A stretch of DNA of 36,334 bases, taken from IMG/VR virus record IMGVR_UViG_3300008262_000160, positions 1 to 36,334 of that record. One strand, written 5' to 3'. Position 1 is the stretch's first letter; every line of letters begins with the position of its first letter. The position numbers were made by a program, and so were the translations under genes. Positions 1 to 36,334 of this stretch are shown in pieces. The notes beneath the pieces are model-generated. The model did no database searches. It saw only the letters and a program-made list of their open reading frames with translations, and was not told the DNA's origin. This DNA is from a virus.

Positions 1-80
1 TATAGATTTTTATAATTAAAAATTATCATTAATCTTTATTTATAGATTTTTATAATTAAAAATTATGATTAATCTTTATT
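1..80. repeat. 40-bp tandem repeat, two copies, at the left end
   Basis: Positions 1-40 and 41-80 are the same 40-bp AT-rich unit with one change (c at 27, g at 67), and a third copy starts at 81 for four bases. Each unit contains the short dyad ATAATT-AAA-AATTAT. The first 52 bases recur exactly as the last 52. The array lies between convergent genes (the rightward gene ending at 36273 and the leftward gene ending at 80), so it may act as a weak bidirectional terminator or a protein-binding iteron. The true copy number may have been collapsed in assembly. Confidence 0.85.
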
Positions 81-307
81 TATATACGCAAATCTGGGTT
101 ATTGTTGTATTTCCACATGACGACAAAATCAATGTTATAAACATCGCCCGTGTTCATATCTTCATAGCAGTATTTCATGTTTTGGCACTTAAAGAACAAC
201 GAACTAACGATGACACCTCTAAGCTTAAGCCTCATGAGCCTAATGTGATCATCCTGACAATTAGCAAATATTGGCTTATCTAGATCTGGCAATCTATTTC
301 TTTTCAT
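80..307 (-). CDS. Hypothetical protein, 75 aa
   Basis: I do not recognise this protein. It is the last gene of the leftward 80-1758 cluster. The ATG at 307 follows GGGGAA at a normal distance, which supports the start. The product is mixed polar and hydrophobic with no clear membrane segment. It has two cysteines in the middle (C-Q-N-M-K-Y-C) and an aromatic Asn-rich tail. The stop lies at the edge of the 40-bp tandem repeat, so the gene ends where the convergent rightward gene across the circle joint also ends. Cluster position and ribosome site favour a real gene; function is unknown. Confidence 0.5.
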   Translation of the reverse strand: MKRNRLPDLDKPIFANCQDDHIRLMRLKLRGVIVSSLFFKCQNMKYCYEDMNTGDVYNIDFVVMWKYNNNPDLRI

Positions 308-339
308 CTTGTTCCCCGAGGCTTATTACATTAATAAAT

Positions 340-525
340 TCATTGCGTTTTGTTATCTTCTTTATACAAAGTTTGACACAGATATTCTTTATTTAGCACA
401 GCACCTCCAGATGGCTTATAACCTTGGGCTGCATAAGGTATTATTTTATTTGTCAAGTTTTCTGATAAAGAATCAATATCTCCAAAAAAACTAACACTTG
501 AACATAAAACTATTATTGAAATCAC
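340..525 (-). CDS. Small DUF1737-like protein, GTG start
   Basis: The 61-residue product starts at GTG (525), preceded by AAGGA nine bases upstream inside the end of the neighbouring small gene. The first 15 residues are hydrophobic and could be a short signal or lipoprotein-type leader with a cysteine at residue 8. The second half (AAQGYKPSGGAV followed by Y-L-C-Q-T-L) fits the DUF1737-type pattern of a helix, then G-[WY]-x-P-x-G-G, then a strand ending in Q-[AT]-[LM]. The gene at 720-1175 has a similar C-terminal end, so the cluster may hold two diverged copies. The DUF1737 call is from memory of the pattern; the role of such proteins in phages is not known to me. Confidence 0.55.
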   Translation of the reverse strand: MISIIVLCSSVSFFGDIDSLSENLTNKIIPYAAQGYKPSGGAVLNKEYLCQTLYKEDNKTQ

Positions 526-527
526 TT

Positions 528-698
528 TTATACATCCTTAAATTTAAAACTATCAAATAATTCATCAAGTAAATTATCCAACTTATCTTTTTCTATTTCT
601 TTCTTTTTATTATTAGGCTTTCTAATGTTGTCTTTTTTTAAGACATTTCCCCATTTATCAGTTTTTGAAAATTCATTCTTTTTGTATATGCTATTCAA
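528..698 (-). CDS. Small charged protein, 56 aa, TTG start
   Basis: An open frame of 56 residues begins at TTG (698), seven bases after AAAAGGTG, and ends three bases before the GTG of the next gene. The product is very rich in Lys, Asp and Asn and should be helical and soluble (for example LDNLLDELFDSFKFKDV at the C-terminus). I do not recognise a family. Tight packing between 720-1175 and 340-525, one strand and a good ribosome site are the evidence that it is real. The TTG start is inferred: there is no ATG near the ribosome site. Confidence 0.5.
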   Translation of the reverse strand: MNSIYKKNEFSKTDKWGNVLKKDNIRKPNNKKKEIEKDKLDNLLDELFDSFKFKDV

Positions 699-719
699 AA
701 GATCACCTTTTATTTAATA

Positions 720-1175
720 TTAATCTTTTTTAATCATTGGTTGGAAAAATTTGTATGGCAAAATAAGATTATTATAATAATCAGTAATAAAAAAGCCATT
801 TAAAGGCTCATATCCTTCTTTTATCATTAAATTAACCTGATCGCATAATTGTTCAATAGTTTCTTGTTTAACAACAATATATTTTGGTTTTTCATCAGAT
901 TTTTTAGATTTTTTTATTTCTTCTAAAAGAAAATAAGAATTTTCATTGTTTTTAAATGCATCAAAAGAAAACAATTGATTAATGTTAGAATTTAATAATT
1001 TATTGTTTTTATAAGAAAGATAACACCATTTTTTCATAAATTCTTTATAATCAAGAGATTCAAAATCAGATAAAATTTCATATCTGTCTGAGCCAACAAT
1101 TACTTTTTTGTTATGCATTAAATTTTTAATGAATTGAATATAATTTATTTCGTTAATCTTATAATTAGTAGTCAT
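720..1175 (-). CDS. Hypothetical protein with DUF1737-like C-terminus
   Basis: The 151-residue protein starts at the ATG at 1175 behind AAAGGAAAG. The N-terminal two thirds is Lys, Asn and aromatic rich with no family I recognise. From about residue 97 it has a compact module: a strand (KYIVVKQ), a helix containing LCDQVNLMIKEGYEP, then LNGFFIT and a final strand ending in FFQPMIK. That order matches the short DUF1737-type fold found in many phage and bacterial small proteins. It sits in the leftward cluster driven by the promoter at 1793-1821. The module call is moderate; the function of the larger N-terminal part is unknown. Confidence 0.6.
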   Translation of the reverse strand: MTTNYKINEINYIQFIKNLMHNKKVIVGSDRYEILSDFESLDYKEFMKKWCYLSYKNNKLLNSNINQLFSFDAFKNNENSYFLLEEIKKSKKSDEKPKYIVVKQETIEQLCDQVNLMIKEGYEPLNGFFITDYYNNLILPYKFFQPMIKKD

Positions 1176-1220
1176 TTTGCTTTCCTTTGTAAATTAGTCA
1201 TAAGCTCATTAAAGTATGTA

Positions 1221-1640
1221 TCAAATTTTATCTTCATTTTCGCAAAAATGTTTTAATCTCTTAAGAGTATTTTTTATTAAGAAAAAGCTTGTTTCTTTTT
1301 TACACTCTATTTTGTCAAAATCACATAATTTATTTATGTTATTTAACATGAACTGAAAAGTTATTTTTATTGAATCAAAATTTTCATCATTTTTTATATC
1401 ATTATTTTTTATATAATTTGATAAAAAACTACATGCTTTTGATATTGAAATTAAATCATCTTCTATATGATCTATATCGAACTTTAATGATTTTATTAAA
1501 TCAAGACTATATCCTAAATCTTCATATCCTTCAGTTAAACAAAGTGTAAGCATAGCTATTTTATTATAGCTAGAAATAATATCATCATATGATTTTTTAT
1601 CATATCTCTTCATGATGATTTCATGTTCTTTTATATTCAT
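1221..1640 (-). CDS. Hypothetical helical protein, 139 aa
   Basis: The product is Lys, Ile, Asn and Asp rich and appears all-helical, with several amphipathic stretches (for example ISISKACSFLSNYI). No membrane segment or catalytic motif is visible. The ATG at 1640 directly follows the stop of the 38-residue gene at 1642-1758, and that gene's last codons (TTTTGGAGTTTTGA) supply a GGAG ribosome site, so the two are translationally linked. It is the second gene of the leftward cluster. I do not recognise the family. Confidence 0.65.
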   Translation of the reverse strand: MNIKEHEIIMKRYDKKSYDDIISSYNKIAMLTLCLTEGYEDLGYSLDLIKSLKFDIDHIEDDLISISKACSFLSNYIKNNDIKNDENFDSIKITFQFMLNNINKLCDFDKIECKKETSFFLIKNTLKRLKHFCENEDKI

Positions 1641-1641
1641 T

Positions 1642-1758
1642 TCAAAACTCCAAAAATTTATAATTTATAATATTTTGAAGCTCATCATCATTTGAATGGT
1701 TATACTCATCAATAAGCTCTTCTAACATTAATATTTCTTCTTTAATACTATTATTCAT
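1642..1758 (-). CDS. Small acidic leader protein, 38 aa
   Basis: The reverse strand encodes 38 residues from an ATG at 1758, preceded by AGGGGAAT four bases upstream, and ends just before the start of the next gene, for which it carries the Shine-Dalgarno sequence. The product is acidic and helical (EEILMLEELIDEYNHSNDDE). It is the first gene after the leftward promoter at 1793-1821. There is no recognised family. It could be a real micro-protein or mainly a translated leader that couples translation of the downstream gene. Confidence 0.5.
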   Translation of the reverse strand: MNNSIKEEILMLEELIDEYNHSNDDELQNIINYKFLEF

Positions 1759-1792
1759 TTTATTCCCCTAATTTCCTGTTGTTTACAAATTA

Positions 1793-1821
1793 AATATACA
1801 ATGTAATTTTGTTAATGTCAA
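1793..1821 (-). promoter_or_regulatory. Leftward sigma70-like promoter for the 80-1758 cluster
   Basis: On the reverse strand TTGACA (1821-1816) is followed after exactly 17 bases by TATATT (1798-1793). The -35 is a perfect consensus match. The predicted start lies about 30 bases upstream of the first small gene. The perfect inverted repeat at 1828-1862 lies just upstream of the -35 and could bind a regulator. Confidence 0.75.
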
Positions 1822-1827
1822 ATAATT

Positions 1828-1862
1828 TTAATACTTATTATTAAAATAATAATAAGTATTAA
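1828..1862. promoter_or_regulatory. Perfect 15-bp inverted repeat upstream of leftward promoter
   Basis: The arms TTAATACTTATTATT (1828-1842) and AATAATAAGTATTAA (1848-1862) are exact reverse complements separated by 5 bases. The arms are 13 of 15 A or T, so this is either a regulator site or part of an AT-rich unwinding region. It sits six bases upstream of the leftward -35 and about 105 bases from the DnaA-box array. Confidence 0.65.
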
Positions 1863-1967
1863 TTGGTATGAGGTTTTCTATACGTGATTTATGCTTAACT
1901 TGATTTTAAATGTAAAGATGTAATTTATAAGAAATTGGTCACTAATTTTACAAATTTAATGACTTTT

Positions 1968-2020
1968 TGTGAATAACCTGTGGATAAGTTGTGAATAACT
2001 TGTGGATATCTTGTGTATAA
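1968..2020. other. Candidate replication origin: five DnaA-box-like 9-mers at 11-bp period
   Basis: Five 9-mers lie in one orientation with starts exactly 11 bp apart: TGTGAATAA (1968), TGTGGATAA (1979), TGTGAATAA (1990), TGTGGATAT (2001) and TGTGTATAA (2012). The second is the exact complement of the consensus DnaA box TTATCCACA and the others differ from it by one base. An 11-bp period puts all boxes on one face of the helix, as in known origins bound by DnaA oligomers. The flank at 1760-1965 is very AT rich, suitable for unwinding. The array lies between divergent gene blocks. No phage initiator, helicase or primase is visible in the window, which fits use of host DnaA. Origin activity is inferred. 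Confidence 0.75.
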
Positions 2021-2038
2021 CTATCAAATATCCTTGAA

Positions 2039-2123
2039 CATTCATGAATGAATGACTGAAGGACACGCTTCACTCCGCACCTTTTGGGAATGTGCGTTCG
2101 CGTGTCCGTCATTCATGAATGAC
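2039..2123. other. GC-rich structured element with nested inverted repeats
   Basis: GGACACGC (2061-2068) pairs with GCGTGTCC (2100-2107), and inside it GCAC (2077-2080) can pair with GTGC (2092-2095). Outside lie two palindromes sharing ATTCATGAAT: CATTCATGAATG at 2039-2050 and the perfect 16-bp GTCATTCATGAATGAC at 2108-2123. The right palindrome is followed by CTTTTCTTT. The base composition is far more GC-rich than the flanks. It directly follows the DnaA-box array. It could be a single-strand initiation hairpin, a small structured RNA ending in a terminator, or a pair of operators. The structure is seen; the role is inferred. Confidence 0.6.
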
Positions 2124-2132
2124 CTTTTCTTT

Positions 2133-2162
2133 ATGTTACTTTCTTTTAAAAATATTTGTCAA
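2133..2162 (-). promoter_or_regulatory. Possible leftward promoter into the structured element
   Basis: On the reverse strand TTGACA (2162-2157) is followed by an 18-base spacer and TAACAT (2138-2133). The -35 is perfect but the -10 is weak. If used, the transcript would run through the GC-rich hairpins and the DnaA-box array, as a primer or regulatory RNA would. There is no obvious coding frame at its start. Confidence 0.3.
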
Positions 2163-2275
2163 GTCTTTTTTTTAATTATTTTAATTAACAACACATAACT
2201 CTTTGATTTTAAATAATAAATTTTATTAACAATTAAACGTCAAATGTTATTATTAATCATTTGGAGGTATTAATT

Positions 2276-2425
2276 ATGAATAAGACCTATTTAATGAAGT
2301 TTATAAAGCTAACAATGAAAGATATCGCATATAGCTACCATCACAACGAGGATGATATTGAATACATCCTATCGCTCTCTAAACGCCTTGCAACGCTAAT
2401 AGAGAAATACAAAGATAATAAATAA
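2276..2425 (+). CDS. Small hypothetical protein, 49 aa
   Basis: The ATG at 2276 follows TTGGAGGT eight bases upstream, one of the strongest ribosome sites in the window. The 49-residue product has a basic, partly hydrophobic N-terminal helix and a long C-terminal helix with an acidic junction (HHNEDDIEY) and a Lys-rich end. There is no recognised family. It is the first rightward gene after the origin region and is followed by the promoter at 2440-2468, so it may be transcribed separately from the repeat-gene block. Confidence 0.6.
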   Translation: MNKTYLMKFIKLTMKDIAYSYHHNEDDIEYILSLSKRLATLIEKYKDNK

Positions 2426-2439
2426 TGTTATAAAAGTTA

Positions 2440-2468
2440 TTGACTGTTATTAATTTCTATATTACTAT
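2440..2468 (+). promoter_or_regulatory. Rightward sigma70-like promoter of the early repeat-gene block
   Basis: TTGACT (2440-2445), a 17-base spacer and TACTAT (2463-2468) lie 33 bases before the ATG at 2501, which has AAAAAGGAAA as ribosome site. The genes from 2501 to about 6824 follow with short or overlapping junctions and no other strong promoter, so this is the likely main promoter for the Trp-repeat family. Confidence 0.7.
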
Positions 2469-2500
2469 TAATTTGTATCAACATTAAAAAGGAAACTGAA

Positions 2501-2818
2501 ATGAATAATTTAGAGAATAGAATGGTTGTTGGTGATTATGATAACCCGTCATTAATGTCTGGTTGCGCAGGCACTTCATTCTTTAATGATTCATATGAAA
2601 ACGAAGAATTAACCAATTCAAAAGAATTAGCTTACTACAAAGAAGCGGCCACCTGTTTTAATGAAAGAAAAATAAACTCATTAAGATCTCTTTTAGAAGA
2701 GATGGCAGATTCAATTCCTTATGAAGAAAAATTCTCTACAAAAAGACAAGAAATAAGCGACATAATTGATAGTCTAGATGACTTTCAATATTTTTTAGAG
2801 TTAGCTCAAAGTAACTAA
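2501..2818 (+). CDS. Hypothetical acidic protein, 105 aa
   Basis: The product is acidic and mostly helical, with a Gly/Ser/Pro-containing N-terminus (about residues 8-27) followed by long helices (YYKEAATCFNERKINSL, and an acidic C-terminal helix). I do not recognise a family. The start is well supported by AAAAAGGAAACTGAA before the ATG and by the promoter at 2440-2468. It is the first gene of the operon that carries the Trp-repeat family and is separated from the first repeat gene by 40 bases. Confidence 0.7.
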   Translation: MNNLENRMVVGDYDNPSLMSGCAGTSFFNDSYENEELTNSKELAYYKEAATCFNERKINSLRSLLEEMADSIPYEEKFSTKRQEISDIIDSLDDFQYFLELAQSN

Positions 2819-2858
2819 AATAATTAAACAGTTTTAACAAATCAAAAGGAAAACAATC

Positions 2859-3254
2859 ATGAAAATATCACAACTTAAAAACGCTCCACAATGGTTACTA
2901 AAAGCTGCAGTGGAGGATGAGGATGTAGAAATTATTGATGGAATGGTGATTTGGAAAAGTGGTATTTGGTTAAATGGTGTATGGGAAAATGGAGTGTGGG
3001 AGGACGGTATATGGGTAAAAGGTATATGGGTTGATGGATTTTGGAAAAACGGTGTATGGGGAAATGGAATATGGGAGAGCGGAATTTGGGAAAATGGTGA
3101 GTTTCAGGATGGAGAATGGATAAATGGAACATGGATAAATGGAATATGGGAAGATGGAATTTGGCTTAATGGAGTTTGGATAAATGGATTATGGGAAGAT
3201 GGTTGTTGGCTAGGTGGAGTTTGTAAAGATGAGAATAGAGGTAAGCAATCATGA
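2859..3254 (+). CDS. Trp-pentapeptide repeat protein 1 (W1), 131 aa
   Basis: This is the first of eight paralogues. Residues 1-35 form the family head (MKISQLKNAPQWLL, then the acidic EDEDVEIIDG). It is followed by about 19 units of the five-residue repeat G-x-W-x-[ND], with one Trp replaced by Phe (unit 11) and the last by Cys. At DNA level this is an imperfect 15-bp tandem repeat. A central large residue with a small residue two positions before it resembles pentapeptide-repeat beta-helices (A-[DN]-[LF]-x-x), but Trp in the core position is not the known family, so the fold is inferred. No signal peptide or catalytic motif is visible. The end overlaps the next ATG as ATGA and the last codons (AGAGGTAAG) are its ribosome site. 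Confidence 0.85.
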   Translation: MKISQLKNAPQWLLKAAVEDEDVEIIDGMVIWKSGIWLNGVWENGVWEDGIWVKGIWVDGFWKNGVWGNGIWESGIWENGEFQDGEWINGTWINGIWEDGIWLNGVWINGLWEDGCWLGGVCKDENRGKQS

Positions 3255-3973
3255 GAATATCACAACTTGAAGATGCTCCTCAGTGGTTACTGAATGCAAA
3301 GGTAGAGGATGAGGATGTAGAGATTATTGATGGGAAAGTAATTTGGAAAATCGGTACTTGGAAAGGTGGGTCATGGAAAAATGGAACATGGAAAAATGGA
3401 GTATGGCAGGATGGCTTATGGATTAACGGAACATGGGAGAATGGGTTCTGGGAAGATGGAACATGGGAAGACGGTACTTGGAAAAATGGAATTTGGAAAA
3501 ACGGAGTTTGGCAGAATGGGGCATGGAATAATGGATTATGGAAAGGTGGAACATGGAGAAATGGCATTTGGAATAATGGAAGATGGAAAGGTGGAATTTG
3601 GAATTATGGAGTATGGGAGAATGGAATTTGGTTAGATGGAACATGGAGGAATGGAACATGGAATAATGGAAAATGGAAAAATGGAGAATGGAAAAATGGA
3701 ACATGGATTGATGGAACTTGGTATTATGGATTATGGGAGCACGGAGTTTGGAGAAATGGAATATGGAAATATGGAATGTTTGATGGTGGAACATGGAATA
3801 ATGGAAATTGGATAAATGGCGCTTGGAAAGATGGACTGTGGAAAGATGGGACTTGGAGAAATGGAGTTTGGGTAAATGGAATATGGCAGGATGGGTTATG
3901 GATTAATGGAGAATGGAAAAATGGAACATGGGTAAAGGGAGTTTGTGAAGATCAGCATAGAGGAAAACAATAA
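3251..3973 (+). CDS. Trp-pentapeptide repeat protein 2 (W2), longest copy, 240 aa
   Basis: This is the longest family member. The same head (MRISQLEDAPQWLL, acidic EDEDVEII) precedes about 41 uninterrupted units of G-x-W-x-[ND]. A single unit has Phe for Trp (MFDGG near residue 180) and the final unit has Cys. All units stay in exact five-residue register, so if the repeat is a four-sided helix it would make about ten turns. The start overlaps the stop of W1 (ATGA) and the stop TAA shares a base with the ATG of W3, so the genes are translationally coupled. The Lys/Arg, Glu, Asn and Thr choice at variable positions changes from unit to unit. Function unknown. Confidence 0.85.
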   Translation: MRISQLEDAPQWLLNAKVEDEDVEIIDGKVIWKIGTWKGGSWKNGTWKNGVWQDGLWINGTWENGFWEDGTWEDGTWKNGIWKNGVWQNGAWNNGLWKGGTWRNGIWNNGRWKGGIWNYGVWENGIWLDGTWRNGTWNNGKWKNGEWKNGTWIDGTWYYGLWEHGVWRNGIWKYGMFDGGTWNNGNWINGAWKDGLWKDGTWRNGVWVNGIWQDGLWINGEWKNGTWVKGVCEDQHRGKQ

Positions 3974-4326
3974 TGAAAATATCAGAGCTTAAAGACGCTC
4001 CTCAGTGGCTAATTGATGCTGAAGTAGAAGATGAAGATGTAGAAATTATTGATGGGATAGTTATTTGGAAAAGTGGTATTTGGCATTATGGCAATTGGAA
4101 AAATGGAACATGGGAAAGTGGACATTGGGGAGATGGATTGTGGGAAAAAGGAATATGGAAACGCGGGCATTGGCTAAATGGATTGTGGAAAAATGGAACA
4201 TGGAATGATGGAATTTGGAATAATGGATTATGGGAGAATGGAGTTTGGAAGGATGGTATATGGATGGACGGTAAATGGATAGATGGCAAATGGGAAGACG
4301 GCATCCGAATGAATTGTATTAGATAA
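3973..4326 (+). CDS. Trp-pentapeptide repeat protein 3 (W3), 117 aa
   Basis: The head is intact (MKISELKDAPQWLI, acidic EDEDVEIIDG) and is followed by about 16 pentapeptide units. The repeat then breaks at DGIRMNCIR and stops, without the short RGKQS-type tail that ends W1, W2 and W4. The loss of the Trp codon and of the usual tail suggests truncation of an originally longer gene. The start shares one base with the stop of W2. W4 follows after a 17-base gap with its own AAAGGT ribosome site, unlike the overlapping junctions elsewhere in the array, which supports a rearrangement at this end. Confidence 0.8.
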   Translation: MKISELKDAPQWLIDAEVEDEDVEIIDGIVIWKSGIWHYGNWKNGTWESGHWGDGLWEKGIWKRGHWLNGLWKNGTWNDGIWNNGLWENGVWKDGIWMDGKWIDGKWEDGIRMNCIR

Positions 4327-4343
4327 TAAAAAAAGGTAAATAA

Positions 4344-4793
4344 ATGAAAATATCACAACTTAAAGACGCTCCAAAATGGTTATTAAATGCAAAGATAGAG
4401 GATGAAGACGTAGAAATTATTGACGGAATGGTTATTTGGAAAAGTGGAACTTGGTTAAATGGATTATGGGAGAATGGAGTTTGGAAGGATGGATATTGGA
4501 AAAAGGGAAGATGGATGGGTGGCGTTTGGGAGTATGGATATTGGAAAAATGGAGTTTGGGAGAATGGAGTTTGGATGGATGGATGGTGGCTTAATGGAAA
4601 ATGGAAAAATGGAACATGGAATGATGGAATTTGGAATAATGGAACATGGAGAAATGGTTTTTGGAAAGACGAGAGAACGAAACATGGAAAAATGGAAAAT
4701 AGAAAGATAGGTTTAGTAAAAACTATAAGTGGAATTTTGATACGGTTACAAAGTGTTTTCCGTAAAAAATCAAATAAAGGAAAACAATCATGA
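4344..4793 (+). CDS. Trp-pentapeptide repeat protein 4 (W4), frameshifted C-terminal part
   Basis: After the family head there are about 16 in-register pentapeptide units to residue 109. The sequence then changes to a Lys/Arg-rich tail without the repeat. In another frame at 4682-4699 the DNA still encodes TWKNGK followed by a stop, so the array was longer and an indel around 4671-4681 shifted the frame. The tail ends with KSNKGKQS and the TGA overlaps the ATG of W5. The gene is still open and may make protein, but the C-terminal 40 residues are probably not the ancestral sequence. Confidence 0.75.
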   Translation: MKISQLKDAPKWLLNAKIEDEDVEIIDGMVIWKSGTWLNGLWENGVWKDGYWKKGRWMGGVWEYGYWKNGVWENGVWMDGWWLNGKWKNGTWNDGIWNNGTWRNGFWKDERTKHGKMENRKIGLVKTISGILIRLQSVFRKKSNKGKQS

Positions 4794-5020
4794 GAATATC
4801 AGAACTTAAAGACGCTCCAAAATGGTTACTTAGAGCTACAGTAGAAAATGAAGACGTAGAGATTGTTAATGGAAGAGTAATTTGGAAAAGTGGTATTTGG
4901 ATTGATGGAATTTGGCATTATGGAGTATGGAAAAATGGAATTTGGAGGAGTGGGCTGGTTCTTATATCAGGAGGATGCGTAAAAACTTTAGAATCGCCGA
5001 ACAAAATAATTAACAAATAG
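4790..5020 (+). CDS. Trp-pentapeptide repeat protein 5 (W5), near-empty copy, 76 aa
   Basis: This copy has a full head (MRISELKDAPKWLL, with NEDVEIVNG) but only about five pentapeptide units, the minimum in the family. The C-terminal tail (RSGLVLISGG through SPNKIINK) aligns with those of W6 and W7, so repeats were lost from the middle. It ends at TAG (5018-5020). Reading on in frame gives R-Q-S and a TGA at 5030-5032 that overlaps the ATG of W6, exactly as in W1, W4 and W7, so the TAG looks like a late nonsense change. The codons after it still provide AGAGGC as ribosome site for W6. Confidence 0.75.
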   Translation: MRISELKDAPKWLLRATVENEDVEIVNGRVIWKSGIWIDGIWHYGVWKNGIWRSGLVLISGGCVKTLESPNKIINK

Positions 5021-5028
5021 AGGCAATC

Positions 5029-5424
5029 ATGAAAATATCAGAACTTAAAGACGCACCTCAATGGTTGTTAGACGCTGAAGTAGAAGATGAGGACGTTGAA
5101 ATTACAAATGGCTTTGTAATTTGGCATAAAGGTATATGGTTAAATGGAGTGTGGCATGATGGAGTTTGGGAGCGTGGAATCTGGAAAAATGGAATTTGGG
5201 AGGAGGGATTGTGGAAGCATGGAGTATGGGAAAAGGGGGCTTGGATAAATGGATGGTGGGAAAATGGAACTTGGGAAAATGGATGGTGGAGACATGGAAT
5301 TTGGGAAAATGGAATATGGGAATATGGATATTGGCTTGGTGGAGTTTGGAAAGTTGGCGCTTGGAAGAATGGCTTGGTTCTTTTGTCAAATGAATACGTA
5401 AAAACTTCAAAATCTCCAAACTAA
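5029..5424 (+). CDS. Trp-pentapeptide repeat protein 6 (W6), 131 aa
   Basis: Head MKISELKDAPQWLL with acidic EDEDVEIT is followed by about 17 pentapeptide units and a tail (NGLVLLSNEYVKTSKSPN) shared with W5 and W7. Three units carry Trp-Trp (WWENG, WWRHG and the like). From about 5054 to 5198 the DNA is nearly identical to 6288-6431 in W8; the only block of difference is a 6-bp segment (ATGGCT here, its reverse complement AGCCAT there) between 7-bp inverted arms. W6 is followed by two unrelated small genes before the family resumes at 5815. Confidence 0.85.
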   Translation: MKISELKDAPQWLLDAEVEDEDVEITNGFVIWHKGIWLNGVWHDGVWERGIWKNGIWEEGLWKHGVWEKGAWINGWWENGTWENGWWRHGIWENGIWEYGYWLGGVWKVGAWKNGLVLLSNEYVKTSKSPN

Positions 5425-5441
5425 ATAACTAAGGGTGATTT

Positions 5442-5696
5442 ATGATTTTTGATTTCTTTGTAATGATCTATTCAATATTAGGTATTACCTTAATATTCTT
5501 TTCTTTCTTATTTAGCAATTTTAACAACAATATAAAATTTATAATATTTTTCTTGTCTGGCTCGGCAATATTATACAGCTCTCATTATATGGCGAAAGCA
5601 GAATATGAAAATTTAATAAACTTCAAAAGTAAAATAGAAGTTGTCTATGTTGACGACAAAATAAAAGGCGACCCATATGATTCTAAAATTAATTAA
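5442..5696 (+). CDS. Small membrane protein, 84 aa, two predicted membrane segments
   Basis: The N-terminal 55 residues contain two hydrophobic stretches (about 3-26 and 31-50), rich in Phe, Ile and Leu, with a short loop containing Asn and Lys. The remaining 30 residues are soluble and charged. No family is recognised. It interrupts the Trp-repeat array between W6 and W7 and its last 20 bases overlap the start of the zinc-ribbon-like gene at 5677. A ribosome site (AAGGGTG) precedes the ATG. It could be a holin-like or superinfection-related membrane protein, but nothing in the sequence decides this. Confidence 0.65.
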   Translation: MIFDFFVMIYSILGITLIFFSFLFSNFNNNIKFIIFFLSGSAILYSSHYMAKAEYENLINFKSKIEVVYVDDKIKGDPYDSKIN

Positions 5697-5811
5697 AAAA
5701 ATATCTCAATTTTTTTGCGAACATGAATTTCAAATAAAACATAAAATATATTTTGATCAATATACATGCATTAAATGCGGAAAAATAAAAATAAGAAATG
5801 ATTGGGAGTAA
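5677..5811 (+). CDS. Small zinc-ribbon-like protein, 44 aa
   Basis: The frame begins at ATG 5677 inside the end of the preceding gene and stops at 5811, three bases before the ATG of W7. The product has a C-E-H pair near residues 14-16 and C-I-K-C-G near residues 31-35, spaced as in small C-x-H / C-x-x-C zinc-binding ribbons common among phage micro-proteins. It is basic with an amphipathic N-terminus. The last codons (TGGGAGTAA) contain the ribosome site of W7. Metal binding is inferred from the Cys/His pattern alone. Confidence 0.6.
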   Translation: MILKLIKKISQFFCEHEFQIKHKIYFDQYTCIKCGKIKIRNDWE

Positions 5812-5814
5812 ATA

Positions 5815-6267
5815 ATGAAAATATCAGAACTTAAAGATGCGCCACGATGGTTATTAAAAGCCGAAGTGGAAAATGAAGACGTTGAAATAATAGATGACAT
5901 AGTAATTTGGCATAAAGGCATATGGGAAAATGGAGTTTGGGAAAATGGAATATGGAAAAATGGAACATGGAAAGGTGGACGGTGGATAAACGGGTATTGG
6001 CAAACTGGAATTTGGGAAAATGGACAATGGGAAAATGGAATGTTTAAGTTTGGCGTCTGGAAAGATGGCTTCTGGGAAAATGGCACTTGGTTAAATGGAT
6101 TTTGGGTAAATGGAGTTTGGGAAAATGGAACTTGGGAATATGGAACTTGGGAAAATGGGACATGGGAAAATGGAATTTGGAGGAGTGGGCTGGTTATTTT
6201 GTCAGGCGAATATATACAGACTTCAGAATCTCCAAAAGAAATAATTAATAAAGAAAACCAATCATGA
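5815..6267 (+). CDS. Trp-pentapeptide repeat protein 7 (W7), 150 aa
   Basis: The head (MKISELKDAPRWLL, with acidic NEDVEIID) precedes about 19 pentapeptide units with one Trp-to-Phe change (MFKFG) and ends with the tail RSGLVILSGEYIQTSESP seen in W5 and W6, then INKENQS. The TGA overlaps the ATG of W8 (ATGA), and AAAGAAAACC within the last codons serves as its ribosome site. This intact tail is the reference that shows the amber codon in W5 to be internal. Function unknown. Confidence 0.85.
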   Translation: MKISELKDAPRWLLKAEVENEDVEIIDDIVIWHKGIWENGVWENGIWKNGTWKGGRWINGYWQTGIWENGQWENGMFKFGVWKDGFWENGTWLNGFWVNGVWENGTWEYGTWENGTWENGIWRSGLVILSGEYIQTSESPKEIINKENQS

Positions 6268-6734
6268 AAATATCAGAATTAGAGAATGCACCTCAATGGT
6301 TGTTAGACGCTGAAGTAGAAGATGAGGACGTTGAAATTACAAAGCCATTTGTAATTTGGCATAAAGGTATATGGTTAAATGGAGTGTGGCATGATGGAGT
6401 TTGGGAGCGTGGAATCTGGAAAAATGGAACATGGAAAGGTGGAATATGGGAAAATGGAACTTGGGAGAATGGAATATGGGAGAGAGGAAATTGGCATGAT
6501 GGGATTTGGGAAAATGGAACATGGAAGAGAGGAACATGGTGTCGTGGCGTTTGGATAGGTGGATGGTGGGGAAATGGATTTTGGGAAAATGGATTGTGGA
6601 TAGATGGTTTTTGGGCAAATGGGTATTGGAATAAAGGCGTTTGGGAAAATGGATTATGGCGCAATGGAACATGGAAAGGTGGACGTTGGCGTCGTGGATT
6701 TTGGAAAGATTGGATTTGGGAAAATGGAATTTAG
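6264..6734 (+). CDS. Trp-pentapeptide repeat protein 8 (W8), ends at premature amber
   Basis: After the head (MKISELENAPQWLL, acidic EDEDVEIT) there are about 25 pentapeptide units, then TAG at 6732-6734. The frame stays open for 29 more codons to TAA at 6822-6824 and continues the repeat in register: the amber sits exactly where a unit Trp is expected (NGI-stop-HGGIWNTG). TGG to TAG is one transition. The extension then leaves the repeat and ends in a non-repeat tail (EFEKIHVAINELPYKN). So this is a full-length gene of 186 codons with a nonsense change, or an amber that is sometimes read through. The 5' part is nearly identical to W6. Confidence 0.8.
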   Translation: MKISELENAPQWLLDAEVEDEDVEITKPFVIWHKGIWLNGVWHDGVWERGIWKNGTWKGGIWENGTWENGIWERGNWHDGIWENGTWKRGTWCRGVWIGGWWGNGFWENGLWIDGFWANGYWNKGVWENGLWRNGTWKGGRWRRGFWKDWIWENGI

Positions 6735-6824
6735 CATGGCGGCATTTGGAATACAGGATGGCGGCTAGGTGGAGAATTTGAAAAAATCCACGTAGCAATT
6801 AATGAATTACCATATAAAAATTAA
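6735..6824 (+). pseudogene. In-frame remnant of the W8 C-terminus after the amber codon
   Basis: Ninety bases in the frame of W8 encode HGGIWNTGWRLGG and a 16-residue tail before TAA. The preserved pentapeptide register shows it was recently part of W8. It would be translated only by amber suppression or read-through. Confidence 0.65.
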
Positions 6825-6886
6825 AGCTTTTTCAAAATATAATCAATAAATTTATTTAGCATTAAAAATTTTAAATAAAATTAAAA

Positions 6887-6915
6887 TTGATTTTTAATTA
6901 TTAATTTGTTACAAT
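6887..6915 (+). promoter_or_regulatory. Rightward sigma70-like promoter for the ERF operon
   Basis: TTGATT (6887-6892), a 17-base spacer and TACAAT (6910-6915) lie 60 bases before the ERF start codon. The 6825-6974 interval is otherwise very AT rich and holds no other gene. The ribosome site AGATAGGAAAAAAA precedes the ATG at 6975. Confidence 0.7.
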
Positions 6916-6974
6916 GATCAAGAAAATAAAATCATGAGTTAATTAAAATTAATTTTATTAAGATAGGAAAAAAA

Positions 6975-7622
6975 ATGAACACAAATACAATGTATAAAGA
7001 TTTTATTAAAGCTCAAAAAGAATTTGAGCCTGCATTAAAAAACAGCACAAATCCTCATTTTAGAAGCAAATACGCTGATTTAAGTGTATGCATAGATGCT
7101 GTTAAAGATGCTTTAAACAACAATAACTTTTCTTTAATACAAAAAAATCATGAAAATGAAAACGGAGTTGCTGTTGAGACAATATTTTTGCATGAATCTG
7201 GCGAATTTATTTCCTCTGGGATATTAAAGCTTCCTGCATCAAAACAAGACGCTCAAGGATATGGATCAGCATTAACTTATGCAAGAAGATATAGCTTAAT
7301 GTCTGTTTGCGGTATAGCCGCAGAAGATGATGATGGCGAACAGGCATCTAAAACCCAAGCATTAAAACAAGCGGTATATTCAAAACCTGTTCTTAAAAAA
7401 GAAACAAATGAAATACAAGATAATCCTTTTGCAAAAGAAGCTAAAGATCATGCTAAAAAAGGAACTGAAGAGTTTACCAAATGGGCAAAAAATTTAAGCG
7501 AAGAACAAAAAAAAGCTTTGGAGCCATTAAAGCAAGCTTTATGGTCAGAGGCTAAAGATATAGATAATTTAAACAAACTTGAAAAAAGGTTTGATGCAAC
7601 AATAATTGATAGGGGTATCTAA
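6975..7622 (+). CDS. erf: ERF-family single-strand annealing protein
   Basis: The 215-residue protein matches the ERF superfamily of phage recombinases, which anneal complementary single strands and support recombination-dependent replication or circularisation. Family marks are the N-terminal FIKAQKEFEPALKNS, then NPHFRSKYADL (about residues 26-36), and QGYGSALTYARRYSLMSVCGI (about 94-114) followed by the acidic AEDDDGEQ. The C-terminal third is Lys and Glu rich, probably flexible or helical, and variable in the family. The stop and the next ATG share a base (TAATG). SSB (9272) and a VRR-NUC nuclease (8825) lie nearby, a usual companion set. Its substrates in this genome may include the 15-bp repeats of the Trp-repeat genes. 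Confidence 0.9.
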   Translation: MNTNTMYKDFIKAQKEFEPALKNSTNPHFRSKYADLSVCIDAVKDALNNNNFSLIQKNHENENGVAVETIFLHESGEFISSGILKLPASKQDAQGYGSALTYARRYSLMSVCGIAAEDDDGEQASKTQALKQAVYSKPVLKKETNEIQDNPFAKEAKDHAKKGTEEFTKWAKNLSEEQKKALEPLKQALWSEAKDIDNLNKLEKRFDATIIDRGI

Positions 7623-7906
7623 TGATAGATGATTTAAATAAACGAACAACTGTCCCGCCAATATTAACCTACATATTAACTGTAGGTTTTTTTATTATCA
7701 TATTTTTTCTTTTTAAATATCAAATACCAAAAGAAAATAAAGCTGCTTTATACACAATTATAGGGGCATATACGACGGCATATCTTGGATGTATGACGTA
7801 TTGGTTTGGCACAACGTTTGCATCAAATCATAAAGATACGCTGCTCTATAAAAGCAAGCCTATGGAACATGTCCAAGAAATTAAATCTGATCAACAAAAA
7901 ATATAA
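7622..7906 (+). CDS. Holin-like small membrane protein, 94 aa
   Basis: Two hydrophobic segments are visible (about residues 13-37 and 45-66), then YWFGTTFASNHKDTLLYKSKP and a polar C-terminal tail. The pattern Y-[WY]-F-G-[ST]-[ST]-x-x-S-x-x-K after a membrane helix is common in small phage membrane proteins often annotated as holin-like or of unknown function. It overlaps the ERF stop by one base and lies in the recombination operon, not next to the endolysin gene at 32285. Holin activity is therefore uncertain. Confidence 0.7.
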   Translation: MIDDLNKRTTVPPILTYILTVGFFIIIFFLFKYQIPKENKAALYTIIGAYTTAYLGCMTYWFGTTFASNHKDTLLYKSKPMEHVQEIKSDQQKI

Positions 7907-7907
7907 T

Positions 7908-7923
7908 TGTTCTACGTAGAACA
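7908..7923. promoter_or_regulatory. Perfect 16-bp palindrome after the ERF operon
   Basis: TGTTCTACGTAGAACA is identical to its reverse complement and begins two bases after the stop at 7906. It is followed by GTTTAATC, not a clear T run, so an operator is as likely as a weak terminator. A second dyad and a promoter follow within 55 bases. Confidence 0.55.
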
Positions 7924-7939
7924 GTTTAATCAATAAAAG

Positions 7940-7954
7940 TCATACATTGTATGA
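7940..7954. promoter_or_regulatory. 15-bp dyad just upstream of the 7961 promoter
   Basis: TCATACA-T-TGTATGA is a 7+1+7 dyad that ends six bases before the TTGACA at 7961. It is flanked by an A run to the left and a T run to the right, so it could also act as a terminator for the ERF operon. Its position suits a regulator of the receiver-domain gene. Confidence 0.5.
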
Positions 7955-7960
7955 TTTTTA

Positions 7961-7989
7961 TTGACAACAAAAATATAATATAATATATT
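7961..7989 (+). promoter_or_regulatory. Strong rightward promoter for the receiver-domain gene
   Basis: A perfect TTGACA (7961-7966), 17-base spacer and TATATT (7984-7989) lie about 30 bases before the start codon at 8020. Two dyads immediately upstream (7908-7923 and 7940-7954) suggest regulation. Confidence 0.8.
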
Positions 7990-8019
7990 AAATTTTATAA
8001 GTAACAAAAAGGATATATG

Positions 8020-8349
8020 ATGAAAATTTTACTGAGTGAATCTCAAGAAATATTTAGAACTGGAATCGCAAAAATATTAAATGATCTTAATTTTTTTGTT
8101 GAAATAGCAGATGATTTAATTTCTTTTAAAAAAAAGCTAGATAATAGCTTTGATATTATTATATTTGATGTTGAAATGCTTGGTGATTATGCATTCAATA
8201 TTGCAAATGAAATGCAATGTAACCCATTTAGAGAAACATTATTAATAGCTACATTCTATGATATCAAAAATAATAAAATACCTAATTTATTTGAAAAAAA
8301 TGTACATAAACCTTTTAACAAAAATAAATTATTAAACATTTTGCATTAA
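8020..8349 (+). CDS. Stand-alone response-regulator receiver domain
   Basis: The 109-residue protein fits the whole length of a CheY/NarL-type receiver: strand 1 and loop MKILLSESQE, helix IFRTGIAKIL, strand FDIIIFD with the phospho-acceptor Asp at residue 50, VEMLGDY after it, LLIAT with Thr78 and HKPF with Lys97. Asp50, Thr78 and Lys97 are the conserved acceptor, Thr/Ser and Lys. The acidic pair in the first loop is Glu7-Ser8 instead of Asp-Asp, so metal binding and phosphorylation may be altered. No output domain is attached and no kinase is visible in the window. An ATG at 8017 is also present, but the AAGGA ribosome site fits 8020 better. It may tap a host phosphorelay or act phosphate-independently. 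Confidence 0.75.
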   Translation: MKILLSESQEIFRTGIAKILNDLNFFVEIADDLISFKKKLDNSFDIIIFDVEMLGDYAFNIANEMQCNPFRETLLIATFYDIKNNKIPNLFEKNVHKPFNKNKLLNILH

Positions 8350-8360
8350 GGAGCGAAATA

Positions 8361-8588
8361 ATGAATGACAGATTAACATACCGACAAACGGCTATATTTT
8401 TAGAAAAAAGTTTTCAATCAATTGTTTATCTTGCTAAAAAAGGTCATCTAGGAGAAATTACTCACTGTGATTCTGGTAACTGCAATTTGATTTCTAAAGA
8501 AAATATAATGAAATATTTAGAGAAACAAGAGCAAAAAAAAACAAAAACATTAGATGAATTACGAAAAAAAGAAAAATCTATTTTATAA
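8361..8588 (+). CDS. Small helix-turn-helix protein, excisionase/MerR-like
   Basis: The 75-residue product starts LTYRQTAIFLEKSFQSIVYLAKKG, the usual layout of the HTH_17/excisionase-type winged helix (helix, turn, recognition helix, then a basic turn), followed by a wing with two cysteines (HCDSGNC) and L-I-S-K-E-N-I-M-K-Y-L, the typical closing helix. The C-terminus is a Lys/Glu-rich helix. It lies 11 bases after the receiver-domain gene with GGAGCG as ribosome site, so the two form a unit and could work together as sensor and DNA-binding partner. There is no integrase in the window, so a regulator is more likely than an excisionase. Confidence 0.7.
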   Translation: MNDRLTYRQTAIFLEKSFQSIVYLAKKGHLGEITHCDSGNCNLISKENIMKYLEKQEQKKTKTLDELRKKEKSIL

Positions 8589-8739
8589 TTTTTTCAAAAA
8601 TTTGAAATGTAGTTTTTAAACAAATTGCAGCTTCAAATGCATAATAAGCTATGTATCCCGCCATTAAAAAGCGGGATATTTTTTTTGATATTTTTATTTT
8701 TATTTCTAATGGATGAATCGCTTTTTTAATCGTTTTCAT
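8578..8739 (-). CDS. Possible small basic protein, 53 aa, overlapping a terminator hairpin
   Basis: A reverse frame of 53 residues starts at ATG 8739, with AGGA at a good distance, and ends inside the last codons of the rightward HTH gene. The product is Lys/Ile rich at the N-terminus and contains one moderately hydrophobic stretch (FLMAGYIAYYAFEAAICL). It lies downstream of the leftward nuclease gene at 8825. Against it: the frame contains the strong terminator hairpin at 8654-8678, and composition alone could give such a frame here. Low confidence. Confidence 0.35.
   Translation of the reverse strand: MKTIKKAIHPLEIKIKISKKISRFLMAGYIAYYAFEAAICLKTTFQIFEKIIK
8654..8686 (+). terminator. Rho-independent terminator after the receiver/HTH genes
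   Basis: TATCCCGC (8654-8661) pairs with GCGGGATA (8671-8678) across a 9-base loop and is followed by eight T residues. This is the clearest intrinsic terminator in the window and ends the rightward unit before the leftward nuclease gene. Confidence 0.85.
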
Positions 8740-8824
8740 TATCAAGTCCTATACAGGCATAATTAATATCATATTTTGTACAAAATTAACATAAGAAAAA
8801 GATTAATGATTTGTGAGATATTTG

Positions 8825-9202
8825 CTAAATAGTGCCTATATCTGTTGCAAAACAAGCGTCCCCGCCCATATCAATTACTATATCTAAAAAATTTTTTTGA
8901 GCAACCTCTCTTTCGTCAGCTTTGTATTTCCATCCAGTTATTTTTACTTCTCTACACATAAACAAGCCAACGGTTTTGCCTACCATGTCTTGAGTTATGG
9001 TTACTTTTTTTATTCCAATCAAATCTGATGATTTAATTGTTGAATTTGTTTTTTTGGAATCATTTGCAAGGCCATATCTTATTAGTCTACCATTTCTATC
9101 ACGTAATGCTCCAGAATTATTTCGCCATAAAATATGGCCTTTAGCAGCTGCCTCTTCTTGAATTAACTTTACAATATCGGTTTCTTTTAATTTATTGTTC
9201 AT
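8825..9202 (-). CDS. VRR-NUC domain nuclease
   Basis: The 125-residue protein matches phage VRR-NUC nucleases (PD-(D/E)XK fold), which cut branched or mismatched DNA. Visible marks are the N-terminal KETDIVKLIQEEAAAKGHILWRNN, the catalytic-type SSDLIGI with Asp60, then G-L-F-M-C-R-E-V-K with Glu85 and Lys87, and the conserved AQKNFLDIVIDMGGDACF containing Gln102. The catalytic residues expected of the family are present and the length is normal. It is the only leftward gene between the rightward operons and starts 70 bases from the divergent SSB gene, so the shared region at 9203-9271 probably holds both promoters. It likely processes recombination or replication intermediates with ERF and SSB. 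Confidence 0.85.
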   Translation of the reverse strand: MNNKLKETDIVKLIQEEAAAKGHILWRNNSGALRDRNGRLIRYGLANDSKKTNSTIKSSDLIGIKKVTITQDMVGKTVGLFMCREVKITGWKYKADEREVAQKNFLDIVIDMGGDACFATDIGTI

Positions 9203-9233
9203 TATTAAATTTATTGACTATTATATATTTGTG

Positions 9234-9251
9234 TGGGATTATAACATCCCA
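9234..9251. promoter_or_regulatory. Dyad around a -10-like element in the nuclease/SSB divergent region
   Basis: TGGGAT (9234-9239) and ATCCCA (9246-9251) are inverted arms around TATAAC, which could be the -10 of the SSB promoter; TTGACT lies upstream but with a 20-base spacer. A repressor bound here would cover the -10 site. The arrangement is seen; regulation is inferred. Confidence 0.4.
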
Positions 9252-9271
9252 ATATATAAAAGGAAAATAAA

Positions 9272-9682
9272 ATGTCAATGAACGTTAATAAAGTTATTTT
9301 AATAGGCCACGTCGGAATAGATCCTGTATGTAACAAACTTGCAAATGATATGAGTGTTTGTAAATTTACCTTGGCAACAAATGAAAAATTCTTTTCAAAA
9401 AAAGATAACGAAAAAAAAAGCCTGGTAGAATGGCATAACGTTAGTTGTTTTGGAAAACTTGCCGATGTAATGATTACCTATTTGAAAAAAGGTCAAACAG
9501 TATATGTTGAAGGTAAAATTAAGTCTTCAAAATATAAAGATAAAGAAGGTAATGATAGAATGTATTTCTCAATTACTGCCAATGAAATAATTATACTTTC
9601 AGAGAAGAATGATAATTATAATGAGCAACCAAAAGATCATACATTTGACCTGCCATTTAAAGACGATGAAATACCTTTTTAA
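9272..9682 (+). CDS. ssb: Single-stranded DNA-binding protein
   Basis: The 136-residue product is a typical bacterial-type SSB. The OB fold spans about residues 4-110 with NKVILIGHVGIDP at the start, FTLATNEKF, VEWHNVSCFGKLAD and LKKGQTVYVEGKI in order, then a short linker. It ends in DLPFKDDEIPF, the acidic tip that recruits partner proteins, so it can probably contact host replication and repair factors. Ribosome site AAAGGAAAA precedes the ATG. With ERF and the VRR-NUC nuclease it forms the recombination module. Confidence 0.95.
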   Translation: MSMNVNKVILIGHVGIDPVCNKLANDMSVCKFTLATNEKFFSKKDNEKKSLVEWHNVSCFGKLADVMITYLKKGQTVYVEGKIKSSKYKDKEGNDRMYFSITANEIIILSEKNDNYNEQPKDHTFDLPFKDDEIPF

Positions 9683-9693
9683 CAAAATGCAAA

Positions 9694-9720
9694 ACTGGAG
9701 GATACGAAAGTATCCTCAGT
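9694..9720. terminator. Hairpin terminator between convergent SSB and leftward late genes
   Basis: GAGGATAC (9698-9705) and GTATCCTC (9710-9717) form an 8-bp stem with a GAAA tetraloop, extended by ACT/AGT with one bulged G. The leftward side is followed by CAGTTTTGCATTTTG, so it probably stops transcription from both sides. It is the meeting point of the early rightward and late leftward blocks. Confidence 0.7.
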
Positions 9721-9723
9721 ATA

Positions 9724-9942
9724 TTAACTAGCAATTTCGTGAACGTCGTCATTTACTTCTTTAACGTCAGCAACAACATCTTTAACATCATTAGCTGTTT
9801 TAGTAATGTCGCTAATTAACTCTTCAACTTCAGCTAATCTGCCAGCAACTTGACTGTGTTGAGTTACAACATTTGACAAAACATTTTTTAATTCTGAAGC
9901 TCTTTTCATTAGCTTATCTATTGATAACATTTTTTTCTCCAA
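9724..9942 (-). CDS. Small coiled-coil protein, 72 aa
   Basis: The product is almost entirely a predicted coiled coil with Val, Leu and Ile at heptad spacing (for example LAEVEELISDITKTANDVKD and ADVKEVNDDVHE). It is acidic, with no cysteine or aromatic core. It is the last gene of the leftward late block, after the fibre genes and the small basic protein, so a virion accessory, spanin-like or chaperone role is possible, but no signal peptide is present. Ribosome site TTGGAG. Family not recognised. Confidence 0.65.
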   Translation of the reverse strand: MEKKMLSIDKLMKRASELKNVLSNVVTQHSQVAGRLAEVEELISDITKTANDVKDVVADVKEVNDDVHEIAS

Positions 9943-9966
9943 TTTATAAAGTGGTGATGATTCACT

Positions 9967-9990
9967 AACGCAGAACCATCTAACTGCGTT
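9967..9990. other. Hairpin between two small late genes
   Basis: AACGCAG (9967-9973) and CTGCGTT (9984-9990) form a 7-bp stem with a 10-base loop. The leftward side is not followed by a T run, so it may be an mRNA stability or processing element and not a terminator. Confidence 0.4.
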
Positions 9991-10017
9991 CTCTTCAAAG
10001 AATCAAAAAAGTTTAAA

Positions 10018-10191
10018 CTAATATTTTACATTTTTCAATTTTGGATTAGCTTTTTTGGCTTTTTTTGATGCATTTCTTGAAGCCGATGCCAACATAGCAG
10101 AAGCTTGTTCTTTAGAAACACCTTCCTTTTTGGCAATAGACATTGCTACTTTTTTAAAGCCAGGATGCTTTGCTGTTGTTTTAGTTTTCAT
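10018..10191 (-). CDS. Small basic protein of a conserved phage type, 57 aa
   Basis: From ATG 10191 to TAG 10018 the reverse strand encodes a Lys- and Ala-rich protein: HPGFKKVAMSIAKKEGVS, then EQASAMLASASRNAS and KKAKKANPKLKNV. This layout (G-F-K, K-E-G-V-S, a helix ending in ASRNAS, then K-x-A-N-P-x-L-K) is shared by many small phage proteins near tail genes that I recall as unassigned. Strong positive charge suggests nucleic-acid binding or a packaged basic protein. It lies 24 bases after the gene at 10215-11069. It uses TAG as stop, evidence that TAG is a normal stop in this genome. Confidence 0.7.
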   Translation of the reverse strand: MKTKTTAKHPGFKKVAMSIAKKEGVSKEQASAMLASASRNASKKAKKANPKLKNVKY

Positions 10192-10214
10192 ATTATACTC
10201 GCTATAATTATTTG

Positions 10215-11069
10215 TTAAGCAACAGCAGCACTGGTCGCAATCCAGCTTACAGTTGTGTTTGCGCCTGGATCTCCACTAAATGCTATGTATAAAGTATTTG
10301 CGCCTGGAGCAACTCGTATAATTGAAACTATATTTGTTGCTGTAACAATGCTTGCCGTGACAATACTTGATGCGGTAAGACCTGTAGCCGTAAATGTATT
10401 TGTTGTGCCACCACCTGCATAAACTGCTGTAATGCCTGATTTAATATTAAAGCCAGCATTAGCTAGTTTACCTGCTGTGCCAGAAGCTTTCATTAAATTA
10501 CCATCTACCAGTGCACCTGTTACCACATTAATTTGACCTGTAGCAGCGCCGCAATCTGGAATAGAATAAGTACTAGCTTGGCCATGTGCAGCATTAGTAA
10601 TGATTACATTTGTATCGCCTGTATTAGCTGTTGCTGCCAATCTCAAGCTACCTTTGCTAGCTGTTGCAGGGAAAGATGCTAAATAACCTGCTGTTCCAGA
10701 TAGACCAGCTTGAATGTTACCACCGTTAATTGCTGTTGCCGCATCATCACCAATACTAGATGAAATTGATGAAGTTGAATTGAAGACAGCTATATGATTT
10801 GCTGTTACAGGATAGCTTATTGCTGTCCCACTGGAAGATAATGAAACTACGCCAGTAGAAGACACATTAATAGAAAACTCAAGAGTGCCATAGTCTGTTG
10901 TGTAAACTTGTGCATAATCTGTTGTTTCAAAATTCATTGAACTTTGAAGGCTTGTTAAGTAGCCAGTGGCTGTTACTGTTGCGTATGTATCATCAGTTAA
11001 AATAGCCCACTCTCTGGGTTTTACGCCAACGGCACCTATTGTTTTTTGAACGCATGATAAAATAGACAT
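10215..11069 (-). CDS. Tail fibre or decoration-type structural protein, 284 aa
   Basis: The protein is rich in Ser, Thr, Ala and Gly and poor in charged residues, as in beta-rich phage fibres. It contains the module TASKGSLRLAATANTGDTN, then ITNAAHGQAS-TYSIPD, which is widespread in phage structural proteins and usually sits before or within repeating shaft segments. A conserved N-terminus (QKTIGAVGVKPREWAIL) could attach it to the virion. The C-terminal quarter is beta-rich. AAGGAAATT precedes the ATG. It is part of the leftward fibre gene group 10215-18643. Confidence 0.65.
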   Translation of the reverse strand: MSILSCVQKTIGAVGVKPREWAILTDDTYATVTATGYLTSLQSSMNFETTDYAQVYTTDYGTLEFSINVSSTGVVSLSSSGTAISYPVTANHIAVFNSTSSISSSIGDDAATAINGGNIQAGLSGTAGYLASFPATASKGSLRLAATANTGDTNVIITNAAHGQASTYSIPDCGAATGQINVVTGALVDGNLMKASGTAGKLANAGFNIKSGITAVYAGGGTTNTFTATGLTASSIVTASIVTATNIVSIIRVAPGANTLYIAFSGDPGANTTVSWIATSAAVA

Positions 11070-11118
11070 TTTAATTTCCTTAAATTAATTTGTAATAATT
11101 AAACAATTTGTATATATT

Positions 11119-11394
11119 TTATGGGTATTGTACACCACCGATATACTCCGGTAAACTCATAAGATAATTATATGCTTGAGATGCCGCGCTTAAATCTAAC
11201 GCGCTATCATATGGCACATTAACATAATAAGTAGAAAAGTATGGCGTATAATTTGGCTCCAAACTTTTCAAACTAAATTGAGCATGAAAATTCATGCTTA
11301 CCCTATCACTATTAATTGTGCATTCTCCAACCCAAACTAATGCGTCATTTTGCGTGGCGCCATACCGCGATATGGCTTCATTTAATAAAATCAT
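11119..11394 (-). CDS. Hypothetical fibre-associated protein, 91 aa
   Basis: The product begins ILLNEAISRYGATQNDALVW and contains a beta-rich centre and a helix before the C-terminus (DLSAASQAYNYLMSLPEY). No signal or membrane segment and no family that I recognise. It lies between the repeat fibre at 11417 and the fibre at 10215, same strand, with AAGGAG before the ATG. A small virion component or fibre chaperone is plausible from position only. Confidence 0.6.
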   Translation of the reverse strand: MILLNEAISRYGATQNDALVWVGECTINSDRVSMNFHAQFSLKSLEPNYTPYFSTYYVNVPYDSALDLSAASQAYNYLMSLPEYIGGVQYP

Positions 11395-11416
11395 TTTTTT
11401 CTCCTTAGTTTATAAA

Positions 11417-13225
11417 TTAAGCTGGTCCGCCGTCGGTAATTGCCCAAGTATATGTGCCTGTTAATGTTGCTCTTGCTACTGCCCCGCTAGCATCATATTT
11501 AGATCCGCCACCGCTAAAAACAACTCCGGTTCTGACCACTTGGGCAGCCCATCCAACAAGGATTGAGCTATATATAGCAGTCGATAAAGTTATACTTGTA
11601 AACATACTTGACATATTTGTGACGTTTGTAACATTCCACGTTCCAATATTCTGATTAAAAGAGGTAGCGCTTTGGAACATATTAACCATTGTTGTTACTA
11701 ATGAGGTATTCCACGATCCGATTGGCTGGTTAAAAGATGTTGCGCCAAAGAATGTTTCACCCATATTAGTAACTTTTGAAGTATCCCAAGAGCTTATGTT
11801 CCTGTTAAACGATGTTGCTGACCTGAATGTCGCTCCTAGTTGGGTTAAGCTTGAAGTATTCCAGCCACTTATATCTCCATTAAATGCTGTGGCACTTTGG
11901 AACATATTATTCATACTTGTAACTTTTGACACATCCCATGACCCAATGTTTTGATTAAATGCAATAGCATTTTGGAACATTGATGCCACACTAGTAACAT
12001 TTGAAGTATTCCATGCCCCGATATTTTGATTAAATGCAGTGGCATTCTGGAACATGCTAGCCATCGTTGTTACATTTGAAGTGTTCCAAGTTCCTATAGG
12101 CTGGTTAAATGCAGACGCTTGTAAGAACATTTGAGCCATATCTATAGCGGCCACTGTATTCCACGTGCTAATGTTTTGGTTAAATATAGCCTGGGCAAAC
12201 ATGGAATTAAATATTTGAACCTTTGAAGTGTTCCATGCACTAATATCCGAATTAAACATGGAAGCGCCTTGAAACATATTACTCATGGTTATTACATTTG
12301 AAGTGTTCCAAGTTCCTATAGGCTGGTTAAATGCAGACGCTTGTCTGAACATTTGTGACATGTTAGTAACTTTTGAAGTATCCCAAGAGCTTATGTTTTG
12401 GTTAAAAGCAGTGGCGTTTTGAAACATTGAAACCATATTTGTTGCCGAACCAGTATTCCAAGCACTAATGTTTTGATTAAAAGAAGTGGCGTTTTGAAAC
12501 ATGCTTAACATGGTTGCAACGTTAGAAGTATTCCACGTTGTAATATCTCCGTTAAATGCCGTGCAACTTAAAAACATGCTTGATAGGATGAGGGCGCTAC
12601 TGGTATTCCAAGAAGCAAGAGATTGGTTAAATGCTGTGCATTGCGCAAACATACCATTGAAATTTGATACTTTTGATACGTTCCATTTATTAATGCTCTG
12701 ATTAAAAAGCGTGCAGCCCTGAAACATGTTATCCATCGATACAACGCTTGAAGTATCCCAGTTATCTAGATTAGGAATGCTTCTTATAGATGAGCAATTT
12801 CTAAATAAAAAGGAAAAAACTAGAGAACTATAATTTAAATATGGAATATCCGTAGCCGTAATGACAAGATTAGCGCATCCATAAAATAAACTGGAAGACT
12901 GAGACAAATTAATGCTACCCCACTGAATTACTCTAAGGAGCTTTAATGGATCACCTGCATTATTAAACCCCATAGCAAACTGCCCATAGATGCTAATAAC
13001 ATAAGTTCCAGCAACGCTATAAGTCTTTGTCCACTGTGCGTCAGAGTTGGTTGTGATTAGAGATGATTTTGTACCATCACCCCAATCTACCCAGCATGTA
13101 TAAGTGGCGCCAGAAATAGTAGGTACTCTAAATTGAGTACTAGTTGTTGTGCCAGCATTATCCGTTTTTACTTGGATAATAAATGGGCCTCTATTTAAGC
13201 TTAAAGCTCCAGTAAAAACAGACAT
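11417..13225 (-). CDS. BspA-like (DUF285) repeat protein, candidate receptor-binding fibre
   Basis: The N-terminal 100 residues include a PKD-like segment ([12 protein letters not shown] ... [12 protein letters not shown]). Then come 16 repeats of about 24 residues of the type W-[ND]-T-S-x-V-x-x-M-x-x-M-F-x-x-A-x-x-F-N-Q-x-I, the DUF285 repeat of BspA-like surface proteins known from mycoplasmas, Listeria, oral bacteria and protists. Such repeats form elongated leucine-rich-like solenoids and often bind host surfaces. The start is taken at 13225: TAATG shares a base with the stop of the upstream fibre gene and GGAG lies eight bases before it; a start at 13252 would overlap upstream coding by 28 bases. 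Repeat copies include DNA segments of over 50 bp that are identical. A receptor-binding role is inferred from location. Confidence 0.8.
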
Positions 13226-16068
13226 TAGAAGGTCTCCAGGAATAAGGTCCAAGTGATGTTGTTATCAGCAGACCCAGTCACGTTAATTAAAATATTTGAT
13301 CCAGATGCAGTCAAAGCCACTGTCCACGTTTGGTCTGTATACGTAGTGATTCCACCACCTATTACAGAAGCTGTACCCGATGGATTTTTTACTCCTGCCT
13401 GTATAAAGAATGTTCCGCTATCTCCAGTCGTGCCAGAAGTTCCACCGGTTCTTGATGCTTTAACAAATCCACGCAAAGCAAATGCTGTTGCGGCTGGGAC
13501 AGATATGGTTTGTAATGTTGTTGTAGTAGCGTTTGTTGTGTTAACTGTATTGCATAATGTTACGTATTGACATACGCCAGCAACACCCTGCGTTAGCAAA
13601 GAAACGTTAGAAGAATTTAACACGCTCATTTGGCCAACTTGAGAAGGCAACGTAGAATCTATTGAGCTTGGTAAAACATATCCGACCCATCCTCTTGTCG
13701 TACCTATAAAGAAAATAGAAGTCGTTGACCCAGCTATTCCATTTATCACCGGGGGTGACCCAGTTGCCCATGTTACGTTTAACCACGTTACAGCCCTTGA
13801 TCCTGTTGCATCTTGAATTAAATCAAGTTCCATTTCTCTTTGAGTAGTTGCAGATGGGTTGCTTGACAGTGTTATTGTGCAATTTGCTGTTAATGTTATT
13901 CCCTGTGAATAACCATTTGCTGGATTCAAACTGAATGCTGACCCAGAATTTGCTGTAAAATCAAAATTAATAAGGCCTGATGTAGTAAATTGCACAGATG
14001 TCGCAGTTGCAACCCCAATGTTTGGTGTAACCAAGGTAGGAGATGTTGCAAAAACAAGCGATCCACTTCCTGTTTCATTAGTTACAGCTGCTGCTAAGTT
14101 AGCACTTGTTGGTGTTGCTAAGAATGTTGCTATTCCTGTTCCTAATCCAGAAACACCAGTACTAATTGGAAGACCAGTACAGTTTGTTAGCGTTCCGCTT
14201 GTTGGGGTGCCCAATATAGGAGTCACTAAAGTAGGAGATGTTGCAAAAACTAAAGATCCTGAACCAGTTTCGTTAGTTACAGCCGCTGCCAAATTGGCAC
14301 TTGTTGGCGTTGCTAAAAATGTAGCCACTCCAGTCCCAAGACCACTAATGCCAGTTGCTACAGGTAGCCCAGTGCAATTTGTTAAAACGCCAGCTGATGG
14401 CGTTGAAAGATTAATGCCACTTGGTATTGTCGTTGAAAAAGATAATACGCCACCTGAGCTGTAAGAAAGTATTGCGCTGTTAACAGCAGTTATAGTTGTT
14501 GGAGCAGCACCAGCACCCCCGCCTATAACAACACTATTTGAAGCTAAAACTCCACTTGTTTGCAATGCACTTGTTGATGAGAAATAGGGTATACCTCCGC
14601 TAGTGCCTGTTACAGTAAGACCCAAATTACCAGAAGATGTAATAGGTGAATTTGTAACACCAAAAATACTAGAAGCTGGCACAGTCAAGCCAACACTTGT
14701 CACCGAACCACCAGAAGAAGAGTCAGTCCAATAACTCCATGCAGCATTGCTTGTAATAGAAGTAGAATTACATCGAAATGTTGTAATGTTATTTGCTGGA
14801 GCTGAAACAATTAAACTTCCGTCAGATGCATTTACTGTTAAAGGTTGAGTGCTTTGATTGATAACCGAAAACTTAAAATTAATCGCCAATGTTGATGTGT
14901 TAGGCATTACGATGGTTTGAGCGCTTGTGCCAGTAAAAATCTGATCAACACCGCTTGCAGCAGTTAATGTTGTTGTTCCGCCAGAAGTTACGGTAGAGTT
15001 ATAACCTTCAATAAAGTTATTAGCTTGCAAGTTTTTATTTGCATCCCATTGAGCAAGGAAAGACGCCGTAGAATTAGAAGAATATCCAAGGCTAGCAAGC
15101 TGTTTTGATCCGTTGGTGATAACTGCTTGTGACGCTGTTAATCCAGAGTTGACCATATTTGTAGCTGTTAATGTTCCTACGTTAATATTCCCGGATCCGT
15201 CCCTGCTTACTAAAGTTGAAGCGGTATTGGCGCTTGTGTATTGTAAGCTTATCAAGTTCTTAAGTGAATCAGTCACAACTGCTCTTGACGCAGAAAGACC
15301 GCTTAATTGCATTGACCCACTCCAAGCTAAATTATTTAAACCATTAACTTGCAAAGCCAAGCCTGTTACGCCGTCAATTGATAACCAAGTAATTGCTGCA
15401 CCAAGGGTTAATCTAATCTCACCAAACCCAGGAAGAGTTCCATAAGACCCCCAATAACCTGCGATTGCTCCATTTGTTATAGAAAGACTGTCAAATAATG
15501 GAGACGAAGTAGTGCTGATAGCTTGTGGTAGTGATAAAACCACATCGCCCGTTGGAGATGATGCATTTAATGTCCCGTCAGTTGCGATCGAAGTAACAGC
15601 GGATGCTATAGAAGAATCAACATATGACTTAACGGCATATTGAGTTGGCAAATAATATGCAGATGCCGAACCGGAAACTTCTAAACTAACGTCATTACTT
15701 ACACCAGTAACTGGGTCAGTTGAGTTCAAATAAATATAATCTGTAGCATCTAAATAAATTGAAGCGTTTCCTTTAGCGACAATTTTTACATCCGTATTTG
15801 TATTTGGGCCTTCTGCTGTATAAACAACATAATTATCAGTTATTGATGATGATATTGTAAAAGGATAAACAGATGCGTTTGGTCCTTCTGTGGCAGTACT
15901 GTCATATGAAAGCATGTAATTTCCATACCTGTCCTTAATGCCATCATATGGGAAATCAAATATAGTGTTTACGCCATCTCGTAACCCTACAACTTTATCT
16001 CCAGTAGTTAATGTCCCGCCTTGTTGTAGTGCTCCGCCACTAACAAAGCTACTAAATGGTACTGCCAT
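13225..16068 (-). CDS. Large tail fibre protein, 947 aa
   Basis: The N-terminus ([24 protein letters not shown] ... [11 protein letters not shown]) is a virion-attachment type start seen in podovirus fibres. The middle holds long Ser/Thr/Asn-rich shaft repeats of the type [22 protein letters not shown], and two tandem copies of a widespread fibre module ([22 protein letters not shown], then TSPTLVTP) at about residues 565-690. The C-terminal part is beta-rich. It has no cleavage or enzymatic motif I can see. AAGGAATAATC precedes the ATG. With the 725-residue protein and the DUF285 protein it probably builds the host-recognition apparatus. Confidence 0.85.
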
Positions 16069-16077
16069 GATTATTCC

Positions 16078-16452
16078 TTAGGTTGCTGTTGGGTTGTCAT
16101 AAATTGTAACATTGACGTATGTGTTATCACTATTTGCAACAAGACTAATTACATCACCTGGTGTTACTAATTTTATAAATGGGTAATTCTGAAAAGCAAC
16201 TTCACTTGATGTTGCTGAAAAGGTGCTTGATGATGGGTAGGCTGCTGTATTTCCATTTGAAACCCATAGCATACCGCTAGTAAAAACCATCATAATTTTG
16301 CTGTTTTTCTTTGCTGGAACGCCTCCAGCAATAGTTGTTTCTCCAGGTATTGTAATTGTTTTTGGTGTGTTTGACGCCAAAACAGCTGCGTAAGTTGTAT
16401 CACAGAATGGTTGAAAATTTAAACCAGCTGGATATGTAAATTGTGTACTCAT
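16078..16452 (-). CDS. Small virion accessory protein, 124 aa
   Basis: A beta-rich, Thr/Ser/Asn-rich protein with PAGLNFQPFCDTTYAAVL at the start, then TPKTITIPGETT and a jelly-roll-like series of strands (SKIMMVFTSGMLWVSNG, VTPGDVISLVANSD). It lies between two large fibre genes on the same strand with AGGAGAATTAC before the ATG. A capsid decoration or fibre-cap protein is plausible; the family is not named. Confidence 0.6.
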   Translation of the reverse strand: MSTQFTYPAGLNFQPFCDTTYAAVLASNTPKTITIPGETTIAGGVPAKKNSKIMMVFTSGMLWVSNGNTAAYPSSSTFSATSSEVAFQNYPFIKLVTPGDVISLVANSDNTYVNVTIYDNPTAT

Positions 16453-16465
16453 GTAATTCTCCTAA

Positions 16466-18643
16466 TTAATAAACGCCTAGTCGTGAATCAAGTGTGTAAT
16501 GTGCAAGAAGTGCACCGTCTGCAGAAAATGTTGTCCCAGCTAAAGTTATAACATGACTAGAGTTGGTCCTATAAAAATTCTTTGATTTTAATCCACCAGA
16601 ATAACTTGCAAAATAAGACGAAAAAGTTACATCGGCAAGATTACCGCCAAGGTAAAATACTACGTGATCAACTCTTCCGTCTATATAGTTATATACTTTA
16701 ACAATTGGGTCTGATATTTTTTCAGTTTTATAAATTATAGTAAAAAAACTTGCATAAACATTTGCAGCGCCATCGATATATGCTGTGGTCATTCTATAAG
16801 AAACAATATCTGATGAAGTTATTGTTCCAGGAACTACTGATTTGTCATAAGTTTTTTCATAATAATATTGACAATCATTTAATACCTCATCACATGTTTG
16901 TGGCGCAGGTATTGTTGGGACGGATCCAGGAACTAATGAACAGGATTTGATCAAAATGCTATTTGTTGCTGTTAATGAACTAAATCCAACAACAATTGCA
17001 AAATATTTAACATTTTGTAAGTCGACAGATGTTAAATCTAATTGCCATCCGTTGAATCCAAAGCTTTGCAAGTTATCAATCGTTGCTGGTGATGATAATT
17101 GAAATATGGCGTCGCCAAGACTGCTCCTAGGAACTTCAACCCAAGTTCCATTAAATGCAGTTGGCTTACCATTAGCATTTAAAGTTGATACCAATGATTC
17201 GCTATCAGTATTTATATTTGGCAATGTTGAATCTAACGTATACCATAAAGATATTACGCCCTTCATAGATGACTGATTCGATGAGCAAATTATATTTGAT
17301 GATAGCTCATTATTTAACATGCTTAATATTTCAGGTACAGTTAAATATTGAACAATAGCAACCTGGCATGTATTTGCTACTGTTAATTTTAAGCCGCCTC
17401 TTCCCGCTCCAGATGCTTGTCTAGATGCACTTAAAGATGAAGCAACTGACTGATAACCAATCGTTTGGTCCCATAAATATGCAGAAAAGCCAGCAACTGC
17501 AGCAACTGAATCGCCGTTAAACTGAGCTGGATTAAGCGGGAAGTCCCATGCTGTGAGATAGCTTTTAATCGGCTTATAATCTAACCCAGTTTTGTAATAA
17601 TGAAATAAGTGGTCTATCTGTCTGTTAACCGTCTCTTGCTCATAATTTACAATTGAATTTTCGTCATTTAAACCGCATACCTGTACGCTTGTTAATCCGA
17701 CATAACCATTAGTAGGCAAAACAATGTCAATATAAATTGCACCATTATTAGAATCATCTGTGTTTGTCCCCGCATTTAATAAAGCCGTATTATTTAATAA
17801 TTGATAACCATTAGTTAAAGTTGAACCACTAACAATAGTTTGTGGAGATGATGGGCCGCCAGATTGAACATATTGCATTTCTATTGTATGGGCTTGTCCA
17901 TCTAAAGACTGAACAAGCATTATCCCTGAAATATATCCATTATCATCCGTTGTAGACGACCATATATCTGGGTTATTACTAAGTGTTTGTCTTAAAATCA
18001 AACTTGTTACTGTGCTGCCACTTGGAGAAAACGTAAGTTTATAAGGTGGGTTGGTTTTTATGTTTAACGAACCAGCAATTGATACTTGCCCAACGCTAAC
18101 CGCACCTGCGCCTGTGCTAGTAATAATAAGATCCCAATCTGGAGCAATCTTAAATGATTTTGAAGAAATAGCAGAATCAAAACTTATCATTAAACCTTGA
18201 CTTGGGACAAAGTTAACTTGAGAAAATTGGCTATTACTAATTTGATTAGAAACAGTGTTATTTTGATCTGCAGGATTATCTTCCGCAGTAACGTTAGGCC
18301 AAGCACTTAGATTATATTGAAGAATATTATCTGCGCTATAAATGGAAATATAATATAACTGTAAGTTATTATCCTCATCATATGGATAATAATATATTGT
18401 TATTTCATGACCTGATGAATCACATGGAACGCCAGCACCATTAAGGTATACAGGGTTTCCTAATGCAGTATAAGTATAATTACCCGCATTACCAGTTAAC
18501 TGATAAACAGTTTTCGGTGTTGAGTGTGATGTATCTTGCCAAAATTCTATATATCCACCGGCTAATGGTAACCCCGTATTTTTATTTACTAAATATTGCT
18601 GTAACGTTATCGACGTTACATACTTTGGACTTATATCAGCCAT
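16466..18643 (-). CDS. Tail protein with conserved head-binding N-terminus, 725 aa
   Basis: The N-terminal 120 residues follow a pattern seen in many phage tail proteins: LQQYLVNKNTGLPLAGGYIEF, then KTVYQLTG ... YTYTALGNPVYL, then YYYPYD and LYYISIYSADNILQ ending in AWPN. This domain attaches tail fibres or spikes to the tail hub. The remaining 600 residues are beta-rich with no hydrolase motif I can see. The start ATG shares a base with the stop of the ejection-type gene upstream (TAATG). It could be the tailspike equivalent, since no P22 gp9-type spike is recognised elsewhere. Confidence 0.8.
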   Translation of the reverse strand: MADISPKYVTSITLQQYLVNKNTGLPLAGGYIEFWQDTSHSTPKTVYQLTGNAGNYTYTALGNPVYLNGAGVPCDSSGHEITIYYYPYDEDNNLQLYYISIYSADNILQYNLSAWPNVTAEDNPADQNNTVSNQISNSQFSQVNFVPSQGLMISFDSAISSKSFKIAPDWDLIITSTGAGAVSVGQVSIAGSLNIKTNPPYKLTFSPSGSTVTSLILRQTLSNNPDIWSSTTDDNGYISGIMLVQSLDGQAHTIEMQYVQSGGPSSPQTIVSGSTLTNGYQLLNNTALLNAGTNTDDSNNGAIYIDIVLPTNGYVGLTSVQVCGLNDENSIVNYEQETVNRQIDHLFHYYKTGLDYKPIKSYLTAWDFPLNPAQFNGDSVAAVAGFSAYLWDQTIGYQSVASSLSASRQASGAGRGGLKLTVANTCQVAIVQYLTVPEILSMLNNELSSNIICSSNQSSMKGVISLWYTLDSTLPNINTDSESLVSTLNANGKPTAFNGTWVEVPRSSLGDAIFQLSSPATIDNLQSFGFNGWQLDLTSVDLQNVKYFAIVVGFSSLTATNSILIKSCSLVPGSVPTIPAPQTCDEVLNDCQYYYEKTYDKSVVPGTITSSDIVSYRMTTAYIDGAANVYASFFTIIYKTEKISDPIVKVYNYIDGRVDHVVFYLGGNLADVTFSSYFASYSGGLKSKNFYRTNSSHVITLAGTTFSADGALLAHYTLDSRLGVY

Positions 18644-20211
18644 TAATTTTCTCCACTAGATGTATAATATTTTCCTTGCTCTTGAGGGAGAAAATATTTT
18701 CCAGCATAGCCAGCAAGACCCATAGCCGCTGCTGTTTTTGCAGAATCTTTATTTATTATTCCATCCAAAGCTTTTCTTAATTGTAAATTTTTGAATTCCT
18801 TTCCTTTCCCAGGCACAAACTCTCCTGATTCTGTCTTGTATCCCTCCATGAACTCTCGGTTTTTCATTATTTTCTTAACTATATCGTTAGCCCATTTTCC
18901 TCCAGAATCATATTCTCCCAAACCAATATCTTGATATGGAACAACATTTCTTGCATGATAAAATTTCAATGCGCTATATTTATCAGATAATTCAGGATTT
19001 ATTTTTGACAATGAATCTTTTAAGTTATTTTGCAATTCTGATTTGGAATTTTCAAGAGCATCTATAAGCGCTGTATATTGAGTATCTCCTTCTTTCTGGC
19101 TATTCTTTATATCTCTCAACCGTCCACTTAATGCACTTTGAGCATAATGAGCATTTTCAATGGTTGGATTTTTCATAAATTCATCAATGCTCATCCTTTT
19201 ATTTTTTGGCGTTGCACTTTTAATTATTTTATAATCTTCATCATTTAATGTTTTTACATTATCTGAAGCGGCTCCTTTACCTGGTATTCCTCTAAAAAAC
19301 TTATCAAATCCTTGTGATGAAATTGATTTTTCAAGATTCATCTTTTTTACAAGCTGATCAGCTATTGATTTATACGATAAGTTATTTAATGGACCTGCAA
19401 GCCCTCCCAAAGTAGCCGAACCATATCTTCCGCCTGGCTCACTTTCTCCAGTTGCAAATCCAGATAAAGCACCTCTTATAGCATTTTGAGCAATATTTGT
19501 ATCATCTTTTAGCCCTTTAATAAGCTTGGTAGCGCCGTAAGCTTTATTTGCTCCAAGCAAAGTCCCAAGAATTTTTGACCCTTCATATGATGCATCTCCT
19601 GCAATACTATTTTTGGGTGTCAAAAATTTTAAATTAGCCTCTGGGATTGTAGGCATAGGTTTTTTTGAAAAAATATTAATTGCTTCAATTGGAAGATTAG
19701 CGACAGATGCTCCTGTGTTTAATCCAGATTCAACAAGGCCAACAGCACTTCCTTTAATTGCATTTCCAATAGGCTCAACAAAATTTGCCGTTCCTTTAAC
19801 AATGGCGTCAAGCTGAGGTCTTTCGTTAATATATTTTGCAATGTCCATTAACTCAACGCGACCTTTCATCAACATGTCTGCTAATTGCTGGTTGTTCAAT
19901 TTGCCATTTTGAGGCTGATTTACATTTCTTTGAGCATTAATGTTAGGAATCATGCCCTGTTGATTAACAGGCTGCTGCATTTGAGGCGGAATATTGCCTT
20001 GTTGTTGCGGCTGAGGCATTCCTTGTTGTTGCATTTGTGGCGGCTGAGGAGCAGGCTGCTGAAACTGTTGTTGCTGAGGTAGCTGTTGATTTGATGGCGA
20101 ATTAGCTAATCTTCCGCCTGACTTCAATGCCAACTCAACTTTATCAACTGGTATTTGTCTTGAGATACCGTTAGGGTCTATAACTGCAACAAATTTTTGA
20201 TTAGTAGCCAT
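18643..20211 (-). CDS. Ejection-type virion protein with Gln/Pro-rich N-terminus, 522 aa
   Basis: The start FVAVIDPNGISRQIPVDKVELALKSGG is a conserved phage motif of virion proteins. Residues about 40-100 are a low-complexity Gln/Pro/Met stretch. A long helical region follows with two Gly/Ala-rich segments (TANFVEPIGNAIKGSAVGLVESG, and a segment with LGTLLGANKAYG) that could insert into membrane. A final helix-rich part ends at AAAMGLAGYAGKYFLP. Position after gp10-like and p7-like genes and before fibres matches the P22 ejection cluster (genes 7, 20, 16). The specific equivalent is not certain. It overlaps the upstream gene by 11 bases. Confidence 0.65.
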   Translation of the reverse strand: MATNQKFVAVIDPNGISRQIPVDKVELALKSGGRLANSPSNQQLPQQQQFQQPAPQPPQMQQQGMPQPQQQGNIPPQMQQPVNQQGMIPNINAQRNVNQPQNGKLNNQQLADMLMKGRVELMDIAKYINERPQLDAIVKGTANFVEPIGNAIKGSAVGLVESGLNTGASVANLPIEAINIFSKKPMPTIPEANLKFLTPKNSIAGDASYEGSKILGTLLGANKAYGATKLIKGLKDDTNIAQNAIRGALSGFATGESEPGGRYGSATLGGLAGPLNNLSYKSIADQLVKKMNLEKSISSQGFDKFFRGIPGKGAASDNVKTLNDEDYKIIKSATPKNKRMSIDEFMKNPTIENAHYAQSALSGRLRDIKNSQKEGDTQYTALIDALENSKSELQNNLKDSLSKINPELSDKYSALKFYHARNVVPYQDIGLGEYDSGGKWANDIVKKIMKNREFMEGYKTESGEFVPGKGKEFKNLQLRKALDGIINKDSAKTAAAMGLAGYAGKYFLPQEQGKYYTSSGEN

Positions 20212-21799
20212 TAGTTACTCCCTCATCTTTAGTGATCTCATAATCTCCCCAGTTTATTTTATCTGATGAGTTTTTATTATTAGATGCCGCAATCAATGCG
20301 TCAGATTTTTTATCAGAAGATTTATCCACATCAAATGGCATTTTTTGATATGCAGGAACTCTAGAATTAGCTGTTTTTGTAGCTTGACTAATATCATCAA
20401 GGAATCTTTCTCCTGCCTCTTTTTTAACATATGAAGGAACTTTAAAAGATGCATATGTATTTAAGAATTTTGGAAGATCAGTTGATTGAAGCTGGCTGAC
20501 TAACGCCCTATACATACCATAAGTATTGGATGCATTTAATGTGGCTATTTCTTTTGCTGTTAATGGAGATAATAGCTTCTTAGATTCTTCTAACTGAATT
20601 AATCTTTCTCTGGCTTCTGAATTATTTTCAGGATCTTGCTCAACTGCTTTAACATCATTTAGATATTTTTCATAAGATCCTTTGCCTGAATAATAAGATT
20701 GTATTTCATTAACTTTAGGATAAAGCTGAGAAAACATAACCCTACCGGTTAATTCTTCTCTTTCTTTTTCAGTATATGGCTTTAAAACCCCTTCTGGAAT
20801 TGGATTTCCATTATTATCTAATGCAAATTTCCCATTTTCGTCAGTTTTGTAATAATACCCTTCACCTGCTTTAGGTTTTGGAAGACCAAGCATCCCGCCG
20901 CTGCCGCCCAATGTAACTATTGGATTCCCGGTGCTAGGGTCATAAACAGTTGTTCCTTCTTGAGGCTGTGCAACCCGCGTTACGCTATAAGTTTTTCTTC
21001 CAGATGGCAGCGTTGTCTCGTCAATAACTTGCCCTTGATATTGATAAGATTTTGTTGAACCTTCGTAACCTTGTTCTTTCAAAAATTTACGAGCGCCAGG
21101 TTCATTACTAGCCCAAATCTGATCAGCTCTTTGTAATATTTGGCTAACATTAGATGGATTGCCAGCACCCTCAATTGTTCTTTGAGGATATTGACCTCCT
21201 TGAAACGCTTGCTGCTGAATTGCTTGTTGTGCGTTTATTAATTGTTGATTTGGATCAGGTTGCTGCTGCATACCATTATTTGCTGATTGCATCAATATGT
21301 TTTTAGGTGATGACAGTTGTGGCTGTGCTAAATTTTGCCATTGATTTCCCTGGTAATTTTGCGGCTGTTGTTGACCTGAATTATCTTGTTGGTTGTTTTG
21401 ATATTGCGGTTGATTACCAGCGCCATAAAGATAACTTAATAATATCGCTTTTTTATCTTGATCTTCTTTAGCTATTTTAAATTTAAGTGCGTCTACATCA
21501 TTGGATGTTTTTAATCCTTCATTTTTTAACTTAGCATTTTTTAATTCTTCTTCTGACAATTGTGGGGCATAAGCATTTTGAGTTGCCATTCCTTCGTTTT
21601 TTAATTGAGAAGACCTTAAATTTTCCTCAGATTGCAAAGGAGCATATTTCGCTTGATTTTCAAGGAGAGATTTATTTAATAAATCAATTTCATTTTTTTT
21701 CTTAATTTCTTTAGGTATTTGAGCTAATTGGTATCCCTGATAAAAACTTCCGATTGGATCGCCATAATTATATATGCTACTGTCAACTTCATACGCCAT
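20201..21799 (-). CDS. Ejection-type virion protein, Gln-rich, 532 aa
   Basis: The N-terminal 90 residues are helical with repeated Lys/Glu/Leu motifs (LSEEELKNAKLKNEGLKT), followed by a Gln/Asn/Pro-rich low-complexity stretch (about 110-200), then a mixed domain and a helical C-terminus. The layout matches internal virion ejection proteins in P22-like phages, where such proteins form a conduit for DNA entry. No lytic transglycosylase motif is visible. It lies directly after the p7-like gene with AAGGTG before its ATG. Equivalence to P22 gp20 is a guess from order. Confidence 0.6.
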   Translation of the reverse strand: MAYEVDSSIYNYGDPIGSFYQGYQLAQIPKEIKKKNEIDLLNKSLLENQAKYAPLQSEENLRSSQLKNEGMATQNAYAPQLSEEELKNAKLKNEGLKTSNDVDALKFKIAKEDQDKKAILLSYLYGAGNQPQYQNNQQDNSGQQQPQNYQGNQWQNLAQPQLSSPKNILMQSANNGMQQQPDPNQQLINAQQAIQQQAFQGGQYPQRTIEGAGNPSNVSQILQRADQIWASNEPGARKFLKEQGYEGSTKSYQYQGQVIDETTLPSGRKTYSVTRVAQPQEGTTVYDPSTGNPIVTLGGSGGMLGLPKPKAGEGYYYKTDENGKFALDNNGNPIPEGVLKPYTEKEREELTGRVMFSQLYPKVNEIQSYYSGKGSYEKYLNDVKAVEQDPENNSEARERLIQLEESKKLLSPLTAKEIATLNASNTYGMYRALVSQLQSTDLPKFLNTYASFKVPSYVKKEAGERFLDDISQATKTANSRVPAYQKMPFDVDKSSDKKSDALIAASNNKNSSDKINWGDYEITKDEGVTNGY

Positions 21800-21826
21800 T
21801 TCACACCTTACTTATTTTAAATTTAT

Positions 21827-22411
21827 TTAAAAAAATCCGCTTATTGCTCCAGCGCCTTTTGTAATAAGCCCCAAAGTGCCAGATGCCGAAGCATTATCAG
21901 CTTGTGTTCCAGCAAATTGATTTTGAGCAGAACTATTAGCATAATTAATATAAGAGTTTAATGCATTTGTAGAAGCGCCGTAACCTGTATTATACATTGA
22001 CTGCTCTCCTTGAAGGCCAGATCCTTGTATCCCCAATATTTGAGCAAGATATTTGTCTAAATCTTGATTTAGCAAAGCATTTTGTGTGGTCATTTGCTGA
22101 TCCTGATCAACAGCTGTTCCTGAAAAACCTCCAGCAGCTGCTGTATTTGCTTGCGTTTTAGCAAGCTGATCCGACTGATATTTATATGCAGCCGATGGCT
22201 CATATGTTGATACTAGAGAATTATAATATGCTGTTGGATTTGCTGCCATCTGAGAATATTGATTTTGCAAAATATTCCCTGCCTGGTTACCAGTGTTAAT
22301 ATATGGGTTCATATATTTATCTGCATAACCAGGAATTTCGTCTAAATATTTTTGACTAGAATCTGCTGGATTGTCATATGCCCCACCAAATAAATCATTC
22401 ATCCATCCCAT
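21827..22411 (-). CDS. P22 gp7-like DNA transfer (ejection) protein, 194 aa
   Basis: The protein is rich in Tyr, Asn, Gln, Ala and Gly, starts MGWMNDLFGGAYDNPADSSQ and has AAAGGFSGTAVDQDQQMTTQ in the middle and a Gly/Ala C-terminal segment (LITKGAGAISGFF) that could be membrane active. This composition and size are typical of the smallest ejection proteins of P22-like podoviruses. Order (after the gp10-like gene and a small gene, before two large ejection-type proteins) supports it. There are no catalytic motifs. Confidence 0.65.
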   Translation of the reverse strand: MGWMNDLFGGAYDNPADSSQKYLDEIPGYADKYMNPYINTGNQAGNILQNQYSQMAANPTAYYNSLVSTYEPSAAYKYQSDQLAKTQANTAAAGGFSGTAVDQDQQMTTQNALLNQDLDKYLAQILGIQGSGLQGEQSMYNTGYGASTNALNSYINYANSSAQNQFAGTQADNASASGTLGLITKGAGAISGFF

Positions 22412-22419
22412 GTATCACC

Positions 22420-22662
22420 TCAAATTGCTGTTGTATTAAAACTAACCAAAGTACCATTTTCTTTGGCTAAAAACTTATTTCGTGTTGTGTCATACCAAAC
22501 GGTTCCGTTTTGAGAACCGCTAAAAATTTTGTCAATTTCTTCGCTAGACAATAATGATATTTCAAAACCATTTGTACCTATAGCTGCTTGCAAAGCTTGA
22601 CTTAAATCATCGTTGTATAATTGCTGATTATTAGACGCTGTATATTGGGGTATATTTGCCAT
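22420..22662 (-). CDS. Small structural protein, 80 aa
   Basis: The C-terminal half has LSSEEIDKIFSGSQNGTVWYDTTRNKFLAKENGTLV, a pattern (a helix, then N-G-x-x-x-Y-D-T-T-x-N-K, then a strand) common as an end module of phage tail and fibre proteins. The start shares one base with the stop of the gp10-like gene (TAATG). It may be a small tail-associated protein; it might also replace a tail-needle accessory. The family name is not known to me. Confidence 0.6.
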   Translation of the reverse strand: MANIPQYTASNNQQLYNDDLSQALQAAIGTNGFEISLLSSEEIDKIFSGSQNGTVWYDTTRNKFLAKENGTLVSFNTTAI

Positions 22663-24260
22663 TAATATATATCCACTGATCCATTGTAAAAACAGACATA
22701 ACTTCTAGTCCAAAAAGTTAACCTAAAAGTCAAATCATTTGATAAGCCCAAAGGCTCTGTCCAATTAATAATATTTTGCCTTGCGCCTAAAACTCTAAAT
22801 GCAGTAGAGTCATTGCTACTAAATGATTCACCAGAATCAAAAGAAACCGCAAGCTCAACTTTTGGAGAGTAAAAAATGCCTGGAGAATAATCGCCTTGAG
22901 CAATTATTTTTTCCCCTGTTTCCGTCACTATGTACTCAGGATTATCTCCTTCAGTGACAAGATACGGTATAGCCTTTTCTACACCTAACTGGGTATAGTA
23001 TGGGTCATTACCTTGATCCATTATAAACGTAAAATTTCTTGCTCTAAATGGAGATCCAGTTTGAGCTCGTAGGCTGGATGTTATCCTTACCCTCGGTATA
23101 ATCTTGTTTATGTTCGGATCCGCATCAAGAACTGAAGAACTAAGGTTTTCATTATATGTAGTAAAGTTACTACTTGTTTGATACAGAGATGTGTTCTTTA
23201 ACGATACAAAGTAAATGTTTTCATTAAAATAAGCAATTCTTCTTGCTGGATGATAGCTAGAATCAGCATCAGTTAAATGAAAAAACTTTTGTGTATCTAA
23301 ATCATAAATTAAAGTTAAATTATCAGCACTATTATAGAATGTAAGTTGATAAAACAAATGTCCGTCATCTCTGAAAAGAAAAGCGGTAGATTGTTGAGGA
23401 TACTTTATGTTTTTTAAAACATAGTCAATACCATCTGTTGAAATTCTTTCAGCCCCGTTACCTGAAAACAGCATGATGGATGGTGAACTAGTTTCATTAA
23501 CACCAAGCCACATAACAAACTTATCGCTTGAAGCAAGCGTTGAAACACTTAAACACCCATAGTCTATGTTAATAGACGCTACTCGTTGATAGTTATTAAT
23601 CCCACCGACTTGAGTCCATAATTCACTAACAGCAGTACCAAAAACGATTACGTTATTACCAGCCCCAGGTATTCTAAGAATAGCAATAGCGTAATCAGAT
23701 TTTGTCTGTAATGCTAGTTGAGTTTGTTGAACTATTGTCGTTGGGGTGTCATATTTGTAAGCATACCAGGCTGCGCCATTAGACGACTTATCTCCATTCC
23801 CTATTAAGAAAAATGTATTATGATAACAAACATAGTTAGCAATCAAACCACTTGATAAATTTTGCTTAGTAAGACTTCCAAATTCAAAATTGTAAATATA
23901 TGCATCTCTTCCGTCGACAATACATATTTGATCATTTAAGTTTTCGTCCATAAAAACATCTCCAACAGACGAATCTATGTCTCCAACAAATGAAACAGAT
24001 AATGATGAGTTAATAACAAATACAGCGCTGTTTACAACCGAAACCATAATGTTATTTCTAATACTTACAAATAAACCACGGCCATTACCACCTTGATCAG
24101 CAAGAAAGTCATATATTCGCTTCCATCCAGCAAAATTTATTAACCAACCATCACTTATGTACATATTGTAAGTATATTGATTAGATATTTTCTTATATCG
24201 GCCAAATGTTGAGCTCCCAACAACATCAACTGGAACTGTTTTAGCTGAGGAAATAAGCAT
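22662..24260 (-). CDS. P22 gp10-like tail accessory factor (packaged DNA stabilisation)
   Basis: The 532-residue protein follows P22 gp10, which forms a hexameric ring below gp4 and closes the portal. Marks are the N-terminal SSTFGRYKKISNQYTYNMYISDGWL, then GWKRIYDF and RGLFVSIRNNIMVSVVNS, and a series of blade-like beta segments typical of the family (for example LNDQICIVDGRDAYIYNF). Length is close to that of gp10 (about 470 residues). It lies four bases after the gp4-like gene, as in P22. TAATG links it to the next gene. Confidence 0.85.
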   Translation of the reverse strand: MLISSAKTVPVDVVGSSTFGRYKKISNQYTYNMYISDGWLINFAGWKRIYDFLADQGGNGRGLFVSIRNNIMVSVVNSAVFVINSSLSVSFVGDIDSSVGDVFMDENLNDQICIVDGRDAYIYNFEFGSLTKQNLSSGLIANYVCYHNTFFLIGNGDKSSNGAAWYAYKYDTPTTIVQQTQLALQTKSDYAIAILRIPGAGNNVIVFGTAVSELWTQVGGINNYQRVASINIDYGCLSVSTLASSDKFVMWLGVNETSSPSIMLFSGNGAERISTDGIDYVLKNIKYPQQSTAFLFRDDGHLFYQLTFYNSADNLTLIYDLDTQKFFHLTDADSSYHPARRIAYFNENIYFVSLKNTSLYQTSSNFTTYNENLSSSVLDADPNINKIIPRVRITSSLRAQTGSPFRARNFTFIMDQGNDPYYTQLGVEKAIPYLVTEGDNPEYIVTETGEKIIAQGDYSPGIFYSPKVELAVSFDSGESFSSNDSTAFRVLGARQNIINWTEPLGLSNDLTFRLTFWTRSYVCFYNGSVDIY

Positions 24261-24264
24261 TTAC

Positions 24265-24987
24265 TTATCTCCCGTATGAAGCGAAAGGGAAATACCCTCC
24301 GCCAATATCTAATTGAGACCAATTAAGAACCGGACTCTTACTTACAGAACTAATTGAAGTATTTGTTAGATCAAGCGGGCCAGATCTATTTAATATCGAT
24401 TTTCTATATTGTGAATATTGAGCAAATAGCCCTTCAGGGACTGGCTGGTTAAATGCTGCGCATAAAGTAACGCCAAGGTCATATCTTAAATAATCGATAT
24501 AATATTGGTCGTATATTTCTGACAAATCAGTTGTTAGTGTCGCGTCTTCTAAACAAAATAAGCCCCACAATGTTGCTGCGTATTCTTGTTGAGGAGTAAA
24601 TGTCACAAATATATTTGAGCCGCCTTTTGTTCTTTCTAAATTAAAGTAAGAAGGAACAGATGTTGCATTTACTGGCTTAATTGTTCCAAAGTATTTTCTC
24701 CTGGACATCGGGTAAATTGGCATTCTAACCTGGCCAAGATAATAAACCAGTGTTTCACATTCAACTAAATTTGGGATAAAAGTTTTCTCTACCCCAGAAC
24801 TTAATGTGAAATCATATGATTTATAATATGGTAGCATTCCGCCTTGTATTCTTGTTTTACCCAAGACTTGATTAAAATAATCAAGACCTCTGGTTATTTG
24901 CGCTGCATTAGGCGTTTGAAAGTTGGCAGATATTAGCCCAGATTCAAAATAGGCGTTTGTAATTAGTTGTAAAACAGTAACAGCCAT
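24265..24987 (-). CDS. P22 gp4-like head-completion/tail accessory protein
   Basis: The 240-residue product resembles the gp4 family, which binds the portal after packaging and starts tail assembly. Marks are TVLQLITNAYFESGLISA, ITRGLDYFNQVLGKTR, then the PMSRRKYFG region and FVTFTPQQEYAATLWG, followed by YDQYYIDYLRYDLGVTLCAAFNQPVP. Length is longer than P22 gp4 (166 residues) but normal for the wider family. It sits between the coat/decoration genes and gp10-like gene. GTGGTGTTATG precedes the start. Confidence 0.85.
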   Translation of the reverse strand: MAVTVLQLITNAYFESGLISANFQTPNAAQITRGLDYFNQVLGKTRIQGGMLPYYKSYDFTLSSGVEKTFIPNLVECETLVYYLGQVRMPIYPMSRRKYFGTIKPVNATSVPSYFNLERTKGGSNIFVTFTPQQEYAATLWGLFCLEDATLTTDLSEIYDQYYIDYLRYDLGVTLCAAFNQPVPEGLFAQYSQYRKSILNRSGPLDLTNTSISSVSKSPVLNWSQLDIGGGYFPFASYGR

Positions 24988-25008
24988 AACACCACCTATT
25001 TAAATAGA

Positions 25009-25030
25009 CCGGCACAGTCTCCCATGCCGG
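25009..25030 (-). terminator. Hairpin between decoration and gp4-like genes (attenuator-like)
   Basis: CCGGCA (25009-25014) and TGCCGG (25025-25030) form a 6-bp GC stem with a 10-base loop, in the only long gap of the tail gene block. Leftward it is followed by TCTATTTAAAT, a weak T tract. It may cut transcription of tail genes relative to coat. Confidence 0.55.
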
Positions 25031-25041
25031 AAATGACAAAA

Positions 25042-25824
25042 TTACAACTCGTCAACGTATCCATTAACAGATAACAAAACACTGCTACCAAGTACTCTGT
25101 ATTGAATAGCTGGAGCTCCTGAATTAGATGAACATGGAAGATCTCCATTCTCAGTTACTTCAACGCCAGAAGATTGTCCTGTAATAATTGCATAACCACC
25201 GTTTGCCGTAGATCCATAAGGCTGAAGCCAAACTTTACCAGAAGCAGTCGAAGGGATAAACGAGACCTCAACCATTACTTTTAAGTAAGGCGCTGGCACA
25301 GCAGCTGATAAACCAATTAAAGTATTACTTGCCGCATTACCACCTGTAAGAACAACTATAGCTGTGTCATACCACATAGTTCGGTCAAGATCAGCGCCAG
25401 TTTGTGCAAACTTTAACAAATTACCAGAACCATCTGTCAATACAGTACCAACATAACGATACATGTCGTAACCAAATGGTAGTGACGGTGTAGCGCTAGT
25501 TGATAATAAACCGCCAGCAGGATATTTATTTTCAACAACAACTTGGTCATTAGCAGAAACAGCTGGGTGAGCAGAACTACCAATAGCATATACTTTATAA
25601 AAAGTATTAGCTGCGACAGTGCCTCTGTCCAGGCCATTATAACCATTTTTAGCAAATGATAGAGTAACATCAGCGTCCAATTTAATTACATTAGAGCCAA
25701 CGTTATCACTTGAATCTGTGGCTATACCAGCACTTAATGTAAGCGCTGTTGCTGAAACATAGGTTAGCTTAAATCCTGTAAGAAATGGTGCAAACCAAGC
25801 ATAAATAGGGCTATTAACATTCAT
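25042..25824 (-). CDS. Decoration/head-fibre-like protein, 260 aa
   Basis: The sequence has a phage structural pattern: LTYVSATALTLSAGIATDSSD, then NGYNGLDRGTVAANTFYKVYAIG, TPSLPFGYDMYRYVGTVLTDG and SGNLLKFAQTG in this order, and a beta-rich C-terminus. I recall the same order of motifs in proteins encoded next to head and fibre genes. It lies between coat and gp4-like genes, where several P22-like phages carry a decoration protein. No enzyme motif. GAAGGAAATAATC precedes the ATG. Confidence 0.65.
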   Translation of the reverse strand: MNVNSPIYAWFAPFLTGFKLTYVSATALTLSAGIATDSSDNVGSNVIKLDADVTLSFAKNGYNGLDRGTVAANTFYKVYAIGSSAHPAVSANDQVVVENKYPAGGLLSTSATPSLPFGYDMYRYVGTVLTDGSGNLLKFAQTGADLDRTMWYDTAIVVLTGGNAASNTLIGLSAAVPAPYLKVMVEVSFIPSTASGKVWLQPYGSTANGGYAIITGQSSGVEVTENGDLPCSSNSGAPAIQYRVLGSSVLLSVNGYVDEL

Positions 25825-25839
25825 GATTATTTCCTTCTA

Positions 25840-27078
25840 TTAGTACGCTGGGTAAATTAATGTCATTGCATATTGACGGAATAAAGTGCTTCCGTATAAG
25901 CAACGCGCTGCCAGAGTCGTAGAACCTGTCTGGAATTGAGAACCCCAAGACAATTGAATTGACGCGCCTGTTTCTGGGTCAGCTTTATATGCTGTAGCCC
26001 ATGGAGACATATCACCCATTTGTGGCATAGCTAATGCATGCGGGTCACCAGCGTAAATCACAGCAGCTTTAAAATCTGAGATCACTTTAAATGTCATGCC
26101 AGGAACAATGTCAACATTGATAGCAATAGACTCTGTTGTGCTTTGGCCAGGATATAAAGGTGTTTCAAGTGTCACAGTTACTTGTGATCCAGCTGTTGAA
26201 GCTGCATCAGCTGCTGCAACAAATTGAATGTCATTTGCAGAAACATTATAACCTTGGTATTGAAGCATCTTAGCGCCAGAAGTTGTACAGTAAAATCTGT
26301 CAAATTGTTTCACAGAATTATCATTAGATGGAGAACTACAGCCGCTAAATGTTATCGCAGTAATATTGCCAGCCGCATCTTTTGTTGTTGAAACAACAGT
26401 TAATTCAACGCCTTCATTACCCTCGTCGCCTGCATAATGATTTTGCAACTGGTTAGATTGGTTAAAACTGCACATTGAGAAATCTCCCAATTGCCAGCTC
26501 ATTACAGCATCATCATTACGACGTAATGTGAATTGATTAGCCATACTGTTAACAACATCAGGAACAGATGTATCAGGAATAATAGCAACAGCTTTGCCAG
26601 TTGCTGAGCCATAGTTTCTAAATACAGATAAAGCTTTTGCTAAACCAGTAGCTGTGTTATTTGTCCTCATATCATAGAAACGATATGGATATTTAATAAA
26701 ATCTTCAGCAAGCTTTTGCTCAATAACTGAACCCATATTGGCAATCATACCACTACCAACTTTTTCCATAAAATTAAATGGATCAACGTTTTCAATCATT
26801 TGCGCAATACTAAATTCAACAGCAGATGAAAGAGGGTTGTCAATAGAAAGATTTTGAACAAACTGATTTGTGCCTTGAGTAGCGACAGTCAAACTCTGAA
26901 TGCTTGTTACACGAACAGGTTGGTAAATACTTACAGTAGCGCCAAGGTTGTTAACAATTGTTGTTGGGAAATCTTTAAACTTTTTGTTACATAGATTTAA
27001 AATGCAGCATTCGTTCTGCATTGTCGCCAACATGATGTCTTGCATCGTGGCGACCTGTTGAAAATAATTAGTACTCAT
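25840..27078 (-). CDS. P22-like major coat protein, 412 aa
   Basis: Length is close to the 430 residues of P22 gp5. The start MSTNYFQQVATMQDIMLATMQNE, and V-Y-Q-P-V-R-V-T-type segment TVSIYQPVRVTSIQS, plus the SVAFFI-type core (EFSIAQMIENVDPFNFMEKV) and later domain-like stretches agree with the HK97-fold P22 coat family. A final region with SDFKAAVIYAGDPHALAMPQM fits the family end. It lies directly downstream of the scaffold gene and is the best major capsid candidate. AGGGG precedes the ATG. Confidence 0.85.
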   Translation of the reverse strand: MSTNYFQQVATMQDIMLATMQNECCILNLCNKKFKDFPTTIVNNLGATVSIYQPVRVTSIQSLTVATQGTNQFVQNLSIDNPLSSAVEFSIAQMIENVDPFNFMEKVGSGMIANMGSVIEQKLAEDFIKYPYRFYDMRTNNTATGLAKALSVFRNYGSATGKAVAIIPDTSVPDVVNSMANQFTLRRNDDAVMSWQLGDFSMCSFNQSNQLQNHYAGDEGNEGVELTVVSTTKDAAGNITAITFSGCSSPSNDNSVKQFDRFYCTTSGAKMLQYQGYNVSANDIQFVAAADAASTAGSQVTVTLETPLYPGQSTTESIAINVDIVPGMTFKVISDFKAAVIYAGDPHALAMPQMGDMSPWATAYKADPETGASIQLSWGSQFQTGSTTLAARCLYGSTLFRQYAMTLIYPAY

Positions 27079-27118
27079 CGTGAACCCCTATATTAAGTTA
27101 ATAAAGGTTCGGCGTTAG

Positions 27119-27874
27119 CTATCTACGCAAACGAGGGTCTCTTTTGTAATCAGCCACCGTATAAACGCTGCCACTGCTCGAACCGACAGTAGAGGGTTTT
27201 AATGGAGTTACAGGTTCTCTTGCTACAGACCTAACAGCAGGCGATCTCTTTTCTTTAATTTGACTAGCTAATTCTTTTAGCTCAGAAAAAACTGCTCGCT
27301 TATTATTTTCTTTAGCATCACGGTTGAGTTCTCGCAATTTTTTTGGTTTTTTTGCAAGCTCACTCATGATTTCAGAGGTTCCTTCAATATCTAAATCACC
27401 AACCATAAGCAACAAAGGCGCGAACTCTTCCAAGTCAGCCTTTGAATCATCTGTTGATCCAGTAAAAATGTCCACTTTATGAACAGAAGCGTCATAAGAA
27501 ACATCTTTTACATGTTTAAAATATTGATCAGCTTGCCTAGCAATATTCGCCTGCTGTTCTTGCTGTTGCTTTTCTTCAGCCATTTTCTTAGCTTTTTCAG
27601 CATGCTCAGCTTGAAGCCTTTGAATATCATTATTCAGCTCTCTTTTAGCTGCATCTTTTGCTTTCGCAATAATGTCGTCTACATCAATACTTTTTGCCGT
27701 TGAACTTAATCGTTCAATTTCAGCTCTATGTTTTTCCTCAAGCTCTCGAGTTATTTTCTCAGTTGTTCTGGCAATTTTTGCCCTAACAATAGCATCAACT
27801 TCATCGTTTGTCTTTAGACCGCTTGATATACCATCAACAGAAACTTGTGATTGATTATTAAAATCTTCACTCAT
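27119..27874 (-). CDS. Scaffolding protein, 251 aa
   Basis: The product is highly charged and mostly helical: a Glu/Lys/Arg coiled coil at about residues 28-110, then a middle acidic domain, and a C-terminal basic end (YTVADYKRDPRLRR). In P22 gp8 the C-terminal basic helix-turn-helix binds coat, and the arrangement portal, scaffold, coat is the same. It has no protease motif. TGGGAG precedes the ATG. It is first after the leftward promoter at 27997-28024 with a leader of about 120 bases. It ends at TAG. Confidence 0.8.
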   Translation of the reverse strand: MSEDFNNQSQVSVDGISSGLKTNDEVDAIVRAKIARTTEKITRELEEKHRAEIERLSSTAKSIDVDDIIAKAKDAAKRELNNDIQRLQAEHAEKAKKMAEEKQQQEQQANIARQADQYFKHVKDVSYDASVHKVDIFTGSTDDSKADLEEFAPLLLMVGDLDIEGTSEIMSELAKKPKKLRELNRDAKENNKRAVFSELKELASQIKEKRSPAVRSVAREPVTPLKPSTVGSSSGSVYTVADYKRDPRLRR

Positions 27875-27996
27875 AAAACACTCCCACCTATTACCGTAGT
27901 GACACGCATTCCTCTAACGTAGAGCACGCCTATTTTGACCGCATAAGTGCGCAAATCTTTTCCAGTTTTTAGTGTGGACAGCCCACAATGGCTAAA
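27875..27996 (-). other. Untranslated leader upstream of scaffold
   Basis: About 120 bases between the promoter at 27997 and the scaffold start have no open frame with a ribosome site except that of scaffold. The stretch is less AT rich than its flanks and includes the small hairpin GTGG-GCTGT-CCAC (leftward sense). It may be a leader that controls scaffold and coat translation. Confidence 0.4.
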
Positions 27997-28024
27997 ATTA
28001 TATTAGGGTTTTCTCTAATGTCAA
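27997..28024 (-). promoter_or_regulatory. Leftward late promoter for scaffold and coat
   Basis: On the reverse strand a perfect TTGACA (28024-28019), a 16-base spacer TTAGAGAAAACCCTAA and a perfect TATAAT (28002-27997). The spacer is shared base for base with the promoter before the portal gene at 30361-30388. A conserved spacer in two promoters suggests binding by a regulator that acts within the spacer. Confidence 0.8.
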
Positions 28025-28074
28025 TAGTTGTAATATATTTATCAAATTTCTTTTTTTATAAAAAAAGAAAAATA

Positions 28075-30324
28075 TTAATAATATCCCTCATCTTCATCAT
28101 ATAAATAATCTGTTTTTTGCTCATTCATTCTGTTTTGATTTTGAGTTTTTAAATGATCTTGAATCCTGTCTAATCTATCTCGCTTTATGTCTTCGCTGTG
28201 TTTTGCTATTTCTATTGCAAGGTTAACGTTACTTCTTAAATTTTCTGAATCTGATTTTTGTATTGAAGCAAATGTTTCTGCTTTGCTATTTTGAACTGAT
28301 GCGTTAGCTTTCATTGCCTCTAATTGTAATTCAGCGTCACTTCTCTGTAATTCTGCAGCTCTAAACCTTGCATCAATCATCATTTTTTGTTGTTTCTGTT
28401 GAAGTTCTTGTGCTTTTATTGCGCCTTCTTGCTGTAATTCTTGAGATTTGATTTGCAGATTTGCCCTAACAGGATCAATTGGAGGATTTTTTGCCATCAT
28501 TTCCATTTGCATTTTCTTCTGCATTTCTTTTTCTTTAATAAACTCATCGGCTTTCTTCATAAACGAATCTTGGTTTCTAACATCAAGATTAGAGAACAGT
28601 TCTGGCAAGCATTTTGTAGTAACAAATTCAGCCATTTGACCACCCATTTTTGCAAGCGTAATAAGCTGATTGACAGATATCCTTTTGGCAACTTCATTGT
28701 TTACGCCAGGCGTTACTTCTATGTTAAAGCTATCAGGGTCATAATTCATATAATAAGGATAATCAGACTTGTCATCATTTATTACAATGTAACTTCTCTT
28801 TCCGTCTGAACTCATTATTGGAACTGACCTTGGCGTGTTGTAAATCTTTGGCACCAAAGATGTGTATATCTTTAACACGTGAGATAATCCTTCAAAGAAC
28901 CCCATTATCCACGGACTTGCACCCATAGAAGTCTGAATAGCGCCAGTGTCCATTGCCTCGCCCGAAACGTTTGTTCTTTGCATGCCAAGCTGATCCAATC
29001 CACCAAGCAATGAATTCATAATTTGAGGACTTTGCAAAAATGAATTCTCAATAATTGATGGAACTGGAGGTCTTGCCAGCACTTGAGGAGCAGCCAATTG
29101 AGATTGATCATCCCCTTCTCTTCGGGACTTATACAGGACGACATTTGCATGTTGCACGTTAATCAATTGTGATGTTTGAGTTAAATCAACACTGTCTATA
29201 TCCATAACAAACTTATGGGCGATACTGTTCTCTACTTCATATGCTGTTTGCTGACCAGCAACATTCATTAACCTTTGTGCGCCCTCAAGGTTATGTACAA
29301 ACGATCTCCCTACGATTTTCTTTTGGGATTGAGTATCTTCTCCAAGAGAAACCTTGTTACCAAGAAATTTAATAAGCGGTAAATAATCATAATCTGTGTC
29401 CTCTTCCATTAATATTTTGTTTTTGTTTAGCGTATAACATACTATTTTGTCTTTATATGTTTTACGTCGCGCTTTGACCTCAGGAATAATAATGATGTCG
29501 TCAGATTCTTCAGCCTCTTTCAAAAGTCTATTGTAATCTTTTTCGCTAATTTCGTTGCCATCTTCCAATAGCAACAAATTAAAATACTTCCTTTTCTTTC
29601 TATAAAGCTTACATACCGAATAAATTGGGTTATGTTTTGAGTCATTAAAACACCAAATGAATCCCATAGTGTCATAACCCATTGAGGCATCTGGGGAAAT
29701 GTTTTTTATTGAGTCTTCACCAAAAAGACTAATCATTTCTTTTTTTCCATAGAATGAAAACTCAAAACAATAATCCCCGTCTCCTTTATGTGAAGTTAGC
29801 GCTTTCGGATCAAAGCCACACATGGTAACAAATGGTACTTTTTCCCATTTAATTTCTTGTTTAAATGTGTTTGGATTAGCATAATCGGTGTATATCCTTG
29901 CAACAGACATGCCACCTCTAAGCATATCTCCAAAAATGTGATAATTAGTACTTTGAGGCGTTGTATCTGAAAACTTGTGCCTCAAATGGTCTTCAATTAC
30001 TTTACATGTTTGCTGCATGTTTTCAGTATAATGAGGAAGCAAAGCATCTGGAGAAACAGAAAATCCCGGCTCATTTTTTGCGAATTCTCCAAGCTGCTGA
30101 TTTACGTACATTTGCAATTGATTAAACTCTATAGCCGGACGCTGCAATTCATTTAGTTTTGAAAGGATAGAATCATCTAGACTTGTATCACAAATAATCC
30201 TGGTGAAATAACTATAATATTTCCTTTCGTCATATTCAGACATATATGAGTCATGAATTAAATCTTGAAGTTCTTTTAAAAGTTCTTGTTCTTTTTTAGC
30301 GTCGCTATAGGGGGTGTTTTGCAT
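28075..30324 (-). CDS. P22-like portal protein, 749 aa
   Basis: The protein matches P22 gp1 (725 residues) in length and layout: an N-terminal helical region, then RPAIEFNQLQMYVNQQLGEF and NEPGFSV at the wing, DMLRGGMSVARIYTDY, later P-L-I-K-F-x-G and GRSFVHNLEGAQRLMNVAG, and a long C-terminal coiled coil (about 600-735) rich in Gln, Lys and Met, which corresponds to the barrel in P22. It forms the dodecameric ring that takes DNA from the terminase. The tail end (YDEDEGYY) is acidic. GAGGA precedes the start; the promoter at 30361-30388 lies just upstream. Confidence 0.9.
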   Translation of the reverse strand: MQNTPYSDAKKEQELLKELQDLIHDSYMSEYDERKYYSYFTRIICDTSLDDSILSKLNELQRPAIEFNQLQMYVNQQLGEFAKNEPGFSVSPDALLPHYTENMQQTCKVIEDHLRHKFSDTTPQSTNYHIFGDMLRGGMSVARIYTDYANPNTFKQEIKWEKVPFVTMCGFDPKALTSHKGDGDYCFEFSFYGKKEMISLFGEDSIKNISPDASMGYDTMGFIWCFNDSKHNPIYSVCKLYRKKRKYFNLLLLEDGNEISEKDYNRLLKEAEESDDIIIIPEVKARRKTYKDKIVCYTLNKNKILMEEDTDYDYLPLIKFLGNKVSLGEDTQSQKKIVGRSFVHNLEGAQRLMNVAGQQTAYEVENSIAHKFVMDIDSVDLTQTSQLINVQHANVVLYKSRREGDDQSQLAAPQVLARPPVPSIIENSFLQSPQIMNSLLGGLDQLGMQRTNVSGEAMDTGAIQTSMGASPWIMGFFEGLSHVLKIYTSLVPKIYNTPRSVPIMSSDGKRSYIVINDDKSDYPYYMNYDPDSFNIEVTPGVNNEVAKRISVNQLITLAKMGGQMAEFVTTKCLPELFSNLDVRNQDSFMKKADEFIKEKEMQKKMQMEMMAKNPPIDPVRANLQIKSQELQQEGAIKAQELQQKQQKMMIDARFRAAELQRSDAELQLEAMKANASVQNSKAETFASIQKSDSENLRSNVNLAIEIAKHSEDIKRDRLDRIQDHLKTQNQNRMNEQKTDYLYDEDEGYY

Positions 30325-30360
30325 TAATACATCCTCATCATTAAATGACTAACACAAATA

Positions 30361-30388
30361 ATTGTATTAGGGTTTTCTCTAATATACA
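30361..30388 (-). promoter_or_regulatory. Leftward promoter for portal with the shared spacer element
   Basis: On the reverse strand TACAAT (30366-30361) as -10 follows the 16-base spacer TTAGAGAAAACCCTAA that is identical to the scaffold promoter; the -35 position (TGTATA) is a weak match. The 19-bp core TATTAGGGTTTTCTCTAAT on the plus strand occurs at 30365-30383 and 28001-28019. A weak -35 plus a conserved spacer suggests activator dependence. Confidence 0.65.
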
Positions 30389-30420
30389 TCAAAGATATGG
30401 AAATTTACATATATAATAAA

Positions 30421-31980
30421 TTAACGCCTAAAGTTGTTATTATTGTTTACCCTGAATTGGCTAACGTTAGTAGATTTTATTAAATTAAGCCTCTTATAAA
30501 GATCGTTATTTATAATATCATTAATCTTTTGCGTAGATTCATTTTGCTTCTCGAAATATATTGTTTTATCTATCAAAGCTATTCTGACCGCATCGGCAAG
30601 AGTATCAGCTATATCATCCCACCTATGAGAGTTATTTGCTGTTATCTTACTCATGTGAGTAATACACATTTCCACATGATCACCATCAGAAGGGAATGAA
30701 ACAAGTTTTTGATAAACATGTGGTTGAGCGTCTAGGAAGCGTTGTGTTTTGCTCTTCTTGTCCGTTCTGTCAATATTCCTTACTTCAAGCCCCCTGACTT
30801 CGCGTAATAAACTGATCAAGGTAGATCCAGAGCTTTTCTTTTCTATTGCTGCAATCCTTGGCTGAACCTTGTATCTAGAACACCTAGCCCAAAAGTCCAT
30901 AAACTCAGATTTCAAATCTTTTGGCTCAACTCTTAACTCTACGCAATCTATCCAGTGAAGTGCATATTGCTCAACATCAGCATCTCGTAATTTATATAAA
31001 CCCCAAAAACTGAACACGGTAGCATCATTATATTTCTTGTCAGTTTCTGCCGTATCTGCGGTAATGAATGTCATTAATATCTCTGGCTCTTCATCCAATA
31101 AAACAAAGTAGTCAGGCTTGAATAGAGCGCCACCTGCTGGTATTGGGTTTTGTTGATGCTGAGATGCAAATACATAAGGGCTGAACTCTTTAAGCTTAAG
31201 CAGATGCTCTTTACTAAATGCCTCTGGGTACAACGCATTATCAGCCTCATCAAGAGATTTTAGGATAACATTGTCCCAGTGATTACCATCGCTAGAATCC
31301 AAAAGATATGCTGGCAAATCTGCCTCGTGAAGCCTTTGGCCTAAGAATATTATAGGAACCTTAATGCCCCGTATACGCTGACTTGTTGTCTCCTTATAAT
31401 TCTGTATTACTTTTTCCCTGATAGTGTCCGAATGTACTTCGTCAGGCTTATGAGCGTCATCCACAATAAGAGCGCCAGTAAACCTGTCCAGACCAGGTAA
31501 TCCGGCATCAAAACCTGTAATGGAACCAGCAGCGCCAAAAGCAGCAACAGTGCCACCATAATTATTCTTAAAATATTCTTTTGCTTTTGAGTCATGTTGA
31601 ATCCTTATCCCAAAGATTAATTGATATTCGTACAGTGATATAATTCTTTTTATTATCTCTGTTTGCTTTGTTGCTATCTTTTTTGAATAAGATATGTACA
31701 TGTATTGGCTGTCAGGGTACATAGACATTGTCCACGCAACCCACATAGTTAACATGGTAGATTTGCCATGCCCAGGTGGAAGATTAAGTATCAACCGCAT
31801 ACTTTCTAGCCTTGCGCATTTGGTCAAAGCTTTTGAACAGGTTATAAAATGAGACTCCCTGCTTAACGGCCTGCTAAGGATAAAATTACGTTGATTTAAT
31901 ATCTCATAGAAATACTGACAAAATAAAATAAATGAGCCCTGAAGCTCAGCCCTTAATTTAAGTATTTCTTCGTTTGTCAT
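30421..31980 (-). CDS. terL: Large terminase subunit (TerL)
   Basis: The 519-residue protein has Walker A LPPGHGKS (about 67-74), Walker B ALIVDDAH (170-177) and a C-terminal RNase-H-like nuclease with TADTAE (Asp309), AAIEKK (Glu380) and HRWDDIADTLADAV (Asp456/Asp459). All catalytic acids are present. It is the motor that packages DNA through the portal. Order terL then portal is as in P22-like phages. The ATG overlaps the stop of the small HTH gene upstream (ATGA). The nuclease type suggests headful cutting, but the sequence alone does not prove this. Confidence 0.95.
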   Translation of the reverse strand: MTNEEILKLRAELQGSFILFCQYFYEILNQRNFILSRPLSRESHFITCSKALTKCARLESMRLILNLPPGHGKSTMLTMWVAWTMSMYPDSQYMYISYSKKIATKQTEIIKRIISLYEYQLIFGIRIQHDSKAKEYFKNNYGGTVAAFGAAGSITGFDAGLPGLDRFTGALIVDDAHKPDEVHSDTIREKVIQNYKETTSQRIRGIKVPIIFLGQRLHEADLPAYLLDSSDGNHWDNVILKSLDEADNALYPEAFSKEHLLKLKEFSPYVFASQHQQNPIPAGGALFKPDYFVLLDEEPEILMTFITADTAETDKKYNDATVFSFWGLYKLRDADVEQYALHWIDCVELRVEPKDLKSEFMDFWARCSRYKVQPRIAAIEKKSSGSTLISLLREVRGLEVRNIDRTDKKSKTQRFLDAQPHVYQKLVSFPSDGDHVEMCITHMSKITANNSHRWDDIADTLADAVRIALIDKTIYFEKQNESTQKINDIINNDLYKRLNLIKSTNVSQFRVNNNNNFRR

Positions 31981-32228
31981 TTTTTGAACATTAAAAACTT
32001 ATTAAATGCTTCGATTTTATCCGGATAGTTAATTTTAATCCAATCTTTTATTTCGAAAGTAAAAAAGTTGTTTTCGTAAGATCTTCCTTTGGCCATTAGA
32101 ATAGGGTCTGGCAAATTGCCAATCTTAATCCTGTACATAATTTGATATAGTTTAAGTCCAGTTAATTTAGACATTTCCGACGAGCTTATATATAAACGCT
32201 CCCCTGTTTTTGTATTAATTACATTCAT
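31977..32228 (-). CDS. Small AlpA/excisionase-like helix-turn-helix protein, 83 aa
   Basis: After GERLYISSSEMSKLTGLKLYQI (helix, turn, helix) comes MYRIKIGNLPDPILMAKGRSY, which resembles an AlpA-like winged HTH with its Gly-Pro wing, then TFEIKDWIKINYP, the closing helix. It overlaps the start of terL by four bases, so it is co-expressed with it. A DNA-binding regulator or an accessory to packaging is possible. GGGGCAT precedes the ATG. A weak leftward -10 (TATACT) lies at about 32260. Confidence 0.65.
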   Translation of the reverse strand: MNVINTKTGERLYISSSEMSKLTGLKLYQIMYRIKIGNLPDPILMAKGRSYENNFFTFEIKDWIKINYPDKIEAFNKFLMFKK

Positions 32229-32284
32229 AAGATATGCCCCAGTAAATGGTATTGCAAAGTATAGGTAACCCTAATATTTGGTTT

Positions 32285-32821
32285 TTAACAAGATTTCGCT
32301 CTTGCTATCCAGCCTGATAAGAATTTAAGTTGTGATTTATCTTTTTCGCAAATAGATTTAAAGTACTCAACAAATAAATTTATTAAAAAATCCAACAAAG
32401 ATAATTCATAACCATTACATTTTTCATTTATTAAATTTAAAGTTTTTTCACCGATGATTCCGTCTACAACTAAATTGCTTCCCTTAACAATATTATTAAG
32501 ACTTTCTTGAAGCATTTTGTTTGCTTTTTTTGCTCCGATCAAAACGGACATGTCAAAAACTTTATAGGCTATCGTTTGGCTTTTAATTTTACCGTATTTG
32601 CTAGGATCCCAAAAATATTTCTTATAAATACTTTTAGCATCTTCCATTGATAACGACATAATATCTTTATTAGTTGCCGATTCATTGCCTTCAATTGTTT
32701 TATAGAATCTAAGAGATATTCCATATTTAGTTGCTCCTCCTTTATCTTCTTTTGTCTCAGTATATTCATCCCCACCTTCGTTTGAGATAGTTTTATCTAC
32801 TGCTATTTCAAAGTCTGCCAT
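32285..32821 (-). CDS. GH108 peptidoglycan hydrolase (endolysin)
   Basis: The 178-residue protein matches glycoside hydrolase family 108 muramidases. ISNEGGDEY carries the catalytic Glu (residue 15), followed by the family loop DKGGATKYGIS (26-36), and a helical domain with LSMEDAKSIYKKYFWDPSKYG. The C-terminal half has LVVDGIIGEKTLNLIN, typical of the linked PG_binding_3 segment. No signal peptide is seen, so export would need a holin or pore. TAGGGGTTTATA before ATG is the ribosome site. Nearby small membrane proteins at 33887 and 35085 are holin candidates. Confidence 0.9.
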   Translation of the reverse strand: MADFEIAVDKTISNEGGDEYTETKEDKGGATKYGISLRFYKTIEGNESATNKDIMSLSMEDAKSIYKKYFWDPSKYGKIKSQTIAYKVFDMSVLIGAKKANKMLQESLNNIVKGSNLVVDGIIGEKTLNLINEKCNGYELSLLDFLINLFVEYFKSICEKDKSQLKFLSGWIARAKSC

Positions 32822-32861
32822 TATAAACCCCTAATCTTTATCAAGACTAATACTTGTTATT

Positions 32862-32999
32862 TCAAAAACAATTTATCATGCAATTCCCTGTGTTTTGATT
32901 GCCAACATTACAGTTGCCAGAATTGTCTGATCCGACATTAAAATCACCAGTACAGCAAACATTTTCTTGCCCATGCTTAATTTTGCTTACATTTTCCAT
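32862..32999 (-). CDS. Tiny Asn/Gly pentapeptide protein, 45 aa
   Basis: From ATG 32999 the reverse strand encodes 45 residues with four units of the period-five pattern x-N-x-G-x at residues 20-39 (FNVGS, DNSGN, CNVGN, QNTGN). It has five cysteines (15, 16, 30, 40, 44). The repeat resembles the N-x-G-x-x motif of mycobacterial PPE-MPTR tails and other pentapeptide folds, in miniature. GGAGGG at 11 bases before the ATG gives a strong ribosome site and the start touches the stop of 33000-33485. It lies just upstream of the endolysin gene. Function is unknown; disulfide-stabilised or metal-binding forms are possible. Confidence 0.6.
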   Translation of the reverse strand: MENVSKIKHGQENVCCTGDFNVGSDNSGNCNVGNQNTGNCMINCF

Positions 33000-33485
33000 T
33001 TATCTACCCTCCAAATCTCTTTTATAAACATAATGATATTTGCTAATGGTTTCAATAATTTCATCATTTGTAGTGAAAAAATCATTTATATTGTCTTTTA
33101 TAAACATAATTAAAATTGGGATGTTAACAAATACTTTTTCTGGGAAAATAGTTGGCTTTTTATTTTCGTCTATTTCATACCATAAACTAGAAACATCTTC
33201 CCCGTTAATCATATTTATCCTTACAGGATTATGAGATATTGAAACATCATATACGATATTAATATTTCCCTTTAGACAAGGAGCAACATATCTTTTTATA
33301 ACAGCAGCCAAAACTTTATTTCCATCTATCAAACATCCAAAATAATTTGAAATTATTTCAGATAAAATATCTCCATCTTCAAAGCCAAATTTGCATAGCA
33401 AATCTTTAGTATAAAAACATATATGAAGATTTCTTTTTAATATTTCCTCATATAAATCTTCAAATTTTTGTTGGATTTCTTTCAT
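33000..33485 (-). CDS. Hypothetical protein, 161 aa
   Basis: An Ile/Asn/Asp/Phe-rich protein with mixed strands and helices and no membrane segment. It contains five cysteines and a helix-rich N-terminus (QQKFEDLYEEILKRN). I find no family motif. It lies between the NUMOD4-like gene, three bases upstream, and the 45-residue pentapeptide gene, sharing a leftward operon. AGGGCGTAAAA is a weak ribosome site, so it may be coupled to the upstream gene. Confidence 0.6.
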   Translation of the reverse strand: MKEIQQKFEDLYEEILKRNLHICFYTKDLLCKFGFEDGDILSEIISNYFGCLIDGNKVLAAVIKRYVAPCLKGNINIVYDVSISHNPVRINMINGEDVSSLWYEIDENKKPTIFPEKVFVNIPILIMFIKDNINDFFTTNDEIIETISKYHYVYKRDLEGR

Positions 33486-33487
33486 TT

Positions 33488-33871
33488 TTACGCCCTCATA
33501 TAACTTTCACATCGCCAGAAATTGCCATTAATAAAACCTGGCTTGTTTCCTAAGTTGCATTTAGGAATATCCACAATCTTTTTGCAATCAATTGCCGGAA
33601 GTATTATCTTTTCCGGTATTGGCCTTTTACATATCTCATGCTCTGGAAAGTTTTTAGCCAACAAATCACTCACTAAATAATAGAAACTTGTATTGTTCTT
33701 TTTAATTGATACAACTCTTTCCAACTTCCCTTTTATTTCTTTTACACCACCCTTGAGTATTTTTGAAGTAAGAACATTTAATATATCTCCAAACTTATTA
33801 ATACAATAGTTTCCTTCGTGTCTTTCCATCCAAACAAATCCTTCTGGCAAGACGCCTTTTTTATTAGCCAT
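33488..33871 (-). CDS. NUMOD4-like domain protein, 127 aa
   Basis: The segment VWMERHEGNYCINKFGDILN, then LKGGVKEIKGKLERVVSIKKN and FYYLVSDLLAKNFPEH follows the NUMOD4 pattern ([WY]-x-x-I-x-G-x-Y-x-[IV]-S-x-x-G-x-[IV] and, at the end, H/Y-R-L-V-A-x-x-F-[IL]-x-N-P), found as a DNA-binding module of HNH homing endonucleases. No HNH motif follows; the tail has cysteines (C-K-K, C-N-L, C-E-S). So it could be a remnant or a stand-alone DNA-binding form. AGGAGTAAGC precedes the ATG. Confidence 0.6.
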   Translation of the reverse strand: MANKKGVLPEGFVWMERHEGNYCINKFGDILNVLTSKILKGGVKEIKGKLERVVSIKKNNTSFYYLVSDLLAKNFPEHEICKRPIPEKIILPAIDCKKIVDIPKCNLGNKPGFINGNFWRCESYMRA

Positions 33872-33886
33872 TGCTTACTCCTGTTA

Positions 33887-34453
33887 TTATTTACCCAATA
33901 AAAAGTTTTTAGCATTTCTTGCGGACGCAACAGAATAAGCAACGCCAAATAATGAAGATACGCAAATCAATCCTGATTTAAGGCCTTTGGCTTTTGACTC
34001 AACATCAAAATTATAACAAATAAATAATGATGGGAATATGCAAAAACAAAAGCTAGAACAACAAACGCAGCTAAGTATATAGATGTCGTAATATGACAAC
34101 CCGCTACGAGCTGTTAAAAAATTTCTATCTGTGTAAGCAGATCCTCTTTCTAAATCCATTGAATTATAATCTGTAACGCTTTCTAGGCTTGTTTCGCTAT
34201 TAACCCTGGTTGTTACGGCAACATCCTCTTGATTTGCTACATTGGCTCTATAATTAAATATAGAGGCGCCAATGCTTGAATACAAAGATAAAATAATTAT
34301 TAATGATAAAGCATAATCTTGCTTAGATGCCCCTGGATATGATAAAGAATCAATTGCATCAGAAAATACAGAATTACATGCTGACATCATTATAATAAAA
34401 TGATAGCCGCTATTTACTAGCGTATATACGTCAGGCTTTTTATTTGAATACAT
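33887..34453 (-). CDS. Multi-pass membrane protein, 188 aa
   Basis: Hydrophobic stretches lie at about residues 17-33, 46-67, 125-153 and 158-180. The third contains a cysteine cluster (CVCCSSFCFC). A polar central segment (about 70-120) has many Asn, Ser, Thr and Glu residues. It could be a holin, superinfection-exclusion or host-takeover membrane protein; family not recognised. It lies between a 104-residue helical protein and the NUMOD4-like gene, near the endolysin, which makes holin the easiest guess but not a sure one. AAAAGGAAAAG precedes the ATG. Confidence 0.65.
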   Translation of the reverse strand: MYSNKKPDVYTLVNSGYHFIIMMSACNSVFSDAIDSLSYPGASKQDYALSLIIILSLYSSIGASIFNYRANVANQEDVAVTTRVNSETSLESVTDYNSMDLERGSAYTDRNFLTARSGLSYYDIYILSCVCCSSFCFCIFPSLFICYNFDVESKAKGLKSGLICVSSLFGVAYSVASARNAKNFLLGK

Positions 34454-34483
34454 ATCTTTTCCTTTTAAATATTATTAAAAAAA

Positions 34484-34798
34484 CTAGTGATTGGTTTGAT
34501 TTTCTTGAATCTCTCTAAAACTTTCTTCAATTATCTTTTTTGCAACTAACATGCTCATTTCTAAAATCTTATTAGTGTTTTTCTGACCACATATAGCATG
34601 CGACCAAGCATAAGTGCTTAATATTGAAGAAGAAATAACTGATCCAATTATATTAAAGTTTTGTTCCGGAGAATTTTTGCTAGAAAATATCTTTTCTGCA
34701 AGGTCTCCAAGCATATTTGTGTATTTATCATATACGCTAAATATTTCAGCTTGTATATTTTCAGGAACATTATCAATGTTAAAGCCTTGTTCTTTCAT
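34484..34798 (-). CDS. Hypothetical helical protein, 104 aa
   Basis: The ATG at 34798 is preferred to an in-frame TTG at 34813, because the TTG overlaps the upstream gene and has no ribosome site, while GGGTAA precedes the ATG. The product is mostly helical with an amphipathic core (NIQAEIFSVYDKYTNMLGDLAEKIF and NFNIIGSVISSSILSTYAWSH) and a Glu/Asn-rich end. No family recognised. It ends at TAG. Confidence 0.6.
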   Translation of the reverse strand: MKEQGFNIDNVPENIQAEIFSVYDKYTNMLGDLAEKIFSSKNSPEQNFNIIGSVISSSILSTYAWSHAICGQKNTNKILEMSMLVAKKIIEESFREIQENQTNH

Positions 34799-34805
34799 AT
34801 TTAAA

Positions 34806-34976
34806 TTACCCAATTAGTGATATCAAATTTAATAAAGCTCTTTTTTCTTTAGCGGAAAACTTTTGTATATTTGATTTGTTAAAAAAATAAATGTCGTTGT
34901 TTTTTAAATCTTCTTTAGTCACAACCTTTTCATCAGAGCTAAAAACTGTTCCTGTTACTTCATTAAATAAATACAT
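34806..34976 (-). CDS. Small hypothetical protein, 56 aa
   Basis: The ATG at 34976 follows AGGAGAAGTAATC, the strong ribosome site that decides the start; a longer frame from 35063 has no ribosome site and overlaps the hairpin at 35010-35039. The product starts YLFNEVTGTVFSSDEKVVTKEDL and ends with a Lys/Leu helix (KFSAKEKRALLNLISLIG). Family not recognised. Confidence 0.6.
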   Translation of the reverse strand: MYLFNEVTGTVFSSDEKVVTKEDLKNNDIYFFNKSNIQKFSAKEKRALLNLISLIG

Positions 34977-35004
34977 GATTACTTCTCCTATTAATTGTTT
35001 AAAG

Positions 35005-35039
35005 AAAAAGCGCTCTTTATTATTATTTCCCCCGAGCGC
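35005..35039 (-). terminator. Hairpin with leftward T run between two small genes
   Basis: On the reverse strand GCGCTC and GAGCGC (plus positions 35034-35039 and 35010-35015) pair across an 18-base loop and are followed by TTTTT. The long loop lowers confidence, but position after the 28-residue gene and before the 34976 start fits a partial terminator. Confidence 0.45.
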
Positions 35040-35084
35040 AGGGCTTTGCGCATATACCATCAATTGTTTGCGCTACAATATTGG

Positions 35085-35171
35085 CTACAATACGAAATAA
35101 ATAACAATTCCAAATAAAACTACGTTAGCTATACAGACAAACTCATAAGATAATTGTTTTAGTGATGTCAT
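35085..35171 (-). CDS. Micro membrane peptide, 28 aa
   Basis: ATG 35171 follows AAAGGATATAAAA and the frame ends at TAG 35085. The peptide MTSLKQLSYEFVCIANVVLF continues with a single hydrophobic segment to the end, so it is a single-pass membrane peptide. A strong promoter lies just upstream (35206-35234). It could be a lysis or regulatory peptide; small size makes it uncertain. Confidence 0.5.
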   Translation of the reverse strand: MTSLKQLSYEFVCIANVVLFGIVIYFVL

Positions 35172-35205
35172 TTTTATATCCTTTCATTTACGTTGATATG
35201 ATGTA

Positions 35206-35234
35206 AATATAGCAATAGGTATTAATTTTGTCAA
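35206..35234 (-). promoter_or_regulatory. Strong leftward promoter for the 35171 to 31980 block
   Basis: On the reverse strand a perfect TTGACA (35234-35229), 17-base spacer and TATATT (35211-35206). The predicted start lies 30 bases upstream of the 28-residue gene. It can serve the small genes and the endolysin operon. Confidence 0.8.
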
Positions 35235-35325
35235 CAACAATAACATTTTATTTTGAATATTAAATTTATAGTTAAATAAAGCGCTGGCTTAGCTATTGGT
35301 TTCACGTGTTAATTTAGGGCAAATC

Positions 35326-35724
35326 CTAATAAGGCTTTTCGTTTTCTTTACGCAACCTATCAAGGACTTCTTTGGCTTTATCCAAAGCAGCTTTATCCTG
35401 TTCGCTTAGCGTTCCAACATTATCTTCAGTAATTTTATCGGTCCAACCAAACTGAGCCTGCAATATAAATTTAGCCTGATTGTGATTGAAATCAGAATTA
35501 GCTATGTTTTCCATAACCTCACTGGTAATCCTATCCTCTATAGCCTCTTCTAACAGCATTGCCTCTCTTCTAAAGTCAGCATCAGTCTTTTTAAGCTGCT
35601 TATAATCCTCTCTGGTGATAAATAACCTTGATGGTATAGTTGACGGCAGCAAGCTATTAAAATTGCCTCTAAATCCTCTAATCTTTAATATAAGCTCTTT
35701 CTTGATCTTTTCTGAAATAGGCAT
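35326..35724 (-). CDS. Terminase small-subunit-like protein A, 132 aa
   Basis: The central DADFRREAMLLEEAIEDRIT, followed by NSDFNHNQAKFILQAQFGWTDK, fits the C-terminal half of phage small terminases, where a long helix is followed by A-x-x-x-L-x-x-x-x-G-W-x-D-[KR]. An N-terminal helical part could be an HTH (KIKKELILKIRGFRGNFNSL). A Lys/Glu-rich helix ends the protein. It is divergent from a second TerS-like gene at 35854. It lies far from terL (30421) but on the same strand. It ends at TAG. Confidence 0.65.
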   Translation of the reverse strand: MPISEKIKKELILKIRGFRGNFNSLLPSTIPSRLFITREDYKQLKKTDADFRREAMLLEEAIEDRITSEVMENIANSDFNHNQAKFILQAQFGWTDKITEDNVGTLSEQDKAALDKAKEVLDRLRKENEKPY

Positions 35725-35757
35725 AAACGTATAATGCTAATAAAATGACATGGCACT

Positions 35758-35786
35758 ATAATATTGATCTTAGCTGCCAATTTCAA
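35758..35786 (-). promoter_or_regulatory. Leftward promoter for TerS-like gene A
   Basis: On the reverse strand TTGAAA (35786-35781), a 17-base spacer and TATTAT (35763-35758), about 34 bases before the ATG at 35724. It overlaps the dyad at 35779-35793. Confidence 0.55.
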
Positions 35787-35793
35787 TGAAATT
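35779..35793. promoter_or_regulatory. 15-bp operator-like dyad between divergent promoters
   Basis: AATTTCA-A-TGAAATT is a 7+1+7 dyad that covers the leftward -35 and touches the first base of the rightward -35. One bound protein could control both TerS-like genes, possibly one of these two proteins themselves. Confidence 0.5.
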
Positions 35794-35821
35794 TGACAGT
35801 TTAATAATTTATAACTATATT
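35793..35821 (+). promoter_or_regulatory. Rightward promoter for TerS-like gene B
   Basis: A perfect TTGACA (35793-35798), a 17-base spacer and TATATT (35816-35821) lie 33 bases before the ATG at 35854. Confidence 0.8.
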
Positions 35822-35853
35822 AAGAAATAATTATTAACTATGGAAATTTATAT

Positions 35854-36273
35854 ATGAATAGTATTGACGGTGTTCAAACATTAAACACAGATATTAAACA
35901 AGATAATAAAGAATCTGGCAAATGTCATTGCGCATGTATAGATAGAAGGGCTGGTAAAAAGATTAAAAATGACCCTGAAACCTTAGAAAAGATTAGGGAG
36001 TGGGGTAGGATGGGTTATAGACAAAACGCTGTAGCTGCGTTCCTATGCGTCAATATTAACACCTGGATTCGATCAAAGACTCAGAACCCAGAGTTTATAG
36101 AAGCGTATCTTGATGGCTTTAGAGAACACATGACCAAAGCATTAACTCGTTTAAACAAAAAAGCAGATGCTGGAAGTATTGCAGCCATCAGAATGCAGGT
36201 TGAGAGACTTGATAGGTTTGTTAACCCATACAAAAACTCAGAAGATGCAGAAGAAAATGATATTAATTTATAA
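35854..36273 (+). CDS. Terminase small-subunit-like HTH protein B, 139 aa
   Basis: Residues about 45-80 form an HTH of the small-terminase type: LEKIREWGRMGYRQNAVAAF, L-C-V-N-I-N-T-W-I and NPEFIEAYLDGFRE. It continues with a helix (TKALTRLNKKADAGSIAAIR) and RLDRF. In small terminases this order (HTH, x-x-N-P-E-F-x-x-A, then A-x-x-G-[DS]-x-x-A) is common. An N-terminal C-H-C-A-C cluster is unusual. It is the last gene of the sequence and the only rightward gene after 9682. It may be the true TerS, with A as an accessory, or either could be a regulator. GGAAATT precedes the ATG. Confidence 0.65.
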   Translation: MNSIDGVQTLNTDIKQDNKESGKCHCACIDRRAGKKIKNDPETLEKIREWGRMGYRQNAVAAFLCVNINTWIRSKTQNPEFIEAYLDGFREHMTKALTRLNKKADAGSIAAIRMQVERLDRFVNPYKNSEDAEENDINL

Positions 36274-36282
36274 AAATTAAAT

Positions 36283-36334
36283 TATAGATTTTTATAATTA
36301 AAAATTATCATTAATCTTTATTTATAGATTTTTA
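36283..36334. repeat. Right terminal copy of the 40-bp repeat (52-bp terminal overlap)
   Basis: These 52 bases equal positions 1-52: one full 40-bp unit and 12 bases of a second. A contig from a circular or circularly permuted genome would show this. The 52-bp length is more like an assembly overlap than a physical terminal repeat. Confidence 0.85.

Follow-up and report, generated by a model that had tools for sequence, protein, structure and literature searches.

What kind of protein is encoded by the run of Trp-rich repeat genes that takes up 10.7% of this 36,334-base phage record, a share put at a tenth of the genome in the preliminary description, and what could such proteins do during infection? 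The window, that is the whole stretch of DNA that was analysed, carries eight paralogues, W1 to W8, at 2859-6734 (Table 1). Reading of the open reading frames verified the start of each of the eight and confirmed that they have a common head followed by G-x-W-x-[ND] units in exact five-residue register. The head is conserved as had been described, with a length of about 33 rather than 35 residues; 27 of the first 55 positions are invariant in all eight paralogues, and 18 of these lie in the head (M1, I3, S4, L6, A9, P10, W12, L13, A16, E19, E21, D22, V23, E24, I25, V30, I31 and W32). Strict G-x-W units number 145, or 148 with the three G-x-F units, in place of the approximately 158 counted before, and the range per gene is 4-39 instead of 5 to 41. 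At the DNA level, the pattern for a pair of neighbouring units occurred 97 times on the + strand, compared with no occurrence in 100 dinucleotide-preserving shuffles.

Table 1. Coordinates of the W genes and of the features around them in the window
Feature	Coordinates	Strand	Strict G-x-W units	Description
Upstream ORF	2501..2818	+		105 aa, co-oriented with W1; no confident family (Pfam, PHROG)
W1	2859..3254	+	16	131 aa; head and array with 1 G-x-F; end overlaps W2 start by 4 bases
W2	3251..3973	+	38	240 aa; head and array with 1 G-x-F; stop overlaps W3 start by one base
W3	3973..4326	+	15	117 aa; head and array
W4	4344..4793	+	15	head and array, then 40-residue basic tail; overlaps W5 start by 4 bases
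W5	4790..5020	+	4	76 aa, shortest paralogue; head and array
W6	5029..5424	+	16	131 aa; head and array
Small ORF	5442..5696	+		between W6 and W7, unrelated to W genes; no PHROG match
W7	5815..6267	+	17	150 aa; head and array with 1 G-x-F; overlaps W8 start by 4 bases
W8	6264..6734	+	24	156 aa; head and about 24 units; ends at in-frame TAG (6732-6734)
Frame past W8 stop	6735..6824	+		HGGIWNTGWRLGGEFEKIHVAINELPYKN then TAA, in frame with W8
ERF gene	6975..7622	+		ERF-type single-strand annealing protein, directly downstream of array; Pfam PF04404 6.1e-25, phrog_2324 5e-47
SSB gene	9272..9682	+		single-strand DNA binding protein, closes + strand block; phrog_44 6.6e-36

The array had been taken to end at 6824. 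This coordinate reaches beyond a stop, because W8 terminates at its TAG and the same frame runs on; the stretch past the stop is probably the remnant of a once longer W8. The final 40 residues of W4 depart from the repeat, and a repeat-like ETWKNGK is present there in another frame; judged from the sequence, this tail looks like the product of a frameshift. The C-terminal tail of W5 is common to W6 and W7.

The GxW repeat is without a name or a known function although it is widespread in phages. No Pfam match to the W proteins was obtained at E ≤ 1, no NCBIfam family covered them, PHROG searches returned weak matches only, none of them better than chance, and a PDB sequence search with W2 gave noise only (TRIM21, E 0.3). 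The literature search found no paper on a GxWxN repeat, and the GxWxxG string appeared only in junctophilin papers. Nevertheless, when IMG/VR was scanned with the repeat DNA pattern, at least 118 stretches matched. The head is indeed common to the W proteins and to proteins of other phages, but no characterised family was matched by it. One relative comes from an isolated phage: gp54 of Pseudomonas phage PspYZU05 (Straboviridae) showed 45% identity over 115 residues and a Foldseek E of 3.4e-12. It has a W-type head and array and differs in its additional C-terminal stretch and in that one gene is seen at the locus. The annotation of gp54, ‘PIP5K 5-like’, is a misleading kinase name that presumably derives from MORN-containing proteins. 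MORN repeats share the G-x-W-x-x-G string with the W arrays; however, the MORN unit has about 23 residues while the period here is exactly 5, and no Pfam MORN match was obtained. A scan of the genome collection with the head gave a single weak locus (L027), in whose genome the whole protein had no match; the repeat DNA pattern was found in none of 296 genomes of that phylum. No near relative of the present phage genome was found.

The W genes are clustered on the + strand, some of them overlapping, next to the genes for ERF and SSB. In other phages, genes with a head of this group are located near those for MazG, thymidylate synthase, dCMP deaminase, exonuclease VIII, Gam, methyltransferases and primase, and multi-copy sets of array genes recur in other phages. 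These three observations are the support that we counted for an effector role. Searches of the 36,334-base record for Rfam families and for tRNAs gave none. The best explanation, to which we assign about an even chance, is that the W proteins are a small cytoplasmic phage family of three-unit triangular Trp solenoids that act as multi-copy early protein-binding effectors. They would be expressed together with the early DNA replication and recombination genes and would constitute a set of rigid effectors that bind proteins of the host or of defence systems at an early stage of infection, each paralogue having a target of its own that its surface residues determine. We infer the cytoplasmic site and the early timing as well as the effector role itself. 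As a tenth of the genome is spent on eight genes, their role is testable by deletion.

Rigid rods of variable length would also suit spacers, rulers or scaffold rods in the virion or in intracellular assemblies, and bactofilin, the closest superposing fold, polymerises. We consider such a structural role unlikely in this phage, where the W genes are in the replication block and on the strand opposite to the head and connector genes; the position among replication and recombination genes argues against the virion-associated option that had been left open before. In huge phages arrays are embedded in proteins of 1,100-3,300 residues, and arrays inside proteins of more than 1,000 residues could be virion parts there. 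However, the PHROG scan of large array proteins of other phages gave no function and no structural PHROG among those tested, and the stand-alone relatives are near nucleotide- and DNA-metabolism genes.

It had also been suggested, from the variable unit number next to an ERF gene, that the array generates diversity. In such an array unit number and order would change fast by ERF-assisted recombination and thereby vary the proteins. We found this suggestion unsupported. The unit DNA sequences are mostly distinct (126 of 145) and the similarity of units within arrays showed no decay with distance, and thus the arrays do not look recently expanded. Block sharing was visible only between paralogues (W6/W8, W3/W4 and W5/W7). 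The identical blocks of 56 and 82 bases in W6 and W8, at equal offsets, and the common blocks of 42 and 35 bases in W3 and W4, at shifted offsets, speak for recombination of this kind, as does the finding that outward codon positions are at least as diverse (0.61-0.64) as the Gly third position (0.46); ERF genes, however, are common in phages, and we regard fast variation of the array as improbable.

The unit of pentapeptide-repeat proteins has the consensus (A/C/S/V/T/L/I)(D/N/S/K/E/I/R)(L/F)xx (PMC8145042). The W arrays resemble proteins of this family (PF00805; MfpA, Qnr, HetL and the SV2C luminal domain) in their five-residue unit in strict register, in the small residue at i-2 and the large hydrophobic one at i, and in the parallel beta-solenoid. 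At least eight contiguous five-residue units were present in seven of the eight paralogues, W5 having four. The consensus itself was not found: the units have Gly at i-2, and position i holds Trp in 145 of them and Phe in three, where the known family has A and L/F.

The number of units per coil was approached through covariation. In 101 related arrays the charge of the post-Trp residue was anticorrelated at a lag of 3 units (z -5.8), with z -0.1 at lag 4. The lag-3 signal was z -4.6 when phages bearing many arrays were left out; with one array per locus the combined z was -3.3, with negative values in 43 of 64 arrays, and the seven arrays of this phage alone gave only -1.9. W/F identity at the core position was correlated at lag 3 only (z +7.5), and the unit count was divisible by three in 35 of 69 arrays. 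Control arrays of the canonical pentapeptide type (55, same script) responded at lag 4, with a charge z of -3.9 and a core identity z of +5.8. Exact DNA repeats within 109 arrays (102 from elsewhere) did not prefer multiples of three units, which indicates that duplication is not the cause of the lag-3 signal, and duplication in 45-base (one-coil) steps was dropped. The repeat blocks of this phage, by spacing class, number 22, 14 and 11, leaning toward 45-base steps.

The AlphaFold2 model of W6, built on an alignment of 19 diverse sequences, had a mean pLDDT of 90.3 (97-98 in the array) and a pTM of 0.82, and its three-residue strands at 51-53, 66-68 and 81-83 recur with a period of 15. It was preferred to the low-confidence model of W2 (8 close paralogue sequences, mean pLDDT 56), which disagrees in that it looks like a pentapeptide-repeat domain with four sides (SV2, Z 5.5-5.7). 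The lag-3 covariation, set against lag 4 in the controls, and the 15-residue model period together indicate three units per coil and not four. The G-x-W-x-[ND] repeat is thus predicted to fold as a regular beta-solenoid, not as a disordered chain and not as a classical pentapeptide-repeat protein. The arrays would be parallel beta-solenoids in which each coil comprises three units of five residues, 15 residues in all. The resulting rod would be triangular: Trp would take the core position on every side, N-G would form the corners, and each unit would point two residues outward. The 33-residue head would provide a short helical cap and the first strands; this cap and the triangular cross-section are model-based. 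Rods of 4 to 39 units would extend over about 1 to 13 coils and would also differ in their surface residues.

The placement of the arrays outside the canonical pentapeptide-repeat family, already made in the preliminary description, therefore stands, on the missing Pfam match and on a coil of three units rather than four. The coil period was a reason that the preliminary description had not given. That the arrays are a divergent but ordinary four-sided branch of that family, with G and W replacing A and L, is in our view very improbable: the unit length is equal, the small/large pattern similar and the W2 model, though weak, was similar to the SV2 domain, but the lack of a Pfam match at E ≤ 1, the lag of the covariation and the period of the confident W6 model argue against it. 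In three loci (L024-L026) a W-type head and GxW or GxF units are followed by a C-terminal domain, phrog_31567, which in other phages is found on canonical A-[DN]-L-x-x repeats. A Vibrio phage combines this domain type with a hexapeptide-like repeat, so that the domain is no voucher for a four-sided coil. Should the three-unit coil prove right, a beta-solenoid of five-residue repeats can be closed by three sides and not only by four. The two forms would then be a natural pair in which to study the determinants of coil geometry, and the three-sided one would offer a regular, simple scaffold around a Trp core. We propose tentatively, and at somewhat below even chances, that the repeat represents an unnamed beta-solenoid class, a three-sided Trp-core pentapeptide helix widespread in phages, which in small phages supplies rigid multi-copy binders, variable in length and surface, that neutralise several host targets.

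Comparison of the W2 and W6 models with the PDB by Foldseek gave nothing at E ≤ 0.001. The low-rmsd VIA match of the W6 model was bactofilin (6rib), with 2.3 Å over 91 residues and a Z of 8.4, although Z values of about 8 are also in the range of common arrangements. Bactofilin is a right-handed triangular parallel beta-helix; it differs in repeat length, no sequence relation was found, and no Pfam bactofilin match was obtained (E ≤ 1). The left-handed beta-helix proteins (hexapeptide acyltransferases and the spruce budworm antifreeze protein) share the triangular cross-section but have a six-residue unit and 18 residues per coil, compared with five and 15 here. They were matched with Z 8-10 and an rmsd of about 11 Å, a value in keeping with opposite handedness, as the VIA score is based on distances; we infer a right-handed W solenoid. 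Pentapeptide-repeat chains were not among the W6 VIA matches listed, which by itself excludes nothing. The Knotted Solenoids (9RDS; PMC13123833) are likewise three-sided and, in the part of the source available, are described as having pentapeptide-repeat proteins as their nearest relatives; according to that part they differ in being knotted, restricted to one group of bacteria and poorer in Phe, and it makes no mention of a GxW unit.

Least probable of all is that the W proteins are DNA mimics inhibiting or shielding enzymes that bind DNA, for example gyrase or restriction enzymes: such mimicry is known for some pentapeptide-repeat proteins (PMC8145042), and the acidic head and the net charges of W1 (-12) and W7 (-10) would fit it, but the strongly negative DNA-like surface of the MfpA/Qnr/Ocr type was not found, the net charge ranging from -12 to +10 in the eight proteins and from -11 to +4 in their arrays and averaging only -0.17 per unit in related arrays, and this near-neutral charge disfavours mimicry. 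In the family, the outward charges tend to alternate in sign from coil to coil, the reverse of what a uniformly negative face would show; in the protein-binding solenoids that we prefer, outward charged residues would tend to pair with an opposite charge one coil away.

The eight paralogous genes W1–W8, each coding for a head followed by an array of the five-residue unit G-x-W-x-[ND] (GxW), were all recovered on the + strand in an ORF check, at the starts given in the preliminary description. The array itself was confirmed, and the earlier figure of 158 units was reduced by a strict count to 145 G-x-W and three G-x-F units, ranging from 4 (W5) to 39 (W2) per gene. A two-unit DNA pattern occurred 97 times in the window versus none in 100 shuffles. 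W8 ends at TAG, with further repeat-like residues in the same frame beyond the stop, and the C-terminal tail of W4 appears frameshifted. Overlaps of 1–4 bases at four junctions (W1/W2, W2/W3, W4/W5 and W7/W8) and a purine-rich stretch upstream of most starts are arranged as in a translationally coupled cluster, to judge from sequence features; promoter and terminator scans of the cluster performed no better than with shuffles. In this virus record of 36,334 bases, the genes for terminase, portal, major head protein, head closure and endolysin lie on the – strand, and W1–W8 are followed on the + strand by ERF and SSB. Since W1–W8 lie on the same strand beside ERF and SSB, the array is part of the replication/recombination block, which is usually early in phages of such type. 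Other ORFs of the window are listed in the table.

If three units form one coil of a solenoid, outward residues three units apart would touch. In 101 arrays from outside the window (2,041 units), charge at the position following Trp was anticorrelated at a lag of three units (z -5.8), the only lag among 1–12 beyond z -1. The signal persisted without the phages carrying many arrays (z -4.6) and with one array per locus (z -3.3). Trp/Phe identity at the core position was correlated at lag 3 (z +7.5) and at no other lag. Run on 55 canonical pentapeptide-repeat arrays, the same script placed both signals at lag 4, for charge (z -3.9) and for core identity (z +5.8; lag 2 was high too), as expected from the known four-sided fold of these proteins. 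Exact DNA repeats within the arrays showed no preference for three-unit spacing, and the lag-3 signal therefore does not come from duplication history. The window arrays alone gave a weak signal in the same direction (z -1.9). Three units per coil is thus well supported for the wider family and likely for W1–W8 themselves.

AlphaFold2 first gave a low-confidence model (pLDDT 56) of W2, run together with its paralogues; it looked like the luminal domain of SV2, which is four-sided. The second, of W6 with 18 further sequences (11 from other phage contigs), reached pLDDT 90.3 overall and 97–98 across the array, with strands recurring at 15-residue intervals. Its matches in the structural comparison (VIA) were triangular beta-helices: left-handed ones scored Z 8–10 but at about 11 Å, whereas bactofilin superposed at 2.3 Å over 91 residues. 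Because the distance-based score is blind to handedness, we infer that W6 would form a right-handed triangular helix. GxW arrays differ from the pentapeptide-repeat family in two of its defining features, the unit consensus and the four-unit coil, and are therefore not placed in it. Recent work (PMC13123833) described a bacterial solenoid of triangular shape that is close to the pentapeptide-repeat proteins, so that the three-sided kind has precedent. Our literature search found no paper on a GxWxN repeat.

A tblastn search of phage records matched huge uncultured phages and, in both head and array, gp54 of Pseudomonas phage PspYZU05, a GxW-array protein evidently misannotated with a kinase-like name. 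Head-profile scans of IMG/VR yielded contigs L022–L026 (head M-K-I-S-E-L-x-N-A-P-x-W-L), and a DNA-pattern scan yielded at least 118 stretches. The matches listed comprise at least 130 array ORFs on at least 96 loci, a few ORFs being other-frame readings and some loci sharing a contig. None of 296 bacterial genomes, all from a single phylum, contained the array pattern. Even where the head is otherwise different, the array often follows a cap-like motif, W-[LIV]-x-x-A-x-[IV] ... [VI]-x-W-x-x-G-x-W. In some phages of 106–140 kb, GxW-array genes with larger heads stand in long tandem series (L010–L018, L047 and L072; IMG/VR 3300033141, 148, 149, 153); one head type has a WCTA-like motif and another matches phrog_20946.

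A C-terminal domain is common to three relatives: L024 matches phrog_31567 at 1.1e-16, L025 and L026 less strongly. This domain is joined to canonical pentapeptide repeats in Acinetobacter, Caulobacter and other phages and to a hexapeptide-like repeat in a Vibrio phage. In this common architecture the GxW array therefore stands where other proteins have a beta-solenoid. GxW-array proteins are predicted to work as other beta-solenoids do. A similar C-terminus (CKW ... IGCK-x-K-T ... EWD-x-WF), of unknown function, recurs in L024, L025, L026, L055, L074, L076, L116 and L124; such domains occur joined to arrays of GxW, GxF, canonical pentapeptide or hexapeptide-like units.

Within the window, 126 of the 145 unit DNA sequences were distinct and similarity between units in W1–W8 did not decay with distance, giving no sign of recent unit expansion. 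Identical blocks of 82 and 56 bases in the head and first units of W6 and W8, common blocks at shifted offsets in W3 and W4, and a common tail in W5 and W7 indicate that segments were exchanged or duplicated between paralogues. In W1–W8 units, bases one and two of the outward x codon had diversities of 0.64 and 0.61, and the outward y codon 0.64 and 0.50, equal to or higher than that at the third position of the Gly codon (0.46), suggesting a surface that may be weakly constrained or diversifying; codon bias could contribute. That there are several paralogues, alike in the core yet differing in surface and length, suggests a putative set of binders. Stand-alone relatives lie near genes for MazG, thymidylate synthase, dCMP deaminase, exonuclease VIII, Gam, methyltransferases and primase, and two of their neighbours are terminases; together with the window's ERF and SSB, this setting suggests that the proteins would act early, in the cytoplasm. 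Array proteins may also be structural, which applies chiefly to the very large ones in huge phages. DNA mimicry by W1–W8 is disfavoured by charge.

Positions of the array genes and of other features observed in the window and in related loci
Feature	Position	Strand	Observation
W1	2859 (start)	+	
W2	3251 (start)	+	
W3	3973 (start)	+	
W4	4344 (start)	+	
W5	4790 (start)	+	
W6	5029 (start)	+	
W7	5815 (start)	+	
W8	6264 (start)	+	
110-aa ORF	8017-8349	+	by eye resembles a response-regulator receiver domain; PHROG matches weak only
Endonuclease-like ORF	8825-9202	-	phrog_93, 1.9e-10; inside the + strand replication block, on the opposite strand
611-aa protein	11417-13252	-	within the structural block; tandem WNTSNVTxMxxMFxxAxxFNQxI repeats, presumably DUF285/BspA-like; matches phrog_17273 and others of unknown function
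947-aa likely tail protein	13225-16068	-	internal repeats; no match in the PHROG search
PspYZU05 gp54	L001:3992-4603		annotated 'phosphatidylinositol 4-phosphate 5-kinase 5-like protein'
Vibrio phage 1.139.B	L031:2618-2959		six annotated 'CRISPR spacer' features within coding V-x-G-x-A repeats; probably false CRISPR calls
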